Made by a program: the position numbers and the translations under genes. Below, piece by piece: positions 1 through 64,000 of a stretch of 64,000 nucleotides of DNA. Positions within the stretch are counted from its first letter, which is position 1; the number at the start of each line of letters is the position of its first letter. Origin of the DNA: Nocardioides panaciterrulae (GTDB lineage: Bacteria > Actinomycetota > Actinomycetes > Propionibacteriales > Nocardioidaceae). Location: the NCBI RefSeq assembly GCF_013409645.1, contig NZ_JACCBG010000001.1:3718001-3782000 (forward strand), in the 5' to 3' direction. The notes under the pieces were generated by a model. It was not told the DNA's origin. It did no database searches and was given only the letters and a program-made list of their open reading frames with translations.

Positions 1-190
1 TCGAGGAGTCGCGGCCGACATCCGGCGCGTGAGCCGCCGTCACCGGCCCGGCTGACGCGCTTCCCCACGCACGAGAGGGCCCGGCAGCACGACGCAGCAA
101 CGCGGCCGACGGGTTGCGCAATGAAGGAGGCCCCGCACAGTTCACTGTGCGGGGCCTCCAACCTCGGGGCCCTGCGCGCGGGCCCCGCCC
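1..190. other. Left-edge region without a confident gene
   Basis: No gene is supported here. A short open stretch on the plus strand that ends with TGA near position 55 could be the 3' tail of a gene outside the window, but it has no recognisable motif. The only clear structure is the hairpin at 126-159. Confidence 0.4.
126..159 (+). terminator. Strong perfect hairpin, probable terminator
   Basis: A perfect 15-bp stem (GGAGGCCCCGCACAG paired with its complement) closes a TTCA loop. It has no T-tract, which is common for actinobacterial terminators. It could end a transcript entering from the left, or work in either direction. It lies just upstream of a truncated CapA-like fragment, so it may also mark a rearrangement junction. 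Confidence 0.6.
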
Positions 191-292
191 GACGTCTGCG
201 TGCTTGCCAACAACCACGTGCTCGACTACGAGGCCGACGGACCACGCGACACCCTTAACGCGCTGGCGTCGGCCAAGGTGGCGGTGGCCTGA
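191..292 (+). pseudogene. Remnant of a CapA / poly-gamma-glutamate capsule family gene
   Basis: The plus frame reads DVCVLANNHVLDYEADG followed by about 16 residues ending in TGA. The segment LANNHxLDYxxxGxxDTLxxL is characteristic of the CapA (PGA_cap) metallophosphatase-like family, where LANNH carries metal-binding residues. Only about 33 codons remain, without a plausible start or the rest of the roughly 300-aa domain, so this is a decayed fragment. Its position between a strong hairpin and the end of the TRAP operon suggests a deletion or insertion removed the gene. The family call rests on motif recall, not on a search. Confidence 0.6.
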
Positions 293-367
293 GCCGCTCG
301 GCGAGTGCGTTCCGCTCCGCCCCACCCCCCGGCCGACGGTCTCGCCGATCCGCTCGGCAGCTTGCTC

Positions 368-1129
368 TCAGGTGAAGTACTGGCCGCCGTTGATGCTCAG
401 TGTCGTCCCGGTGGTGAAGCCCGCCGAGGGCGATGCAAGCCAGGCCACCGCGGCGGCCACGTCGGCCGGCACCCCGGGCCGCTGCACCGGGATGCCGCTG
501 ATCGTGGCGGCCTTGGACTCCGCGGTCGTGAACGTGTCGTGGAACGGCGTGGCCTCGATGAAGCCAGGGGCGACCGCGTTGACGGTAATCCCTTGGGCCG
601 CCAGTTCCTTGGACAGCCCACGCGTGAACCCGAAGATCGCGGACTTCGACGACGCGTAGGCCACCGCCCCGGGATGCCCGCCGTTGAAGCCTGCCAACGA
701 GGCGATGTTGATGATGCGCCCCCAGCCAGTGGTCATGTGCGGCAGGCAGTAATGGGTGACCAGGAAGGTGCTATCGAGGTTGACCGCCATCACCTTGCGC
801 CACAGCGCGGGGTCCATGTCGGCGATCGTCTGTCGCTGCACCAAGCCTCCGGCGTTGTTGACCAGCACGTCGACGCTGCCCATGCCGCGCGCCAGCTCAT
901 CGATGGCGCTGCGGATCTCCTCCTCAGAGGTGATGTCCAGTCGGTGAGCGATCAACGCGTGGCCGGACGCCTCCTTGATCTCACGGGCGAAGTCCTCGTC
1001 CGGCTCGTGGCTGAGGTAGGTCACGGCCACTTGAGCGCCGGCGCGAGCGAGCTCGAGTGCGATCTCCTTGCCGATTCCCACGCCGCCGCCGGTGATGAGG
1101 GCGTTCCTGCCGTCCAGATTAGTGGTCAC
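368..1129 (-). CDS. SDR-family oxidoreductase (FabG-like)
   Basis: A 253-aa classical short-chain dehydrogenase/reductase. It has the cofactor motif TGGGVGIG near residues 13-20, NNAG near residue 90, a catalytic serine in NIASLAG, the YASSK tetrad (YxxxK), and a C-terminal SINGG typical of FabG-like members. The start is the GTG at 1129, preceded by AGGAG with good spacing; longer frames upstream would run through the lacI gene. It is the last gene of the TRAP-lacI operon, with 1 nt between the lacI stop and this start. Because it is co-transcribed with a TRAP transporter and a LacI repressor, it probably oxidises or reduces the imported sugar acid or polyol; the substrate is unknown. A role in fatty acid synthesis is less likely from context. 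Confidence 0.85.
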   Translation of the reverse strand: MTTNLDGRNALITGGGVGIGKEIALELARAGAQVAVTYLSHEPDEDFAREIKEASGHALIAHRLDITSEEEIRSAIDELARGMGSVDVLVNNAGGLVQRQTIADMDPALWRKVMAVNLDSTFLVTHYCLPHMTTGWGRIINIASLAGFNGGHPGAVAYASSKSAIFGFTRGLSKELAAQGITVNAVAPGFIEATPFHDTFTTAESKAATISGIPVQRPGVPADVAAAVAWLASPSAGFTTGTTLSINGGQYFT

Positions 1130-1130
1130 T

Positions 1131-2195
1131 TCAGATCTCCTGTTTGGTCGTAGTGGGCAGTTGCCTGTCGCTGGAGGCCCGCACGAGCAGGCGGGTGTCG
1201 ACCGTGACCGACTCAGGCGGGGGAGGAGGCCCCTGCTCGGCGAGCCGCTGGATGAGTCGTGAAGCACCCAAGCGTCCGATCACCTCCGGTTGCTGGGCGA
1301 TCACCGACAGCCCAGGTTCCAGGTGGCGGGTCCAGATCAGGTCGTCGTACCCGACCACCATCACCTCACCGGGCACTTGCACGCCCAGGTCCTTCAGCGC
1401 TGAGAGCGCACCGATCGCCATGTACTGGTTCATCGCGAAGATCGCTTCGGGCGGGGTGCGTAGAGCCATCAGTGCCCGCGTCTCGTCGTACCCATGGCCT
1501 TCACTGGCGCCGCTCTCGCTGGGTAGTCCCACCCGCACGAGCGATTCGTCGAGGTCCAGGCCCGCGGAGAGCAGCCCGGAGCGGAAGCCGTTCATCCGCT
1601 CCCTCTCTGACTCACTGACCGCTGGCAACGCCAGTACGGCGATTCGCCGTGCCCCTTGGGCGACCAGGTGGCCGGCCGCGTCGAAGGCACCCTTGAAGTT
1701 CCCCGAACGGATCACGTCGCAGCCAGGGGCACCTTGAGCGCCGTGCAGCAGCAGCACCACCGGCTTGCCGGCATCGGTGAACAGCTTCACCGCGTCCAGG
1801 CGTTCCCCGGTCGGCACGACCAGGATGCCGTCAACCTGGGAGTCGGCCATCAGCTCCAATGCCTGCTCCTCCAGGCTTGCCTGCAGCTCCGTGTTGGAGA
1901 ACAGCACCGAGAAGCCGTGCTCGTGCAGGACCTCCGCGGCGGACTTGAACAGGAGCGGCGCGATCGGGCTGAGGATCGTCGGCATCACCACCCCGACGGT
2001 CTGAGTTCGATGCGTGCTCAACCCGCGGGCCAGTCGGTTCGGCCGGTATCCGCTGCGGGCGATGGCATCCTGGACCCGGCTGGTGGCTTCCTGACTGACG
2101 TAGCGGGTGCCGTTGATGACCGCGGAGACCGTGGCTACTGAAACGCCGGCGTCGGCGGCAACGCTGCGGATCGTGGGGGCCGGCTTCTTGGTCAC
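1131..2195 (-). CDS. LacI-family transcriptional repressor
   Basis: A 354-aa protein with an N-terminal LacI helix-turn-helix (TIRSVAADAGVSVATVSAVI) and the hinge region ...YRPNRLARGLS, followed by a periplasmic-binding-protein-like sensor domain (TVGVVMPTI, QVDGILVVPT, VVGYDDL). The start is the GTG at 2195, which overlaps the DctQM stop as GTGA; this places the HTH at residue 6, as usual in the family. It probably binds the two AACCGGTT-centred palindromes in front of dctP and represses its own operon until the transported substrate or a metabolite binds. The effector is unknown. Confidence 0.92.
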   Translation of the reverse strand: MTKKPAPTIRSVAADAGVSVATVSAVINGTRYVSQEATSRVQDAIARSGYRPNRLARGLSTHRTQTVGVVMPTILSPIAPLLFKSAAEVLHEHGFSVLFSNTELQASLEEQALELMADSQVDGILVVPTGERLDAVKLFTDAGKPVVLLLHGAQGAPGCDVIRSGNFKGAFDAAGHLVAQGARRIAVLALPAVSESERERMNGFRSGLLSAGLDLDESLVRVGLPSESGASEGHGYDETRALMALRTPPEAIFAMNQYMAIGALSALKDLGVQVPGEVMVVGYDDLIWTRHLEPGLSVIAQQPEVIGRLGASRLIQRLAEQGPPPPPESVTVDTRLLVRASSDRQLPTTTKQEI

Positions 2196-4138
2196 CCGAG
2201 CCCTCGCATGTGGGGCAGCGCCAGTGTCAACTGGGGCACGAACATGATCAGCAACAGCACCGCCGCGATCGCCGCCAGGTACTTCAGGGCCGGCCGGGCC
2301 ACCTGTTCCATAGGTACCCCCCCGATGGCGCACGCGGTGTAGAGGCCGACCCCCAGCGGCGGCGCGAAGAGTCCCAGCCCCATGGCCAGGATGAGCACGA
2401 TCCCGAACTGTAGCTCGTTGACGCCGAGCTGCGTCGCGATGGGAAGCAGTAGCGGGCCGAAGATGATCAGCGCGGGCGCGCCTTCGAGCACCGAGCCCAT
2501 CACGACGAGCATCAGCATGCACAGCAGCAGGAACACCCAGGTGCCTTCGCTGTGGGCCAGTCTGACGAGCGCCTGAGCCATGCTCTGCGGGATCTGCTCG
2601 ACGGTGAGCACGTAGGTGACTGCCTGGGCGGCGGCCACGATGAAGAGGATCATTCCGGACAGGGAGGCCGATCGGAGCAGGAAGTTCACGGTCGGCCGGG
2701 GCCGCATCTCACGAAACAGCAGACCCCCGACCAGCAGCGCGTAGACCACCGCGAAGGCGGCGACCTCGGTGGGAGTGGCGATGCCGCCCAGGATGCCGCC
2801 GAAGATGATGACGATCATCACCAATGCGGTGGACGCCCCGCCGAAGAGTCGCAGCAGCTGTTTCCGGCTCGGCCGCGGCCCGTAGACGGCCGCGGCGCTG
2901 TCTACCCGCCGAGGCGCGGTGACCACCGCGACGACGACCAGGGCGAGGGCGATAACCGCGGCCGGGACGATTCCGGCGATGAACAAACCGCCGATCGACA
3001 GGTTGGCGACGTAGCCGAGGATGATCATGTTGATGCACGGCGGGATGGTCTCCCCCATCACAGCGGAGGCGGCCAGCAGGCCGACGGCGTCCTTGTCGTC
3101 CTGGCCGGCCTGACGGATCGCAGGAAGCAGTGTGGTGCCGACCGCCGCGACGTCAGCGTTCTTGGACCCCGAGATGCCGGAGAACAGGGCCATCGCGGCC
3201 ACCATCACGATGCGCAGACCGCCGCGGCGGTTGCCGACGCCCAGCATCAGCAGGTCGATGAGCCGCCGAGACATGCCGTTGACCTCCATGACCAGCCCGG
3301 CCAGCACGAAGAACGGGATGGACAGCAGCACGACGTTGGAGACCCCGGCCTCCATCTGTTGGGCGAACAGCGCGAGAGGCGCACTACCGCCGAACCAGAA
3401 GAACAGCAGGGCACCGAAGGCCAGCGCGAAACCGATCGGCACCCCAATGACGAGAGTGACCACGAAGCCGGCGAGAAGCAGGGAGACCGGTGCAGGATGG
3501 GCGTTCATGGGAAGCGCCAGAAGGGCCAACCACCAAAGGGCGGCGACCGCGCCCAGCACCGCGGCGGAGCTGACCAGCACCCGCGGGCTGCTACGCAGCA
3601 GGGCCGCAAGCGCGAAGGCAGCCATCACCACGGCACTGACCAGCACCGGGTAGAAGTTGATCGACTCAGGCAGGCCGCTTGCGGTGGTCTGCCCCGACAC
3701 CGTCGAGAGGATCTCGGTGCCTGACCAGCACAGCCCGGCACTGACCAGCACGATGACCCAGGCGATCAAGCCCTCGTTGATCTCGGCGACGCGGCCACGC
3801 AGTCGGCTGCGCACCGCACTCACCCCGAGGTGTTCGCCGCGGGCCAGCGCGAGCGCGCCACCCAGGAACCCCACGCAGACCAGCATTGTCGAGCTGATCT
3901 CGCCGGCCCAAGCCAGTGGGTGGTTGAAGAAGTAGCGGGAGACCACCGAGACGAAGACCACGACCAGGCTCGCCATCAGCGCCGCGACCGCGGCCGCCGC
4001 AACGACCACCTCCAAGCCGGCACTGAAGCGGTCCTTTGGCGGGAGGTCTGCCCCGGCGGCGGCCGCCGCCGGGCCCACCGGCCCGTCTGCGCGGCCGGCG
4101 GCCCCCTCCGGAATCACGTGCTGGGTGCGGGCGGCCAT
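2192..4138 (-). CDS. Fused TRAP transporter small and large permease (DctQM)
   Basis: A 648-aa membrane protein. Residues about 40-200 form a four-helix DctQ-like small subunit (RYFFNHPLAWAGEISSTMLV); residues about 205-645 form the DctM large subunit with many hydrophobic helices (GSKNADVAAVGTTLLPA, GVGLYTACAIGGVPMEQV). DctQ and DctM are separate proteins in many TRAP systems, and the fused form is a known variant. It imports the substrate delivered by DctP using a sodium gradient. The ATG at 4138 lies 1 nt after the dctP stop, and the gene overlaps lacI by 4 nt. The LacI/SDR partners suggest a sugar acid or related carboxylate. Confidence 0.92.
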   Translation of the reverse strand: MAARTQHVIPEGAAGRADGPVGPAAAAAGADLPPKDRFSAGLEVVVAAAAVAALMASLVVVFVSVVSRYFFNHPLAWAGEISSTMLVCVGFLGGALALARGEHLGVSAVRSRLRGRVAEINEGLIAWVIVLVSAGLCWSGTEILSTVSGQTTASGLPESINFYPVLVSAVVMAAFALAALLRSSPRVLVSSAAVLGAVAALWWLALLALPMNAHPAPVSLLLAGFVVTLVIGVPIGFALAFGALLFFWFGGSAPLALFAQQMEAGVSNVVLLSIPFFVLAGLVMEVNGMSRRLIDLLMLGVGNRRGGLRIVMVAAMALFSGISGSKNADVAAVGTTLLPAIRQAGQDDKDAVGLLAASAVMGETIPPCINMIILGYVANLSIGGLFIAGIVPAAVIALALVVVAVVTAPRRVDSAAAVYGPRPSRKQLLRLFGGASTALVMIVIIFGGILGGIATPTEVAAFAVVYALLVGGLLFREMRPRPTVNFLLRSASLSGMILFIVAAAQAVTYVLTVEQIPQSMAQALVRLAHSEGTWVFLLLCMLMLVVMGSVLEGAPALIIFGPLLLPIATQLGVNELQFGIVLILAMGLGLFAPPLGVGLYTACAIGGVPMEQVARPALKYLAAIAAVLLLIMFVPQLTLALPHMRGLG

Positions 4139-4139
4139 G

Positions 4140-5180
4140 TCACGCCAGCTTTGTGATCGCGTCCAGGACGGGCTGGGCGGACGGATGCTCGCTGACGAAC
4201 TTCTGCCACAGCGGCTTCACTCGCTGCTGGAAGGCGGACTTGTCAACCGTGGTGACGGTGACGCCCTTGCTCTTGAGCTGGCTCATCGCCTGCTCCTCCG
4301 CCGCGACCGCCTGACCTCGCTGGTATTCCGTGGCCTGTCGCGCGGCGTCCATGAATCCTTGGCGGTGCTGCGACGGGATCTTGTTGTACGACGACTGACC
4401 GACGACCACGATAAGTGGGTTGAAGATGTGCTCGGTCAGCGCGAGGTGCTTGGCAAGCTCGTCCCACTTGTTCTGCAGGATGGTCGGCGCGTCGTGCCCG
4501 AGGCCGTCGATCAGCCCGGTCTGCAGCGACGTGTAGACCTCCGTAGTGGCAAGCGGCGTAGCCACAGCGCCCATCAGGTTGACGGTCTGGATGACCTCGG
4601 GGGCCTGCAGGGTGCGAATCTTGAGCTGCTGCAGGTCCGCCGGGCTGGTCACCTGCGGCTTGGTGAGCATGTTGCGGGCGCCGAAGTTGAACGCCCATCC
4701 GAGCGTCTTGACGCCAGCCTTGTCCTGCAGCGTGGTCGCCAACGTCGTGCCTGCGCCTGAATCAAGGGCGCTCCCGACCTGGTCCCAGCTGTCGAAGAGG
4801 TAACCCATGTCCAGCACGCCGAAGTCCGGCGCGACCTGCGACCAGATCGATGACCCGGAGATCATCATGTCCGCGGCACCCATCCGAAGCTGTTGCACCA
4901 TCTTGGCCTCGTCGCCGAGCTGACTGTCCGGGAAGTAGTCCACGGTGACGGCGTCGCCGACGTTCTTCTTCAGCGCCTGCTGGAAGCGGCCGAACCACGC
5001 GCTGTGCGCGTTGCCCGGCTGGCCGGACATGGACGACGACATCTTGAGTGTGACGCCGCCAGCACCGCTGCTACTCGCTCCGGCGCCGCACGCCGCGAGC
5101 AGCGGAGCACCGGCGACGGCAAGCGCAGCACCCGATCCGAACTTGAGGAACGACCTTCGTGACGTTGATCGGTCGACCAT
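4140..5180 (-). CDS. TRAP transporter solute-binding protein (DctP family), Tat lipoprotein
   Basis: A 346-aa extracytoplasmic solute receptor. The N-terminus has a twin-arginine motif (SRRSFLKF) followed by a hydrophobic stretch and a lipobox (LLAACG), so it is probably exported folded by Tat and lipid-anchored. The mature part shows DctP features (FQQALKKNVGDAVTVDYFPD, LGDEAKMVQQLRMGAADMM, the family arginine region LKIRTLQAPEV, VYTSLQTGLIDG). The ATG at 5180 is chosen because AGGAG lies 7 nt upstream; a longer frame to 5336 would cross operator 1. It is the first gene of the dctP-dctQM-lacI-SDR operon. Confidence 0.92.
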   Translation of the reverse strand: MVDRSTSRRSFLKFGSGAALAVAGAPLLAACGAGASSSGAGGVTLKMSSSMSGQPGNAHSAWFGRFQQALKKNVGDAVTVDYFPDSQLGDEAKMVQQLRMGAADMMISGSSIWSQVAPDFGVLDMGYLFDSWDQVGSALDSGAGTTLATTLQDKAGVKTLGWAFNFGARNMLTKPQVTSPADLQQLKIRTLQAPEVIQTVNLMGAVATPLATTEVYTSLQTGLIDGLGHDAPTILQNKWDELAKHLALTEHIFNPLIVVVGQSSYNKIPSQHRQGFMDAARQATEYQRGQAVAAEEQAMSQLKSKGVTVTTVDKSAFQQRVKPLWQKFVSEHPSAQPVLDAITKLA

Positions 5181-5241
5181 CGCGCATCTCCTAGGTTTCA
5201 TCGAGCCCCTCGAGCGCCGACGCATATGGGCGTCCAACGCA

Positions 5242-5255
5242 CGTAACCGGTTACG
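5242..5255. promoter_or_regulatory. Operator 1 for the LacI-family repressor
   Basis: CGTAACCGGTTACG is a perfect 14-bp palindrome with a central CpG, the usual form of LacI/GalR operators. It lies about 60 bp upstream of the dctP start. Its AACCGGTT core recurs 133 bp further upstream. The operon encodes a LacI-family protein, so autoregulation is the simplest reading. Confidence 0.75.
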
Positions 5256-5375
5256 CAAATGTGCGGCAAAGACATGGTTTCGCGGCGACGCAAGCTGCTC
5301 GATCCAAAGGAACAGGCGGCAGAATACGCCCCACACTACGGCGAGAGGCGGGGGTTGTGAGGTGCGTCATGCTAG

Positions 5376-5388
5376 CGAACCGGTTACG
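5376..5388. promoter_or_regulatory. Operator 2 for the LacI-family repressor
   Basis: CGAACCGGTTACG shares the AACCGGTT core and right arm of operator 1; the left arm is degenerate. The centre-to-centre distance from operator 1 is 133 bp, which would allow a tetrameric repressor to loop the promoter DNA. Confidence 0.6.
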
Positions 5389-5674
5389 TAACGACAAGGG
5401 GTCATCCCCCGTTTGTCACGAAGCGCGGACGAGCGTTCGCATGCCCCGCAGCGGGGCATCGGGCCGTCCGTGTGCTCCTCGAAGCCGGCTCCAGCCGAGT
5501 GCTCCCCTGACGATCTGCGACTCAGGACTGTCAGTCGGCGCCAGCGGTGACGCCACGAGACGCACCCCCGCGAACAGCTCGTCGACTCCTCGGTTGTTCG
5601 CGCGAGGCGACGCAATCCGTCGGGGCTCCTACCCCACAGCTCCCCGGCCGGTCGGTCGGACAGGTCCAGACGAC

Positions 5675-5720
5675 GAAGAGGGGCCCCTGACCAGCATCCG
5701 CTGGCCAGGAGCCCCTCTTC
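5675..5720 (-). terminator. Terminator of tRNA-Tyr
   Basis: A 21-bp stem with two mismatches (GAAGAGGGGCCCCTGACCAGC at 5675-5695 against 5700-5720) closes an ATCC loop. It lies 9 nt beyond the 3' end of the minus-strand tRNA-Tyr, so it most likely terminates that transcript and shields the TRAP operon from it. Confidence 0.7.
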
Positions 5721-5728
5721 TCAGTCCG

Positions 5729-5810
5729 TGGCAGGTGAAGGATTCGAACCTTCGAAGGCAAAGCCGACGGATTTACAGTCCGCTCCCATTGGCCGCTCGG
5801 GCAACCTGCC
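5729..5810 (-). tRNA. tRNA-Tyr (GTA anticodon)
   Basis: Read on the minus strand, the acceptor stem GGCAGGT pairs with ACCTGCC and is followed by A73. The anticodon loop is CTGTAAA (anticodon GTA) on a stem with one G-U pair. There is a long class-II variable arm (GGC-TTT-GCC) as expected for bacterial tRNA-Tyr, and the T-arm is GAAGG-TTCGAAT-CCTTC. CCA is not encoded. The 3' end faces the TRAP operon, a common arrangement at integration sites, although no duplicated 3' end was found in the window. Confidence 0.95.
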
Positions 5811-5940
5811 TCGGGTGTCGCGCGGGCTCCCGTTTGGTCCTCCGACGACGAGGCGAAAGAATAGCGCAGCCCCCGCGCGTGGTGAAAACGCCGGGGTCTC
5901 TCGAACCGCAGCACCCGCTGACCGCATGTGGAGGAGCACC

Positions 5941-6432
5941 ATGGCCGACTCGTCGTTCGACATCGTGAGCAAGATCGACCGCCAGGAGGTCGACAACGCG
6001 CTCGGCCAGACCGCCCGCGAGATCTCCACCCGCTTCGACTTCAAGGGCACCGGCGCCTCGATCGAGTGGGCCGGCGAGCACGCCATCGAGATCGCGGCCT
6101 CCGCCGACGACCGAGCCAACGCGGTCCTCGACGTCTTCAAGGGCAAGCTGGTCAAGCGCGACGTGAGCCTGAAGGTCCTCGACGCCTCCGAGCCGCGGCC
6201 GTCGGGCCAGCAGAGCAAGATCTCGATCACGCTCAAGGAGGGCATCAGCTCCGAGGACGCCAAGAAGGTCTCGAAGCTGATCCGCGACGAGGGCCCCAAG
6301 GGCGTGAAGGCGCAGATCCAGGGCGACGAGCTGCGGGTCTCCTCCAAGAAGCGCGACGACCTGCAGGCCGTCATCGCCCTGGTCAAGGCCCAGGACTACG
6401 ACTTCGCGGTGCAGTTCACGAACTACCGGTGA
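5941..6432 (+). CDS. YajQ-family nucleotide-binding protein
   Basis: A 163-aa cytoplasmic protein of normal YajQ length, starting [20 protein letters not shown] and containing the conserved segments [20 protein letters not shown] and [11 protein letters not shown]. The family has two ferredoxin-like domains and binds nucleotides, tRNA or cyclic di-GMP in different organisms; the role here is not evident. The ATG at 5941 follows GGAGGAGCACC, a good ribosome binding site. It is monocistronic and divergent from tRNA-Tyr. Confidence 0.95.
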
Positions 6433-6461
6433 GCGAGCGCAGCGAGCGAGATCGGTAGTTC
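6420..6461 (+). terminator. Inverted repeat spanning the YajQ stop codon
   Basis: GAACTACCG at 6420-6428 pairs with CGGTAGTTC at 6453-6461. The arms flank the stop codon and a GAGCGAGCGCAGCGAGCGAG spacer. The left arm lies inside the last codons of YajQ. Termination is plausible, but the loop is long. Confidence 0.4.
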
Positions 6462-6472
6462 GGGGAGCGCCC

Positions 6473-6496
6473 GCGTCAACCAGCGCCGACTCGGCG
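6473..6496 (+). repeat. Single copy of repeat family B
   Basis: This 24-nt stretch differs by one base from the unit repeated three times at 7291-7376. It contains the palindromic core CGCCGACTCGGCG and lies about 40 bp behind the YajQ stop. Confidence 0.7.
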
Positions 6497-6623
6497 ATCG
6501 CCGTACGTCCGGCGACGTCCCCCCGCCCCCGTGACCTCCGTCCCTGTCGGCCCGCCACTGCGGCGGCCCAGCGTGGAGGTAGGGCAGCGGTCCCACGTGC
6601 GGGCCGACCCGGGGAGCGCGATC

Positions 6624-7244
6624 ATGGCCGTACGACGCAGACTGGCCGCACTGCTGGCTCCGGCGGTGGCCGCCGGACTCATGGCGACGCCGCTCGCCGG
6701 CACCGCCCCCGCCGCCGGCGCGGCCGCCGCCGAGCATCCCTCGCGGGCCGTCTTCCACGACGGGCGCGGGGACGTGTGGCGCGAGGACCCCAAGACCGAG
6801 ACGTCGGTGCGGCTGCACCACTACCCGCGGGCGGACGAGACCCGGGTGGTTCTTCGCCACGGCGCGTCAGCGATCACGGTCCGCGCCCGGTTCGTCGACC
6901 TCCAGCCGGTCGGCACCCACAACTTCTGGGTGCACCTGCGCACCCGCGCCTACCAGTGGGACGCGGTCGTCATGTCCACGCCCGGTCACCGCGCCAGCCA
7001 GCGCTACTTCCAGGGCGACGACGGCGCCAAGCGGTGCGTCGGATTCACCCGGACCATCAGCTACAGCGACAACTTGGTGACGATGCGCATCCCGAACAGC
7101 TGCATCCACGATGCCCGGTGGGTGAAGCTCGGGCTGTTCAACCAGCTCTCCTACGGCAAGAAGGGCCCGACCTACTACGACAACGCGCTGACGCACCAGC
7201 AGTGGGGCGGGCGGCCGCCCAAGCTCTACGCACCGTCGGCCTGA
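6624..7244 (+). CDS. Secreted protein of unknown function
   Basis: A 206-aa protein with a Sec signal peptide (MAVRRRLAALLAPAVAAGLM followed by an Ala-rich cleavage region near residue 40). The mature part reads like a beta-rich domain (RFVDLQPVGTHNFWVHLRT) and contains two cysteines (RCVGF and NSCIHD) that could form a disulfide. I do not recognise the family. The ATG at 6624 is preceded by GGGGAG; a start further upstream would add an unrelated tail before the signal peptide. It is followed by a GC-rich hairpin. It is probably extracytoplasmic, with no operon partner. Confidence 0.75.
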   Translation: MAVRRRLAALLAPAVAAGLMATPLAGTAPAAGAAAAEHPSRAVFHDGRGDVWREDPKTETSVRLHHYPRADETRVVLRHGASAITVRARFVDLQPVGTHNFWVHLRTRAYQWDAVVMSTPGHRASQRYFQGDDGAKRCVGFTRTISYSDNLVTMRIPNSCIHDARWVKLGLFNQLSYGKKGPTYYDNALTHQQWGGRPPKLYAPSA

Positions 7245-7248
7245 GGCC

Positions 7249-7271
7249 CGGGCCCGGGCGGTCCGGGCCCG
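7249..7271 (+). terminator. GC-rich hairpin after the secreted protein gene
   Basis: CGGGCCCGG (7249-7257) and CCGGGCCCG (7263-7271) form a perfect 9-bp stem with a 5-nt loop, starting 4 nt after the stop codon. There is no T-tract. It is a probable terminator. Confidence 0.55.
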
Positions 7272-7290
7272 CCGTACCGCACCCCCCGGG

Positions 7291-7376
7291 GCGTCAACCT
7301 GCGCCGACTCGGCGTGCTCCCGCGTCAACCTGCGCCGACTCGGCGTGCCCCCGCGTCAACCTGCGCCGACTCGGCG
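7291..7376. repeat. Repeat family B: three tandem units with a 31-bp period
   Basis: Three identical 24-nt units (7291-7314, 7322-7345, 7353-7376) are separated by 7-nt spacers (TGCTCCC and TGCCCCC). Each unit contains the palindromic core CGCCGACTCGGCG and a GCGTCAACC arm. Read on the minus strand, the array begins 4 nt after the cysA stop codon. Related copies lie at 6473-6496, 32643-32665, 32716-32728 (core only) and inside menD at 43400-43423. No repeat of this type is known to me; it may act as a terminator or RNA-stability element. Confidence 0.9.
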
Positions 7377-7380
7377 GCGC

Positions 7381-8361
7381 TCAGCCCGCGACGGACCGCA
7401 TGGCAGGAACCGTGACCGCACCGGTGGCGGGCGTCAGCCACACCGGCATCCCCTCGACCAGCCCGATGGCCCGCGCGAGGGTGCGGGTCACCACGACCGT
7501 GACGACCTCACCGTCGTCGGTGAGCGCGGTCACCCGGACCTCGAAGCCGACCCGCAGCACCCGGCTCACCCGGGCCTCCACGGCTCCGGCGAGGTGCGGC
7601 ACGGTCGCCAGGTCGATGTCGTGCGGTCGCAGGCTGACGCCGCCCAGCCGGGTCACCTCGCCGAGGAAGCCCATGACGAAGTCGTTGGCCGGCTCGTCGT
7701 ACAGCTCGTCGGGTGACCCGACCTGCTCGACCCGACCCTCGTTGATCACCACGAGCTCGTCGGCGACCTCGAGGGCCTCCTCCTGGTCGTGGGTGACGAA
7801 GACCGTGGTCACCTGCACCTCGTCGTGCAGCCGGCGCAGCCAGTCGCGCAGCTCCTTGCGGACCTTCGCGTCCAGCGCGCCGAACGGCTCGTCGAGCAGC
7901 AGCACCGTCGGCTCCACCGCGAGCGCCCGCGCCAGCGCCATGCGCTGTCGCTGACCGCCCGAGAGCTGGGAGGGCAGCCGGTGGGCGAACTGCTGCAGGT
8001 GCACCAGCCGCAGCAGCTCGTCGACGCGCTCGGCGATCTCGGTCTTGGGGCGCTTCCTGATCTCCAGGCCGAAGGCGACGTTCCTGGCCACCGACATGTG
8101 CTTGAAGACCGCGTAGTGCTGGAAGACGAACCCCACGTTGCGCTTCTGCGGCGCCAGGTGCGTGGCCTCGTTCCCCTCGATGGTGACGGTGCCGCTGTCC
8201 GCGGAGTCCAGCCCGGCGATGATCCGCAGCAACGTCGACTTCCCACCACCCGAGGGGCCCAGCAGCGCGGTCAGCTGGCCCGTCGGCAGCGAGACCGACA
8301 CGTCGTCGAGGGCGACGAAGTCGCCGAACCGCTTGTTGACTCCCTGGATCTCGATGCTCAC
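7381..8361 (-). CDS. cysA: Sulfate/thiosulfate ABC transporter ATP-binding protein
   Basis: A 326-aa ABC ATPase: Walker [10 protein letters not shown] near residue 35, Q-loop FVFQHYAVF, signature [15 protein letters not shown], Walker [13 protein letters not shown], switch histidine VTHD. The C-terminal ~90 residues form the TOBE-like regulatory domain seen in CysA ([10 protein letters not shown]). It energises sulfate uptake at the inner face of the membrane with CysT and CysW. The GTG at 8361 overlaps the cysW stop as GTGA. It is the last gene of the sbp-cysT-cysW-cysA operon, and repeat family B follows directly. Confidence 0.93.
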
Positions 8362-9191
8362 TTCTTGCCTTCCTTCGGGCGGATCAGGGCGACGACCACG
8401 AGGCACAGCACGGCCGCGAGGACGAGCAGGAACGACACGGAGTACGCCGTGTCCTGCTCGAAGCCCTGGTACTTCTGCTGGACGAGGACGGTCGCCACCT
8501 GGGTCTCGCCACCGACGTTGCCGGCCACCACCTTGATCGCGCCGAACTCGCCGAGGGCGCGGGCGAGGCTGAGGACCACGCCGTAGACGACCGCCCAGCG
8601 GATGCCGGGCAGGGTGATCCGCCAGAAGGTCTGCCAGGCGTTGGCGCCGAGGCTGCGGGCGGCCTGCTCCTGGTCGTCACCGAGCTCCTCGAGCACCGGC
8701 ACGATCTCGCGGATCACCAGCGGCAGGATCACGAAGCAGGTCGCCATGACCATGCCCGGCCGCGCGAAGACGACCTGCAGGCCGTGGGCCTCGAGCCACG
8801 GTCCGAACCAGCCGAACCGGCCGTTGTAGACCAGCACGAGGGCGAGGCCGACCACGACGGGTGAGACCGACAGCGGCAGGTCGATGAGCACCGAGAGCAC
8901 CCGCCGGCCGACGAACCGCTGCCGGACCAGGAGCAGCGAGATGCCCACCCCGAAGACCGTGTTGATGACGACCGCCGCCACCGCGACCTGCCCGGTGAGC
9001 TGCAGCGCGTGGACGACGTCGGGGTCGGCCAGCGCCACCTGGATACCGGTCAGGCCGTTGGCGAACGTGTTCTTCACGAGGTACGCCGTGGGCCAGACCA
9101 GCAGCATGAACAGGTAGCCCACGACGACGGCCCGAAGGACCCACTTCACGACCGGCGAGCCGGTGCCGACGGCGGTGCTGGTGCTAGCCAC
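8358..9191 (-). CDS. cysW: Sulfate ABC transporter permease CysW
   Basis: A 277-aa permease with about six hydrophobic helices and the EAA-type loop ([20 protein letters not shown]) that contacts the ATPase. Segments such as [18 protein letters not shown] are typical of CysW. The start is a GTG at 9191 that overlaps the end of cysT by 8 nt. It forms the membrane channel with CysT for sulfate/thiosulfate import. Confidence 0.93.
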
Positions 9192-10047
9192 GACGCGCCA
9201 CCCGCCGCTGCACCAGGTCCAGCACGACGATCGCGAGCAGCGCGATCACCAGCATGATGGTGGCCACGGCCGCGGCCGCCGCCAGGTTGCCGCCCTCGAG
9301 GAACGAGAACAGCCGCACCGAGACGACCTCGGTCCGGCCGGGCAGGTTGCCGCTGATGAGCAGCAGCGAGCCGTACTCGCTGATCCCCCGGGCGAACGAC
9401 AGCGCCGCGCCGGCGAAGATCGCCGGCACCAGCGCCGGGAGGATCACCCGCCGGAAGGTCGCGATCCGGCCGGCCCCCAGGGAGGCGGCCGCGTCCTCGG
9501 CGTCGGTGTCGAGCTCCTCGAGCACCGGCTGGACCGTGCGCACGACGAACGGCAGGGTCACGAAGCCCATCGCCAGCAGCACTGACCAGCGGGTGTTGTT
9601 GACCGAGACCCCGATCGGGCTGTCGGTGCCGTAGACGGAGAGCAGCACGAGCCCGACGACGATGGTGGGCATCGCGAACGGGATGTCGATCAACAGGTCC
9701 AGCAGGCCCATCCCCCGGAACCGGTCGCGGACCAGCATCCAGGCGATCGCCGTGCCCATCACCATGTTGAGCGCGGTGACGGCGAGCGCCGACAGCACGG
9801 TCAGCTGCAGCGCCGAGCGGGTCTGGTCGCTGGTGAGAACGTGCTCGAAGGTCGACCAGCCGCCACCGGCGGCCTTGACGACGATCGCGGAGAGCGGGAT
9901 CAGGACCAGCAGGCTGAACCAGACCATAGCCACGCCGAGCCCGAGGCCCGACGTCACGGACAGGGAGGAAGCGGAGCGGGCCGAGCGGCGCGGGTGCGCC
10001 GGTCGACCGTCCGCCACGGCGGAGGCGGTGGCAACCGGGGAGGCCAT
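9184..10047 (-). CDS. cysT: Sulfate ABC transporter permease CysT
   Basis: A 287-aa permease, the partner of CysW, with about six membrane helices, the EAA loop (LEELDTDAEDAAASLGAGR), and the segment SFARGISEYGSLLLISGNLP typical of CysT/CysU. The ATG at 10047 lies 2 nt after the sbp stop. The N-terminal ~35 residues are a hydrophilic extension (GRPAHPRRSARSASS) before the first helix. Confidence 0.92.
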   Translation of the reverse strand: MASPVATASAVADGRPAHPRRSARSASSLSVTSGLGLGVAMVWFSLLVLIPLSAIVVKAAGGGWSTFEHVLTSDQTRSALQLTVLSALAVTALNMVMGTAIAWMLVRDRFRGMGLLDLLIDIPFAMPTIVVGLVLLSVYGTDSPIGVSVNNTRWSVLLAMGFVTLPFVVRTVQPVLEELDTDAEDAAASLGAGRIATFRRVILPALVPAIFAGAALSFARGISEYGSLLLISGNLPGRTEVVSVRLFSFLEGGNLAAAAAVATIMLVIALLAIVVLDLVQRRVARRG

Positions 10048-10049
10048 GG

Positions 10050-11078
10050 CTACTGGCCCACCGACGACTGGAGCTTCGTGAGGATGCCCATCGGCGCGCC
10101 GTCGGTGCCGTCGCCGAAGAACTTGTCGTTCGCCACGTCCCAGCCGCCGAAGTCCTTCTCGATGGTCAGCAGCTTGGCGGGCTCCGGGAACGGGTGGCTC
10201 GGGTCGTTGGCTCCCTCGACCGTCACGTCGCCGACGTCGGTCAGCGGCCGGTAGCCGGTCTCGGCGTACAGCTTCTGTCCCTCCTCGCTCTTCTGGAAGT
10301 CCATCCAGGCCTTGGTGGGCTTGGAAGCGTCCTTCGTGAGCGCGCAGGGGTTCTGGATCAGGATCGAGGAGTCCGGCACGACGTAGTCGAAGTCGGTGCC
10401 GCTCTGGCGGGCCAGGATCGCCTCGTTCTCGTAGGAGAGCAGGACGTCGCCGGTCCCCTGGGTGAAGGCGGTCGTGGCGTCGCGGCCGCTGTCGGGCAAC
10501 GCGGCGACGTTGCCGAAGAAGGCCTTCATGTACTTCTCCGCGTCGGCCTGGCTGCCGCCGTCGGCGATGACAGAGCCGTACGCCGCGAGCAGGTTCCACT
10601 TCGCGGAGCCCGACGAGGCGGGGTTCGGCGTGACGATGCCGACGCCCGGCTTGGTGAGGTCCGACCAGCTGGCGATGTGCTTCGGGTTGCCCGGCTTGAC
10701 GACCATGACGACGATCGACTGCGAGCACATGCCGTCGGTGGCGTTGTCCTTCCAGTCCTTGGCCACGATGCCGGCGTCCACGAGCCGGGTGACGTCCGGC
10801 TCGAGCGACAGGTGCACCTCGTCGGCGTCCTGCCCGGCCGCCACCGCGCGGCTCTGGTCGCCGGACGCGCCGTACGACTCCTTGAACGCGACGCCCTTGC
10901 CGGGGTCGGTCTGGCCGAAGGCCTTGATGAGCTCGGCATTGGCCTGCTCGAGCACGGAGTAGCCGACCACGTTGACCGTGGAGGCCGAGTCCGCGCTCGA
11001 GGAGCCGGAGCAACCCGTCAGGGCGAGCAGTCCGGCGGCCGCCCCCGTGGCTGCGGCGATCGTGATCGTCCTCTTCAT
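10050..11078 (-). CDS. sbp: Sulfate-binding lipoprotein
   Basis: A 342-aa periplasmic-type binding protein. The signal peptide ends in a lipobox (LLALTGCSG). The segments VAFKESYGASGDQSRAV and VHLSLEPDVTRLVDAGIV are hallmarks of the sulfate/thiosulfate-binding family. It captures sulfate for CysTWA. The ATG at 11078 has a purine-rich GGAAAGAGAGAG ribosome binding region. Upstream, on the minus strand, TTGGTA and TAGACA spaced 16 bp around a CCTAGG palindrome (11130-11160) look like a promoter with a possible regulator site, but the regulator is not in the window. Confidence 0.93.
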   Translation of the reverse strand: MKRTITIAAATGAAAGLLALTGCSGSSSADSASTVNVVGYSVLEQANAELIKAFGQTDPGKGVAFKESYGASGDQSRAVAAGQDADEVHLSLEPDVTRLVDAGIVAKDWKDNATDGMCSQSIVVMVVKPGNPKHIASWSDLTKPGVGIVTPNPASSGSAKWNLLAAYGSVIADGGSQADAEKYMKAFFGNVAALPDSGRDATTAFTQGTGDVLLSYENEAILARQSGTDFDYVVPDSSILIQNPCALTKDASKPTKAWMDFQKSEEGQKLYAETGYRPLTDVGDVTVEGANDPSHPFPEPAKLLTIEKDFGGWDVANDKFFGDGTDGAPMGILTKLQSSVGQ

Positions 11079-11278
11079 CGCTCTCTCTCTTTCCGTCCGG
11101 GGCCGTCGTCGAGCGCGGCCCAAGTAGCTAATGTCTATCATCCTAGGTGACTTTACCAACTAAGTGCACTTTTCCGCGTGTCACGGATCACGGGTCCAGT
11201 GAGGGAGACGGGTCGGAAGCGCGCAGCGGCCCGACTATCGTGGGAAGCCGGTCAGCTCAGCAGCGAGGGAAGTGGCGC

Positions 11279-13209
<1,931 letters not shown>

Positions 13210-13213
<4 letters not shown>

Positions 13214-14322
13214 GCACCCCGACCACCGGCACCGAGCTCCCCTTCCCGGCGGTGCGGACCGGCACCGAGCTGGTCCCGACCAGCGACGAGACCCAGACCG
13301 GCAAGGACTACACCAGCGACCAGGAGGTGCGCTGGTGCCCCGGGTGCGGTGACTACGCCGTGCTGAAGGCCGTGCAGGGGTTCCTGCCCGACCTCGGGCT
13401 GCGCCGCGAGAACATCGTGTTCGTCTCCGGCATCGGCTGCTCCTCCCGGTTCCCGTACTACCTCGACACCTACGGCATGCACTCGATCCACGGGCGGGCG
13501 CCGACGATCGCGACCGGCATCGCCACCGCGCGCGAGGACCTGTCGGTGTGGGTGGTCACCGGGGACGGCGACGCGCTCTCGATCGGCGGCAACCACCTGA
13601 TCCACGCGCTGCGCCGCAACGTGAACATGACGATCCTGCTGTTCAACAACCGGATCTACGGGCTGACCAAGGGCCAGTACTCCCCCACCTCCGAGGCCGG
13701 CAAGATCACCAAGTCCACCCCGATGGGCTCGGTGGACCACCCGTTCAACCCGGTCTCGCTGGCGCTGGGCGCCGAGGGCTCGTTCGTGGCCCGCACCATC
13801 GACTCCGACCGCAAGCACCTCACCTCGGTACTCTCGGCCGCGGCCGCCCACCGCGGCACGTCGTTCGTGGAGATCTACCAGAACTGCCCGATCTTCAACG
13901 ACGGCGCGTTCGACGCGCTCAAGGGCCCCGACACCAAGGCCGACGCGATCATCCCGCTCGTCCACGGCGAGCCGATCCGCTTCGGCGCTCCGGACGAGTC
14001 CGGGAAGGGTGCCCGGGGCCTGGCCCGCGACCCGAGGACCGGCGGGGTCGAGGTGGTCGACGTGTCCGAGGTGGGCGAGGACGCGCTGCTGGTCCACGAC
14101 GCGCACAACCCGGACCCGTCGACCGCGTTCTCGATCTCGCGGCTGACCGATGCGGGCTACCTCAACCAGTCGCCGATCGGCATCTTCCGCCAGGTCGAGC
14201 GCCCGTCGTACGACGACCAGGCGCGCGCGCAGGTGCGGACCGCACGCGACGCGGTGCAGGGCGACGCGACCTCGCGGCTCGCGGCGCTCATCTCGGGCGG
14301 CGATACCTGGACCGTCGTCTGA
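13210..14322 (+). CDS. korB: 2-oxoacid:ferredoxin oxidoreductase beta subunit
   Basis: A 370-aa catalytic subunit with the CPGCG cysteine motif (RWCPGCGDY) and the TPP/Mg motif GDGDALSIGGNH...NNRIYGLTKGQ. A further cysteine sits in GIGCSSRFPYY. Together these bind TPP and one 4Fe-4S cluster. The GTG at 13210 overlaps the korA stop. No ferredoxin or delta subunit gene is adjacent, so a soluble ferredoxin must be encoded elsewhere. Confidence 0.94.
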
Positions 14323-14353
14323 GCGGAGCCGCTGTCCGGATATCCTGATCCGC

Positions 14354-15262
14354 ATGGGGGACGCGCGCCGGGGACTGCTGCTGGGAGTCGCGGCCTACAC
14401 GATGTGGGGCGCCTTCCCGCTCTACTGGCCGCTGCTGGAGCCCGCCGGCGCGTTCGAGATCCTCGCCCACCGGATGCTGTGGTCGCTGGTGACCATGGGC
14501 GTGCTCGTGGTCGCGCTGCGGCGCCGGGATCGGGTCCGTGCCCTGGTGACCGACCGCCGTCGGCTGGGCCTCCTCACCCTCGCCGCGGTGGTGGTGTCGG
14601 TGAACTGGGGCACCTACATCTGGGGGGTCAACCACGGCCGGGTCGTCGAGACCTCGCTGGGCTACTTCATCAACCCCCTCGTCACCGTGCTGATGGGCGT
14701 GCTGATCCTGCGCGAGCGGTTGCGGCCGCTGCAGTGGCTGGCGATGGCCGTCGCCGGCGCCGCGGTGGGCGTGCTCAGCGTCGACTACGGCCGACTGCCC
14801 TGGATCGCGCTGATCCTGGCGTTCTCCTTCGGCAGCTACGGGCTGGCGAAGAAGTTCGCCAACGCCCCGGCCGTCGAGAGCCTGGCGGTCGAGACCACGG
14901 TGATCGCCCCGTTCGCCGCGCTCTACATCGCCTGGCTGGCTGCCCACGGGCAGTCGAACTTCGGCAACCACGGGGTCGGGCACGCGCTGCTGTTCCTCAC
15001 CACCGGCGTCGTCACCGCCGTGCCGCTCATCTGCTTCGGCGGGGCGGCGATCCGGGTGCCGATGGTGACCCTCGGCCTGCTGCAGTACCTCGCGCCGATC
15101 TTCCAGTTCGCACTCGGCGTGCTCTGGTTCCACGAGGACATGCCCGCCGGCCGCTGGTTCGGCTTCGGGCTGGTCTGGATCGCCTTGGCGCTGTTCACCG
15201 TCGAGGCGGTCACCCACCGCCGCCGCCAGCTCCGCCTCGCTGTCGAGGCCAGCGCCGTCTGA
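14354..15262 (+). CDS. rarD: RarD-type EamA permease
   Basis: A 302-aa inner-membrane protein with about ten hydrophobic helices and the RarD signatures GVAAYTMWGAFPLYWPLLE, HRMLWSL, NWGTYIWGVNHGRVVETSLGYFINPLV. RarD is an EamA/DMT transporter linked to chloramphenicol sensitivity in Pseudomonas; its substrate is unknown. The ATG at 14354 lies 31 nt after korB. The stop codon leads directly into repeat family A. Confidence 0.9.
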   Translation: MGDARRGLLLGVAAYTMWGAFPLYWPLLEPAGAFEILAHRMLWSLVTMGVLVVALRRRDRVRALVTDRRRLGLLTLAAVVVSVNWGTYIWGVNHGRVVETSLGYFINPLVTVLMGVLILRERLRPLQWLAMAVAGAAVGVLSVDYGRLPWIALILAFSFGSYGLAKKFANAPAVESLAVETTVIAPFAALYIAWLAAHGQSNFGNHGVGHALLFLTTGVVTAVPLICFGGAAIRVPMVTLGLLQYLAPIFQFALGVLWFHEDMPAGRWFGFGLVWIALALFTVEAVTHRRRQLRLAVEASAV

Positions 15263-15420
15263 CCCGTTGAGTTGGGCCCCGCACCGCGTTCAGTGGGGCC
15301 GAGTCCCGGCGGGGGGCCCAACTCACACCGGCGGGAGGCCCAACTCAACGGGTGGGGGGCCCAACTCACACCGGCGGGGGGCCCAACTCACACCGGCGGG
15401 GGGCCCAACTCAACGGGTCA
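15261..15420. repeat. Repeat family A, locus 1: 22-bp tandem array between convergent genes
   Basis: Five copies of the core GGCCCAACTCA start at 15315, 15337, 15358, 15380 and 15402 (period 21-22 bp). An inverted copy sits at 15268-15278, with a degenerate one near 15289. Both outer ends read TGACCCGTTGAGTTGGGCC in their own direction, so the repeat edges contain the stop codons of rarD (plus) and of the prenyl synthase (minus). The array could fold into a long hairpin and may serve as a shared bidirectional terminator. Confidence 0.9.
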
Positions 15421-16425
15421 GGTGGAGCGGATCGCGACGATGTCGGCGAAGGCCTCGAGGGCGTCCCGGACGGGGCCGGCGGGCAGGGCGGTGAGCAGCG
15501 CCTTGGCCTCCTGGGCGCGGGCCACGACGTAGGCGCGGGCCTCGTCCATCGCGGGGTGCTTGCGCAGCAGGCCGAGGGCCTCGGCGTGCCGGGCGTCGTC
15601 GCTGAGGTCGGCGGCGAGCAGCTCGAGCAGCCGGGCGTCGGCCGGGTCGGTGGAGGCCCGGGCCATCAGCACCGGCAGCGTCGGCACGCCCTCGCGGAGG
15701 TCGGTGCCGGGCGTCTTGCCGGACTCGCCGGACTCCGAGGCGATGTCGAGGATGTCGTCGGAGAGCTGGAAGGCGCAGCCCACGATCTCGCCGTACGACG
15801 TCAGCGCCTCCTCGACCTCCCGGGTGGCGCCGCCGAACCGGGCGCCGTAGCGGGCGGAGGTCGCGATCAGCGACCCGGTCTTGCCGGCGACCACCTCGAG
15901 GTAGTGCGCGAGCGGGTCCTCGCCCGGCCCCGGCTGCACGGTCTCGAGGATCTGGCCCTCGACGAGCCGGGTGAAGGTCCGCGCCTGGATCCGGACCGCG
16001 TCCGCGCCGAGCTCGGCGGTGAGCTCGGAGGACTTCGAGAACAGGAAGTCGCCGGTGAGGATCGCGACGTGGTTGTCCCACCGGGCGTTCGCCGAGACCG
16101 CGCCGCGGCGCAGCTCGGCCTCGTCCATGACGTCGTCGTGGTAGAGCGAGGCGAGGTGGGTCAGCTCCACGACACAGGCGGCGGTGACGACCTCCTCGGA
16201 GTCCGGGTGCTCCCCCGCCTCCGCGGCCAGCAGCACCAGCAGCGGCCGGAACCGCTTGCCGCCCGCGGTCATCAGGTGGCTCGCGGCCGTGGTCACGAAG
16301 CCGGCGCGGCTGCGGACGTGCCCCTCGAGGGCGTCCTCGATCACGGTCATGCGCTCGCGCAGCCGGGTCGCCAGCGCCTCGTCCGTCACAGGCAGCGCGA
16401 GTCCGGCCGCGGCAGATCCAGTCAT
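15418..16425 (-). CDS. Polyprenyl diphosphate synthase (menaquinone side chain)
   Basis: A 335-aa trans-isoprenyl diphosphate synthase: GGKRFRPLLVLLAAEAG, the first aspartate-rich motif in LYHDDVMDEA (DDxxD), and the second in QLSDDILDIA (DDxxD). It condenses isopentenyl diphosphate units to an all-trans polyprenyl diphosphate. The location directly behind nuoN and near men genes suggests it makes the menaquinone tail, like mycobacterial GrcC1. The ATG at 16425 overlaps the nuoN stop as TGATG; a GTG 3 nt upstream is possible. The stop lies in repeat family A. Confidence 0.92.
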   Translation of the reverse strand: MTGSAAAGLALPVTDEALATRLRERMTVIEDALEGHVRSRAGFVTTAASHLMTAGGKRFRPLLVLLAAEAGEHPDSEEVVTAACVVELTHLASLYHDDVMDEAELRRGAVSANARWDNHVAILTGDFLFSKSSELTAELGADAVRIQARTFTRLVEGQILETVQPGPGEDPLAHYLEVVAGKTGSLIATSARYGARFGGATREVEEALTSYGEIVGCAFQLSDDILDIASESGESGKTPGTDLREGVPTLPVLMARASTDPADARLLELLAADLSDDARHAEALGLLRKHPAMDEARAYVVARAQEAKALLTALPAGPVRDALEAFADIVAIRST

Positions 16426-18062
16426 CACCTGACGAATTGTCCCGCATGCGCGGCCAGGTCGAGAACCGGGCCGGGCACGATGCCCAGGACGAGCGTCGCC
16501 AGCGCGCCGACCGCGATCGTGCCGCTGGTCAGCAGCGAGGGCCTGGCCACCGCCGCAACCTCGCCGGCCGGACCGGAGGTGTCACCGTCGACGAAGAACA
16601 TCAGCACGATCACGCGGACGTAGAAGAACACCGCCACGATGCTGCACAGCACCGCCGCGATCACCACCGGCCAGGCGCCCGCGGCCAGGGCCACGGTGAA
16701 GACCGCCCACTTGCCGATGAAGCCGGCGGTCAGCGGGATGCCGGCCATCGAGAGCAGGAAGAACGCGAACAGCGCGCCCAGCAGCGGCGACCGCCGACCG
16801 AGACCGGTCCAGCGGGCGAACGACGTGGCCTCGCCGCCGGAGTCCCGCACCAGCGTGACCACCGCGAACGCGCCGACCATCGCGAAGCCGTAGGTGGCCA
16901 GGTAGAACATCACCGCCTGCAGCGAGGTGATCTGGCCGGGCGCGAGGTCGGTGACGCTCTGCACGCCGAGGACGCCGGTGAGCAGGAAGCCGGTGTGGGC
17001 GACCGAGGAGTAGGCGAGCATCCGCTTCATGTCGGTCTGCACGACCGCGAGCACCGCGCCCACGACCATGGTCAGGATCGCGATGATCCACAGCATCGGC
17101 TGCCAGGACCAGCGCTCGGAGCCGAACGCGACGTAGAACAGCCGGAGCATCGCGCCGAAAGCCGCGATCTTGGTGCAGGCCGCCATGAACGCGGTGACCG
17201 CGGTCGGGGCGCCCTGGTAGACGTCGGGGGTCCAGGCCTGGAACGGCGCGGCGCCCACCTTGAACAGGACGCCCACGGACAGCATGCCGAGGCCGATCAG
17301 CAGCAGGCCCCTGTTCGCGACGTCGTTGCGGACCGCCTCGTTGATCACGCCGAGGTTCATCGAGCCGGCGAAGCCGTAGACCAGCGCGACGCCGTAGAGG
17401 AAGAAGCCGGAGGAGAACGCGCCGAGCAGGAAGTACTTCATCGCCGCCTCCTGGCTGAGCAGGCGCCGGCGCCGGGCCAGCCCGCAGAGCAGGTAGAGCG
17501 GCAGCGAGAGCACCTCGAGCGCGACGAACATCGTCAGCAGGTCGCCGGCGGCCGGGAACAGCATCATGCCGCCGAGGGCGAACATCAGCAGCGGGTAGAC
17601 CTCGGTGTGGTCCAGGCCGCGCGCCGACGCCTCCCGCTCGGCGTCCGAGCCCGGCAGCGTGGCGGCCTGGCCGGCGAACGAGGACAGCCCGCCCTCGAGC
17701 CGCTTCTCGGCGAACAGCAGCACGCCGCCGATCGCGAAGACGAGGAGCAGGCCCCAGAAGAACACGGTGGGCCCGTCCATCACGATGGTGCCCTGGGCGG
17801 CGATCAGGCCGCGGGCGACGCCGCCGCCGAGGGAGTGCAGGTGGGCCCCGACCAGGCAGGTGCCGACCAGGGCGACGACCAGGCCGGCCAGCGTGAGCAC
17901 GACCTGGACCGCGTAGCGGCGCTCGCGAGGCAGGAACGCCTCCACGAGCACGCCGACGCACGCCACCCCGAAGACCACGAGGATCGGCCACAGCTGGGCG
18001 TACTCCAGGTGCGGCTTGGCGAAGCCCGTCCCGGTCACGAGAGCCATCACGGATGCGTTCAC
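16425..18062 (-). CDS. nuoN: NADH-quinone oxidoreductase subunit N
   Basis: A 545-aa antiporter-like membrane subunit of complex I with about 14 helices. Typical segments are LTMFVALEVLSLPLYLLCGL, KYFLLGAFSSGFFLYGVAL and KVGAAPFQAWTPDVYQGAP (the helix-7 lysine and broken helix). It is one of the proton-pumping subunits. The GTG at 18062 overlaps the nuoM stop as GTGA. It is the last nuo gene. Confidence 0.95.
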   Translation of the reverse strand: MNASVMALVTGTGFAKPHLEYAQLWPILVVFGVACVGVLVEAFLPRERRYAVQVVLTLAGLVVALVGTCLVGAHLHSLGGGVARGLIAAQGTIVMDGPTVFFWGLLLVFAIGGVLLFAEKRLEGGLSSFAGQAATLPGSDAEREASARGLDHTEVYPLLMFALGGMMLFPAAGDLLTMFVALEVLSLPLYLLCGLARRRRLLSQEAAMKYFLLGAFSSGFFLYGVALVYGFAGSMNLGVINEAVRNDVANRGLLLIGLGMLSVGVLFKVGAAPFQAWTPDVYQGAPTAVTAFMAACTKIAAFGAMLRLFYVAFGSERWSWQPMLWIIAILTMVVGAVLAVVQTDMKRMLAYSSVAHTGFLLTGVLGVQSVTDLAPGQITSLQAVMFYLATYGFAMVGAFAVVTLVRDSGGEATSFARWTGLGRRSPLLGALFAFFLLSMAGIPLTAGFIGKWAVFTVALAAGAWPVVIAAVLCSIVAVFFYVRVIVLMFFVDGDTSGPAGEVAAVARPSLLTSGTIAVGALATLVLGIVPGPVLDLAAHAGQFVR

Positions 18063-19597
18063 TGCGGGCCTTCCTGCGCCTTCTCTCCCGCCGCCGGTAC
18101 GACGGGGGCCTGGTCGCTCACGCCCGCGTGCTGCAGCAGCGTGGTGACCGTGGGGTTGCTGACGTCGAGCAGCGGCATCGGGTAGAAGCCGAAGAGCACC
18201 AGGGCCAGCACCAGCGGCGCGACCGAGCCGATCTCGCGGCGGTTCAGGTCGGGGGTCTCCTCGACCCCCGGCACCCCGGGCCCGGTCATCGTGCGCTGAT
18301 ACATCCACAGCACGTAGATCGCGGCCAGCACGATGCCGGTGACGGCCACCGCGCCGACCCACCAGTGGTAGTCGAACGCCGAGATCAGCACCAGGATCTC
18401 GGAGACGAACTGGCTCAGCCCCGGCAGGCCGAGGGTCGCGAGACCGGCCACGAGGAACAGCCCGGCCAGCACCGGTGCGGACTTCTCGACGCCGACGATC
18501 CGGCGGATCGAGGCGGTGCCGCGCCGGCGGATCAGGTAGCCCGCCAGCAGGAACAGCGCGGCGGTGGCGATGCCGTGGTTGACCATGTAGAGGATCGAGC
18601 CGGAGGCGCCCTGGGTGGTGAACACGAAGATGCCCAGGGTGATGAAGCCGAAGTGGCTCAGCGAGGTGAGCCCGATCAGCCGCAGCAGGTCGTCCTGGCC
18701 GATGGCCAGCAGCGCGCCGTAGACGATCGAGATCAGCGCCAGCGTCACCACCACCGGGGTCGCCCACTGCGAGGCGTTCGGGAAGATGCCCAGGCAGTAG
18801 CGCAGCATCCCGAAGGTGCCGATCTTGTCGAGCACGCAGACCAGCAGCACGCTGGTGCCGGGGGTCGCGCGCTGCGTGGTGTCGGCCAGCCAGGTGTGCA
18901 GCGGGAACAGCGGCGCCTTGACGGCGAACGCGATGAAGAACCCGGCGAACAGCCAGCGCTCGGCGCCGGTGCCCATGTCCAGGCTGCTCAGGTCCGAGAG
19001 CAGGTAGGACGGCTTCCCGGCCTGCGCGGAGACGACGTAGAGGCCCAGCACCGAGGCGAGCATCACCAGGCCGCCGCCGAGCTGGTACATCAGGAACTTC
19101 AGCGCGGCCATCGCCCGGCCCTCGCGGCCGAACCCGCCGATGAGGAAGTACGCCGGGATCAGCGTGGCCTCGAAGAACACGTAGAACAAGAACACGTCGG
19201 TCGCGGAGAAGACCATCAGCGAGAACGACTCCAGCGCCAGCGCCCAGCCGAAGAACGCCGCGGGGTTGCGGTCGTCGGCGTCGTGCCACGAGGCGACCAC
19301 CACGATCGGCGTCAGCACGGCGGTGAGCAGGATCAGCAGCAGGCCCAGGCCGTCGACACCGAGCGCGTAGTGCACCCCCAGCGCGGGGATCCACGCGTGC
19401 TGCTCGGTCAGCTGCATGCCGCCGCCGGTGTCGTACTGCGCGGCGATCACGATCGCGACCACCAGCGTCAGCAGCGAGACGCCCAGCGCCAGCTGCTTGG
19501 ACAGCACCGGCCCCCGGGTCCGCGGGAGGAAGGCCACCAGCAGGGCGCCGACGAACGGCACCGCCACCAGCACGGTGAGCCACGGGAAGGAGGTCAT
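18059..19597 (-). CDS. nuoM: NADH-quinone oxidoreductase subunit M
   Basis: A 512-aa antiporter-like proton-pumping subunit of complex I. It has [36 protein letters not shown] (the conserved glutamate), and [20 protein letters not shown] (the helix-7 lysine). The ATG at 19597 overlaps the nuoL stop as ATGA. Confidence 0.96.
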
Positions 19598-21522
19598 GCG
19601 AGGTTCACCGCCAGGAGGGCCAGGACGACGATCAGCACGCCGCCGAGCAGGGACAGGGCGTAGGAGCGGACGAAGCCGTTCTGGACACGGCGCGCCTGGC
19701 CGGCGACCACGCCGATGGCGACCGGTCCCCCGGTGAGGGTGCCGTCGACGCCGTAGTGGTCGAAGGAGAGCAGCCCGGCGACGGTACGGCGGCCGGGCTC
19801 GACCACGAGCCCGTCGTTGATCGCGTCGCCGTAGAGGTCGTTGCGCGCGGCCCGGGTGACCCAGGAGACCCGCTGCGGCGCGATCCGGGGCACGTCTCTC
19901 TTGCCGACGAGGAACCAGGCCAGCGCGACCCCGACCGCCACCACGACCACCGCGATCGTCGTGACCGCCAGGGCCGGCAGCGGCGGCGCGTGCTCGACCG
20001 CGGTGCCGACGACCGGTGCGAGGAAGTCCTGGATCCAGTTGCCGATCAGCATCACGCCGCCGAGCGCCGACAGGGCCGCGAGCACGATCAGCGGGATCGT
20101 CATCACCTTCGGCGACTCGTGGGGGTGCACGTCGCGCTCCCACCGCTCCTCGGTGAAGAACGTCAGCAGCATCAGCCGGGTCATGTAGAAGCCGGTGATG
20201 CCGGCCCCGAGCAGCGCGAGCACGCCGACCAGCCAGTTCTGGGCCAGCGCGGTCTCGATGATCTTGTCCTTGGACCAGAAGCCTGAGAACCCCGGGAACC
20301 CGATGATCGCGAGGTAGCCCATCGCGAAGGTCAGGAACGTGACCGGCATGGCCTTGCGCAGCGCGCCGTAGTGGCGCATGTCGACGTCGTCGTCCATGCC
20401 GTGCATGACCGAGCCGGCGCCGAGGAACATGTTGGCCTTGAAGAACCCGTGGACCAGCAGGTGGAAGATCGCGAACGCGTAGCCGGCCGGGCCGAGGCCG
20501 GCGCCCAGCATCATGTAGCCGATCTGGCTCATCGTGGAGCCGGCCAGCACCTTCTTGATGTCGTCCTTGGCGCAGCCGATGATCGCTCCCCACAGCAGCG
20601 TGACCACCGCGACGACGACGACCGCGGTGCGCGCGTCGGGAGCGAGCGAGAAGACGAAGTTGGAGCGGACGACGAGGTAGACGCCCGCGGTCACCATGGT
20701 CGCCGCGTGGATCAGCGCGGACACCGGGGTCGGGCCCTCCATCGCGTCGAGCAGCCAGGCCTGCAGCGGCACCTGGGCGGACTTGCCGCAGGCGCCGAGC
20801 AGCAGCAGCAGGCCGAGCGCGGTCAGGGTGCCGGTCGAGGCCTGGTCGCTGTGCGCGCTGATCACGGTGAAGCTGGTGGAGCCGAAGGTCACGAAGAACA
20901 GCGCGATCGCCAGGGAGAGCCCCATGTCCCCCACCCGGTTGATCACGAAGGCCTTCTTGGCCGCGGCCGCCGCGGACGGCTTGTGCTGCCAGAAGCCGAT
21001 GAGCAGGTACGACGCGAGGCCGACGCCCTCCCAGCCCAGGAACAGCCCCAGGTAGTTCTCCGAGAGCACCAGCATGAGCATGGCCGCGACGAAGAGGTTG
21101 AGGTAGCCGAAGAAGCGCCGGCGCCGGGGGTCGTGCTCCATGTAGCCGATCGAGTAGACGTGGATCAGCGAGCCGACGCCGGTGATCAGCAGCAGGAACA
21201 GCGCCGAGAGCGGGTCGTAGAGCAGATCCATCCGCGCGTCGAAGTGCCCGACCTGGATCCAGTCGTAGACGTGCTGGCTCACCGAGCGGTCGCCGGCGTC
21301 GCGGCCGAGCAGGCTCAGGAACATCACCAGGCTGATCACGAACGAGCCGATCGGCAGCAGCGTGGCCAGCAGGTGGCCCCAGCGGTCGGTGGCGCGGCCA
21401 CCGAGCAGCAGCACCGCCGCCCCGAGCGCGGGGAGGGCGATCACCAGCCACATCAGGGTGAAGGCGCCGGTCGCGGACGCGGGGGCGACCACCGGGACGT
21501 GGACCGCCTCGAGTGCATACAT
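19594..21522 (-). CDS. nuoL: NADH-quinone oxidoreductase subunit L
   Basis: A 642-aa distal membrane subunit of complex I. It has [56 protein letters not shown] and [14 protein letters not shown], followed by the long C-terminal lateral helix region. It starts with [12 protein letters not shown] at 21522; 13 nt separate it from nuoK. Confidence 0.96.
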
Positions 21523-21535
21523 CAGGGCGGGCTCC

Positions 21536-21835
21536 TTAGTACTTCAGCAGGCTCGCGTCGTCGACCGAGGCCGAGCGACGGGTCCGGAAGATGGTCATGA
21601 TGATCGCGAGCCCGACCACCACCTCGGCGGCGGCCACGACCATGACGAAGAACGCCGCGACCTGGCCGTCGAGGTTGCCGTGCTGGCGGGAGAAGGCCAC
21701 CAGCGCGAGGTTCGAGGCGTTGAGCATCAGCTCCACGCACATGAACACCACGATCGCGTTGCGGCGGGTCAGCACGCCCACGCTGCCGATCGTGAACAGG
21801 ATGGCCGAGAGGACGACGTACGGCGTGACGCTCAT
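21536..21835 (-). CDS. nuoK: NADH-quinone oxidoreductase subunit K
   Basis: A 99-aa three-helix membrane subunit of complex I. The glutamate in [18 protein letters not shown] and the one in [16 protein letters not shown] belong to the proton-transfer path. The length is normal. The ATG at 21835 overlaps the nuoJ stop as ATGA. Confidence 0.96.
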
Positions 21836-22641
21836 GCGGGGGACTCCTCCTCCGTGGTCGCGGGGCTCGAGGCGTCGCGGCCGGCGTGCGGCGCGTCGCC
21901 GACCTGCTGCTGCAGCGCGCGCACGTCGTCGGCCAGCGCGGGCGCCGAGCGGACCGTGCCCCGGGCGGCCAGCACCCGGGAGACCGACGCCTCGGCGGCG
22001 GTGCCGTCCGGCAGCAGGGCCGGGGTGTCGACCGCGTTGTGCCGGGCGTAGACGCCCGGTGGCGGCAGTGGGCCGAGATGGGTGCCCTTCTCGGCGTAGT
22101 CGCGCATCCGCTGCGCGGCCAGGGACGCCTGGGTCGGCTTGGGCGTGAGCCGCTCCCGGTGGGCGAGCACCATCGCGCCGATCGCCGCGGTGATCAGCAG
22201 CGCGCTGGTGACCTCGAAGGCGAAGACGTAGCGGGAGAACAGGATCTGGGCGAGGGACTGGATGTTGCCGCCGGAGTTGGCCCGGTCGAGGCCGACGCCG
22301 GTGCCGAGCGAGATCTGGCCGAGGCCGATCACCAGCACCAGCCCGAGCAGCAGTCCACCCGCGATCGCGAGCACGCGCTGGCCGCGGATCGTCTCGACCA
22401 CCGAGTCGGAGGCGTCCACGCCGACCAGCATCAGCACGAACAGGAACAGCATCAAGATCGCGCCGGTGTAGACGATGATCTGCACCGCGAACAGGAACGG
22501 CGCGTCGAGCACCGCGTAGAGCACCGCGAGGCTGATCATCACCACCGCCAGCAGCAGCGCGGCGTGCACGGCCTTGCGGACGAACAAGATGCCCAGGGCG
22601 GCGATCGTCATGATCGGCGCCAGGACCCAGAAGGCGGTCAT
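21832..22641 (-). CDS. nuoJ: NADH-quinone oxidoreductase subunit J
   Basis: A 269-aa membrane subunit of complex I with about five helices in the first ~170 residues ([20 protein letters not shown]). The C-terminal ~95 residues are hydrophilic and rich in Ala, Pro and Glu, a tail absent from the 184-aa E. coli protein. The tail is predicted disordered; its role is unknown. The start is the ATG at 22641, overlapping nuoI by 4 nt. Confidence 0.95.
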
Positions 22642-23261
22642 GCGTGCGTCTCCTCGGTGGGCGCCTCTCGAGACGCCTCGTCCCTCGGCTCCTCGGCAAC
22701 CACCGGCGCGGCGTAGGCGCCGCGGTAGTAGTCACCCTCGTCGGACCCCAGCCGCATCGGGTGCGGCGGCTGCTCCATCCCCGGCAGCAGCGGCGCCAGC
22801 AGGTCGGACTTCTCGTAGATCAGGTCCGCGCGGTTGTCGTCGGCCAGCTCGTACTCGTTGGTCATCGTCAGCGCGCGGGTCGGGCAGGCCTCGATGCACA
22901 GGCCGCACAGGATGCAGCGCAGGTAGTTGATCTGGTAGACGCGGCCGTACCGCTCCCCGGGGCTGAAGCGCTCGCCCTCCGGCAGGTCCGAGTTGGACGC
23001 GCCCTCGACGTAGATCGCGTCGGCGGGGCAGGCCCAGGCGCACAGCTCGCACCCGATGCACTTCTCGAGGCCGTCGGGCCAGCGGTTGAGCTGGTGCCGC
23101 CCGTGGAAGCGCGGGGCGGTCGGCATCTTCTCGAACGGGTACTGCTCGGTCACGACCTTGCGGAACATGGTCCGGAAGGTGACGCCGAAGCCCGCGACCG
23201 GGTCCCACAGCTGTTCCTTGAGGGTCCGGGCACCGGACTGGTTCTGGTCGGACGGGGCCAT
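22638..23261 (-). CDS. nuoI: NADH-quinone oxidoreductase subunit I
   Basis: A 207-aa peripheral-arm subunit with two 4Fe-4S motifs, [16 protein letters not shown] and [16 protein letters not shown], which carry clusters N6a and N6b towards quinone. The C-terminal ~45 residues are an acidic extension. The ATG at 23261 overlaps the nuoH stop as TGATG. Confidence 0.96.
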
Positions 23262-24589
23262 CAGATCTCCTCACCGGTGGCGGCGACGGTCGGTCCCGCC
23301 GGGAACGACAGCGGACGGGCCGCACCTCGCACCGCACCACCGGCGGGCATCGGCGGCACGGGGAACCCGCCGACCTGGCCGGAGGCCTCGCCGGGGCTCG
23401 GTGCGGCCTCCGGCTCGGTCTCCTCGCCGCCGACGAAGAACAGCACGAGGAAGAGCACCGCGAGGATGCCGATGCCGATCAGCAGCCAGCGCCGGTCGAT
23501 GCCGCCGTCGAGGGTGACCGATCGGATCGTGGCCACCGCGACGATCCAGAGCAGCGAGACCGGGATCAGCCGCTTCCAGCCGAACGCCATGAACTGGTCG
23601 TAGCGCAGCCGGGGCAGGGTGCCGCGCAGCCAGATGAACAGGAAGATGAAGAACAGCACCTTGCCGAAGAACCAGATCAGCGGGACCCAGCCCTCGTTCG
23701 CTCCGTGCCAGAAGTGGCCGATCCCGAACGGCGCCGCCCAGCCGCCGAGGAAAAGCGTCGTGGCCAGCGCCGAGACCGTCGCCATGTTGATGTACTCGGC
23801 GAGGAAGAACAGCGCGAACTTCAGCGAGGAGTACTCGGTGTGGAAGCCGCCGACCAGCTCGCCCTCCGCCTCGGGCAGGTCGAACGGCGCGCGGTTGGTC
23901 TCCCCCACCATCGAGATCAGGTAGATGATGAACGACGGGGCGAGGATCAGGCCGTACCAGAACTTGTCCTGGGCCGCCACGATCTCCGAGGTCGAGATCG
24001 ACTTGGCGTAGAGGAACACCGCGACCAGCGCGAGGCCCATCGCGACCTCGTAGGAGATCATCTGGGCGCTCGAGCGCAGCCCGCCGAGCAGCGAGTACGT
24101 CGAGCCGCTGGACCAGCCGCCCAGCACGATGCCGTAGATGCCGATCGAGGCGATCGCCATCACGAACAGCACCGCGACCGGCATGTCGGTCAGCTGCAGC
24201 GGCGTCCGGTGGCCGAAGAAGTCCACCTCCGGGCCGAACGGGATCACGCTGAACGTGACGAACGCAGGGACCGCGGCCAGGACCGGGGCCAGGAGGAAGA
24301 CCACCTTGTCCGCCGCCGTCGGGATGATGTCCTCCTTCAGCGCCAGCTTGACGCCGTCGGCCAGGGACTGCAGCAGGCCGAAGGGACCGTGCACGTTGGG
24401 GCCGATGCGGTGCTGCATCCGGGCCACGACGCGGCGCTCCAACCAGATGTTGAACAGCGTGAGCAGCACCAGGACCAGGAAGATCGCGACGACCTTGATG
24501 ATGATGATCCACCAGGGGTCGTGGCCGAAGTCAGCCGTCGTGGGGTAGTCGACCATGGGGACGATCCCCGCAACCGAGGCCAGGTGCAT
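23261..24589 (-). CDS. nuoH: NADH-quinone oxidoreductase subunit H
   Basis: A 442-aa membrane subunit forming the quinone chamber entrance. It contains [32 protein letters not shown] and the acidic loop [20 protein letters not shown]. The last ~55 residues are a Pro/Gly-rich cytoplasmic tail. The ATG at 24589 overlaps the nuoG stop as TGATG. Confidence 0.95.
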
Positions 24590-27069
24590 CACTGCGCCGC
24601 TCCCTTCAGCGTGACGGTGGATCCGGGCGAGGCGAGGCCGGCCAGCACCCCGGCGCCCGCCGAGTTGGCCGGCATCCACACGACGCCGTCGACCATGTCC
24701 TCGGCGACCTCCAGCGGCAAGGTGACCGAGCCGCGGTCGCCGGTCAGGGTGACGCCGTCGGCGACGGCCGCACCGAGGCCGGCGTACGTCCCCGGGCTGA
24801 CCCGCGCGACGGCGGGTCGTGCCGTGGCCAGGAACGCCTTGTCACCGACCAGCATCGAGCCGTTGTCGATCATCAGCTTCCAGGTGGCCAGCCGCAGCCC
24901 GTCGCCGGACGGCGATACGGGCGGGGCCGCGGCAGGCGCGGTCTCCGGCGGCGCGACCCGCTCACCGTCCCAGGGGCCGAGCTCGTGCATCTGGGCGCGC
25001 GCCTCGGCGACGGTGCGGAAGCCCAGCGGGCGGCCCAGCTCCTCGGCGATCCCGGCCAGCGCCCGCAGGTCGGGCAGCGAGCGCGGGTCCTCGAGGACGG
25101 CGGCGAACTCGCGCGGGCGGCCCTCCCAGGTCACGAAGGTGCCGGCCTTGTCGGTGACCGGGGCGACCGGGAAGACCACGTCGGCGGCGCGGGTCACCTC
25201 GGTCTCGCGCAGCTCGAGGGCGACCACGAACGAGGCGGCCTCGAGCGCGGCCCGGGTCGCGGCCGGGTCGCTGGTGTCGTCGGGGTCGACGCCGCCGACG
25301 ACCAGGCCACCCAGCTCGCCGGCGACCAGCGCCGCGACGATCGCGTCCGCGTCGCGTCCGGGCGTCTCGGGCAGGCCGTCGACGCCCCACGTGGTGGCGA
25401 CGTCGACGCGCGCCGCGGGGTCGGCGACCGGGCGGCCGCCGGGCAGCAGGGTCGGCAGGCAGCCGGCCTCGAGCGCACCGCGGTCGCCCGCGCGGCGCGG
25501 CACCCAGGCCAGCCGCGCGCCGGTGGTGCGGGCCAGCCGGGCGGCCGCGGTCAGGGCACCCGGCGAGGTCGCGAGCCGCTCCCCGACCAGGACCACGCCG
25601 GTGGCGTCCAGGCCGAAGTCGGCGTGCGAGACCATCGCGTCGAGCGCGGCCGCCTCCTCCCCCGGGGCGGTGGCGACCAGCTGGCCGTTCATCTTGTGCA
25701 GCCCCCGGGTGGCGTACGGCGCGATCGCGACCACGCGGGTGCGGTGGTCCAGCGCGGCCTTGCGCAGCCGCAGGAAGATCGTGCCGGCCTCGTCCTCGGG
25801 CTCGAGGCCCGCCAGCACCACGGTCGAGGCGGCCTCGAGGTCGGCGTACGTCACGCCGCCGTCGCCGGGCCCGCGCAGCACCACCTCGGCGGCGAGGAAG
25901 TCGGTCTCCTCCTGCGAGAGCGGGCGGGACCGGAAGTCGATGTCGTTGGTGCCGAGCGCGACCCGGGCGAACTTGCTGTAGGCGTAGGCGTCCTCGGCGG
26001 TCACCCGGCCCCCGGTGAGCACCGCGACCCCGCCGGTGGTTCCCGAGGAGCCGAGGGACGAGGCGTCTCGAAGGGCCGCGCGCAGCCCGCGGGCGGCGAC
26101 CGCGAAGGCCTCCGGCCACGACGCGGGACGCAGCTCGCCCCGGCCTCCGTCCGGCAGCGTCTCCCGCACCTGGGGGTAGGCCAGCCGGTCCGGCATCGTC
26201 GCGTAGGTGAAGGCGAACCGGTCCTTGTCGGTGAGCCACTCCTCGTTGACCTCGGGGTCGTTCCCCGCCAGGCGGCGCATCACCTTGCCGCGGCGGTGGT
26301 CGACCCGGATCGCCGCGCCGCAGGCGTCGTGCTCGGCCACCGAGGGCGTGGAGACCAGGTCGAAGGGCCGCGAGCGGAAGCGGTACTCGGCGCTGGTCAG
26401 CGCCCCCACCGGGCAGATCTGGATGGTGTTGCCCGAGAAGTAGGACTCGAACGGCTCCTTCTCGTAGATCCCGACCTGCTGCAGCGCACCGCGCTCGATG
26501 AGCGTGATGAACGGGTCGCCGGCGATCTGCTCGGAGAACCGGGTGCAGCGGGCGCAGAGCACGCAGCGCTCCCGGTCCAGCAGCACGTTGGCGGAGATGT
26601 TGATCGGCTTGGGATAGGTCCGCTTGACCCCGCCGTGGGCGGAGAAGCGCGATTCCGCGCGCCCGTTGGTCATCGCCTGGTTCTGCAGCGGGCACTCGCC
26701 GCCCTTGTCGCAGACCGGGCAGTCCAGCGGGTGGTTGACCAGCAGGAACTCCATGATCCCCTGCTGGGCCTTGTCCGCGACCGGGCTGGTGGCCTGGGTG
26801 TTGACGACCATGCCCTCGGCGACCGTGATGGTGCACGAGGCCTGCGGCTTGGGGAAGCCGCGGCCGTTGCCGGCGTCGGGGATGTCGACCAGGCACTGGC
26901 GGCAGGCGCCGACGGGCGCGAGCAGGGGGTGGTCGCAGAACCTCGGGATCTGCACGCCGACCTGCTCCGCCGCGCGGATCACCAGGGTGTCCTTCGGAAC
27001 GCTGACCTCGACGCCGTCGATGGTGAGCGTCACGAGGTCGACGTCGGTCCTCTCCGGGGTGGTCGTCAT
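24589..27069 (-). CDS. nuoG: NADH-quinone oxidoreductase subunit G
   Basis: An 826-aa peripheral subunit. The N-terminal 2Fe-2S domain has [20 protein letters not shown]. The next cluster region has [19 protein letters not shown] and [14 protein letters not shown], followed by 4Fe-4S residues in [14 protein letters not shown]. The remaining ~550 residues resemble a degenerate molybdopterin oxidoreductase domain without an evident cofactor site, as usual for NuoG. It relays electrons from NuoF to NuoI. The ATG at 27069 is 1 nt after the nuoF stop. Confidence 0.95.
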
Positions 27070-27070
27070 C

Positions 27071-28387
27071 TCAGCGGGCTCCCACGGGTGCGAACACGGT
27101 GGAGGCGGCCGGGTCGAAGGGACAGCCGCCGTGGGTGAGGTGCGCGACGTACTCGTCGCGGAAGTACTTGATGGAGCTGGTGATCGGGCTGACCGCGCCG
27201 TCGGCGAGCGCGCAGAACGAGCGGCCGAGGATGTTGTCGCACTGGTCGAGCAGCAGCTCGAGGTCGTCCTCGCTGCCCTGGCCCCGCTCGAGAGCCGCGA
27301 GCACCTGCACCAGCCACCAGGTGCCCTCGCGGCACGGCGTGCACTTGCCGCAGGACTCGTGCTTGTAGAACTCCGTCCAGCGCAGCACCGCCCGCACGAC
27401 GCAGGTGCTGTCGTCGAAGATCTGCAGCGCGCGGGTGCCGAGCATCGAGCCGGCCGCCCCCACCCCCTCGAAGTCGAGCGGCACGTCGAGGTGCTCGGCG
27501 GTCAGCATCGGCGTGCTCGAGCCGCCCGGCGTCCAGAACTTCAGCTCGTGGCCCTCGCGGATGCCACCGGCGAGGTCGATCAGCTCGCGCAGCGTGATGC
27601 CGAGCGGCGCTTCGTACTGGCCGGGCCTCGCGACGTGCCCCGAGAGCGAGAAGATGCCGAAGCCCTTGGACTTCTCGGTGCCCATCGAGGAGAACCAGTC
27701 GGCGCCGTTGGCGATGATGCTCGGCACCGAGGCGATCGACTCGACGTTGTTGATCACCGTCGGGCTGGCGTACAGCCCGGCCACCGCCGGGAACGGCGGC
27801 CGCAGCCGGGGCTGGCCGCGGCGGCCCTCCAGCGAGTCGAGCAGCGCGGTCTCCTCGCCACAGATGTAGGCGCCGGCGCCGGCGTGCACCACCAGCTCGA
27901 GGTCGTAGCCCGAGCCGTGGATGTTCGTGCCGAGGTGGCCGGCCAGGTAGGCCTCCTGGACGGCGCGCTGGAGGCGGCGTACGACGTGCAGCACCTCGCC
28001 GCGCACGTAGATGAACGCCCGGTTGGCGCGGATCGCGTAGGAGCTGATGATCACGCCCTCGACCAGCGTGTGCGGGCTGGCCATCATCAGCGGGACGTCC
28101 TTGCAGGTGCCCGGCTCGGACTCGTCGGCGTTGACGACGAGGTACTTCGGCCGCGGGTTGTCCTGCGGGATGAAGCCCCACTTCATGCCGGTCGGGAAGC
28201 CGGCGCCGCCGCGACCGCGCAGCCCGGACTCCTTGACCTCCTCGATGACCGCGGCCGGGTCCATGCCGAGGGCCTTGTCGAGGGCGCGGTAGCCGCCGCG
28301 GGCCTCGTAGGCCTCGAGGGTCCAGCTGCGCTCCTCGTCCCAGTTGTCGGTGAGGACCGGCGTCAGGGTCGCCACTTCGTTGCTCAC
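27071..28387 (-). CDS. nuoF: NADH-quinone oxidoreductase subunit F
   Basis: A 438-aa NADH-oxidising subunit. [15 protein letters not shown] forms the NADH/FMN glycine-rich site, [11 protein letters not shown] and [16 protein letters not shown] follow, and [13 protein letters not shown] plus a later cysteine ([11 protein letters not shown]) binds the N3 4Fe-4S cluster. The GTG at 28387 overlaps the nuoE stop as GTGA. Confidence 0.96.
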
Positions 28388-29208
28388 TGGGCCTCCTGCC
28401 CCTTCTCGGGGTTGTCGACGTGCTTGGTGTCGGCCGGCGACTCGTCGACCTTCACCTCGCTCTCGGCCCGGGAGGTGTCGGCCTCCTCGGTGGCACCGGC
28501 GCGGTCCCCCGCACCGAGCTGCTGCGCCGAGCCGCCGCCGGCGTCGGGAGCGGTCCAGCCGCGCTCGCGCGCGATGCCCAGCCCGACCAGGGAGGCGGGC
28601 CCGGCCGCGGGTCCCTCGTCGGCGCGGTCGTCGGGGAAGCCCGCGAGCACCCGCTCGGCCTCGCGCCAGGTGCACAGCCGGGCCCCGCGGGTCGAGCTGA
28701 CCTCGGCGCCGGCCCGCAGGTCGTCGACCAGCCGGGTGGCCGACTCGGGGGTCATGTTGTCCATGAACTCCCAGTTGACCGTCATCACCGGGGCGTAGTC
28801 GCAGGCGGCGTTGCACTCGATGTGCTCGAGGCTGATCCGGCCGTCGGCGGTGGTCTCGTCGTTGCCGATGTCGAGGTGGTCCTTGAGCCGCTCGAAGATC
28901 GCGTCGCCCCCCATCACCGCGCACAGCGTGTTCGTGCAGACCCCGACGTGGTAGTCGCCGACCGGGCGACGCTTGTACATCGTGTAGAACGTCGCCACGC
29001 CGCTGACCTCGGCGGCGGTCAGGCCGAGCAGTGCGGCGCACGCCTCGATGCCCTCGGGCGTGACCCGGCCCTGCACGGACTGCACGAGGTGCAGCATCGG
29101 CAGCAGGCCGGAGCGGGCCTCGGGGTAGCGCGCGGCGATCTGCCGCAGCTCGTCGTACGTGGCGTCGCTGAGCGCGCCGCCGGTCGAGCCTGTCGAGACC
29201 TCGGTCAT
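28384..29208 (-). CDS. nuoE: NADH-quinone oxidoreductase subunit E, with long acidic tail
   Basis: A 274-aa subunit. The thioredoxin-like 2Fe-2S domain occupies residues ~20-170 with cysteines in [13 protein letters not shown] and [12 protein letters not shown]. The remaining ~100 residues form an Ala/Asp/Glu-rich, low-complexity tail ending [10 protein letters not shown], not present in the 166-aa E. coli protein. It sits next to NuoF at the NADH end of complex I. The ATG at 29208 overlaps the nuoD stop as ATGA. Confidence 0.95.
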
Positions 29209-30548
29209 CGGTCGACACCTCCCATGACGGGGTCGATGCTGGCGATCGCGACGATGACGTCCGCGACCATGCCGCCCTCGCTCATCACGCTCGTCGCCTG
29301 CAGGTTCGTGAACGACGGGTCCCGGAAGTGGGCCCGGAACGGCCGGGTGCCGCCGTCGGAGACGACGTGCGCCCCGAGCTCGCCGCGCGGCGACTCGATC
29401 GGCACGTAGGCCTGCCCGGCCGGGACGCGGAAGCCCTCGGTCACGAGCTTGAAGTGGTGGATCAGCGCCTCCATCGACTCGCCCATGATGTGGCGGATGT
29501 GGTCGAGGCTGTTGCCCATGCCGTCGCCGCCGACGGCGAGCTGGCTGGGCCAGGCGATCTTCTTGTCGGCGACCATGACCGGTGCGCCCTCGAGCCGGGC
29601 GAGCCGGTCGGCCGCCTGCTCGACGATCTTCAGCGACTCCCACATCTCGGCGAGCCGGATCCGGAAGCGGCCGTAGGCGTCGCAGGTGTCCCAGGTCTGG
29701 ACGTCGAAGTCGTAGGTCTCGTAGCCGCTGTAGGGCTGGGTCTTGCGCAGGTCCCAGGGGTAGCCGGCGCTGCGCAGCACCGGGCCGCTCAGCCCGAGCG
29801 CCAGGCAGCCGGCCAGGTCGAGGTGGCCGACGCCGTCCAGGCGGGCCTTGAAGATCGGGTTGGCGTTGCAGAGCGCGGCGTACTCCGGCAGGCGCTTCTT
29901 CATCAGGGCGATGAAGTCGCGGATCTCGTCGAGCGCGCCGGGCGGCAGGTCCTGGGCGACGCCGCCGGGGCGGATGAACGCGTGGTTCATCCGCAGGCCG
30001 GTGATCAGCTCGAACAGGTCGAGCACGAGCTCGCGCTCGCGGAAGCCGATCGTCATCACCGTCAGCGCGCCGATCTCCATGCCGCCGGTGGCGATGCAGA
30101 CCAGGTGCGAGGAGATGCGGTTGAGCTCCATGAGCAGGACCCGCATCACCTGGGCCTTCTCGGGGATGTCCTCCTCGATGTCGAGCAGCCGCTCGACGCC
30201 GAGCACGTAGGTCATCTCGTTGTAGAACGGGCTGAGGTAGTCCATCCGGGTGCAGAACGTGACGCCCTGCGTCCAGGAGCGGTACTCCATGCTCTTCTCG
30301 ATGCCGGTGTGCAGGTAGCCGATGCCGCAGCGGGCCTCGGTGACCGTCTCGCCCTCCAGCTCGAGGATCAGGCGGAGCACACCGTGCGTCGACGGGTGCT
30401 GCGGACCCATGTTGACGACCACGCGCTCCTCGGCCTCGCCGCTGTCGGCGAGGCCCGCCACGATCTGGTCCCAGTCCTGGCCGGTGACCGTGAAGACGCG
30501 ACCCTCGGTGGTCTCGCCGGTGCCGGCATACATGTCGTCGGTGGTCAT
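29205..30548 (-). CDS. nuoD: NADH-quinone oxidoreductase subunit D
   Basis: A 447-aa 49-kDa-type subunit lining the quinone site. It has [20 protein letters not shown] (the quinone-contacting histidine loop), [18 protein letters not shown], and a C-terminal end close to the family standard (DPVMGGVDR). Unlike most nuo junctions, an 85-nt gap separates it from nuoC; I see no gene in that gap. Confidence 0.96.
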
Positions 30549-30633
30549 GAGACATCACTCCGAGGAGCGGGGGAGGCCGCAAGGTCGTGGGCTGAGGCGT
30601 TGCGGAGGAGGAGAAGAACGTCGTGGGATGGCA

Positions 30634-31407
30634 TCAGTTGTAGCTCCTCCGCTGGTCGGGCGGCGGGATGCTCCCGCCCTTGTACTCCACGGGGATGCCG
30701 CCCAGCGGGTAGTCCCTGCGCTGGGGGTGGCCCGGCCAGTCGTCGGGCATGAGGATGCGGGTCAGGGCCGGGTGCCCGTCGAAGACGATCCCGAACATGT
30801 CGAACGTCTCGCGCTCGTGCCAGTCGTTGGTCGGGTAGACCGCGACGATCGACGGGACGTGCGGGTCGGCGTCCGGGGCGGTGACCTCGAGCCGGATCCG
30901 GCGGTTGTGGGTCATCGAGAGCAGGTGGTAGACCGCGTGCAGCTCGCGGCCGCGGTCCTCGGGGTAGTGCACGCCGCTGACGCCCGAGCAGAACTCGAAG
31001 CGCAGCCGCTCGTCGTCGCGGAGCAGCCGGGCCACCGCAAGGAGGTCCTCGCGGCGCACGTGGAAGGTGATCTCGCCGCGGTGGATCACGACCGACTCGA
31101 CCGCGTGCTCGAGGCCACCGCCCCGCAGGCCCTCCTCGAGGGCGTCGGCCACCTCGTCGTGCCAGCCGCCGAACGGCCGCTGCGCCGGGGTGGGGTAGAC
31201 GATCGGTGCGACCAGGCCGCCGTACCCGCTGGTGTCGCCGGTGCCGCGGACCCCGAACATGCCGCGGCGCTCGCCGACCGCGTGCACCTGCCCGACGGGG
31301 GCGGGGACGTTCTCGTCGCCCAGCTCGGGGGCGCGCTGCTCGACGGCCCTGTCCTTCTCGGCGGCCTTCTCGACGCCCTTCTCGACGCCCTTGTCCTCGG
31401 GGCTCAT
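30634..31407 (-). CDS. nuoC: NADH-quinone oxidoreductase subunit C
   Basis: A 257-aa 30-kDa-type subunit. The conserved core covers residues ~75-235 ([18 protein letters not shown]-like segment, [39 protein letters not shown]). The first ~50 residues are a charged extension with a short internal repeat ([14 protein letters not shown]). The ATG at 31407 overlaps the nuoB stop as ATGA. Confidence 0.95.
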
Positions 31408-31958
31408 CGCAGCAGGCCCTTCATGTCGGAGGTGGGCAGCGCCCGCAGCGCGTCGTTCTCCTGCTGCTCGACCTCGTGCCGGCGGTTGCTGCCGAGCTTC
31501 GCGTGCTGGACCTGGTCGTGGAGCTTGAGGATCGCGTCGATGAGCATCTCCGGGCGCGGCGGGCAGCCGGGGAGGTACATGTCGACGGGGACGACGTGGT
31601 CGACCCCCTGGACGATCGCGTAATTGTTGAACATGCCGCCGCTGCTGGCGCACACGCCCATCGCCAGCACCCACTTCGGGTCGGGCATCTGGTCGTAGAT
31701 CTGGCGCAGCACCGGGGCCATCTTCTGGCTCACCCGGCCGGCGACGATCATCAGGTCGGCCTGGCGCGGGCTGGCGCGGAAGACCTCCATGCCGAACCGC
31801 GCGAGGTCGTACTTCGGGCCGCCGGACGTCATCATCTCGATGGCGCAGCAGGCCAGGCCGAACGTGGCCGGCCAGAACGACGCCTTGCGCATGTAGCCGG
31901 CGACGCCCTCGACCGTGGTCAGCAGCACCCCGCTGGGGAGCTTTTCTTCAAGACCCAT
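31404..31958 (-). CDS. nuoB: NADH-quinone oxidoreductase subunit B
   Basis: A 184-aa subunit carrying cluster N2, the electron donor to quinone. The N2 cysteines are visible in [22 protein letters not shown] and [10 protein letters not shown]. The ATG at 31958 is preceded by AGGGAGGT. A 96-nt gap separates it from nuoA. Confidence 0.96.
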
Positions 31959-32054
31959 CTCAGATACCTCCCTGAGGGTCACGAGGCGCGTGCGATGCCA
32001 AGGCGGAGGAGGGCGACCGACGAGGACGAAGGCAGCGTGCGGGCATCGTGGGCC

Positions 32055-32414
32055 TCAGTCCCATTCGAGGCCGCCGCGGCGCCATACGTAGGCGTAGGCG
32101 ACGAAGACGGTGGCGATGAACAGGACCATCTCGACCAGCCCGAAGAACCGCATCGAGTCGAAGTAGACCGCCCACGGGTAGAGGAAGACGATCTCGATGT
32201 CGAAGACGATGAACAGCATCGCGGTGATGTAGTACTTCACCGGGAACCGGCCGCCGCCGACCGGCTGCGGGGTGGGCTCGATGCCGCACTCGTAGGAGTC
32301 CAGCTTGGCCCGGTTGCGGCGCTTCGGCCCGATGAACGCGCTCATCGCCACCGAGCCGACGGCGAACAACGCCGCGAGCAGGGCCAGCGCCAGCACTGGC
32401 GTGTAGAGGTCCAT
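32055..32414 (-). CDS. nuoA: NADH-quinone oxidoreductase subunit A
   Basis: A 119-aa three-helix membrane subunit at the head of the nuo operon. It has the typical loop KLDSYECGIEP (with the quinone-site cysteine) and FDIEIVFLYPWAVYF. The ATG at 32414 is preceded by AGGAAGGA; starts further upstream would place the Rex-like operator inside the gene. Transcription of nuoA-N probably begins just upstream. Confidence 0.96.
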   Translation of the reverse strand: MDLYTPVLALALLAALFAVGSVAMSAFIGPKRRNRAKLDSYECGIEPTPQPVGGGRFPVKYYITAMLFIVFDIEIVFLYPWAVYFDSMRFFGLVEMVLFIATVFVAYAYVWRRGGLEWD

Positions 32415-32464
32415 GCCCCGTCCTTCCTGTCCGCACCCGCCCGGATAGCCACCGGATTGTGGCT

Positions 32465-32482
32465 TTGTGAACTGAATCACTA
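32465..32482. promoter_or_regulatory. Rex-type redox operator upstream of nuoA
   Basis: The site reads TTGTGAA-CTGA-ATCACTA on the plus strand. It matches the Rex consensus TTGTGAA-N4-TTCACAA at 12 of 14 defined positions. It lies 51 bp from the nuoA start, immediately upstream of a CACAAT -10-like element, so a bound repressor would cover the promoter. Streptomyces Rex is known to repress nuo genes, and a rex gene is present at 61708-62406. Confidence 0.7.
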
Positions 32483-32642
32483 AGTGGCGTGCAACACATA
32501 CTGCCACTCCCGGGACCCGCTCGCACGCGGGGGTGCCCCCGTGTCGGGAACCGGTGTGGCGGCGAGCCCGTCCTCAGGCGCTGGCGCGAGGAAAACCCAG
32601 CGCTGGTTGGGATTCCGGGTCGTCGGGTCGAGACCGCGGGTG

Positions 32643-32728
32643 CGCCGAGTCGGCGCTGGTTGGCGGCCGGTGGTCGCGGTCCGGGCCGGCCCCTGAGGCT
32701 CGGAGGGGGACACCTCGCCGAGTCGGCG
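32643..32728. repeat. Repeat family B copies behind the HIT gene
   Basis: A full inverted-orientation copy (32643-32665) contains CGCCGAGTCGGCG followed by CTGGTTGGCG. A second palindromic core lies at 32716-32728, 20 bp behind the HIT stop codon. A partial arm (GCGCTGGTTGG) is found near 32601. Confidence 0.7.
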
Positions 32729-32748
32729 CAGCTCGACTCCCGACCGGG

Positions 32749-33183
32749 TCAGCCGGGGTCCCCGAGGGCGTCCCGCACCAGGCCGGCGACCCGGTCCAGC
32801 TCCTCCCGGGACGGGCTCGCGAAGTCGGCACGGACGCCGAAGCCGTCACCGGTACGCCGGGGCAGCACGTGCAGGTGGGCGTGGAAGACCTCCTGCCCCG
32901 CGACCTCGCCGTCGGCCAGGAAGAGGTTCACCCCCTCGGGCTCCAAGGGGCTGTTGCGCAGGCCGGCGGCCAGGCGCTGGGCGACCTGGAACATCCGCGC
33001 GCCATCCTGTGGCTCCAGCGCGGCCAGGTCCGCGGCGTGCCGCTTCGGGACGACGAGCAGGTGGCCGGTCGTGGCCGGACGGATGTCGGCGAACGCCAGC
33101 ACCCGGTCATCGTCGTACACCGTGCTGGCCGGGAGGTCACCGGCCACGATCGCGCAGAAGACGCAGTCCATGACCGACATCAT
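32749..33183 (-). CDS. HIT-family hydrolase
   Basis: A 144-aa histidine triad protein with HAHLHVLPR (HxHxHxx) near residue 100 and the zinc-type N-terminus DCVFCAIV. Such proteins hydrolyse AMP-lysine, adenylated or other nucleoside phosphoramidate or dinucleoside polyphosphate substrates; the natural substrate is unknown. The ATG at 33183 is used, but ATGs at 33180 and 33171 (MDCVFC) are equally possible, and no clear ribosome binding site decides between them. Confidence 0.9.
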   Translation of the reverse strand: MMSVMDCVFCAIVAGDLPASTVYDDDRVLAFADIRPATTGHLLVVPKRHAADLAALEPQDGARMFQVAQRLAAGLRNSPLEPEGVNLFLADGEVAGQEVFHAHLHVLPRRTGDGFGVRADFASPSREELDRVAGLVRDALGDPG

Positions 33184-33184
33184 G

Positions 33185-33229
33185 CCGAGACGGCAGTCCG
33201 CGGCACTCTCAACCGCCCGAGACGGCAGT
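33185..33229. repeat. Two-copy 32-bp repeat between HIT and menG
   Basis: CCGAGACGGCAGT occurs at 33185-33197 and 33217-33229, each followed after a few bases by a GGCACT element. The period is 32 bp. The pair fills most of the 81-nt gap between the HIT start and the menG stop. Confidence 0.7.
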
Positions 33230-33264
33230 TCAGGGCACTGACGTCGCGGCGCGCCGGCCCCGGA

Positions 33265-33957
33265 CTACCGCGCCAGCGCCCGGTGGAGGGCCACGATGCC
33301 GCCGGAGAGGTTCTGCCACTCCGGGCCGGCCCAGCCGGCCCGGGTGAGCAGGTCGGCCAGTCCGCGCTGGTCGGGCCAGGCGCGGATCGACTCCGCGAGG
33401 TAGACGTAGGCGTCCGGGGAGGACGAGACCGCCCGGGCGATCGGCGGGAGCGCCTTCATGAGGTACTCGATGTAGACGGTGCGGAACGGCGCCCAGGTCG
33501 GGTGGCTGAACTCGCAGACGACCAGCCGGCCCCCCGGCTTCGCGACCCGGCGCATCTCCTCGAGCCCCGCGACGGGGTCGACGATGTTGCGCAGCCCGAA
33601 GGAGATCGTGACCGCGTCGAAGGTGGCGTCCGCGAACGGCAGCCGGGTGCCGTCCCCGGCGGTGAAGGGCAGGTGCGGCTTCGCCTTCTTCCCGACCTGC
33701 AGCATGCCGAGCGAGAAGTCGCAGGGCACGACCGTCGCGCCGCGATCGGCGAACGGCTGGCTGGAGGTGCCGGTGCCGGCGGCGAGGTCGAGCACGAGCT
33801 CGCCCTGCTTCGGGTCGACCGCGTCGATGACCGCGTGGCGCCAGCGGCGGTCCTGACCGAGCGAGAGCACGTCATTGGTGACGTCGTAGCGCCGGGCCAC
33901 CGCATCGAACATGCGACGGACGTCGGTCGGCTGCTTGTCGAGCTCTGCACGGGCCAC
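33265..33957 (-). CDS. menG: Demethylmenaquinone methyltransferase
   Basis: A 230-aa class I methyltransferase of the UbiE/MenG family. The SAM-binding motif I is [44 protein letters not shown] and [14 protein letters not shown] are family signatures. It methylates demethylmenaquinone in the last step of menaquinone synthesis. It starts with GTG at 33957. It is separate from the other men genes in the window. Confidence 0.94.
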
Positions 33958-34100
33958 GCGCAGAGACTACGGGGGCGCGATCCCCGGCCCGCCATCGGCA
34001 ACGAAACGGTCACGGCCGCCGCGCCGTGCAACCGAATCCCCGGCTGAGGCGTCTCTCCGGCTGACACTGGAAGTTCATGACCCATCCTCCGGGGGACCCC

Positions 34101-35234
34101 ATGAGAGCACTGCGCGTCCTGCTGATGACGATCCTCGTCGTGGCCGGTCTCGGCGCCGCGGCGTACGGCGCCGGCGTCGCCGTCCAGCACTACGAGCACG
34201 GACGGGAGACGGCGTCCGCCCGCGATCCGCTGCCGGTCGCGCCCTCCTCGACCGGCGCGACCGACCCGACGTCGGAGCAGTCCTCCGCACCGCCGAGCAC
34301 ACCTCCGACGCCGAGCGAGACCGAGCGGCCCGACCCGCAGCCGGTGCTGGAGCCGGGTACCGAGGGCGAGCAGGTCCGCGAGCTCCAGTCCCGGCTGTTC
34401 CAGCTGGCCTGGCTGCCCGAGACCACCACCGGGAAGTACGACGCCACCACCCGCAAGGCCGTGGCCGGGTTCCAGACCAAGCGTGGGATCGAGGCGACCG
34501 GCGTCGTCGACCAGCACACCTGGCGACGCCTGGTCGCGATGACCGAGACGCCCACGCACGACCAGATGTTCAACGTCCTCCACCCCGGGCCGACCCTGCT
34601 CGGCCCCGGCGACGAGGGCACCGACGTGCGCGACCTGCAGGCCCGACTGCAGTCGATCCAGTGGCTCACCGGCGACGTGTCCGGCACCTACGACAGCACC
34701 ACCGAGCAGGCGGTCGAGGGGTTCCAGGCCAAGCGCGCCATCCCGGTCACCGGCGAGGTCGACCAGCGCACGATGGACCGGCTGCACGCGATGACCGTCG
34801 CCCCGACCCATGCCGCGATGTTCAACGAGGCGCCCGACACGGGCAGCAACACCCCCGGCACGCTCGACGCACGCTGCCGGACCGGTCGGGTGCTGTGCAT
34901 CGACAAGACCAGCCAGACGCTGCGCTGGGTCGTCGACGGCAAGGTGCTCAAGACCCTGGACGTGCGCTTCGGCGCGTCGTACAGCCCGACCCGCGAGGGC
35001 GTCTTCCACGTCTACAACATGGACGCCGACCACGTGTCGCACCTCTACGGCTCCGCGATGCCGTACTCGATGTTCTTCTCGGGCGGGCAGGCCGTGCACT
35101 ACTCCTCGGACTTCGCCGCCCGGGGGTACGCCGGGGCCTCGCACGGCTGCGTGAACGTGCGTGACTACGACGGGCTGGCCTGGCTCTTCGGCCAGGTCCG
35201 GGTCGGCGACGAGGTGGTCGTCTACTGGTCGTGA
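34101..35234 (+). CDS. L,D-transpeptidase with two peptidoglycan-binding domains
   Basis: A 377-aa envelope protein. It has an N-terminal signal or anchor helix (LRVLLMTILVVAGLGAAAYG), a Pro/Thr/Ser linker, two PG_binding_1 domains (EGEQVRELQSRLFQL... and EGTDVRDLQARLQSIQ...), and a C-terminal YkuD catalytic domain with SHGCVNVRDYDGLAWLF, including the nucleophilic cysteine. It forms 3-3 peptidoglycan crosslinks or attaches proteins. The ATG at 34101 follows CGGGGGA; the ATG at 34077 is an alternative adding eight residues. Confidence 0.92.
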   Translation: MRALRVLLMTILVVAGLGAAAYGAGVAVQHYEHGRETASARDPLPVAPSSTGATDPTSEQSSAPPSTPPTPSETERPDPQPVLEPGTEGEQVRELQSRLFQLAWLPETTTGKYDATTRKAVAGFQTKRGIEATGVVDQHTWRRLVAMTETPTHDQMFNVLHPGPTLLGPGDEGTDVRDLQARLQSIQWLTGDVSGTYDSTTEQAVEGFQAKRAIPVTGEVDQRTMDRLHAMTVAPTHAAMFNEAPDTGSNTPGTLDARCRTGRVLCIDKTSQTLRWVVDGKVLKTLDVRFGASYSPTREGVFHVYNMDADHVSHLYGSAMPYSMFFSGGQAVHYSSDFAARGYAGASHGCVNVRDYDGLAWLFGQVRVGDEVVVYWS

Positions 35235-35318
35235 CGGGGCCGGGCGGCGCTCGCGGCGGGGCCGGGGGCGACGCCGGGGCCGGGAGTGGTCTCTGTCACC
35301 GGCGTACGCTTCACCCTC

Positions 35319-36596
35319 GTGACGACCAGCGCGACCCCGGGCGAGCAGCCGCCCTCCCCCGGCCCGCTCGTGGCCCGCACGGTGCGGGTGGACCTGGCGC
35401 CGGAGCAGGTGGCCTCGCTCGTGGAGCTGCTGCCCGGCGACCGGCCCGTGACCTGGCTGCGCCGCGGCGAGGGACTGGTCGGCTGGGGGGTGGCGGCCGA
35501 GGTGCGCACCCACGGCGCCACCCGCTTCTCCGACGCCGCCAAGTGGTGGGCCGAGACCACGGGCCGCACGGTGGTGCGCGACGAGGTCAACGAGCCCGGC
35601 ACCGGGCTGGTCGGCTTCGGGTCCTTCGCGTTCGCCGACGAGCCCGGCGACTCGGTGCTGGTGGTTCCCGAGGTCGTGGTCGGCCGTCGCGGCGAGACCA
35701 CCTGGCTGACCACCATCGGCCCCGACGAGGTCGCCGTCCCCCAGCTGACGGTCGCTGACGAGCCGCCCGCGCCGGTCGACGTGAGCTTCGCCGACGGGTC
35801 CCTCGACGGCGAGCACTGGATGTCGGTGGTCGCGGACGCGGTCGCCCGGATCAACGCCGGAGACCTGGAGAAGGTCGTGCTGGCCCGCGACCTGGTCGCC
35901 ACGGCCGGGGCCCCGGTCGACGTCCGGTGGCCGCTGCGGCGGCTCGCCTCGTCCTACCCCATGTGCTGGACCTTCCACGTCGACGGCATGTTCGGCGCCA
36001 CCCCCGAGATGCTGGTGCGCCGCGAGCGCGGCCTGGTCACCTCCCGGGTGCTGGCCGGCACGATCCGGCGCACCGGCGACGACGAGCGCGACTTGGCACT
36101 CGCCGCCACGCTGGCGCGGTCGTCGAAGGACCTCGAGGAGCACGAGTACGCCGTCCGCTCGGTCGCCGACGCGCTCGACCCGCACTGCTCGTCGATGAAC
36201 GTGCCCGAGTCGCCGTTCGTGCTGCACCTGCCCAACGTGATGCACCTGGCCACCGACGTGGCCGGGGTCGTGCACGACGCGGCCACCGTCTCCTCGCTGC
36301 AGCTCGCCGAGGCGCTGCACCCGTCGGCGGCCGTGGGCGGCACCCCGACCCCGGTGGCGACCGCGCTGATCTCCGCGATCGAGGGCATGGACCGAGGCCG
36401 CTACGCCGGCCCGGTCGGCTGGATGGACGCCAGCGGCGACGGCGAGTGGGGCATCGCGCTGCGCTCGGCGTGGCTCGAGGGCCCGACCGTGCGGCTCTTC
36501 GCCGGCTGCGGCATCGTCGCGGACTCCGACCCCGAGGCCGAGCTGGCCGAGTCGCAGGCGAAGTTCGTCCCGGTGCGGGACTCGCTCTCCTCCTGA
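35319..36596 (+). CDS. menF: Isochorismate synthase
   Basis: A 425-aa chorismate-binding enzyme. It has GATPEMLVRRERGLVTSRVL, KDLEEHEYAV, the family segment HPSAAVGGTP, and FAGCGIVADSDPEAELAES. It converts chorismate to isochorismate, the first committed step to menaquinone (a role in siderophore synthesis is possible but has no local support). The GTG at 35319 is preceded by TACGCT about 10 nt upstream, suggesting a leaderless message; the GTG at 35286 is an alternative. The other men genes lie 6-12 kb downstream. Confidence 0.9.
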   Translation: MTTSATPGEQPPSPGPLVARTVRVDLAPEQVASLVELLPGDRPVTWLRRGEGLVGWGVAAEVRTHGATRFSDAAKWWAETTGRTVVRDEVNEPGTGLVGFGSFAFADEPGDSVLVVPEVVVGRRGETTWLTTIGPDEVAVPQLTVADEPPAPVDVSFADGSLDGEHWMSVVADAVARINAGDLEKVVLARDLVATAGAPVDVRWPLRRLASSYPMCWTFHVDGMFGATPEMLVRRERGLVTSRVLAGTIRRTGDDERDLALAATLARSSKDLEEHEYAVRSVADALDPHCSSMNVPESPFVLHLPNVMHLATDVAGVVHDAATVSSLQLAEALHPSAAVGGTPTPVATALISAIEGMDRGRYAGPVGWMDASGDGEWGIALRSAWLEGPTVRLFAGCGIVADSDPEAELAESQAKFVPVRDSLSS

Positions 36597-36660
36597 GCCC
36601 CCCTCGGGCAGGTGCCTGCGCCCGCGCCTTGGCGCGCTCTGAGGCACACGACCCGACGCG

Positions 36661-37296
36661 CTACAGGTCCTGCCCGTCGTCCCGCCGGACGTAGGCGAGC
36701 CCCTCCTTGGGCAGGAACGCCTCCATGTGTTGGTCGATGATCCGCAGCCCGGCCTCGGAGTAGACCCGGTCGTGGATCGCGAGGTTGCGGGGCGCCTTCA
36801 CGGCGCGGGCGAACTCGATCGCCTCGGAGGCCCGCATCCATGGCGCCGAGACCGGCACGCACAGCACGTCGACGGCCTGGCCGGGCCCGGTCAGCGCGTC
36901 GCCGGGGTGGTAGAGCGACTCCTCGCCGCAGGTCAGCACGTAGCCGGAGTTGTGGAAGCGGGGGAACTCGGGGTGGATCACCGCGTGCAGCTCGCCCACC
37001 GCGCGCGCGGGGATGCCGGGGTCGAACGACTCCCCCGGCGAGACCACCGTGACCCGCTCGGCCACGTCGGGCGCGTCCTCGCGGATCCGCGCCGCGACGT
37101 CGGCGATCGTGAACACCGGGGCGTCGGTGCCGCGCAGGTGCTCGGCCAGGTAGTGGTCGGGGTGCTCGTGGGTGATCAGCACCGCGTCGGCGCCGTCCAG
37201 CGCCTCGGCGTCGGTGAACATGCCCGGGTCCAGCACGACCGTGCGTCCCGCGTGCTCGATCCGGACGCAGGCGTGGCCGAACTTCGTGATCCGCAT
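36661..37296 (-). CDS. MBL-fold metal-dependent hydrolase (UlaG-like)
   Basis: A 211-aa metallo-beta-lactamase-fold protein with the metal motif THEHPDH (HxHxDH), DPGMF early, a later histidine in ELHAVIHPE, and an aspartate in YHPGDAL. It is compact and resembles the UlaG/YtkL-like branch rather than a beta-lactamase. The substrate is unknown. It starts at ATG 37296 and is convergent with menF. Confidence 0.9.
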   Translation of the reverse strand: MRITKFGHACVRIEHAGRTVVLDPGMFTDAEALDGADAVLITHEHPDHYLAEHLRGTDAPVFTIADVAARIREDAPDVAERVTVVSPGESFDPGIPARAVGELHAVIHPEFPRFHNSGYVLTCGEESLYHPGDALTGPGQAVDVLCVPVSAPWMRASEAIEFARAVKAPRNLAIHDRVYSEAGLRIIDQHMEAFLPKEGLAYVRRDDGQDL

Positions 37297-37422
37297 GCGC
37301 CCACCGTAATCACGTCGCCGCAGCCGTGCCCCGGCCGCAGGGCTCGGCGCTGGGCTGGTGGTGGGTCGTCTCCGGTCTCGTCCCCGGTCTGTCACTGGCC
37401 GGGTGATCCGTACGATCGCGGC

Positions 37423-37917
37423 ATGACCGCCACCGACGGGATCCGCATCCGGCGCGCCGTGCCCGAGGACGCCGAGGCGCTCACCGCACTGCACCTGGAC
37501 TGCTGGGACGACGCCTACACCGGGCTCATGCCCCAGGCCCTCCTGGACCAGCGACGCGCCGACGTGCCGCCCCGGGTCGAGAAGTGGCGCACGATCCTCA
37601 CCGACGGCGCCCCGACCTGGGTGGCCGAGGACGACGACGGCCTGGTGGGCTTCGTCAGCGCCGGGCCGGGCCGGGACAACGACGTCGACACCGACACCGA
37701 GGTGATGGCCCTCTACGTGCGTGCGGCCCGCTGGGGACACGGGATCGGCTACGCGCTGCTCGAGACCGCGATCGGCGACCGGGCGGCGTACCTGTGGGTG
37801 CTGCACGGCAACGACCGGGCGATCGGCTTCTACGAGCGCCAGGGCTTCCGGCTCGACGGCACCCGGGACGAGCACGACGAGGGCCTGCACGTGCGGATGG
37901 TGCGCGCGGGCACCTGA
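37423..37917 (+). CDS. GNAT-family N-acetyltransferase
   Basis: A 164-aa acetyltransferase. The N-terminal IRIRRAVPEDAEALTALHLD, the acetyl-CoA loop region YVRAARWGHGIGYALLE (a variant of RxxGxG) and NDRAIGFYERQGFRLDGT are typical. The acceptor is unknown. It starts at ATG 37423 and is divergent from the MBL-fold gene with a short shared upstream region. Confidence 0.9.
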   Translation: MTATDGIRIRRAVPEDAEALTALHLDCWDDAYTGLMPQALLDQRRADVPPRVEKWRTILTDGAPTWVAEDDDGLVGFVSAGPGRDNDVDTDTEVMALYVRAARWGHGIGYALLETAIGDRAAYLWVLHGNDRAIGFYERQGFRLDGTRDEHDEGLHVRMVRAGT

Positions 37918-38005
37918 TCCTCCGCGCGGCACCGCACAGCCGCGGGCCGCTGCCCGGCAGCCGCGCCGCCGCACACGGGCGACGCAGTCACCGCTCCGGG
38001 GCGCC

Positions 38006-39880
38006 TCACGCGGCCAGGTGGTGCACGTAGCACCACCGCCACTCCTCGCCCGGCTCGGCGGACTCCATGACCGGGTGCTGGGTGGTGCGGAAGTGTGCGG
38101 TGGCGTGCTGGCGCGGGGAGGAGTCGCAGCAGGCGACGTGCCCGCACGCCAGGCACTGGCGCAGGGCGACCCACTCGGTGCCCTCCTCCAGGCACTCCTG
38201 GCAGGCGGGGTCCTCGGCCGTGGCGGCCACGGCGTACTTCTCGAGGTGCTCGCAGACCGAGCCGCGCGGGCGCCGCGTGCGGTTGACCTCCCGGATCTGG
38301 TCGTGCTCCTGGTGGGCGAGCTCGAGCATCGACTCCTCGACGTCGAGGGTGGACAGGACGTCGCTGACCACCTCCGAGGCCACCTTGCCGGCGTGGCGGA
38401 TCTCCAGCACGCGCCGGCGCTCGGCGTCGAGCATCTCGTGCCGGATCCGGGCGTAGAGCTCGCTCGGGGACTCCTGGCCCTCGGTGGTGCCGAGCCGCTC
38501 CCAGGCCGCGAAGTTGCGCTGGTCGATGCGCTGCTCGATCAGCTCCCTCACCCCGTGCGGGTCGTCGTACTCCATCCGGTCCAGTGCCTCGTAGCCGGCC
38601 TTGGAGGCCTGCTGCAGCAGGGTGGCGCGGGCCAGGGCGTCGTCCATCGGGTCCGGCGGCGGCACCCGCAGCCGCCGCGCCACCCAGCCCAGCGACAGGC
38701 CCTGCACGAACAGCGTGCCCGCCACGGTGGTGAACGCGATGACGAGCAGCACCTCGCGGTGCGCGGCCTCCGCGGGGATGACGAAGGCCGCGGCCAGCGT
38801 GACGACGCCGCGCATGCCCGCCCAGCCGATGACGAACGTGAACGTCCACGGCGGCGTCACGCCGAGGTCCGGGTCGGGGCCGGGACGCACCAGCGCGTAG
38901 CGGGTGAGGAACACCCAGGCCATCCGCAGCGCCAGCACGCCGACCAGGGTGGCCGCGCAGGCCCCGATGATCCGCAGCAGCGGTATCGGGCTGTCCGCGA
39001 CGTCGGTGAGCAGCCACTGCGCCTGCAGCCCGATCAGCAGGAACACGGCGTTCTCGAGCATGAACGCGATCGTGCGCCAGTTGATCCCCTCCGCGATCCG
39101 GGACTGGGCGGTCTGCAGCACCGGCGCCCGGTGGCCGAGCAGCAGGCCGACGACGACCACCGCGATCACGCCCGAGGCCTTGATCTCCTCGGCCGCGAGG
39201 TACGCCGCGAACGGCACCACGAACGACATCCCGGTGTCCAGCACCGGGTCGGTGACGTGCCGGCGCAGCCAGCCGACCCCCAGGTAGCCGAGCGTGCCCA
39301 CCAGCACCCCGCCGGCGGCGGCCCACACGAAGTCGAGGCCGACCCGCCACGGCACCACGTTCTCCGAGCCGACCACGATGAGCGCGGCGGCGGTGCGCAG
39401 CGCGACCAGCGCGGTGGCGTCGTTGAGCAGCGACTCGCCCTCGAGGATCGTCACCACCCGGCGGGGCAGGCCGATCCGCCGGCCGATGGCGGTGGCGGCC
39501 ACCGCGTCGGGCGGGGAGACGACCGCGCCGATGGCCAGCGCCGACCCCCAGGTCACGCCGGGCAGCACCGCGTGCACGATCACGCCGATGCCGAGGGTGG
39601 TCACCACGACCAGGCCGACCGAGAGCAGCAGGATGGCCCGGCGGTTGGCGTTGAAGTCGACCAGCGAGCTCTGGATCGCGGTGGCGTACAGCAGTGGCGG
39701 CAGCAGCCCCAGCAGCACCACGTCGGACCCGAGGTGGAGCTCCGGGATCCCGGGCACGTAGCTGACCGCGATGCCGACCGCGATCAGCATCAGCGGGGCC
39801 GGGACGCCGAGCCTGCCGGCCAGGGCGGTCAGCGCCAGGACGCCGACGGCGAGCAGCACGAGCAGTGCGGCGATCTCCAC
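38006..39880 (-). CDS. Na+/H+ antiporter (CPA1/NhaP type) fused to a UBP-type zinc finger
   Basis: A 624-aa protein. Residues ~1-420 form a CPA1 antiporter with about 12 helices (GAVVSPPDAVAATAIGRRIG, EGESLLNDATALVALR). A cytoplasmic helical linker follows. The last ~85 residues (CEHLEKYA...C..C...CLACGHVACCDSS...H..H) match the UBP-type zinc finger (ZnF-UBP), with spaced Cys/His ligands ending in HPVMES. ZnF-UBP domains bind the C-terminus of ubiquitin in eukaryotes; the bacterial ligand is unknown. Proton-coupled sodium export is expected; the zinc finger may be regulatory. It starts at 39880. Confidence 0.9.
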   Translation of the reverse strand: MEIAALLVLLAVGVLALTALAGRLGVPAPLMLIAVGIAVSYVPGIPELHLGSDVVLLGLLPPLLYATAIQSSLVDFNANRRAILLLSVGLVVVTTLGIGVIVHAVLPGVTWGSALAIGAVVSPPDAVAATAIGRRIGLPRRVVTILEGESLLNDATALVALRTAAALIVVGSENVVPWRVGLDFVWAAAGGVLVGTLGYLGVGWLRRHVTDPVLDTGMSFVVPFAAYLAAEEIKASGVIAVVVVGLLLGHRAPVLQTAQSRIAEGINWRTIAFMLENAVFLLIGLQAQWLLTDVADSPIPLLRIIGACAATLVGVLALRMAWVFLTRYALVRPGPDPDLGVTPPWTFTFVIGWAGMRGVVTLAAAFVIPAEAAHREVLLVIAFTTVAGTLFVQGLSLGWVARRLRVPPPDPMDDALARATLLQQASKAGYEALDRMEYDDPHGVRELIEQRIDQRNFAAWERLGTTEGQESPSELYARIRHEMLDAERRRVLEIRHAGKVASEVVSDVLSTLDVEESMLELAHQEHDQIREVNRTRRPRGSVCEHLEKYAVAATAEDPACQECLEEGTEWVALRQCLACGHVACCDSSPRQHATAHFRTTQHPVMESAEPGEEWRWCYVHHLAA

Positions 39881-39968
39881 CGGGACATTGTGGCGGACCG
39901 GCCCATATCTGAGCCGCGTCGTCGTGCCGGCCCTCCCCCGGCAGCGAACCGGCCTCCCCGCCTCGGGA

Positions 39969-40098
39969 GGCCCAGCTCAACCCGGCGCGAGGCCCAGCTC
40001 AACCCGGCGCGAGGCCCAACTCAACCCGGCACGAGGCCCAACTCAACCCGGCACGGGGCCCAACTCAACCCGGCGCGGGGCCCAACTCAACGAGGTCA
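39969..40098. repeat. Repeat family A, locus 2: six tandem 22-bp units
   Basis: Six copies of the core GGCCCA(A/G)CTCA start at 39969, 39991, 40013, 40035, 40057 and 40079, an exact 22-bp period. The spacers read ACCCGGCRCGR. Read on the minus strand, the lysR stop codon is followed by CCTC and then GTTGAGTTGGGCC, the same arrangement as at 15418. The array sits between the nhaP-like start and the lysR stop. Confidence 0.92.
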
Positions 40099-40968
40099 GG
40101 GGCGCGGCCGGACCAGCCCGAGCTCGGCTCGCAGGTGCGGCAGCACCTGCACCAGCCGCGCGTCGACGTGGGGGCGGCTGACCATGCTCAGCACCAGCCG
40201 CTTGGTGAACGGCAGCTCGGCGACCTGCTCGCCGCTGCGGAGGCCCTCGGCGAGCGCCGAGCGCGGCACCACCGCCGGCTGCGCCTGCCGCCGCGCCATC
40301 GCGAGAGTGGCGCCGACTGTGGCGCCCCGGCGCGGTCGCGCTCCGAGGTCCGCGAGCCGGGTGTGCAGGTCGGCGGCTCCGAGGTCATAGGTGAGGTACG
40401 GCGTCGCGAGGCCGCGGAGCGGCTGCCGGCCGGCGCGCGGCCTCGGGACGCCCGTGGGTAGGAACAGCACCAGCGTGTCGCCCCCGACCTGGTGGACCTG
40501 CACGCCGCGCGGCAGCACCAGCTGGTCGGCGACGCACACGAAGGCCGCGTCCATCGTGCCCTCGCCCACCCACTCGACCAGCCGGTCGCCGTGGTCCACC
40601 CGCTGCCGCAGCGGCACGCCCTCGAGCGCGGCGTCCAGCACCGGGAACAGCGAGGCCGCGATCGAGTCGAACGAGCCCACGTGCAGCTCGCGCTCGGCGG
40701 TGGCGGTGCGGACCACGTCGTACACCCGGCCGAGGTGACCGAGGATGTGCTCGGCCTGGTGGGCCATCTCGCGACCCGCGACGGTCGGGCGGGCGCCTTG
40801 GGTGTCGCGGTCGAAGAGCACCAGCCCGATCCGGCGCTCGAGCCGGCCGAGCCGCTGGCTCGCGGACGGCTGGGAGACGCGCAGCTCCCGGGCCGCGGCG
40901 CCGACCGACCCGGTCCGCGTCACGGCGGCGACCAGCCGCAGGTCGTCGACCGACGGAGATGGGTCCAT
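40096..40968 (-). CDS. LysR-family transcriptional regulator
   Basis: A 290-aa regulator with an N-terminal winged HTH (LVAAVTRTGSVGAAARELRV, SQPSASQRLGRLERR) and a LysR substrate-binding domain. The ATG at 40968 lies within a perfect palindrome that has the T-N11-A form of LysR sites, so it probably represses itself and may control the divergent MFS gene 72 nt away. The effector is unknown. The stop runs into repeat family A. Confidence 0.92.
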   Translation of the reverse strand: MDPSPSVDDLRLVAAVTRTGSVGAAARELRVSQPSASQRLGRLERRIGLVLFDRDTQGARPTVAGREMAHQAEHILGHLGRVYDVVRTATAERELHVGSFDSIAASLFPVLDAALEGVPLRQRVDHGDRLVEWVGEGTMDAAFVCVADQLVLPRGVQVHQVGGDTLVLFLPTGVPRPRAGRQPLRGLATPYLTYDLGAADLHTRLADLGARPRRGATVGATLAMARRQAQPAVVPRSALAEGLRSGEQVAELPFTKRLVLSMVSRPHVDARLVQVLPHLRAELGLVRPRP

Positions 40969-40982
40969 AGGCGCAGCCTATG
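40966..40982. promoter_or_regulatory. LysR-box palindrome over the lysR start codon
   Basis: CATAGGC-GCA-GCCTATG is a perfect 7-bp inverted repeat. It contains T-N11-A (T40968 to A40980), the classical LysR motif. It covers the lysR start codon itself, an unusual position, and lies 58 bp upstream of the divergent MFS gene. Confidence 0.65.
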
Positions 40983-41040
40983 ACGCGTCGCTCGCTCCCG
41001 CCGGCTACCCTCGCCGGCCCGGCCCGTCGAGGCTGGGCGG

Positions 41041-42345
41041 GTGAGACTCCTCCGGCACCCGCTGACCCACGCGGTCTCGCTCCTGCTCGGCTCGGCCACC
41101 CAGGACCTCGCCTTCCGGCTCGCGCAGGTCGCCTTGCCGCTGGTCGTGCTCGGCAGCACCGGCTCGGTCGCCCTGACCGGCCTGGTCGCCGGGGCGGAGG
41201 GGGTGCCGGTGCTGCTGTCGCCGTGGTGGGCCCGGCGCGCCCGGCAGTGGGTCGGCAGCGGCCGACGGCTGGCCTGCCTCGCGGTCCTCGACGCGGCCGC
41301 GCTGAGCGTGGTGCCGGCCGCCGCCCTGCTCGGTGTCGTCTCGGCCGGTGTGCTCCTCGGGGCGGGGCTGCTGCTCGGCGTCGGGGAGACCCTGGGCGGG
41401 CCCGGCCGAGCCGCGCTGCTCGCCGAGGTCGGCGACCGGCTCGGCGCCGACCGCGCGATCACGCTGCTCACCTGGCAGGACCTGCTGCGGCGGGTCGGGA
41501 TGCTGGTCGGTCCGGGGCTGGGCGCGGCCGGCGTCGCGTTGGGGTTCACCACCGCACTGCTGTGGGTCCAGGCGGCCACCGTGCTCGTCGCCGGCCTGCT
41601 GGCCTGGCCGGTGCCGGGCGGCACACCTGCCCCGGCCGGGCCCGGCTGTCCGCCGACACCGGCGATCCGGTCCGCACTCGTCGGCCGCCCCGAGGTGCTG
41701 GTCGGCTGGGTGCTGCGCGGCACCAACTCCGCGGTCTGGTTCGCCTTCACGCTCGGGCTGGCCGTCCTGGGAGCACAGCAGGGACGACCCGGGGTGCTCT
41801 ACGCCTGGGGGATGACCGGCTACGGCGCCGGATCGGTCGTCGGCACCCTGCTCGCCGTCCCGGTCGTACGACGGGGCCGGGTGCTGGCGGTGGTCTCCAC
41901 CGCATGGACGGCGGCCGGTGCGGCGTGGGTGCTGATGGGGGTGTGGCCGACCCCGTTCGGGGCCGGGCTGGCCGCCGCGGCCGCCGGGGCGTCCGTCGTC
42001 GTCGGCATCACCGCCGTCAACGCAGCGATCACCCGGACCGCCGAGGGCGCGGTACGGCGCACCCTGCTCTCCGGGCAGGCGGTCGTGGTCAGCGCGTCGA
42101 GCTCGGTCGGGATGCTGCTCGGGGGCGCGGTGCTCGGCCTGCTCGGCGTCCGGTCGACGCTGGTCGCGTCGGGACTGCTGGTCAGCGCCGTCTCGCTGGC
42201 AGCCCCGCGGCTGGCTCGACGGTCAGGGGCGCAGGGCCCGGATCCGCGCGTCGAGATCGCGCCGGTTGTCGCGGCGGACCACGGCCTCGACGACCTCGAT
42301 CCCGCCGTTGGGGTTGGCCAGGGCGTGCTCGAGCTCCGGGAGTGA
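41041..42345 (+). CDS. MFS transporter overlapping menD
   Basis: A 434-aa major facilitator-type membrane protein with about 12 hydrophobic helices (ALTGLVAGAEGVPVLLSPWW, GVGETLGGPGRAALLAEVGD). The substrate is unknown; it resembles drug-efflux-like MFS proteins. It starts with GTG at 41041. The last ~40 codons run antisense to the 3' end of menD (42223-42345), and the corresponding C-terminal residues (VEIAPVVAADHGLDDLDP) look hydrophilic and unconserved. The stop may have been lost by drift or deletion in the convergent gap. The divergent LysR gene is a likely regulator. Confidence 0.85.
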   Translation: MRLLRHPLTHAVSLLLGSATQDLAFRLAQVALPLVVLGSTGSVALTGLVAGAEGVPVLLSPWWARRARQWVGSGRRLACLAVLDAAALSVVPAAALLGVVSAGVLLGAGLLLGVGETLGGPGRAALLAEVGDRLGADRAITLLTWQDLLRRVGMLVGPGLGAAGVALGFTTALLWVQAATVLVAGLLAWPVPGGTPAPAGPGCPPTPAIRSALVGRPEVLVGWVLRGTNSAVWFAFTLGLAVLGAQQGRPGVLYAWGMTGYGAGSVVGTLLAVPVVRRGRVLAVVSTAWTAAGAAWVLMGVWPTPFGAGLAAAAAGASVVVGITAVNAAITRTAEGAVRRTLLSGQAVVVSASSSVGMLLGGAVLGLLGVRSTLVASGLLVSAVSLAAPRLARRSGAQGPDPRVEIAPVVAADHGLDDLDPAVGVGQGVLELRE

Positions 42346-43839
42346 GTCGACCCGCCAGTGCGGTGTCCGGGTGGCCGCGCACAGGCTGGCGAGGTCCACC
42401 CCGTGCGGGGTGCCGAAGAGGGTGTCGAACGGCTCGGCGTACTCCTCGGCGCCCTGCTCCAGCATGGAGAAGATCGAGCCGCCGTCGTCGTTGACGACCA
42501 CGATCGTGAGATCCGGCCGGGCCTCGCGCGGACCGAGCACCAGGCCGCCCGCGTCGTGCAGGAACGTCACGTCACCCATCAGCGCCAGCGCCCGGCTGCT
42601 CCACGGCCGGCCCAGCGCGGCCCCGATCGCGGCGGAGACCGTCCCGTCGATGCCGGCGAGACCGCGGTTGGCGATCACCTTGCGGCGGTCGCCGACGGCG
42701 TAGCGCGGCACCATCAGGTCCAGGTCGCGGATCGGGCTGGAGGCGCCGACGTGCAGCAGCCCGCCGGCCGGCAGGACCCGGCTGACCGCGCCGGCCACGT
42801 CGTACGGCGTGAGGTCGGCCTCGGCGGCGAGCAGCGCGTCCAGCCGGCGCCCCACCGACCGGTCCGCGGTCCGCCACTCCTCGAGCCAGGCGGGGTCGTC
42901 GGTCCCGTCGGCCTCGACCGGCCCCTCGACGTGGTGGTCGACCGGGAACGGCCGCCGGGCCCAGACGCCCGCCGCCGTCGTCGTGACCACCTCGACGTCG
43001 TCGCGGGCCAGCAGCCGGGTCACCGGTCGCGACAGCGTGGGGTGGCCGGCGACCACCACCCGCTGGACCCGGTCGCCGAGGTCGGTGCCGAGCAACAGGC
43101 GGTAGCAGCGCACCGCGTTGGCGCCGGTGCGGGAGCCGCTGGTCGGCTCGGCCAGCAGCGGCCAGCCCGCCCGCTCGGCCAGGATCCGCGCGGGTGGCCC
43201 GGCGTCGTCGCCGGCCACCACCACCGTGCGCGGGCCGAGGGGCAGCCGCCGGGGCGTCCCGGCCCGGCCGCCCGGCCGCGTCGCACGCGGCTGGTCAGCG
43301 CGCCGCACGTCGGCGGGGCGCCAGCGACCGTCGGGCACCAGCGGCTCGTCGAGCTGGACGTTCCAGTGCGTCGGCCCGGCCGCCGCGGCGAGCCCGGCCG
43401 CGTCAACCTGCGCCGACTCGGCGAGGTCGACGGTGGCGACCAGGGGGCCGAGGATCCCGACCTGGTCGGTGGTCTGGTTGGCCCCGGTGCCGCGCAGCCG
43501 GGCCGGCCGGTCCGCGGTGACCGCCACCAGCGGGAGGCCCGTGTGTGCGGCCTCGAGCACGGCCGGGTGCAGGTTCGCCACCGCGGTGCCGGAGGTGCAC
43601 ATCACCGCCGCCCGGGCCCCGACCCGGGTCAGCCCGAGGGCCAGGAAGCCGGCCGAGCGCTCGTCGATGCGGGTGTGCAGCCGCAGCAGCCCGGCCGCGG
43701 CCGCGTCGTACGCCGCGAACGACAGCGGGGCGTTGCGGGAGCCGGGCGCGATCACCACCTCGGTCACCCCGGCCTCGACCAGCGCCGAGACGACCGCGCG
43801 GGCCAGCTCGGTGGCGCCGCCGTTCGACTGAGGGGTCAC
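42223..43839 (-). CDS. menD: 2-succinyl-5-enolpyruvyl-6-hydroxy-3-cyclohexene-1-carboxylate synthase
   Basis: A 538-aa TPP enzyme joining isochorismate and 2-oxoglutarate. It has VVIAPGSRNAPLS, the TPP glutamate region IDERSAGFLALGL, TSGTAVANLHPAVLEA, NRGLAGIDGTVSAAIGAALG and the Mg/TPP motif GDVTFLHDAGGL...VVNDDGGSIF. Residues ~139-147 (AESAQVDA region) are encoded by a copy of repeat family B, in a part of the protein that appears shorter than usual. The GTG at 43839 overlaps menC as GTGA. The last 123 nt are antisense to the MFS gene. Confidence 0.93.
   Translation of the reverse strand: MTPQSNGGATELARAVVSALVEAGVTEVVIAPGSRNAPLSFAAYDAAAAGLLRLHTRIDERSAGFLALGLTRVGARAAVMCTSGTAVANLHPAVLEAAHTGLPLVAVTADRPARLRGTGANQTTDQVGILGPLVATVDLAESAQVDAAGLAAAAGPTHWNVQLDEPLVPDGRWRPADVRRADQPRATRPGGRAGTPRRLPLGPRTVVVAGDDAGPPARILAERAGWPLLAEPTSGSRTGANAVRCYRLLLGTDLGDRVQRVVVAGHPTLSRPVTRLLARDDVEVVTTTAAGVWARRPFPVDHHVEGPVEADGTDDPAWLEEWRTADRSVGRRLDALLAAEADLTPYDVAGAVSRVLPAGGLLHVGASSPIRDLDLMVPRYAVGDRRKVIANRGLAGIDGTVSAAIGAALGRPWSSRALALMGDVTFLHDAGGLVLGPREARPDLTIVVVNDDGGSIFSMLEQGAEEYAEPFDTLFGTPHGVDLASLCAATRTPHWRVDSLPELEHALANPNGGIEVVEAVVRRDNRRDLDARIRALRP
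43400..43423 (-). repeat. Repeat family B copy inside menD
   Basis: This 24-nt stretch is identical to the unit found three times behind cysA (7291-7376). Here it is read in frame on the minus strand as part of menD (LAESAQVDA). An exact 24-nt match between an intergenic repeat and a coding exon is very unlikely by chance. Confidence 0.85.
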
Positions 43840-44849
43840 GAGCGGTCATCCTGCCGCAGCCGGGCGCCGGCCGCGCGCACCTCGGCCAGCCGGGCCGCCC
43901 AGTGCGCCACCCGGTCCGGTGTCGCGGCCAGCCGGTCGAGCGCCGACTCGTCGACGACCGGCACGCGCACCGGCAGCGCCCCGTCCACCGGCAGCAGCGG
44001 CTCGGTGACCACGTCGGCGGTGAGCAGCTGGACCGTGGCCAGGCCGCAGGCGTAGGGCAGCTCGGGGAGTGCGGCCGCCAGCGCCACCCCGGCCGCGATC
44101 CCGACCGAGGTCTCCAGCGCGGAGGAGACGACCACGGGCAGCCCGATGTCCTCGGCGATGCGCAGGCACGCCCGGACCCCGCCCAGCGGCTGGACCTTGA
44201 GCACGGCCACGTCGGCGGCCTCGAGGTCGCGCACCCGGTAGGGGTCCGCCGCGCGCCGGATCGACTCGTCCGCGGCGATCGGCACGTCGACGGTACGGCG
44301 GACCCGGGCCAGCTCCTCGACGCTCGCGCACGGCTGCTCGACGTACTCCAGCCCGGCCGCGGCCCGGTCCAGCACCCGGATCGCGGCGACGGCCGTGTCG
44401 ACGTCCCAGCCGCCGTTGGCGTCCACCCGGATCCGCCCGGCCGGGCCGAGCGCGTCCCGGACCGCCTCGAGCCGGGCCTGGTCGTCGGCGAGCGTCTGAC
44501 CGGGCTCGGCGACCTTGACCTTGGCGGTCCGGCAGCCGCCGTCGAGGGCGATCGCGTGCGCGCGCTCGGCGTCGACGGCCGGCACGGTCACGTTGACCGG
44601 GACCCGGTCGCGCACCGGGTCGGGCCAGTCGCCCGCGGCCGCCTCCTCGGCGCACCGCAGCCACGGGGCGGCGACGGCAGCGTCGTACTCCAGGAACGGG
44701 CTCCACTCCCCCCAGCCCACCGCGCCCGACGGTCCGCGGCCCCGCAGCAGCACGCCCTCGCGGACCGTGAGGCCGCGGAAGCGGGTGCGCATCGGGATCG
44801 ACCAGACCGTGATCGGGTCGTCCCCGCCGACCGAGCTCATCGAGCTCAT
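43836..44849 (-). CDS. menC: o-Succinylbenzoate synthase
   Basis: A 337-aa enolase-superfamily enzyme that dehydrates SHCHC to o-succinylbenzoate. It has the catalytic lysine in TAKVKVAEPG, metal ligands in RVDANGGWD, YVEQPC and AADESIRR, and a second lysine in VAVLKVQPLGG. The ATG at 44849 overlaps the menE stop as ATGA. Confidence 0.94.
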   Translation of the reverse strand: MSSMSSVGGDDPITVWSIPMRTRFRGLTVREGVLLRGRGPSGAVGWGEWSPFLEYDAAVAAPWLRCAEEAAAGDWPDPVRDRVPVNVTVPAVDAERAHAIALDGGCRTAKVKVAEPGQTLADDQARLEAVRDALGPAGRIRVDANGGWDVDTAVAAIRVLDRAAAGLEYVEQPCASVEELARVRRTVDVPIAADESIRRAADPYRVRDLEAADVAVLKVQPLGGVRACLRIAEDIGLPVVVSSALETSVGIAAGVALAAALPELPYACGLATVQLLTADVVTEPLLPVDGALPVRVPVVDESALDRLAATPDRVAHWAARLAEVRAAGARLRQDDRS

Positions 44850-45898
44850 GCGAGCGCCCGCAGCCGCAGCCGGTCCGGCTTGCCGTTCTCCAGCAGCGGG
44901 ATCTCCTCCAGCACCACCAGCGAGCGCGGCGCCCACGAGCGGGGGTGCGCCCCGCCGACCCAGGAGCGCAGCTCCTCCAGCGTGGGCGCGGCGCCGGGCC
45001 CGGGCACGACGTAGGCCACCACCCGGTGCCCCCACTCCTCGTCCGGCACCCCGAGCACCTCGGCGGCCACCACCCCCGGGTGCTCGCGCAGGCGTACGGC
45101 GACCGCCGGTGTCGGCACGTTCACGCCGCCACTGACCACCACGTCGTCGACCCGCCCCAGCACGTGCAGCCGGCCGTCCTCGTCGAGCCGGCCCGCGTCG
45201 GAGGTGAGGAACCAGCCGTCCTCGAGCACCGCGGCGGTCTGCTCCGGATCGTCCTCGTAGCCGGCGAACAGTGTGGGGCCGCCGATCCGGATCCGGCCGT
45301 CGCGGCCGATCGCGAGCGCCACCCCGTCGAGCGGGTAGCCGTCGTACACGCAGCCGCCGGCGGTCTCCGAGGAGCCGTAGGTCGCCACCACCCGGACGCC
45401 CTCCTCCGCCGCCCGGGCCCGCAGCGCGGGGTCGGCCGGTCCGCCGCCGAGCAGCACGGTGTGGAAGCTGCGCAGCGCGACCACCTGCGCGGGGTCCTCG
45501 AGCATCCGGTGCAGCTGGGTCGGCACCAGCGAGACGAACAGGCCGACGCCCTCCGGGGTCGAGGAGACCAGCGCCGCGGTCGCCGCGACGAAGGAGGGGT
45601 GCTCCTCGGCGAGGGCGGGCGCGTGGCCGGCGGCCAGCGACCGGCACGCGACCTGCAGCCCGGCGACGTACGCGACCGGCAGCGTCAGCAACCAGCGCCC
45701 GCCGGCTCCGAGCCGGCGCTCGGTGGCGCGGACCGAGGCCAGCACCGCGCGACGCGGGAGCACCACCCGCTTGGGCCGGCCGGTCGAGCCCGAGGTCTCC
45801 ACGACCAGCGGCCGGGGCTCCTGCGGAGCCGCCAGCCAGTCGCCGAGCGCCGCCACGACGTCCGCGGTCGGGCCGGCGACCGGACGCAGGTAATCCAT
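44846..45898 (-). CDS. menE: o-Succinylbenzoate-CoA ligase
   Basis: A 350-aa acyl-adenylate-forming enzyme, shorter than typical ~450-aa MenE but complete. It has the phosphate loop ETSGSTGRPKRVVL, the motif ATYGSSETAGG, SDAGRLDEDGRLHVLGRVDD, and the C-terminal catalytic lysine in LENGKPDRL. The ATG at 45898 is used. It heads the menE-menC-menD operon, with overlapping starts, and is divergent from an MFS gene 37 nt away. Confidence 0.93.
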   Translation of the reverse strand: MDYLRPVAGPTADVVAALGDWLAAPQEPRPLVVETSGSTGRPKRVVLPRRAVLASVRATERRLGAGGRWLLTLPVAYVAGLQVACRSLAAGHAPALAEEHPSFVAATAALVSSTPEGVGLFVSLVPTQLHRMLEDPAQVVALRSFHTVLLGGGPADPALRARAAEEGVRVVATYGSSETAGGCVYDGYPLDGVALAIGRDGRIRIGGPTLFAGYEDDPEQTAAVLEDGWFLTSDAGRLDEDGRLHVLGRVDDVVVSGGVNVPTPAVAVRLREHPGVVAAEVLGVPDEEWGHRVVAYVVPGPGAAPTLEELRSWVGGAHPRSWAPRSLVVLEEIPLLENGKPDRLRLRALA

Positions 45899-45935
45899 GG
45901 GCGCATCCTCGCACCGGGTGGTTGAATGCCCGCCC

Positions 45936-47222
45936 GTGGCTCCCCTCTCCGAGCGCGCCGTCGGCCGCCTCCTCGACCGCGTCCTGCCGCCGAACCCGCT
46001 GGCCCGGCGGCTGTGCGGCCAGTCGGTGCTGTTCGCGGTCGGCGAGGGTGTCTTCTTCACCGGCAGCGCGGTGTTCTTCACCCAGGTGGTGGGGCTCTCC
46101 TCGGCCCAGGTCGGGCTCGGCCTGACCATCGCGGGCGTCGTGACGTTCTTCTTCGCGGTCCCGCTCGGCCGGCTCGCCGACCGGGTCGGCCCGAAGCGGA
46201 TGTGGGCGCTGGGCGCGCTCGCCGAGGCACTGCTCTACCTGGCCTGGCCGCTGATCTCGGGGTTCTGGGCGTACGCCGCGATGATGGTCGTGCTCGAGCT
46301 CGTCAGCGGCGCCGGCGGCGCCGGGCGGGGCGCCTACACCCTCGACCTGTTCTCCCGCGAGGAGCGGGTCCGGTCGCTGGCGTTCATGCGGGCCGCGCTC
46401 AACATCGGGTTCAGCCTCGGCGCGCTGCTCGCCGGCCTGGCGCTGGCCGCGAACAGCCTGTCGCTGATCCGGATGGTGCCGCTGGCCGCCGGCGCGATCC
46501 TGGCCGCGAACGCGCTGCTGATCAGCCGGCTCCCCCACGCCGGCCACGCGCAGGCGCCGGGGGCGACCACGCCGCCGAAGCAGCTGATCAACCCCGGCGC
46601 GCTGCGCAACAAAGGCTTCCTCGCCCTCAACGTGTGCGACGGGGTGCTGTCGACCAACCAGGTGCTGCTCAGCGTGGTGATCCCGCTGTGGCTGGTCCAG
46701 GAGACCGACGCGCCGCGGGTGCTGCTGGCCTGGCTGGTCGGCACCAACACGGTGATGGCGGTGCTGCTGCAGGTCGCGGCCTCCCGCGGCGCCGAGACCG
46801 TGCCGGGTGCGCTGCGGGCGGCCCGGCGCAGCGCGGCCTTCTTCGTGCTCTCCTGCCTCATCGTCATGGTCACCCACAGCACCTTGGGCTGGGTGACGAT
46901 CGCGCTGGTCTGGGTCGGCCACGTGACGGTGACCGGCGCCGAGCTCTACCAGTCCGCCGCGCACTGGGGGCTGGTCGCGGAGCTGTCCGACCCCGAGCGG
47001 CGGGGGGAGTACCAGGGGGCGGCCCGGCTCGGCGGGACCGTCGGCTCGGTGTGGGCGCCGGCGGCGTACACGTTCCTCGCGATGACCTGGGGCACGGCCG
47101 GCTGGCTGCTGATCGGCGCGGTCGTGGTGCTCGCGACCATCGGGATCCACCCCGCCACCCGAGCGGCCGAGCGGTTCCTGCGAGCCGACCACACCGCGAA
47201 CCCGGCGGGGGCGCCTGCTTGA
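45936..47222 (+). CDS. MFS transporter
   Basis: A 428-aa major facilitator protein with about 12 helices. It has the motif-A-like loop GRLADRVGPKRMW and the segment LSSAQVGLGLTIAGVV. The substrate is unknown. The GTG at 45936 is chosen because it follows a short TTGAAT element and gives a plausible N-terminus; a start at 45897 would overlap the menE start. It lies directly upstream of menA (8-nt gap), probably co-transcribed. Confidence 0.87.
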   Translation: MAPLSERAVGRLLDRVLPPNPLARRLCGQSVLFAVGEGVFFTGSAVFFTQVVGLSSAQVGLGLTIAGVVTFFFAVPLGRLADRVGPKRMWALGALAEALLYLAWPLISGFWAYAAMMVVLELVSGAGGAGRGAYTLDLFSREERVRSLAFMRAALNIGFSLGALLAGLALAANSLSLIRMVPLAAGAILAANALLISRLPHAGHAQAPGATTPPKQLINPGALRNKGFLALNVCDGVLSTNQVLLSVVIPLWLVQETDAPRVLLAWLVGTNTVMAVLLQVAASRGAETVPGALRAARRSAAFFVLSCLIVMVTHSTLGWVTIALVWVGHVTVTGAELYQSAAHWGLVAELSDPERRGEYQGAARLGGTVGSVWAPAAYTFLAMTWGTAGWLLIGAVVVLATIGIHPATRAAERFLRADHTANPAGAPA

Positions 47223-47230
47223 ATCCTCCG

Positions 47231-48121
47231 GTGGCCACACCCACCGAATGGCTCGCCGGCGCCCGCCCGCGCACGCTCCCCGCAGCTGTCTCCCCCGTCC
47301 TCGCCGGCACCGGGGTCGCGGTCTACGCCGGCGCCTGGGAGGACTGGCAGGGCGTGTGGTGGAAGGCGGCGCTCGCGCTCGTCGTCAGCCTGGCGCTGCA
47401 GGTCGCGGTCAACTACGCCAACGACTACTCCGACGGCATCCGCGGCACCGACGACGCCCGGGTGGGCCCGATGCGCCTGGTGGGCTCGGGCGCGGCGACG
47501 CCCGCGGCGGTCAAGCGGGCGGCGTTCCTCGCCTTCGGGGTCGCCGGGCTTGCCGGGCTGGTGCTCGCGGCGACCACCGCCTGGTGGCTGGTGGCGGTCG
47601 GCGTGGTCTGCATCGTCGCCGCCTGGTTCTACACCGGCGGGTCGACCCCGTACGGCTACCTCGGGCTCGGCGAGGTGATGGTCTTCGTGTTCTTCGGGCT
47701 GGTCGCGGTCGTCGGCACGACGTACGTCCAGACCGAGACCTGGGAGTGGGCGGCGCTGTACGCCGCCGTCGGCATCGGCTCGCTCGCGTGCGCGATCCTG
47801 GTCGCGAACAACCTGCGCGACGTGCCGTCGGACACCGTGGCCGGCAAGCGGACGCTCGCGGTGCGGCTGGGCGATGCCCGGACCCGCTCGTTCTACCTGC
47901 TGCTGGTCCTGGCCGCCGCGGCCTCGGTCGTCGCCGTGGCCGTGGCCACCACGTGGTGGGCGCTGCTCGGCCTGGGCTTCCTGGTCGTGGCCGGGCGCGC
48001 CACCCGCACCGTGCTGGCCGGGGCCTCCGGACCGGGCCTCATCCCGGTCCTGCAGCAGACCGGCATGGCCGAGCTGCTCTGGGCGGTGCTGGTCGCGGTC
48101 CCGTTGGCGGTCGTGGCCTGA
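47231..48121 (+). CDS. menA: 1,4-Dihydroxy-2-naphthoate polyprenyltransferase
   Basis: A 296-aa UbiA-superfamily membrane enzyme with about eight helices. The first Asp-rich motif is NYANDYSDGIRGTDD; the second is NNLRDVPSDTVAGKRTLAVRLGD. It attaches the polyprenyl chain to DHNA, giving demethylmenaquinone. Its prenyl donor is probably made by the synthase at 15418-16425. It starts with GTG at 47231. Confidence 0.95.
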   Translation: MATPTEWLAGARPRTLPAAVSPVLAGTGVAVYAGAWEDWQGVWWKAALALVVSLALQVAVNYANDYSDGIRGTDDARVGPMRLVGSGAATPAAVKRAAFLAFGVAGLAGLVLAATTAWWLVAVGVVCIVAAWFYTGGSTPYGYLGLGEVMVFVFFGLVAVVGTTYVQTETWEWAALYAAVGIGSLACAILVANNLRDVPSDTVAGKRTLAVRLGDARTRSFYLLLVLAAAASVVAVAVATTWWALLGLGFLVVAGRATRTVLAGASGPGLIPVLQQTGMAELLWAVLVAVPLAVVA

Positions 48122-48185
48122 CCGGTCCCGTGCCACGCCGGGCCGTGCCGGGCCGCTCCGCCCGGGCACGACGTAGGCTCGACCC

Positions 48186-48314
48186 ATGCTCTGGATCCTG
48201 CTGGTCGTGATCGCGGCCGTGGTGCTCTACAAGTTCCGCGTCCCGATCCTGGCGAAGGTGCTCGGCCAGCCCGAGTCCCGCATCGAGCGCCGGCTCAACC
48301 GCCGCAAGCACTGA
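48186..48314 (+). CDS. Small membrane protein of unknown function (42 aa)
   Basis: MLWILLVVIAAVVLYKFRVP is one membrane helix followed by a basic tail (IERRLNRRKH). I do not recognise a named family. It starts at ATG 48186 and follows menA by 64 nt. It may act as a small membrane subunit or adaptor; this is inference from shape only. Confidence 0.6.
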   Translation: MLWILLVVIAAVVLYKFRVPILAKVLGQPESRIERRLNRRKH

Positions 48315-48372
48315 CGCGCGCAGCAACCCCTCCGTAGGGGCGCGGTAGGTGCGCGCACCCCGGCGTCCGGTA

Positions 48373-48404
48373 AGTGCGGCGACCCGTCAGTGCGGCGCCC
48401 GGTC
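48373..48404. repeat. 16-bp tandem pair at the DUF4229 stop codon
   Basis: AGTGCGGCGACCCGTC (48373-48388) and AGTGCGGCGCCCGGTC (48389-48404) are adjacent 16-bp copies with two mismatches. The stop codon of the minus-strand gene at 48403 lies in the edge of the pair, again a repeat directly behind a stop. Confidence 0.65.
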
Positions 48405-48672
48405 AGCGCTGCTCGTCAGCGTCCTCGCGCGCCTTCATCTCGTCGAAGCGCGCGGTCGCGCGGTGCGCCCGCTCCTCCACGCGCACGGCGAAGGCCGCGC
48501 GCTGGCGGTTGAGCAGGAAGTACGACGCGATCCCGCTGACGATGAAGCCGACGATCACCACGCCCGTGACCGGTGCCTTGCCGGCGATCGCGAACCAGGC
48601 CGCGAACACCACCACCAGCGAGGCCAGGAACAGCGCGATGCGCATCAGGGTGTAGACGACGAACTCCTTCAC
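48403..48672 (-). CDS. DUF4229-family small membrane protein
   Basis: An 89-aa protein with two helices (YTLMRIALFLASLVVVFAAW and VTGVVIVGFIVSGIASYFLL) and a charged, Arg/Glu-rich cytoplasmic tail. The layout fits DUF4229, a family common in actinobacteria next to menaquinone and cytochrome genes. The function is unknown. It starts at 48672 and is divergent from the 66-aa gene with a 44-nt gap. Confidence 0.75.
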   Translation of the reverse strand: MKEFVVYTLMRIALFLASLVVVFAAWFAIAGKAPVTGVVIVGFIVSGIASYFLLNRQRAAFAVRVEERAHRATARFDEMKAREDADEQR

Positions 48673-48716
48673 CCCTCCAGCGTAGGCGGTGACCAGGAAC
48701 CGCCTACATTGGAGGT

Positions 48717-48917
48717 GTGCTGAAGTTCCTGCTGATCGTGATCCTGCTCGCGATCGCGGTCTACCTCCTCGTGCGGGTGATCCAGCGCCGCGGCCTCATC
48801 GGCACCGACCGCCCCCGCGACCACACGCCCCCGCGTCCGTTCGGCCCCGACGACGACGACGAGTTCCTCCGCGAGCTGGAGCGGCGCCGGCGCCACCCCG
48901 GCGACTCCGACGCCTGA
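48717..48917 (+). CDS. Small membrane protein of unknown function (66 aa)
   Basis: One N-terminal membrane helix (LKFLLIVILLAIAVYLLVRV) followed by a hydrophilic tail with an acidic patch (GPDDDDEFLRELERRRR). I do not recognise a named family. The GTG at 48717 lies about 6 nt behind a TACATT element, suggesting a leaderless or short-leader message. It is convergent with ccsB. Confidence 0.65.
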   Translation: MLKFLLIVILLAIAVYLLVRVIQRRGLIGTDRPRDHTPPRPFGPDDDDEFLRELERRRRHPGDSDA

Positions 48918-48956
48918 GCGCCCGGCACGCCAGGCAGCGCCCGGCAGCGCCCTGCG

Positions 48957-50039
48957 TCAGAGACCGCGGGCGACCGGCCCCGGCTGCGCCGGGCCGACCA
49001 CGACACCCACCGCGGGGGCACCGTTGGCGTAGGAGTGCTGGCTGGTCGAGGAGAAGTAGTTGATCCCGATGAAGTTGAACCACAGCGTGGCCACGCCGAC
49101 CAGCGCCAGGATCGCGGCGTTGCGCCCGCGCCAGCCGGCGGTCGACCGCGCGTGCAGGTAGGCGGCGTAGACGACCCAGGTGATGAACGCCCAGACCTCC
49201 TTGGGGTCCCAGTTCCAGTAGGACGACCAGGCCTGGTGTGCCCAGATCGGTCCGGTGATGAGCACCGCGAAGGTCCACACGGGGAAGCCGAAGGAGTGGA
49301 TCCGGTAGGAGATCCGGTCCAGCGCGTCGGTGCCGGGGACGCGCGCCAGCGGCCCGGTGGTCGGGCCGGGCCAGCGCGACTTGACCAGGTAGACCGCCGA
49401 GCAGATGCCTCCGAGCGTGAACGCGCCGGTGGCGATGATCGCCGAGACCACGTGGATGACCAGCCAGTAGGAGTTCAGCGCCTCGGTCAGCGGCGAGACC
49501 GGGTCGTAGAGCCAGAGCACCGCGACCATCAGCAGCGCCAGCACGAAGCCGACGACGATCGGGCCCATCCAGACCAGCCCGTAGCGGCGGTTGAGGACGA
49601 GGTAGAGCAGGGCGACCACGAAGGTGCCGCTCAGCGTGAACTCGTACATGTTGCCCCACGGCACCCGGTTCGGGTCCGCGGCCATCCCCCGCCCGACCAG
49701 CGCCACGAAGTGCGCCGCGGCCGCGATGCCGGTCAGCAGCAGGCCGAGCCGGCCGAACAGCTCCGAGCGGTAGGCGGCCTTCTCGTCCACCTTCGGGGGT
49801 ACGACGGCCTCCGAAGACTCCGGTCCGGTCGCGACCGCGACGCCGCCGCCCTCCCGCCCGGCGACCGTGCCGGCCGACGTGCTGACCGACGTGCTGGCCG
49901 ACACGGTGGCCGCGCCGGCGACCGGGACGTGCCGGAGCGCGCTCCACTCGACCAGGTGGGCCAGCAGCGCCAGGAAGTACACCACTCCGGCGGCGGCCAC
50001 GGCCTGGTTGCTGAGGGTCTCCCATGCGGCGTCGGTCAC
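48957..50039 (-). CDS. ccsB: Cytochrome c biogenesis protein CcsB (ResC/CcsA type)
   Basis: A 360-aa membrane protein of system II cytochrome c maturation. The heme-handling WWD-type segment is WSSYWNWDPKEVWAFITW; the conserved histidines lie in LNSYWLVIHV and RIHSFGFP. About 50 hydrophilic residues (~40-90) sit between helices 1 and 2. With ResB it moves heme across the membrane and ligates it to apocytochrome c. The GTG at 50039 overlaps the resB stop as GTGA. Confidence 0.94.
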   Translation of the reverse strand: MTDAAWETLSNQAVAAAGVVYFLALLAHLVEWSALRHVPVAGAATVSASTSVSTSAGTVAGREGGGVAVATGPESSEAVVPPKVDEKAAYRSELFGRLGLLLTGIAAAAHFVALVGRGMAADPNRVPWGNMYEFTLSGTFVVALLYLVLNRRYGLVWMGPIVVGFVLALLMVAVLWLYDPVSPLTEALNSYWLVIHVVSAIIATGAFTLGGICSAVYLVKSRWPGPTTGPLARVPGTDALDRISYRIHSFGFPVWTFAVLITGPIWAHQAWSSYWNWDPKEVWAFITWVVYAAYLHARSTAGWRGRNAAILALVGVATLWFNFIGINYFSSTSQHSYANGAPAVGVVVGPAQPGPVARGL

Positions 50040-51703
50040 GACTTGTCCTCTCCTGCAGCGTCGTTGTCAGGCTTGGCGGCCTTGGCGGCCTCGGCGGGCT
50101 TGCGGGGCGCCCCGGGGAGCGCCGCCACGACGCCGGCGAGCACACCGGCCACGTCCCCGCCACCCGAGCGGTCGAGCGCGGCCACCTCGACCAGTGTGGA
50201 CCCACCCTCTCGCCGGGCACGAACCCACACCCGCCGGGGCCGGATGAACAGCGAGCCGAGCAGGCCGAGCAGCGCGAGGAGCACCCCGGCCAGGGTGAGG
50301 TACTTGCCAGGCGTCTGGCTGATCTGGATCTTGGTCCAGCGCTTGATGCCGTCGAAGGAGACCGTGCCGAGGCCGTTCGGCAGCTTCACGGTCTGGCCGG
50401 GCCGCATGTCGACGCGGAACGGCGCACCGTCCTTCTTCGTCAGCATCGTGGTGTTGGACTTGTCCAGCGCGTAGACCGACTGCGAGGCGCCCTCGTCCAT
50501 GTTCAGGTCCCCGGTGTAGACGAGCATCGACACCAGCGGCGAGAGCGTGTTGCCGAAGGCCGAGAAGTAGCTGCCGGTCTGCTTCGAGAACGCCACGGTC
50601 GGGTAGAACTCGCCCTCGAGCCCGATCTGGGTCGGCTCGGCGTCCGGGGCCTTGACCACGCCGAAGGACCGGAAGCTCTGGTCGGTCGGCAGGAAGATCG
50701 TGGGCCCGCTGTAGACCTCGTGCCCCTTGCCGTCACGCACCGTGATCACCGGCGCGTAGCCGTGGCCGATGAGGAACACCTCGGTGTTGCCGATGGTCAG
50801 CGGGTGGTTGACCTTCAGGTCGTACTCCTTGGACGGCGCGGACGGCGAGGACTTGTAGTCCAGCGTCGCGTCGAAGGCCCGCGCCATGCCGGCGCGCGGA
50901 CCCGAGGTCAGCCAGTCCACCGAGAAGTGCTTGACGTCGAAGGAGAACGGCTCCATCTCCGAGGCCTTGAACAGGCTGCCGGGGTCGAAGTCGTCGTACT
51001 GCGTGAGGTTGTTGGAGAAGCCGTTGCCGACGACGAGGATGACGCCGCCCTTGTAGCCGAACATGCTGCCCATCGCGAAGCCGACCAGCACGACCAGCAC
51101 CGACACGTGGAAGAGCAGGTTGCCGGCCTCGCGCAGGTAGCCCCGCTCGAAGGAGACCGCGTCGCCGGACTCGCGCATCCGGTAGCGGCGCTTGCGCAGC
51201 AGCGTCCGAGCACCGGCGAGCACGTCCTCGGGCGCCAGGTCGGTCTCGTACGTCGCGTGGTCGGGCATCCGGGTCAGGTTGCGGGGGGCCGCGGGCGGCT
51301 GGGCACGCAGACCCCGCCAGTAGACGAGCGTGCGCGGCACGATGCAGCCCACCAGCGAGACCATCAGCAGCAGGTAGATCGCCGAGAACCACGGGGAGTT
51401 GTAGACCGAGAAGAGCGAGAGCTTCTGGTAGATCGGCGTGAGCTGGGGGTGGGCGTCCTGCCACTGCGACGTCTTCAGCGAGTCCACGCCGGTCTGCGGG
51501 ATCAGGGACCCGGGGATCGCGGCGAGGGCCAGCAGCAGGAGCAGCGCCAGCGCGGTGCGCATGGAGGTGAGCTGGCGCCAGGTCCAGCGCAGCAGCTCCC
51601 GCAGCGTCAGCTCACCGGGCCGGCGTCGGTCCCCCGGCTCGGGGGCGTTCGTGAAGTGGCCCTCCGGCCGACGCTGGGCGAGGTCCTGGTCGGATGTGCT
51701 CAC
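50036..51703 (-). CDS. resB: Cytochrome c biogenesis protein ResB (Ccs1)
   Basis: A 555-aa protein with three N-terminal helices and a fourth near residue 470, and a large extracytoplasmic domain, the usual Ccs1/ResB layout. SMRTALALLLLLALAAIPGS and FEVLFHVSVLVV-like segments are visible (the latter as GNLLFHVSVLVVLVGFAMG). The C-terminal tail is Ala/Lys-rich. It partners CcsB. The GTG at 51703 overlaps the ccdA stop as GTGA. Confidence 0.94.
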   Translation of the reverse strand: MSTSDQDLAQRRPEGHFTNAPEPGDRRRPGELTLRELLRWTWRQLTSMRTALALLLLLALAAIPGSLIPQTGVDSLKTSQWQDAHPQLTPIYQKLSLFSVYNSPWFSAIYLLLMVSLVGCIVPRTLVYWRGLRAQPPAAPRNLTRMPDHATYETDLAPEDVLAGARTLLRKRRYRMRESGDAVSFERGYLREAGNLLFHVSVLVVLVGFAMGSMFGYKGGVILVVGNGFSNNLTQYDDFDPGSLFKASEMEPFSFDVKHFSVDWLTSGPRAGMARAFDATLDYKSSPSAPSKEYDLKVNHPLTIGNTEVFLIGHGYAPVITVRDGKGHEVYSGPTIFLPTDQSFRSFGVVKAPDAEPTQIGLEGEFYPTVAFSKQTGSYFSAFGNTLSPLVSMLVYTGDLNMDEGASQSVYALDKSNTTMLTKKDGAPFRVDMRPGQTVKLPNGLGTVSFDGIKRWTKIQISQTPGKYLTLAGVLLALLGLLGSLFIRPRRVWVRARREGGSTLVEVAALDRSGGGDVAGVLAGVVAALPGAPRKPAEAAKAAKPDNDAAGEDKS

Positions 51704-52461
51704 ACTGTCACCTTCGAGTAGTCCACCAGGTGCACCTGCAGCCAGCTGACGGCCTGGTCCCACAGCCCGCTGACCAGCAGCACGCCCACGACGACCAGCA
51801 TCACGCCGCCGGCGCGGCTGACCCAGGCCTGGTGGCGCCGGACCGTGCCGATCGCCCCGAGCGCCCAGCGGTAGGCGACGCCGGCGACGATGAAGGGGAC
51901 GCCGAGCCCGATCGCGTAGACCGCGGCCAGCAGCGCGCCGCGGCCGGCGGTCGCCTCGTTGAGCGACAGGGAGAAGATCGCCCCCAGGGTGGGGCCCAGG
52001 CAGGGCGTCCAGCCCAGGCCGAAGAGGAACCCGAGCAGCGGGGCGGCGGCGAGCCCGACCGCCGGCACCTTGTGCACCCGCCAGTCGCGCTGGAGCAGCG
52101 GCACCGCGCCGGCGAAGACCAGCCCGAGCAGGATGGTGAGCACGCCGAGGACCCGGGTCAGCGTGTGCTGCCAGGCGCTCAGCCAGTTGCCCACCGCGCC
52201 GGACAGGGCGCCGAGCGCGACGAAGACGACCGCGAACCCGAGCACGAAGAGCACCGAGCCGAGCAGCATCCGGCCGCGGCGGGCGTCAGCGGCCCCGCTC
52301 GCGAGGTCGGCGCCGGACAGGCCGGTGGCGTAGGACAGGTAGCCCGGCAGCAGCGGGATGACGCACGGGGAGAAGAACGACACCAGCCCGGCGACCAGCG
52401 CCACCGGGATCGCCAGCACCAGGGAGCCGGACGCCGCCGTCTGGTGGAACCACTCACCCAC
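51700..52461 (-). CDS. ccdA: Cytochrome c biogenesis thiol transporter CcdA
   Basis: A 253-aa six-helix membrane protein. The two redox cysteines are in FFSPCVIPLLPGYLSY and GWTPCLGPTLGAI. It carries reducing equivalents from the cytoplasm to ResA, which keeps the apocytochrome CXXCH thiols reduced. It starts with GTG at 52461 and overlaps the resA end by 8 nt. Confidence 0.95.
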   Translation of the reverse strand: MGEWFHQTAASGSLVLAIPVALVAGLVSFFSPCVIPLLPGYLSYATGLSGADLASGAADARRGRMLLGSVLFVLGFAVVFVALGALSGAVGNWLSAWQHTLTRVLGVLTILLGLVFAGAVPLLQRDWRVHKVPAVGLAAAPLLGFLFGLGWTPCLGPTLGAIFSLSLNEATAGRGALLAAVYAIGLGVPFIVAGVAYRWALGAIGTVRRHQAWVSRAGGVMLVVVGVLLVSGLWDQAVSWLQVHLVDYSKVTV

Positions 52462-53047
52462 GGACGGTCCTCCCGGCGGCCACGTCCTCGACCACGTCGA
52501 CCAGGGTGGTCGTGGAGGGGATCTGCCCGATGATGCTGGCCGCGATCCGGCCGTCGCCGTCGAGCACGACGGTCGAGGGGATGGTGCGCGGCGACAGGGT
52601 GCCCTGGAACTGCAGCAGCGCCCGGCCGTCGGGCGAGTAGAACGAGCGGTACGGCACGCCGAAGTGCCGTACGAAGCTCTGCGCCTGCTCCGGCGAGCCG
52701 TCGCGCACGTCGATGCCGACGAAGCCGGCCCGGTCCCCGAGCCGCTTGGCCGCGGCCACCAGCTGGGGTGCCTCGGCCCGACAGTCCACGCACCAGGCGC
52801 CCCAGACCACGACGACGGTCGGCTTGCCGCGCAGGTCGGTCAGGTCCAGCGGCTTGCCGTCGAGGTCCTCGCCGGTCAGCTGCACCGGCTGGCCCCGGTC
52901 GGCGGCCGCGACGACCCGGACCGAGCCGTCGCCGGAGACGTAGCCCTTGTCACCGGTGCCCTGCAGGGAGGAGCAGCCGGTGAGCGCGAGCAGGCAGGCC
53001 AGGACGGGGCCGGCCAGGCCGGTGAGGAGGCGCGAGGGACGGGACAT
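52454..53047 (-). CDS. resA: Thiol-disulfide oxidoreductase ResA/TlpA-like lipoprotein
   Basis: A 197-aa thioredoxin-fold protein with a lipobox (LLALTGCSS) and the active site WGAWCVDCRAE (CxxC = CVDC). The cis-proline region is TIPSTVVLD. It reduces apocytochrome c thiols outside the membrane, recharged by CcdA. The ATG at 53047 is 2 nt after the phosphatase stop. It is part of the hemL-phosphatase-resA-ccdA-resB-ccsB operon. Confidence 0.94.
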   Translation of the reverse strand: MSRPSRLLTGLAGPVLACLLALTGCSSLQGTGDKGYVSGDGSVRVVAAADRGQPVQLTGEDLDGKPLDLTDLRGKPTVVVVWGAWCVDCRAEAPQLVAAAKRLGDRAGFVGIDVRDGSPEQAQSFVRHFGVPYRSFYSPDGRALLQFQGTLSPRTIPSTVVLDGDGRIAASIIGQIPSTTTLVDVVEDVAAGRTVRG

Positions 53048-53049
53048 GC

Positions 53050-53730
53050 TCAGGGCCTGTGCTCCTCCGCCGCGCCGCCCGCCGAGAACGGGGCCCGCTT
53101 GTCGCGGGTGGGGATCAGGTCGCCGGCCGGCTCGGAGTAGGAGATCTGGGTGATCCGGTCGCCGGCGTAGTGCAGCGAGGTCAGCGAACAAAGCGTGCAC
53201 TGACGCTTGCGCGGGTCGTGCAGGAACGACCGCTTCTCGACCGCCAGCCGGGTGATCCAGATCGGCAGCTGGTGGGAGACGATGACCGCCTCGTGGCCGC
53301 GGGCGGCGTCCCGGGCGTCCTCGACGGCCGCCATCATCCGGGCGACCACCTCCTTGTAGGGCTCGCCCCAGGACGGCCGCAACGGGTTCCACAGGTGCAC
53401 CCAGGTGCTCGGACGGCGGAAGGCACCGTCCCCGGGGCCGAACCGCTTGCCCTCGAAGACGTTGGTGGACTCGATCACCCGGGGGTCGGACACCATGTCC
53501 AGCCCGCGCGCGGCGGCCAGCGGCTGCGCGGTCTCCTGGGCCCGCAGCAGCGGCGAGACCCGCAGATGGGTGATGTCGCGGTCGCCGATCGCGCCGGCCA
53601 CCTTCTCGGCCATCGCACGGCCGAGGTCGGAGAGGTGGAAGCCGTCCATCCGGCCGTAGAGCACGCCGTCGGGGTTGTGCACCTCGCCGTGCCGCAGCAG
53701 GTGGACGATCGTGTCGTGGGGGCTGCTCAT
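53050..53730 (-). CDS. Histidine phosphatase family protein
   Basis: A 226-aa phosphoglycerate-mutase-like phosphatase with the RHGE motif in [22 protein letters not shown], and a later catalytic histidine in [10 protein letters not shown]. In actinobacteria a gene of this type sits between hemL and resA (Rv0525 in M. tuberculosis), but its substrate is unknown. The ATG at 53730 overlaps the hemL stop as ATGA. Confidence 0.9.
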
Positions 53731-55124
53731 GCGTCTCCTCGGGGATCGCTGCCGGCCCCGCTGCCGGCCTCGTCGCGGGCACGGGCGGCGGCGAGCGCGG
53801 CCGCGGGCAGCGCGTCGAGCACCGTCTCCACCGCCCGGTCGTCGTGGGCGGAGGACAAGAACCAGGCCTCGTACGCCGAGGGCGGCAGGTAGACGCCCCG
53901 GTCCAGCATGGCGTGGAAGAACGCCGCGTAGGCGATCGTGTCGGTGCGCGACGCGTCGGCGAAGTCCCGGACCGGGCCGTCGGCGGGGTCGGTGAGGAAC
54001 ACCGAGAACATGGTGCCGGTCGACTGCACCAGGTGCGGCACCCCGGCCTCGGCGAGCGCCGCGGAGGCCGCCGTACGGATGGTGGTGGCCGCCGCGCCGA
54101 CGGTGGCGTAGACCTCGTCGGTGGCCAGCCGCAGCGTGGCGAGGCCGGCGGTGGTGGCCACCGGGTTCCCCGACAGCGTGCCGGCCTGGTAGACCGGCCC
54201 CTCGGGGGCCAGGTGGTGCATGACGTCGGCCCGGCCGCCGAACGCCGCGGCCGGGAACCCGCCCCCCATCACCTTGCCGAAGGTGACCAGGTCGGGACGC
54301 CAGCCCTCCAGGGCCCCGTCGAGGCCCCACTGCCCGAGCCGGCTGGCCCGGAAGCCGGTCATCACCTCGTCGCTGATGAACAGCGCGCCGTGCCGGGCGC
54401 AGGTCTGCGCGAGGAACGCGTTGAACCCGGGCTCGGGCGGCACCACGCCCATGTTGCCGGGCGCCGCCTCGGTGATCAGGCAGGCGATCCGGTCGCCGTG
54501 CTCGGCGAAGGCCTGCTCCACCGCCGCGCGGTCGTTGTAGGGCAGCACCAGCGTCAGCGCGGTGGAGGACTCCGGCACCCCGGGCGTGCCGGGCACCGCG
54601 AAGGTGGCCAGCCCGGAGCCGGCCGCGGCCAGCAGCGAGTCGACGTGTCCGTGGTAGCAGCCGGCGAACTTCACCACCACGTCGCGGCCGGTGAAGCCGC
54701 GGGCGAGCCGGATCGCGGACATCGTGGCCTCGGTGCCCGAGGAGACGAAGCGGACCCGCTCGACCGGGGCGCGGGCCACGATCTCCTCGGCGAGCTCGAC
54801 CTCGGGCGGCGTGGGGGTGCCGTACGACGTGCCGCGGGCGACCGCGTCGGCGACGGCGGCCTGCACCTCGGGGTGGGCGTGCCCGAGCAGCATCGGGCCC
54901 CACGAGCAGATCAGGTCGACGTACTCGTTGCCGTCGACGTCGGTGAGCCAGGCCCCGCGGGCGGACCGGATGAAGCGCGGGGTGCCGCCGACCGCGTTGA
55001 ACGCACGCACCGGGGAGTTCACGCCACCGGGCGTGACCGCGACCGCGCGCTCGAACAGTGCGGCCGACCCCGCCGTGCCCGGGCGGGCGGCGGCGGCTGC
55101 GGACGGGGCGTCGGCTGGAGTCAC
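53727..55124 (-). CDS. hemL: Glutamate-1-semialdehyde 2,1-aminomutase
   Basis: A 465-aa PLP enzyme converting GSA to 5-aminolevulinate, the second committed step of the C5 route begun by HemA. The PLP lysine is in [42 protein letters not shown] and [10 protein letters not shown] are typical. The GTG at 55124 follows a GACAAT element about 10 nt upstream, suggesting a leaderless message. It heads the operon to ccsB. Confidence 0.95.
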
Positions 55125-55419
55125 GTGCCAATTGTCCCCGAGGTGGGAAAACGGGTGACGGGCAGGCCCGGTTCGGGGTATACCGGGGTGCGCTGGACCA
55201 CTGCACTGGACCATCTGGCTGGACCATTGGGCGGGAATGGACGGGCAGGATCGGTTTCGACCCCGCGCCCCCGGGGGAGGATCGTCGCCGAAGCCCACCA
55301 TGTGAAGTACGTCGCACCGGTGCCGTGCCCATAACGGTCGGGTGGACGGCTCGTTGGACCTTCACCGCGCTGGAGGGCGCGAGAGCCAGCAGGCGCAGGG
55401 GACACAAGGGGAGAGCTCG
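55125..55419. other. Intergenic region between hemL and the transglycosylase
   Basis: About 295 bp of divergent upstream sequence. It contains three tandem CTGGACCA elements (55193-55226) and the transglycosylase leader. I looked for a ydaO-type riboswitch, common before actinobacterial wall hydrolases, and did not see its conserved elements. Confidence 0.5.
55193..55226. repeat. Three tandem CTGGACCA elements, 13-bp period
   Basis: CTGGACCA occurs at 55193-55200, 55206-55213 and 55219-55226. The exact 13-bp spacing gives a short tandem array about 195 bp upstream of the transglycosylase start. It could be an array of protein-binding sites or a simple tandem duplication. Confidence 0.6.
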
Positions 55420-56619
55420 ATGTCGACACCGAGGTTCGGCCGGATCCAGCGGACGATGGCGCTGGTCCCCCTGGCGCTGCTCTCCGCGGCCTGGACCGCG
55501 AGCGTGGCCGGTGTCGGCGGCCCCACCGTGGCCGCGGCCGACAGCACCACCACGACCCCGCTCCCCGACGGCACCACGGTGCCCACCGAGGCGATCAGGG
55601 CGCCGGCCAGCGTCTCCGAGCCCGGCCGCGTGGCGCCCGGCATCGCCGGCACCAAGCACCACGCCGTCTCCTCGGCCGCGACCTCGGGGATCCCCTCGGC
55701 CGCCCTGTCGGCCTACCAGCGCGCCGAGACCGTCATCAACGCCGCCGACAAGGGCTGTCACCTGCCCTGGCAGCTGGTCGCCGCGATCGGCCGGGTCGAG
55801 TCCGACCACGGCCGCGTCAACGGCAACCACCTCGACGCCGACGGCATCGCGGAGCCGGGCATCTTCGGCATCGCGCTGGACGGCACCCACCACACCCAGC
55901 GGGTGCGCGACACCGACGCCGGGCAGTACGACGCCGACGCCAAGTGGGACCGCGCCGTGGGGCCGATGCAGTTCATCCCGTCGACCTGGTCGGTGGTGGG
56001 CGTGGACGCCGACGGCGACGCGCAGCGCAACCCGCAGGACATCAACGACGCCGCGCTGGCCACCGCGGTCTACCTCTGCTCGGGCAACGACGACCTCTCC
56101 ACCCCGCAGGGCCAGCGGTCCGCGGTCTACCGCTACAACCACAGCAGGTCCTACGTCGACCTGGTGCTGGCGATCATGAAGGCCTACCTCGCCGGCGACT
56201 TCACCTCGGTGCCGAGCAGCACCACCTCCGGCGGCTACTTCACGCCGGACACCAGCACCCCCGCGGCCCCGCCCAAGGCGCACCACCACCCGCACGTGCA
56301 GGTCCACCACAGCGCGCCGTCCGGCACCGGCGGCGACCAGCAGAACGTCGCCCCCGCCCCCACCAGCGCGCCGCCGACCACCGCGCCGGCCACGCCCGCC
56401 GGCGGCGGCGGCACCGGTGGCGGCGGTGACGGCGGCGGCGGCGGTGTCCACCTGCCGAAGAACCCGCTGCCGTCGCTGCCCTCGCCCACCGGGTCGCCCG
56501 TCGACGACCTGCTCACCGAGGCCGAGGCGGTGGTGCAGTGCACCACCGAGGGTTACGTCGACAACCCGCTGAGCAACGACGACGCCTTCGACAAGTGCGT
56601 CTACGACTACACGCACTGA
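55420..56619 (+). CDS. Secreted lytic murein transglycosylase
   Basis: A 399-aa protein with a signal peptide (ALVPLALLSAAWTASVAG). The lysozyme-like domain spans residues ~95-270: LVAAIGRVESDHGRV contains the catalytic glutamate, and GPMQFIPSTW is the MltB/SLT signature. The C-terminal third is a Pro/Ala/Gly-rich linker ending in a short Cys-containing segment (VQCTTEGYVD...FDKCVYDY). It cleaves peptidoglycan glycan strands. The ATG at 55420 follows AGGGGAG. Confidence 0.9.
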   Translation: MSTPRFGRIQRTMALVPLALLSAAWTASVAGVGGPTVAAADSTTTTPLPDGTTVPTEAIRAPASVSEPGRVAPGIAGTKHHAVSSAATSGIPSAALSAYQRAETVINAADKGCHLPWQLVAAIGRVESDHGRVNGNHLDADGIAEPGIFGIALDGTHHTQRVRDTDAGQYDADAKWDRAVGPMQFIPSTWSVVGVDADGDAQRNPQDINDAALATAVYLCSGNDDLSTPQGQRSAVYRYNHSRSYVDLVLAIMKAYLAGDFTSVPSSTTSGGYFTPDTSTPAAPPKAHHHPHVQVHHSAPSGTGGDQQNVAPAPTSAPPTTAPATPAGGGGTGGGGDGGGGGVHLPKNPLPSLPSPTGSPVDDLLTEAEAVVQCTTEGYVDNPLSNDDAFDKCVYDYTH

Positions 56620-56649
56620 TCCCGGCCGCGGGCGGGCCGCGGGGCTGCA

Positions 56650-56737
56650 GGAGTCCCCGGCCAGCCGGGGAAACTCTCGCTTGAGGGCCGTTGCAACGCC
56701 CATCAAGCGAGGGAATCACCGGTCAGCCGGGGATTCC
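56650..56737. repeat. 88-bp near-palindrome between convergent genes
   Basis: The sequence is symmetric about GTTGCAAC (56690-56697). About 36 of 44 opposed positions can pair (counting G-U). The left arm contains its own hairpin CCCCGGC-CA-GCCGGGG, and TCGCTTGA / TCAAGCGA forms the inner arm. It lies between the convergent transglycosylase and hemB genes, so it may be a bidirectional terminator or a miniature mobile element. Confidence 0.8.
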
Positions 56738-56768
56738 TGAGACGGGTGGGACAGGTGGGACCCGACGC

Positions 56769-57770
56769 TCAGCGCAGCAGCCGGGCGACCTCGCTGGCCC
56801 AGTAGGTCAGCACGATGTCGGCGCCGGCACGCCGGATCGAGGTGAGCGTCTCGAGGATCGCCGGCTCCCGGTCGATCCAGCCCTGGGCGGCCGCGGCCTC
56901 GAGCATGGCGTACTCCCCGGAGATGTTGTACGCCGCGACCGGGACGTCGACCGCGTCCCGGACCCGGCGGACGACGTCGAGGTAGGCCAGCGCCGGCTTC
57001 ACCATGACGATGTCGGCCCCCTCCTCGATGTCGAGGAGGGCCTCACGGACACCCTCGCGGGCGTTCGGGGAGTCCTGCTGGTAGGTCCGCCGGTCGCCCT
57101 GCAACGAGGAGTCCACCGCCTCGCGGAAGGGGCCGTAGAACGCCGAGGCGTACTTCGCGGAGTAGGCGAGGATCGACACGTCGGTGTGCTCGGCGACGTC
57201 CAGCGCCGCGCGGATCACCGCGACCTGGCCGTCCATCATGCCGCTGGGGCCGACCATGTCGACGCCGGCGGCGGCCTGGGCCAGCGCCATCTCGGCGTAC
57301 AGCCCGAGCGTGCGGTCGTTGTCGACCCGGCCGTCCGGTGTGAGCACCCCGCAGTGCCCGTGGTCGGTGAACTCGTCGAGGCACAGGTCGCTCATCACCG
57401 TCAGGGCGTCCCCCACCTCGGCCACCACGTCGGTGATGGCAAGGTTGAGGATCCCGGCGGGGTCGATGCCGCCGGTACCGGTGGCGTCCTTGTGCTCGGG
57501 GATCCCGAAGAGCATCACGCCCCCGAGCCCGAGCTCGGCGGCCTCGTTGACCGCGGCGAGCAGCGAGGAGCGGGTGTGCTGGACCACGCCCGGCATCGAG
57601 GAGATCGGCTGCGGCTCGGCGAGGCCCTCGCGCACGAAGACCGGCAGCACCAGCTGCCGCGGCTCCAGGGACGTCTCCGCGACCATCCGGCGCAGCGCCG
57701 GGGTGGTGCGCAGCCGCCGGGGCCGCACGGACGGACCGGTGATCTCGGGGGTGGGGACCTCGTCGCTCAC
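56769..57770 (-). CDS. hemB: Delta-aminolevulinic acid dehydratase (porphobilinogen synthase)
   Basis: A 333-aa enzyme condensing two ALA molecules. Schiff-base lysines are in [17 protein letters not shown] and [10 protein letters not shown]. The metal region [14 protein letters not shown] lacks two of the three zinc cysteines, so it is the Asp-rich, Mg-dependent type. It starts with GTG at 57770, 7 nt after the cobA/hemD stop, and is the last gene of the rex-hem operon. Confidence 0.95.
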
Positions 57771-57777
57771 GGCCGGC

Positions 57778-59445
57778 TCACTGGGTCCGGGCCTTGCGGC
57801 GCGCCGACGGCTTGCGCTCCGAGGGCCGGGTGACCGGCTCGCCGGCCTCGACCATCGCGGCGCGGCGCGCGGCGCCGAAGTCGGCGAGCGCGTCGACCAG
57901 CACCTCGACGTCCGGCTTGGGCGAGAGGACGTCGACCCGCAGGCCGTGCTCCTCGGCGGTCTTGGCCGTGGCCGGGCCGATCACCGCGATCACCGTCGAG
58001 GGGTGCGGCTTGCCGGCGATGCCGACCAGGTTGCGCACGGTCGAGGACGAGGTGAACACCACCGCGTCGAACTTGCCGGTCTTGATCGCGTCGCGGGTCG
58101 GGGCCGGCGGCGGCGCGGCCCGGACGGTGCGGTACGCCGTGACGTCGTCGCACTCCCAGCCGAGGTCGACCAGGCCGGCCACGAGGTTCTCGGTGGCGAT
58201 GTCGGCGCGCGGCAGGAACACCCGGTTGATCGGGTCGAGGACCTCGTCGTACTCCGGCCAGTCGGCCAGCAGCCCGGCCGCGGACTGCTCGCCGGACGGC
58301 ACCAGGTCGGCGCGCAGCCCCCAGGCGGCGATGGCCTGGGCGGTCTTGTCGCCGACCGCGGCGATCTTCAGCCCGGAGAAGGCCCGGGCGTCGAGGCCGT
58401 ACTCCTCGAACTTCTCCCGGACGGCCTTCACCGCGTTGACCGAGGTGAACGCGATCCACTCGTAGCGGCCCTCGACCAGGCCGCGGATCGCCTTGTCCAT
58501 CTGCTGGGGGTTGCGGGGCGGCTCCACCGAGATGGTCGGGACCTCCTCGGGCACCGCGCCGTAGCCGCGCAGCCGCGCGGACAGCGAGCCGGCCTGCTCC
58601 TTGGTGCGGGGCACCAGCACCCGCCAGCCGAACAGCGGCTTGGTCTCGAACCACGACAGCGTCTCGCGCAGGTTGACCACGTCGCCGACCACGGTGACCG
58701 CCGGCGGCGCCATCCGAGCCGCGCGGGCGTCGGCCGCGATGTGCTCGAGCGTCGAGGTGACGGTGGCCTGCTCGGTGGTGGTGCCGACCCGGGTCATCGC
58801 CACCGGCGTCCGCGGCGAGCGGCCGGCCTCGACCAGCGCCCTGCTGATGTCGCCGATCATCCCGACCGCCGAGAGCAGCACCAGCGTGCGGTTGTCGGCG
58901 TAGTGGGACCAGTCGACCTTCTCCCCGCAGGTCACCACGGCGACCTCGCGGTGGTCCTTGGTGGTCAGCGGCACGCCGGCGTACGCCGGGACCGCGGCGA
59001 CCGAGGACACGCCCGGGACGATCTCGAAGCCGAGCCCGGCCTTCACGCAGGCCTGGGCCTCCTCGGGCCCGGAGGCGTAGAGGAAGGGGTCACCGGTGAG
59101 CAGCCGCACGACGCGGGCGCCCTTCTTGGCCGGCCGCACGACCACCTTGCCGCGGGCGGCGTGGGTCAGCGGCTGCCCGTCCTCGCCGAACCCGCCGTCG
59201 ATGATCTCCGGCCCGGCCTCGGGCTCGCCCTCGACCGGCTCCGGCAGGCCCAGCAGGCTGCGGACCAGGCCGGCGTGCTCGGGCACCTCGGTGACGACGA
59301 CGTCGGCCTGGCGCAGCAGGTCGACCGCCCGGACCGTGAGCAGGTCGGGGTCGCCGGGGCCGCTGCCGACGAACGACACCCAGCCGCGTGTCGGCGACTG
59401 ACTCTCGGCCGCGCCGGTCGTCGGGGTGGACTTGCCTCGCGTCAT
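57778..59445 (-). CDS. Fused uroporphyrinogen-III C-methyltransferase and uroporphyrinogen-III synthase
   Basis: A 555-aa two-domain protein. Residues ~20-270 form a SUMT/CobA methyltransferase ([60 protein letters not shown]). Residues ~290-535 form uroporphyrinogen-III synthase HemD ([39 protein letters not shown]). One protein thus makes uro'gen III and can methylate it towards precorrin-2 (siroheme, B12). This fusion is known in actinobacteria. The ATG at 59445 overlaps hemC as ATGA. Confidence 0.93.
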
Positions 59446-60419
59446 GCGTCCTGCCTCTTGTCTGCTGGTTCTGCCAACCGTCCTGCACCGTCGGCGAGCA
59501 TCTCGCTCGCCAGCCGGCTGCCGACACCCTCGGCGTCGGCGGGAGCCCCGGTCGCGGACATCCGCACGCTCAGGCTCCCGTCGAGGGACAGGGCCACGGC
59601 CCTGACCCAGATCTCGTTCCCGTCCTCTCCTTCGACCACGTCCGCCAGCGCTCCGATCGGGGCGGCGCAGCCGCCCTCCAAGGTGGCCAGCACGGCCCGC
59701 TCCGCGGTGACCGCCGCCCGGGCGTGGTCGTCGTCCAGCTCCCTCAGCTCGGCGAGCAGCTGGGCGTCGTCCGCCCGGCACTCGACCCCCAGCGCACCCT
59801 GCCCGGGGGCCGGGAGCATCTGCAGCGGGTCGAGCACCTCGGTGACCTCGTCGAGCCGACCGAGGCGGGCCAGCCCCGCGCGGGCCAGCACGACCGCGTC
59901 GTACTCACCCGAGCGGACCTTGCCGATCCGGGTGTCCACGTTGCCCCGGATCGGCGAGATCTCCAAACCGAGGCCGAGCGCGAGCAATTGCGCGGCGCGC
60001 CGCGGGGAGCCGGTGCCGACCCTGCTGCCCGGGGGCAGCTCGCCCAGCGTGAGCCCGTCGCGGGCCACGACGACGTCGCGCGGGTCCTCGCGTCCGGGGA
60101 TCGCGGCCAGCGCGATCCCCTCCTGCGGGTAGGTCGGGAGGTCCTTGAGCGAGTGCACCGCGAGGTCGACCTCGCCGCGCAGCAGCGCGTCGCGCAGGGC
60201 ACCCACGAAGACGCCGGTGCCGCCGGCCGCCGCCAGCGGCGTGCCGTCGGCCTGGCTGCGGTCGCCCTCGGTGGTCACCTCGACCAGCTCGGCCTCGCGG
60301 CCGAGCCGGGTCCGGATCAGCTCGGCCACGGTGCCCGACTGGGTGGTGGCCAGCAGCGAGCGGCGGGTGCCGACGCGGATCGGGCGGGGCGTGGGCAGGC
60401 CCGCGGCGTCGGTCGTCAT
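59442..60419 (-). CDS. hemC: Porphobilinogen deaminase (hydroxymethylbilane synthase)
   Basis: A 325-aa enzyme polymerising four porphobilinogens. The dipyrromethane-binding cysteine is in [38 protein letters not shown] and [11 protein letters not shown] are standard. The ATG at 60419 overlaps the hemA stop as ATGA. Confidence 0.96.
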
Positions 60420-61711
60420 TCGCCCAGCCCCTCGGGCCGGGTGACCGCGTCGACGGCCTCGGGGTCGAGCGCGAACAGCTCGGCGAGCGCGGCGGCGTAG
60501 GAGACCGCGCCGGTCTCGTTGGCCAGCTCCTTGACCCGCACGGTCGGCTCGTGCAGCAGCTTGTCGGCGACCCGGCGCACGGTGTGCAGCACCTCGGCGC
60601 GGGCCGCCTCGTCGAGGCCGGGCAGCCGGTGTTCGAGGCGCTCCATCTCCGACTCCACGACCGAGGTGGCCATCGAGCGCAGCGCCACCACCGTGGGCGT
60701 GACGCTGGCCTGCCGGCGGGCCGAGAGGAACGCGGCGACCTCCTGGGTCACGATCCGGCGGACCTCGAGGACCTCGCGGCCGGCGTCGGACTCGTGCAGC
60801 TCGGCGGCGAGCTCGGCGAGGTTCACCAGCGTGACGCCGGGCTGGCCGGCGACCGCGGGGTCGATGTCGTGGGGCAGCGCGAGGTCGATCAGCACCATCG
60901 GGCGGTCGTCGGCGCGCGCGCCGGCCACCATGTCGGCGGTGACCAGCAGCCCGGCGGCGCCGGCGCAGGCGATCACCACGTCGGCCTCGCCGAGCTCGAC
61001 GGGCAGGTCGGCCAGCGGGGCCGGGCGGGCGTCGTACTCGCCGGCCAGCCGGACGGCGCGCTCCAGGCTGCGGTTGGCGACCACGATCGCGGCCGCCCCG
61101 GCGCGGGAGACCGTCGCGGTGGCCAGCCCGGCCATCGCGCCGGCGCCGACCACCAGGACCCGGCGGCCGGTGAGGTCGCCGGTGCTGCCGTGGGCGCGGG
61201 CGAGTGCCGCGGTCACCAGGGTGGGGGCGGCCAGGTCGATGTCGGTCTCGGCGCGCGAGCGCTTGCCGACCCGCAGCGCCTGCTGGAACAGCATGTTCAG
61301 GCCCGTGCCGACGGTGCCGAGCTCCTGGCCCAGGCGCAGCGCCTCGCGGGTCTGGCCGAGGATCTGGCCCTCGCCGACCGCCATCGAGTCCAGCCCGGCG
61401 GCCACCTGGAAGAGGTGGGAGACCGCGCCGTCGTCGTAGTGGACGTAGAGGTGCGGGAGCAGCGCCTCGGTGGACTGCCCGGCCCGGTCGACGATCAGCC
61501 GCGAGACCTCCTCGACGCTGCCGTGGAACCGGTCGACCTCGGCGTAGACCTCCAGCCGGTTGCAGGTGGCGATCACGGTGGCCTCGGTCACGTGCGCGCA
61601 CGCGGCCGCGTCCTGGACGAGCTTCTGCACGCCCTCGCGGTCGAGCGCGACCGTCTCCAGCAGGTGGACCGGGGCGGAGTTGTGGGAGATGCCCACGACC
61701 AGCACGCTCAC
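60416..61711 (-). CDS. hemA: Glutamyl-tRNA reductase
   Basis: A 431-aa enzyme reducing glutamyl-tRNA to glutamate-1-semialdehyde, the first step of heme synthesis. It has the catalytic cysteine in [22 protein letters not shown], and the NADPH site [13 protein letters not shown]. The GTG at 61711 overlaps the rex stop as GTGA, coupling it to the redox repressor. Confidence 0.95.
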
Positions 61712-62406
61712 GACACGGCCTCCCCCGCCAACGGCTCGCCGTGGGCCTTGCGCTGCTCGTGGTAGGCGAGGATCTGCAGCTCGATGGAGAGATCGACCTT
61801 GCGGACGTCGACCCCGTCGGGCACCGCGAGCACGGCGGGGGCGAAGTTGAGGATGCTGGTGATCCCGCAGGCCACCATCCGGTCCGCGACGTCCTGCGCG
61901 GCGAGGGCGGGCGTCGCGATGACGCCGATCGCCACCGCGTGGTCGCGGACGATCTGCTCGAGGTCGTCGAAGGCCCGGACCGCCACGCCGGCCACGACCT
62001 CCTCGTGACGACGGGGGTCGGCGTCGAGCAGCGCGACGACCCGGAAGCCGCGGCTGCGGAAGCCGGAGTAGTTGGCGAGCGCGTGCCCGAGGTTTCCGAT
62101 GCCCACGATCACCACCGGCCAGTCCTGGGTCACGCCGATCTCGCGGGCGATCTGGTAGCGCAGGTAGTCCACGTCGTACCCGACCCCGCGGGTGCCGTAG
62201 CTGCCGAGATAGCTGAGGTCCTTGCGGAGCTTGGCGCTGTTGACCCCGGCGGCGGCGGCCAGGTCCTCGCTGGAGCAGGTGGCGGTGCCCTGCTCCGACA
62301 GCGTCGTGAGGGCCCGGAGGTAGACGGGCAGTCGAGCGACGGTGGCCTCGGGGATGTCCCGGGCACTCTCGGGGGAAGTCCGTGCAGTCACTGCTCTCGT
62401 CTCCAT
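61708..62406 (-). CDS. rex: Redox-sensing transcriptional repressor Rex
   Basis: A 232-aa repressor: N-terminal winged helix ([38 protein letters not shown]) and a Rossmann NAD(H)-binding domain ([16 protein letters not shown]), followed by the C-terminal swapped helix ([17 protein letters not shown]). It releases DNA when NADH/NAD+ rises. The ATG at 62406 gives normal length; a GTG 15 nt downstream is possible. It heads the rex-hemA-hemC-cobA/hemD-hemB operon, like Streptomyces rex-hem. Confidence 0.95.
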
Positions 62407-62479
62407 GGCCTGGATCGGGCCGGGCGGGTCGGTCCACCCGGGAGAGGCCCGGGGGTGCTGCTCGACCGGCGGCTCGATC

Positions 62480-62508
62480 ACTGTAGGAGTTTGTGAACGG
62501 GAGAACAA
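62480..62508 (-). promoter_or_regulatory. rex-hem promoter with overlapping Rex operator
   Basis: On the minus strand, TTGTTC (-35, 62503-62508) and TACAGT (-10, 62480-62485) are spaced exactly 17 bp. The Rex-like site TTGTGAA-CGGG-AGAACAA (62491-62508, plus-strand reading) overlaps the -35 and spacer. One half matches the Rex consensus perfectly, the other at 4 of 7 positions. Autorepression by Rex is the simplest model. Confidence 0.65.
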
Positions 62509-62602
62509 ACCGAGCGGCGGGCGGCTCGGCCACCCCGTCGGATCCCCGGCTAGCACATGTGAGAAGGGCCACGCCCGCCGGGGTCGCGCGAGCGCGGTCC
62601 GC

Positions 62603-62851
62603 TCACTGCGGCGGGGCGGCGAGCGCGGCGCGCAGGCGGGTCTCGTCGACCCGCCAGAAGTCGTGCTGGCGCCCGTCGACGAAGGTCACCGGCACCTCGT
62701 CGCTGAACCGGTCGACCAGCTCGGCGTCGGCGTCGATGAAGACCTCGCTGAACTGCTCGCCGAGGTCCGCGCACACCCGCTCGACCACCTCGCGGGCGGC
62801 CTCGCACAGGTGGCAGCCGCGGCGGGAGTAGAGCGTCACCCGTGCTGCCAT
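62603..62851 (-). CDS. Glutaredoxin-like protein
   Basis: An 82-aa thioredoxin-fold protein with the redox motif RRGCHLCEAA (CxxC = CHLC) and a cis-proline in VPVTFVDG. It resembles the DUF836/glutaredoxin-like group found next to hemA in mycobacteria (Rv0508). The redox partner is unknown. The ATG at 62851 is used. It lies upstream of rex, with the rex promoter between. Confidence 0.85.
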   Translation of the reverse strand: MAARVTLYSRRGCHLCEAAREVVERVCADLGEQFSEVFIDADAELVDRFSDEVPVTFVDGRQHDFWRVDETRLRAALAAPPQ

Positions 62852-62896
62852 GCCGTCACTCCTCCTCACTCCCCATCACCCCACCTCACTCCCCGG

Positions 62897-64000
62897 TCAG
62901 TCCAGGAGTCCGTGCCGGCGCCGGCGCTCCATGCCCCGGAGCCGGCCCTTCTGGACCTTGCCGGTGCCGGTCACCGGCAGCTGCTCGACCACCTCGACCC
63001 GGGTCGGCTGCTTGAAGCGAGCCAGGCGGCCGGCGCAGTGGGCGCGTACGGCGTCCGCGACCGCGGCCGGGTCCTGGCCCGGCGCGCGGACCCAGGCGAC
63101 CACCGCCTCGCCGGTGTGCTCGTCCTCGACGCCGATCACGGCGACCTCGGCCACTCCGGGCACCTCGCGGATGACCTCCTCGACCTCCACGGGGTAGACG
63201 TTGAAGCCGGAGACGATGACCAGCTCCTTGACCCGGTCGACCAGCGTCAGGTCGCCACCCGGGTCGAGGACGCCGACGTCGCCGGTCGCCCACCAGCCTC
63301 CGTCCCCCGGGCCGCCGGCGCCGTCGGGCCAGTAGCCGCTGAACAGGTTCGGGCCCGAGATCTCGATCTCGCCCGGGTCCTCGACGTCCGCGCGCAGCCG
63401 CAGCGAGACCCCGGGCAGCGGCGCCCCCACCGAGCCGCGGACCGGGTGCCGGCTGCACAGGGTGCTGGTGACCACGGGGGCGGCCTCGGTGAGGCCGTAG
63501 CCCTGGTGCACGGGCACCCCGCTGCGGGCGGTGACCTCCTCGACGACCTCGGCCGCCAGCGGCGCCGAGCCGGAGACCACCAGCCGCACGCCGGCCAGCC
63601 GCTCGGCGAGGTCGGGCACCGACGCCCAGCGGTTGAGCACCGGCGGGGCCACCGGCACCACGGTGCAGCCGTGGGCCGCGACCAGGTCGAGGGTGGTGCC
63701 CGCGTCGACGTGCTCGGCCAGCACCAGCGTGGCCCGCTGGCCCAGCACCGCCCCGAGGACCGCGTTGAGGCCGTAGACGTGGAAGAGCGGCAGCACGCCG
63801 AGGACCACGTCGTCCTCGCGCACCATCGGCGGGTGGACCTCGGCCACCTGGGCGATGTTCGCCAGCATCGCCCGGTGGGTGAGCATCGCGGCACGCGGGA
63901 GGCCGGACGTCCCGCTCGTGTAGAGCAGGGCGGCGAGCTTCTCGGGGTCCGGCAGCGGCGGCACCGGCCGCGGCTCGGTCGCCGCGACCTCGGCGTACGA
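62897..64000 (-). CDS. AMP-binding acyl-CoA synthetase, 5' end outside the window
   Basis: The last 367 codons of an adenylate-forming ligase; the frame is open to the window edge. It has the phosphate loop LLYTSGTSGLPRAAMLTH, the motif HQGYGLTEAAPV, SGYWPDG and ATGDVGVLDPGGDLTLVDR, and the C-terminal catalytic lysine in GTGKVQKGRL. It activates a carboxylic acid to its CoA thioester; a fatty acid is likely but unproven. The stop is 45 nt downstream of the glutaredoxin-like start region. Confidence 0.9.
   Translation of the reverse strand, partial: SYAEVAATEPRPVPPLPDPEKLAALLYTSGTSGLPRAAMLTHRAMLANIAQVAEVHPPMVREDDVVLGVLPLFHVYGLNAVLGAVLGQRATLVLAEHVDAGTTLDLVAAHGCTVVPVAPPVLNRWASVPDLAERLAGVRLVVSGSAPLAAEVVEEVTARSGVPVHQGYGLTEAAPVVTSTLCSRHPVRGSVGAPLPGVSLRLRADVEDPGEIEISGPNLFSGYWPDGAGGPGDGGWWATGDVGVLDPGGDLTLVDRVKELVIVSGFNVYPVEVEEVIREVPGVAEVAVIGVEDEHTGEAVVAWVRAPGQDPAAVADAVRAHCAGRLARFKQPTRVEVVEQLPVTGTGKVQKGRLRGMERRRRHGLLD

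Follow-up and report, generated by a model that had tools for sequence, protein, structure and literature searches.

A CPA1-type antiporter of Nocardioides panaciterrulae ending in a bacterial ZnF-UBP domain with an altered pocket, a candidate regulatory module

A stretch of 64,000 nucleotides of the Nocardioides panaciterrulae genome (hereafter the window) encodes a CPA1-type cation/proton antiporter that terminates in a ZnF-UBP domain (Table 1). The most plausible role of this zinc finger is that of a cytosolic regulatory module of the antiporter, plausibly answering thiol stress, a reading to which we assign a probability of roughly 0.6. That the finger regulates the antiporter is what we infer; the redox signal and its direction are speculative.

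Table 1. Features of the fused antiporter gene, in positions of the window
Feature	Position	Strand	Basis
CPA1-type cation/proton antiporter with C-terminal ZnF-UBP, 624 aa	38006..39880	(-)	ORF, Pfam and NCBIfam; GTG start, stop codon 38006-38008
Antiporter transmembrane domain PF00999, residues 15-402	38675..39838	(-)	Pfam, alignment of 46 fusions, Foldseek
Cytosolic helical tail, residues 403-535, final long helix with conserved ExES-like motif	38276..38674	(-)	Alignment, full-length model
ZnF-UBP domain, residues 543-624	38009..38254	(-)	Pfam, alignments, AlphaFold2, structure comparison
zf-UBP Pfam match, residues 560-619, with altered-pocket R574, D586, S588, W614, W616, Y618	38024..38203	(-)	Pfam

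The protein is best explained as a CPA1 Na+(K+)/H+ antiporter, for which ion exchange is predicted. Its Na_H_Exchanger match in Pfam (residues 15-402, E 9e-50) reaches 170 bits against a cut-off of 26.2, and the closest NCBIfam antiporter model, TIGR00831 (a_cpa1), gives 265.6 bits, just below its cut-off of 279.6. An ND ion-binding pair is the mark of CPA1 antiporters; here the N153-D154 pair and R357 are invariant in the antiporter domain of 46 aligned fusions, as are E515 and E516 of the tail helix. The best Foldseek matches of the full-length model are SOS1, SLC9C1, NHE9, NHE1 and NhaP. The protein thus shares the transmembrane fold and the ND pair with a_cpa1, NhaP, SOS1 and NHE proteins but, unlike them, ends its tail in a ZnF-UBP domain. 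The full-length model (mean pLDDT 87.1) consists of the antiporter, a helical tail (residues 411-535) and, beyond a weakly predicted linker, the zinc finger, the placement of which is uncertain (mean pLDDT 63 and 59 over residues 531-550, 51 and 44 over residues 611-624). In the maximum-likelihood tree, the closest named relatives are mostly from Nocardioides and other Nocardioidaceae. A LysR-type gene lies nearby at 40096-40968 (-), and the genes around both (window 33265-44936) look like what we take to be menaquinone genes; men and nuo neighbors recur in about ten of 51 fused loci, all from close relatives.

The UBP zinc finger that the original prediction placed at the end of a CPA1 antiporter was confirmed by Pfam, by fold prediction and by same-genus regions, 12 of 12 of which hold antiporter and zf-UBP in a single open frame. 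The match to PF02148 lies above the curated cut-off (38.9 bits against 22.7, E 1e-9) and is the only zf-UBP match in the genome (4.27 Mb, one contig). The domain belongs to the zf-UBP family. Its proposed limits (38006-38270) were right, with the domain itself starting at about C543 (window 38254). The Cys/His pattern also held: the eight ligands C560, C563, C576, C579, C584, H592, H596 and H602 are invariant both in the 46 aligned fusions and in an 88-row alignment, and the outer-site C543 and C617 are invariant in the 46 fusions. Among 199 distinct bacterial domains, counted at ungapped positions, H592 and H596 are present in all, H602 in 198, and C560 and C563 in 183; the search pattern itself demands C576, C579 and C584, and one row lacking the pattern (L081) was left out. 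The probable zinc-binding sets, assigned by homology, are C560, C563, C584 and H592; C576, C579, H596 and H602; and C543, H545, C617 and H620, a grouping into three sites that we assume by following HDAC6. A second class of stand-alone zf-UBP proteins of about 117 aa (L002, L003, L005-L008 and similar, mostly from the same genus) has WFWDY in place of WRWCY, hence lacking one outer-site Cys, and has a conserved C-terminal tail.

Structure prediction and comparison with ZnF-UBP, the check proposed alongside the original prediction, placed the domain within this fold. The AlphaFold2 model, built on the 88-row alignment, has a mean pLDDT of 91.9 and a pTM of 0.81, and its best solved match by Foldseek and VIA-align is 2ida (Z 11.6, 84 residues aligned, 44% identity), followed by HDAC6 (Z 10.4), USP33 (9.8), USP49 (9.6), USP5 (8.2) and USP16 (8.0). 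The description of the finger as eukaryote-like was misleading, as it belongs to a bacterial subfamily of which a member, 2ida, was released in 2006. That entry, RPA1320 of Rhodopseudomonas palustris, shares the GCCD-SP--HAT-HF core of the subfamily but is a free protein of 102 aa, named hypothetical in the PDB, with no transporter fusion. The fingers of HDAC6, USP16 and USP5 share the fold, the zinc core and the pocket Trp and Tyr, whereas their clamp Arg is an Asp here and identity is 19-33%.

Genomic neighborhoods link the zinc finger to antiporters well beyond this locus. In 44 of 59 genomes of the genus, that of N. panaciterrulae included, the zf-UBP match falls in a reading frame 600 residues long or longer. 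Eighty named loci, taken as the best of 592 candidates by similarity to the N. panaciterrulae domain and so a sample that leans its way, comprise 37 CPA1 fusions and one CPA2 fusion, 26 loci where CPA1 is encoded no more than 1 kb away (14 divergent, seven convergent, five tandem), three with CPA at 1-6 kb, three with only a TrxR-like gene (two adjacent, one near) and ten with neither, at least five of which end at contig edges. An unpicked sample of the phylum (396 genomes) contains 129 zf-UBP places in 95 genomes besides N. panaciterrulae. At least five of these are fused to a CPA1 gene, at least 15 lie within 500 bp of one, at least three at 0.5-2 kb and at least two at 2-5 kb, all lower bounds, since the comparison covers 96 antiporter matches with at most three per genome. 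Fewer than one place within 500 bp would be expected by chance, as estimated for at most three scored antiporters per genome and genome sizes from about 2 Mb upward. Among the antiporter matches listed, the other 104 of the 129 places lie elsewhere, and the domain therefore has other jobs. Viewed from the antiporter side, 18 of the best 20 matches besides the one studied here are linked to zf-UBP (five fused, 13 within 500 bp), the exceptions being in G169 and G108.

On the antiporter tree, the CPA1 fusion arose once, in the lineage of this protein. In a quick maximum-likelihood tree of 115 antiporter domains, drawn from 142 entries after removal of open or short frames, same-place duplicates and two broken frames (L091 and L098), the 60 fused antiporters, including that of N. 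panaciterrulae, group together to the exclusion of all others (SH-aLRT 100), and sister to them are six antiporters with a separate zf-UBP gene immediately downstream in the same direction, at 9-60 bp between tblastn matches. The remaining 49 antiporters have zf-UBP within 1.5 kb in 36 cases and not in 13, some of the 13 being loci with just 1.5 kb of flank. Unfused antiporters stop right after a conserved DLEE-type helix, and fused ones add a short linker and a complete zinc finger. The simplest account would be stop loss between two tandem genes. The zinc finger tree, with 76 columns, is not resolved (5 of 97 branches starred).

The domain is also attached to other membrane proteins. Pfam matches identify single CPA2+TrkA_N+zf-UBP proteins at three loci (L197 4962-7031, L198 3081-5240 and L199 4968-7133), a CPA2+zf-UBP protein without TrkA_N at L148, and an LtrA membrane protein fused to zf-UBP at L203 (3753-5255). 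The CPA2 and LtrA fusions are taken to be independent because their partners belong to different families. In L197, L198 and L199, one CPA2 antiporter would carry two regulatory domains, TrkA_N (RCK-type) and zf-UBP. Plasmids contribute 86 records with the domain; 12 of these were examined, two of them without annotation. A protein annotated as a cation:proton antiporter on a Deinococcus ficus plasmid also bears zf-UBP. In Rhizobium, two Agrobacterium and Rhodococcus records, zf-UBP is followed by a gene for an FAD-dependent oxidoreductase, preceded in the Rhodococcus record by J-domain, CbpM, ClpB and thioredoxin genes, and in a Burkholderia record it is flanked by flavin genes on both sides. 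The Hymenobacter record has no annotated flavin neighbor, yet tblastn detects a piece of one; the Nostoc, Oscillatoria and Streptomyces plasmid records have no flavin-type neighbor of zf-UBP.

A flavoprotein gene also accompanies some of the CPA1 fusions. Among 96 relatives surveyed, eight genomes of the genus (G012, G017, G019, G022, G030, G045, G046 and G053), a minority of the 59, have a thioredoxin-reductase-like flavoprotein gene (Pyr_redox_2) directly after the fusion; both are encoded on one strand, and 36-152 bp separate the flavoprotein gene from the zf-UBP match. The named loci L092 (6330-7991), L094 and L140, and also L040 (8302-9960), have it in the same place, and these four group on a single branch within the fusion clade. 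The protein has about 550 aa, the first ~230 of which have no Pfam match. A further 14 zf-UBP places in the 96 relatives, unfused to CPA1, have a flavoprotein gene within 1 kb. A flavoprotein combining a receiver domain with Pyr_redox_2, encoded at L230, has homologs in 17 of a set of 42 loci that lack CPA1 (14 named and 28 hand-picked). Stand-alone zf-UBP genes lie near a TrxR-like flavoprotein gene at L230, L206, L207, L210-L212 and L242, accompanied at L207 by a cNMP-binding histidine-kinase-type gene and at L242 by J-domain, CbpM, ClpB and thioredoxin genes. The N. panaciterrulae genome has no match to the adjacent-type flavoprotein at E 1e-60, and the window has none, so that, if a flavoprotein matters, another protein must serve there.

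The pocket of the domain is altered at a defining position. Position 586, the homolog of USP5 R221, USP16 R84 and HDAC6 R1155, is Asp in 198 of the 199 bacterial domains and Asn in one. Because one of the patterns used to fetch the named loci contains Asp586, the domains that came instead from profile, family or protein searches were counted separately, and R574 and D586 are present in 108 of 108 of them, still within one bacterial subfamily. In a gapless alignment of the bacterial domain profile with the USP16 core, D586 lies opposite an Arg, which on the present reading of the alignment would be R84. L573, R574, C585 and S588 are fixed in all 199 domains. Other elements of the pocket are retained: W616 and Y/F618 are the counterparts of HDAC6 W1182 and Y1184. 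Of 177 tails, 176 match a pattern that permits W, Y or F at 616; 171 of these 176 have Trp there, and residue 618 is Tyr in 108 and Phe in 65 of them. The Gly-Gly pocket proposed earlier is therefore present in part, its Trp and Tyr/Phe kept and its clamp Arg gone, and since the Trp and Tyr are kept, a pocket of different chemistry may persist.

The Asp at this position weighs on the proposal that the finger recognizes a free Gly-Gly C-terminus on a small modifier. The original prediction named Pup-like and ThiS-like proteins and a link between ion transport and protein turnover; MoaD/CysO-like modifiers and a link to sulfur transfer would be further versions of the same idea. The fold and the conserved pocket Trp and Tyr would suit such a reader, and the invariant R574, elsewhere in the domain, could stand in for the clamp Arg. 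However, Asp in place of this Arg argues against a free Gly-Gly ligand. RLRGG binding is abolished in HDAC6 R1155A/Y1156A (PMC12000391), binding of the GG-ending modifier ISG15 is weaker in HDAC6 R1155A/Y1184A, USP16 R84A/Y117A serves as an ISG15-binding-deficient variant (PMC10424181), and R221 and Y261 are key residues of USP5 (PMC3247260). The fold does not suffice either, as the USP13 and USP33 fingers are ZnF-UBP folds reported to bind no ubiquitin (PMC3247260). Judged by its residues, the domain does not appear to belong among the ubiquitin-tail readers, because the clamp Arg, one of their defining residues, was tested and is absent. Candidate modifiers fare unevenly. The genome encodes one Pup, with the C-terminus GGQ. 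Pup occurs in one of 14 control genomes (Corynebacterium glutamicum) and zf-UBP in two (Deinobacterium and Methanosarcina), the two never together, though N. panaciterrulae carries both; with this mismatched distribution and C-terminus, Pup was rejected as a general ligand and the suggestion of a Pup-like ligand is not upheld. Three ThiS-family proteins of the genome end in VAVAGG, PAVAGG and AGGAA, and ThiS is present in 11 of the 14 controls, both zf-UBP carriers among them; with GG-ending ThiS-family proteins in the genome, a ThiS ligand is conceivable, but nothing points to it. The protein ending in AGGAA (L053 1492-1770) has its GG followed by two Ala, as if trimming precedes use. Overall, a Gly-Gly reader is very unlikely.

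Two further explanations bear on the same conserved residues. The finger could be a docking adaptor with no redox sensing of its own, its conserved face recruiting a single shared partner, either a protein (the flavoprotein, for instance) or a small ligand, to whichever protein the finger is fused to. L573, R574, S588 (199 of 199) and D586 (198 of 199) are kept alike in fused, adjacent and other contexts, as one shared site would lead one to expect, and a flavoprotein gene adjoins many zf-UBP genes. Yet no third gene is common to the 51 fused loci, where synteny is confined to close relatives, and neighboring antiporters share no C-terminal motif, their ends varying (REAG, NRD, RLEI); we regard an adaptor as somewhat unlikely. 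A purely structural role, in which a zinc-stabilized cap would aid folding, dimerization or stability of the tail, accords with the structural nature of many zinc domains and with relatives whose antiporter is complete without a fused finger. A free protein encoded by a divergent or convergent gene would be rare for a cap, however, and the fixation of non-zinc residues also speaks against it, making this role unlikely.

A built-in regulator of the pump is more likely than a ubiquitin reader, because the finger is a separate next-door gene in many relatives. The zinc finger would once have been a small protein of its own, its gene next to that of the antiporter, an arrangement that persists in many relatives, before the two genes fused once in this lineage. 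As a regulatory module, it would most likely gate transport by binding to the helical tail in the cytosol or detaching from it, by analogy with the cytosolic domains of SOS1, NHE3 and KefC. The input would most plausibly be thiol/oxidant (or zinc) stress, a thiol/oxidant signal being the most economical choice because the finger neighbors antiporters and a TrxR-like gene, sometimes both. Loss or modification of a zinc-thiolate site, or a ligand of the altered pocket, could then release or apply the brake. The conservation of the Cys residues is typical of any zinc site and is no mark of redox sensing.

Control through cytosolic parts is a theme among cation/proton antiporters. Tails of other CPA antiporters carry cNMP-binding, CHP-binding or RCK parts, and the titles of structural entries for auto-inhibited SOS1 and for NHE3-CHP1 point the same way. 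In KefC, RCK domains binding AMP and glutathione hold the antiporter, which needs the NADH-binding protein KefF for full activity (PMC11150392). PtsN inhibits YcgO, a CPA1 antiporter, by binding to its cytoplasmic region (PMC11808508). The working proposed here would most resemble KefC/KefF, the glutathione-gated CPA2 K+/H+ system, with a cytosolic domain holding the antiporter, thiol stress as the input and an accessory protein; the CPA2+TrkA_N+zf-UBP fusions and the flavoprotein gene that follows some CPA1 fusions extend the parallel. In contrast to KefC, the N. panaciterrulae protein is a CPA1 antiporter without RCK, a role for glutathione is unsupported, the redox input is speculative, and its genome lacks a match to the adjacent-type flavoprotein at the threshold given above.

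In the literature covered, which left most subscription journals out of scope, no stated function for bacterial ZnF-UBP proteins was found. Burroughs and colleagues reportedly surveyed prokaryotic treble-clef domains in 2011, and the fusions may well have been noted before. ZnF-UBP proteins of bacteria are widespread, with one structure public since 2006. Their conserved partnership with an antiporter, sometimes joined by a flavoprotein, offers a concrete handle, namely antiport as the activity that the domain should change. Tentatively, and with less confidence than in the regulatory role itself, the bacterial ZnF-UBP could be a general module for reading stress, its pocket rewired with R574/D586 instead of the ubiquitin clamp, mounted on several ion transporters and paired with a TrxR-like flavoprotein, and the actinobacterial trio of antiporter, finger and flavoprotein could be a glutathione-free counterpart of Kef gating. 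This bacterial branch lacks the Gly-Gly clamp, a point relevant to how eukaryotes acquired it; if the broader proposal is true, eukaryotic ubiquitin-tail readers would derive from, or be cousins of, an ion/redox-control module.
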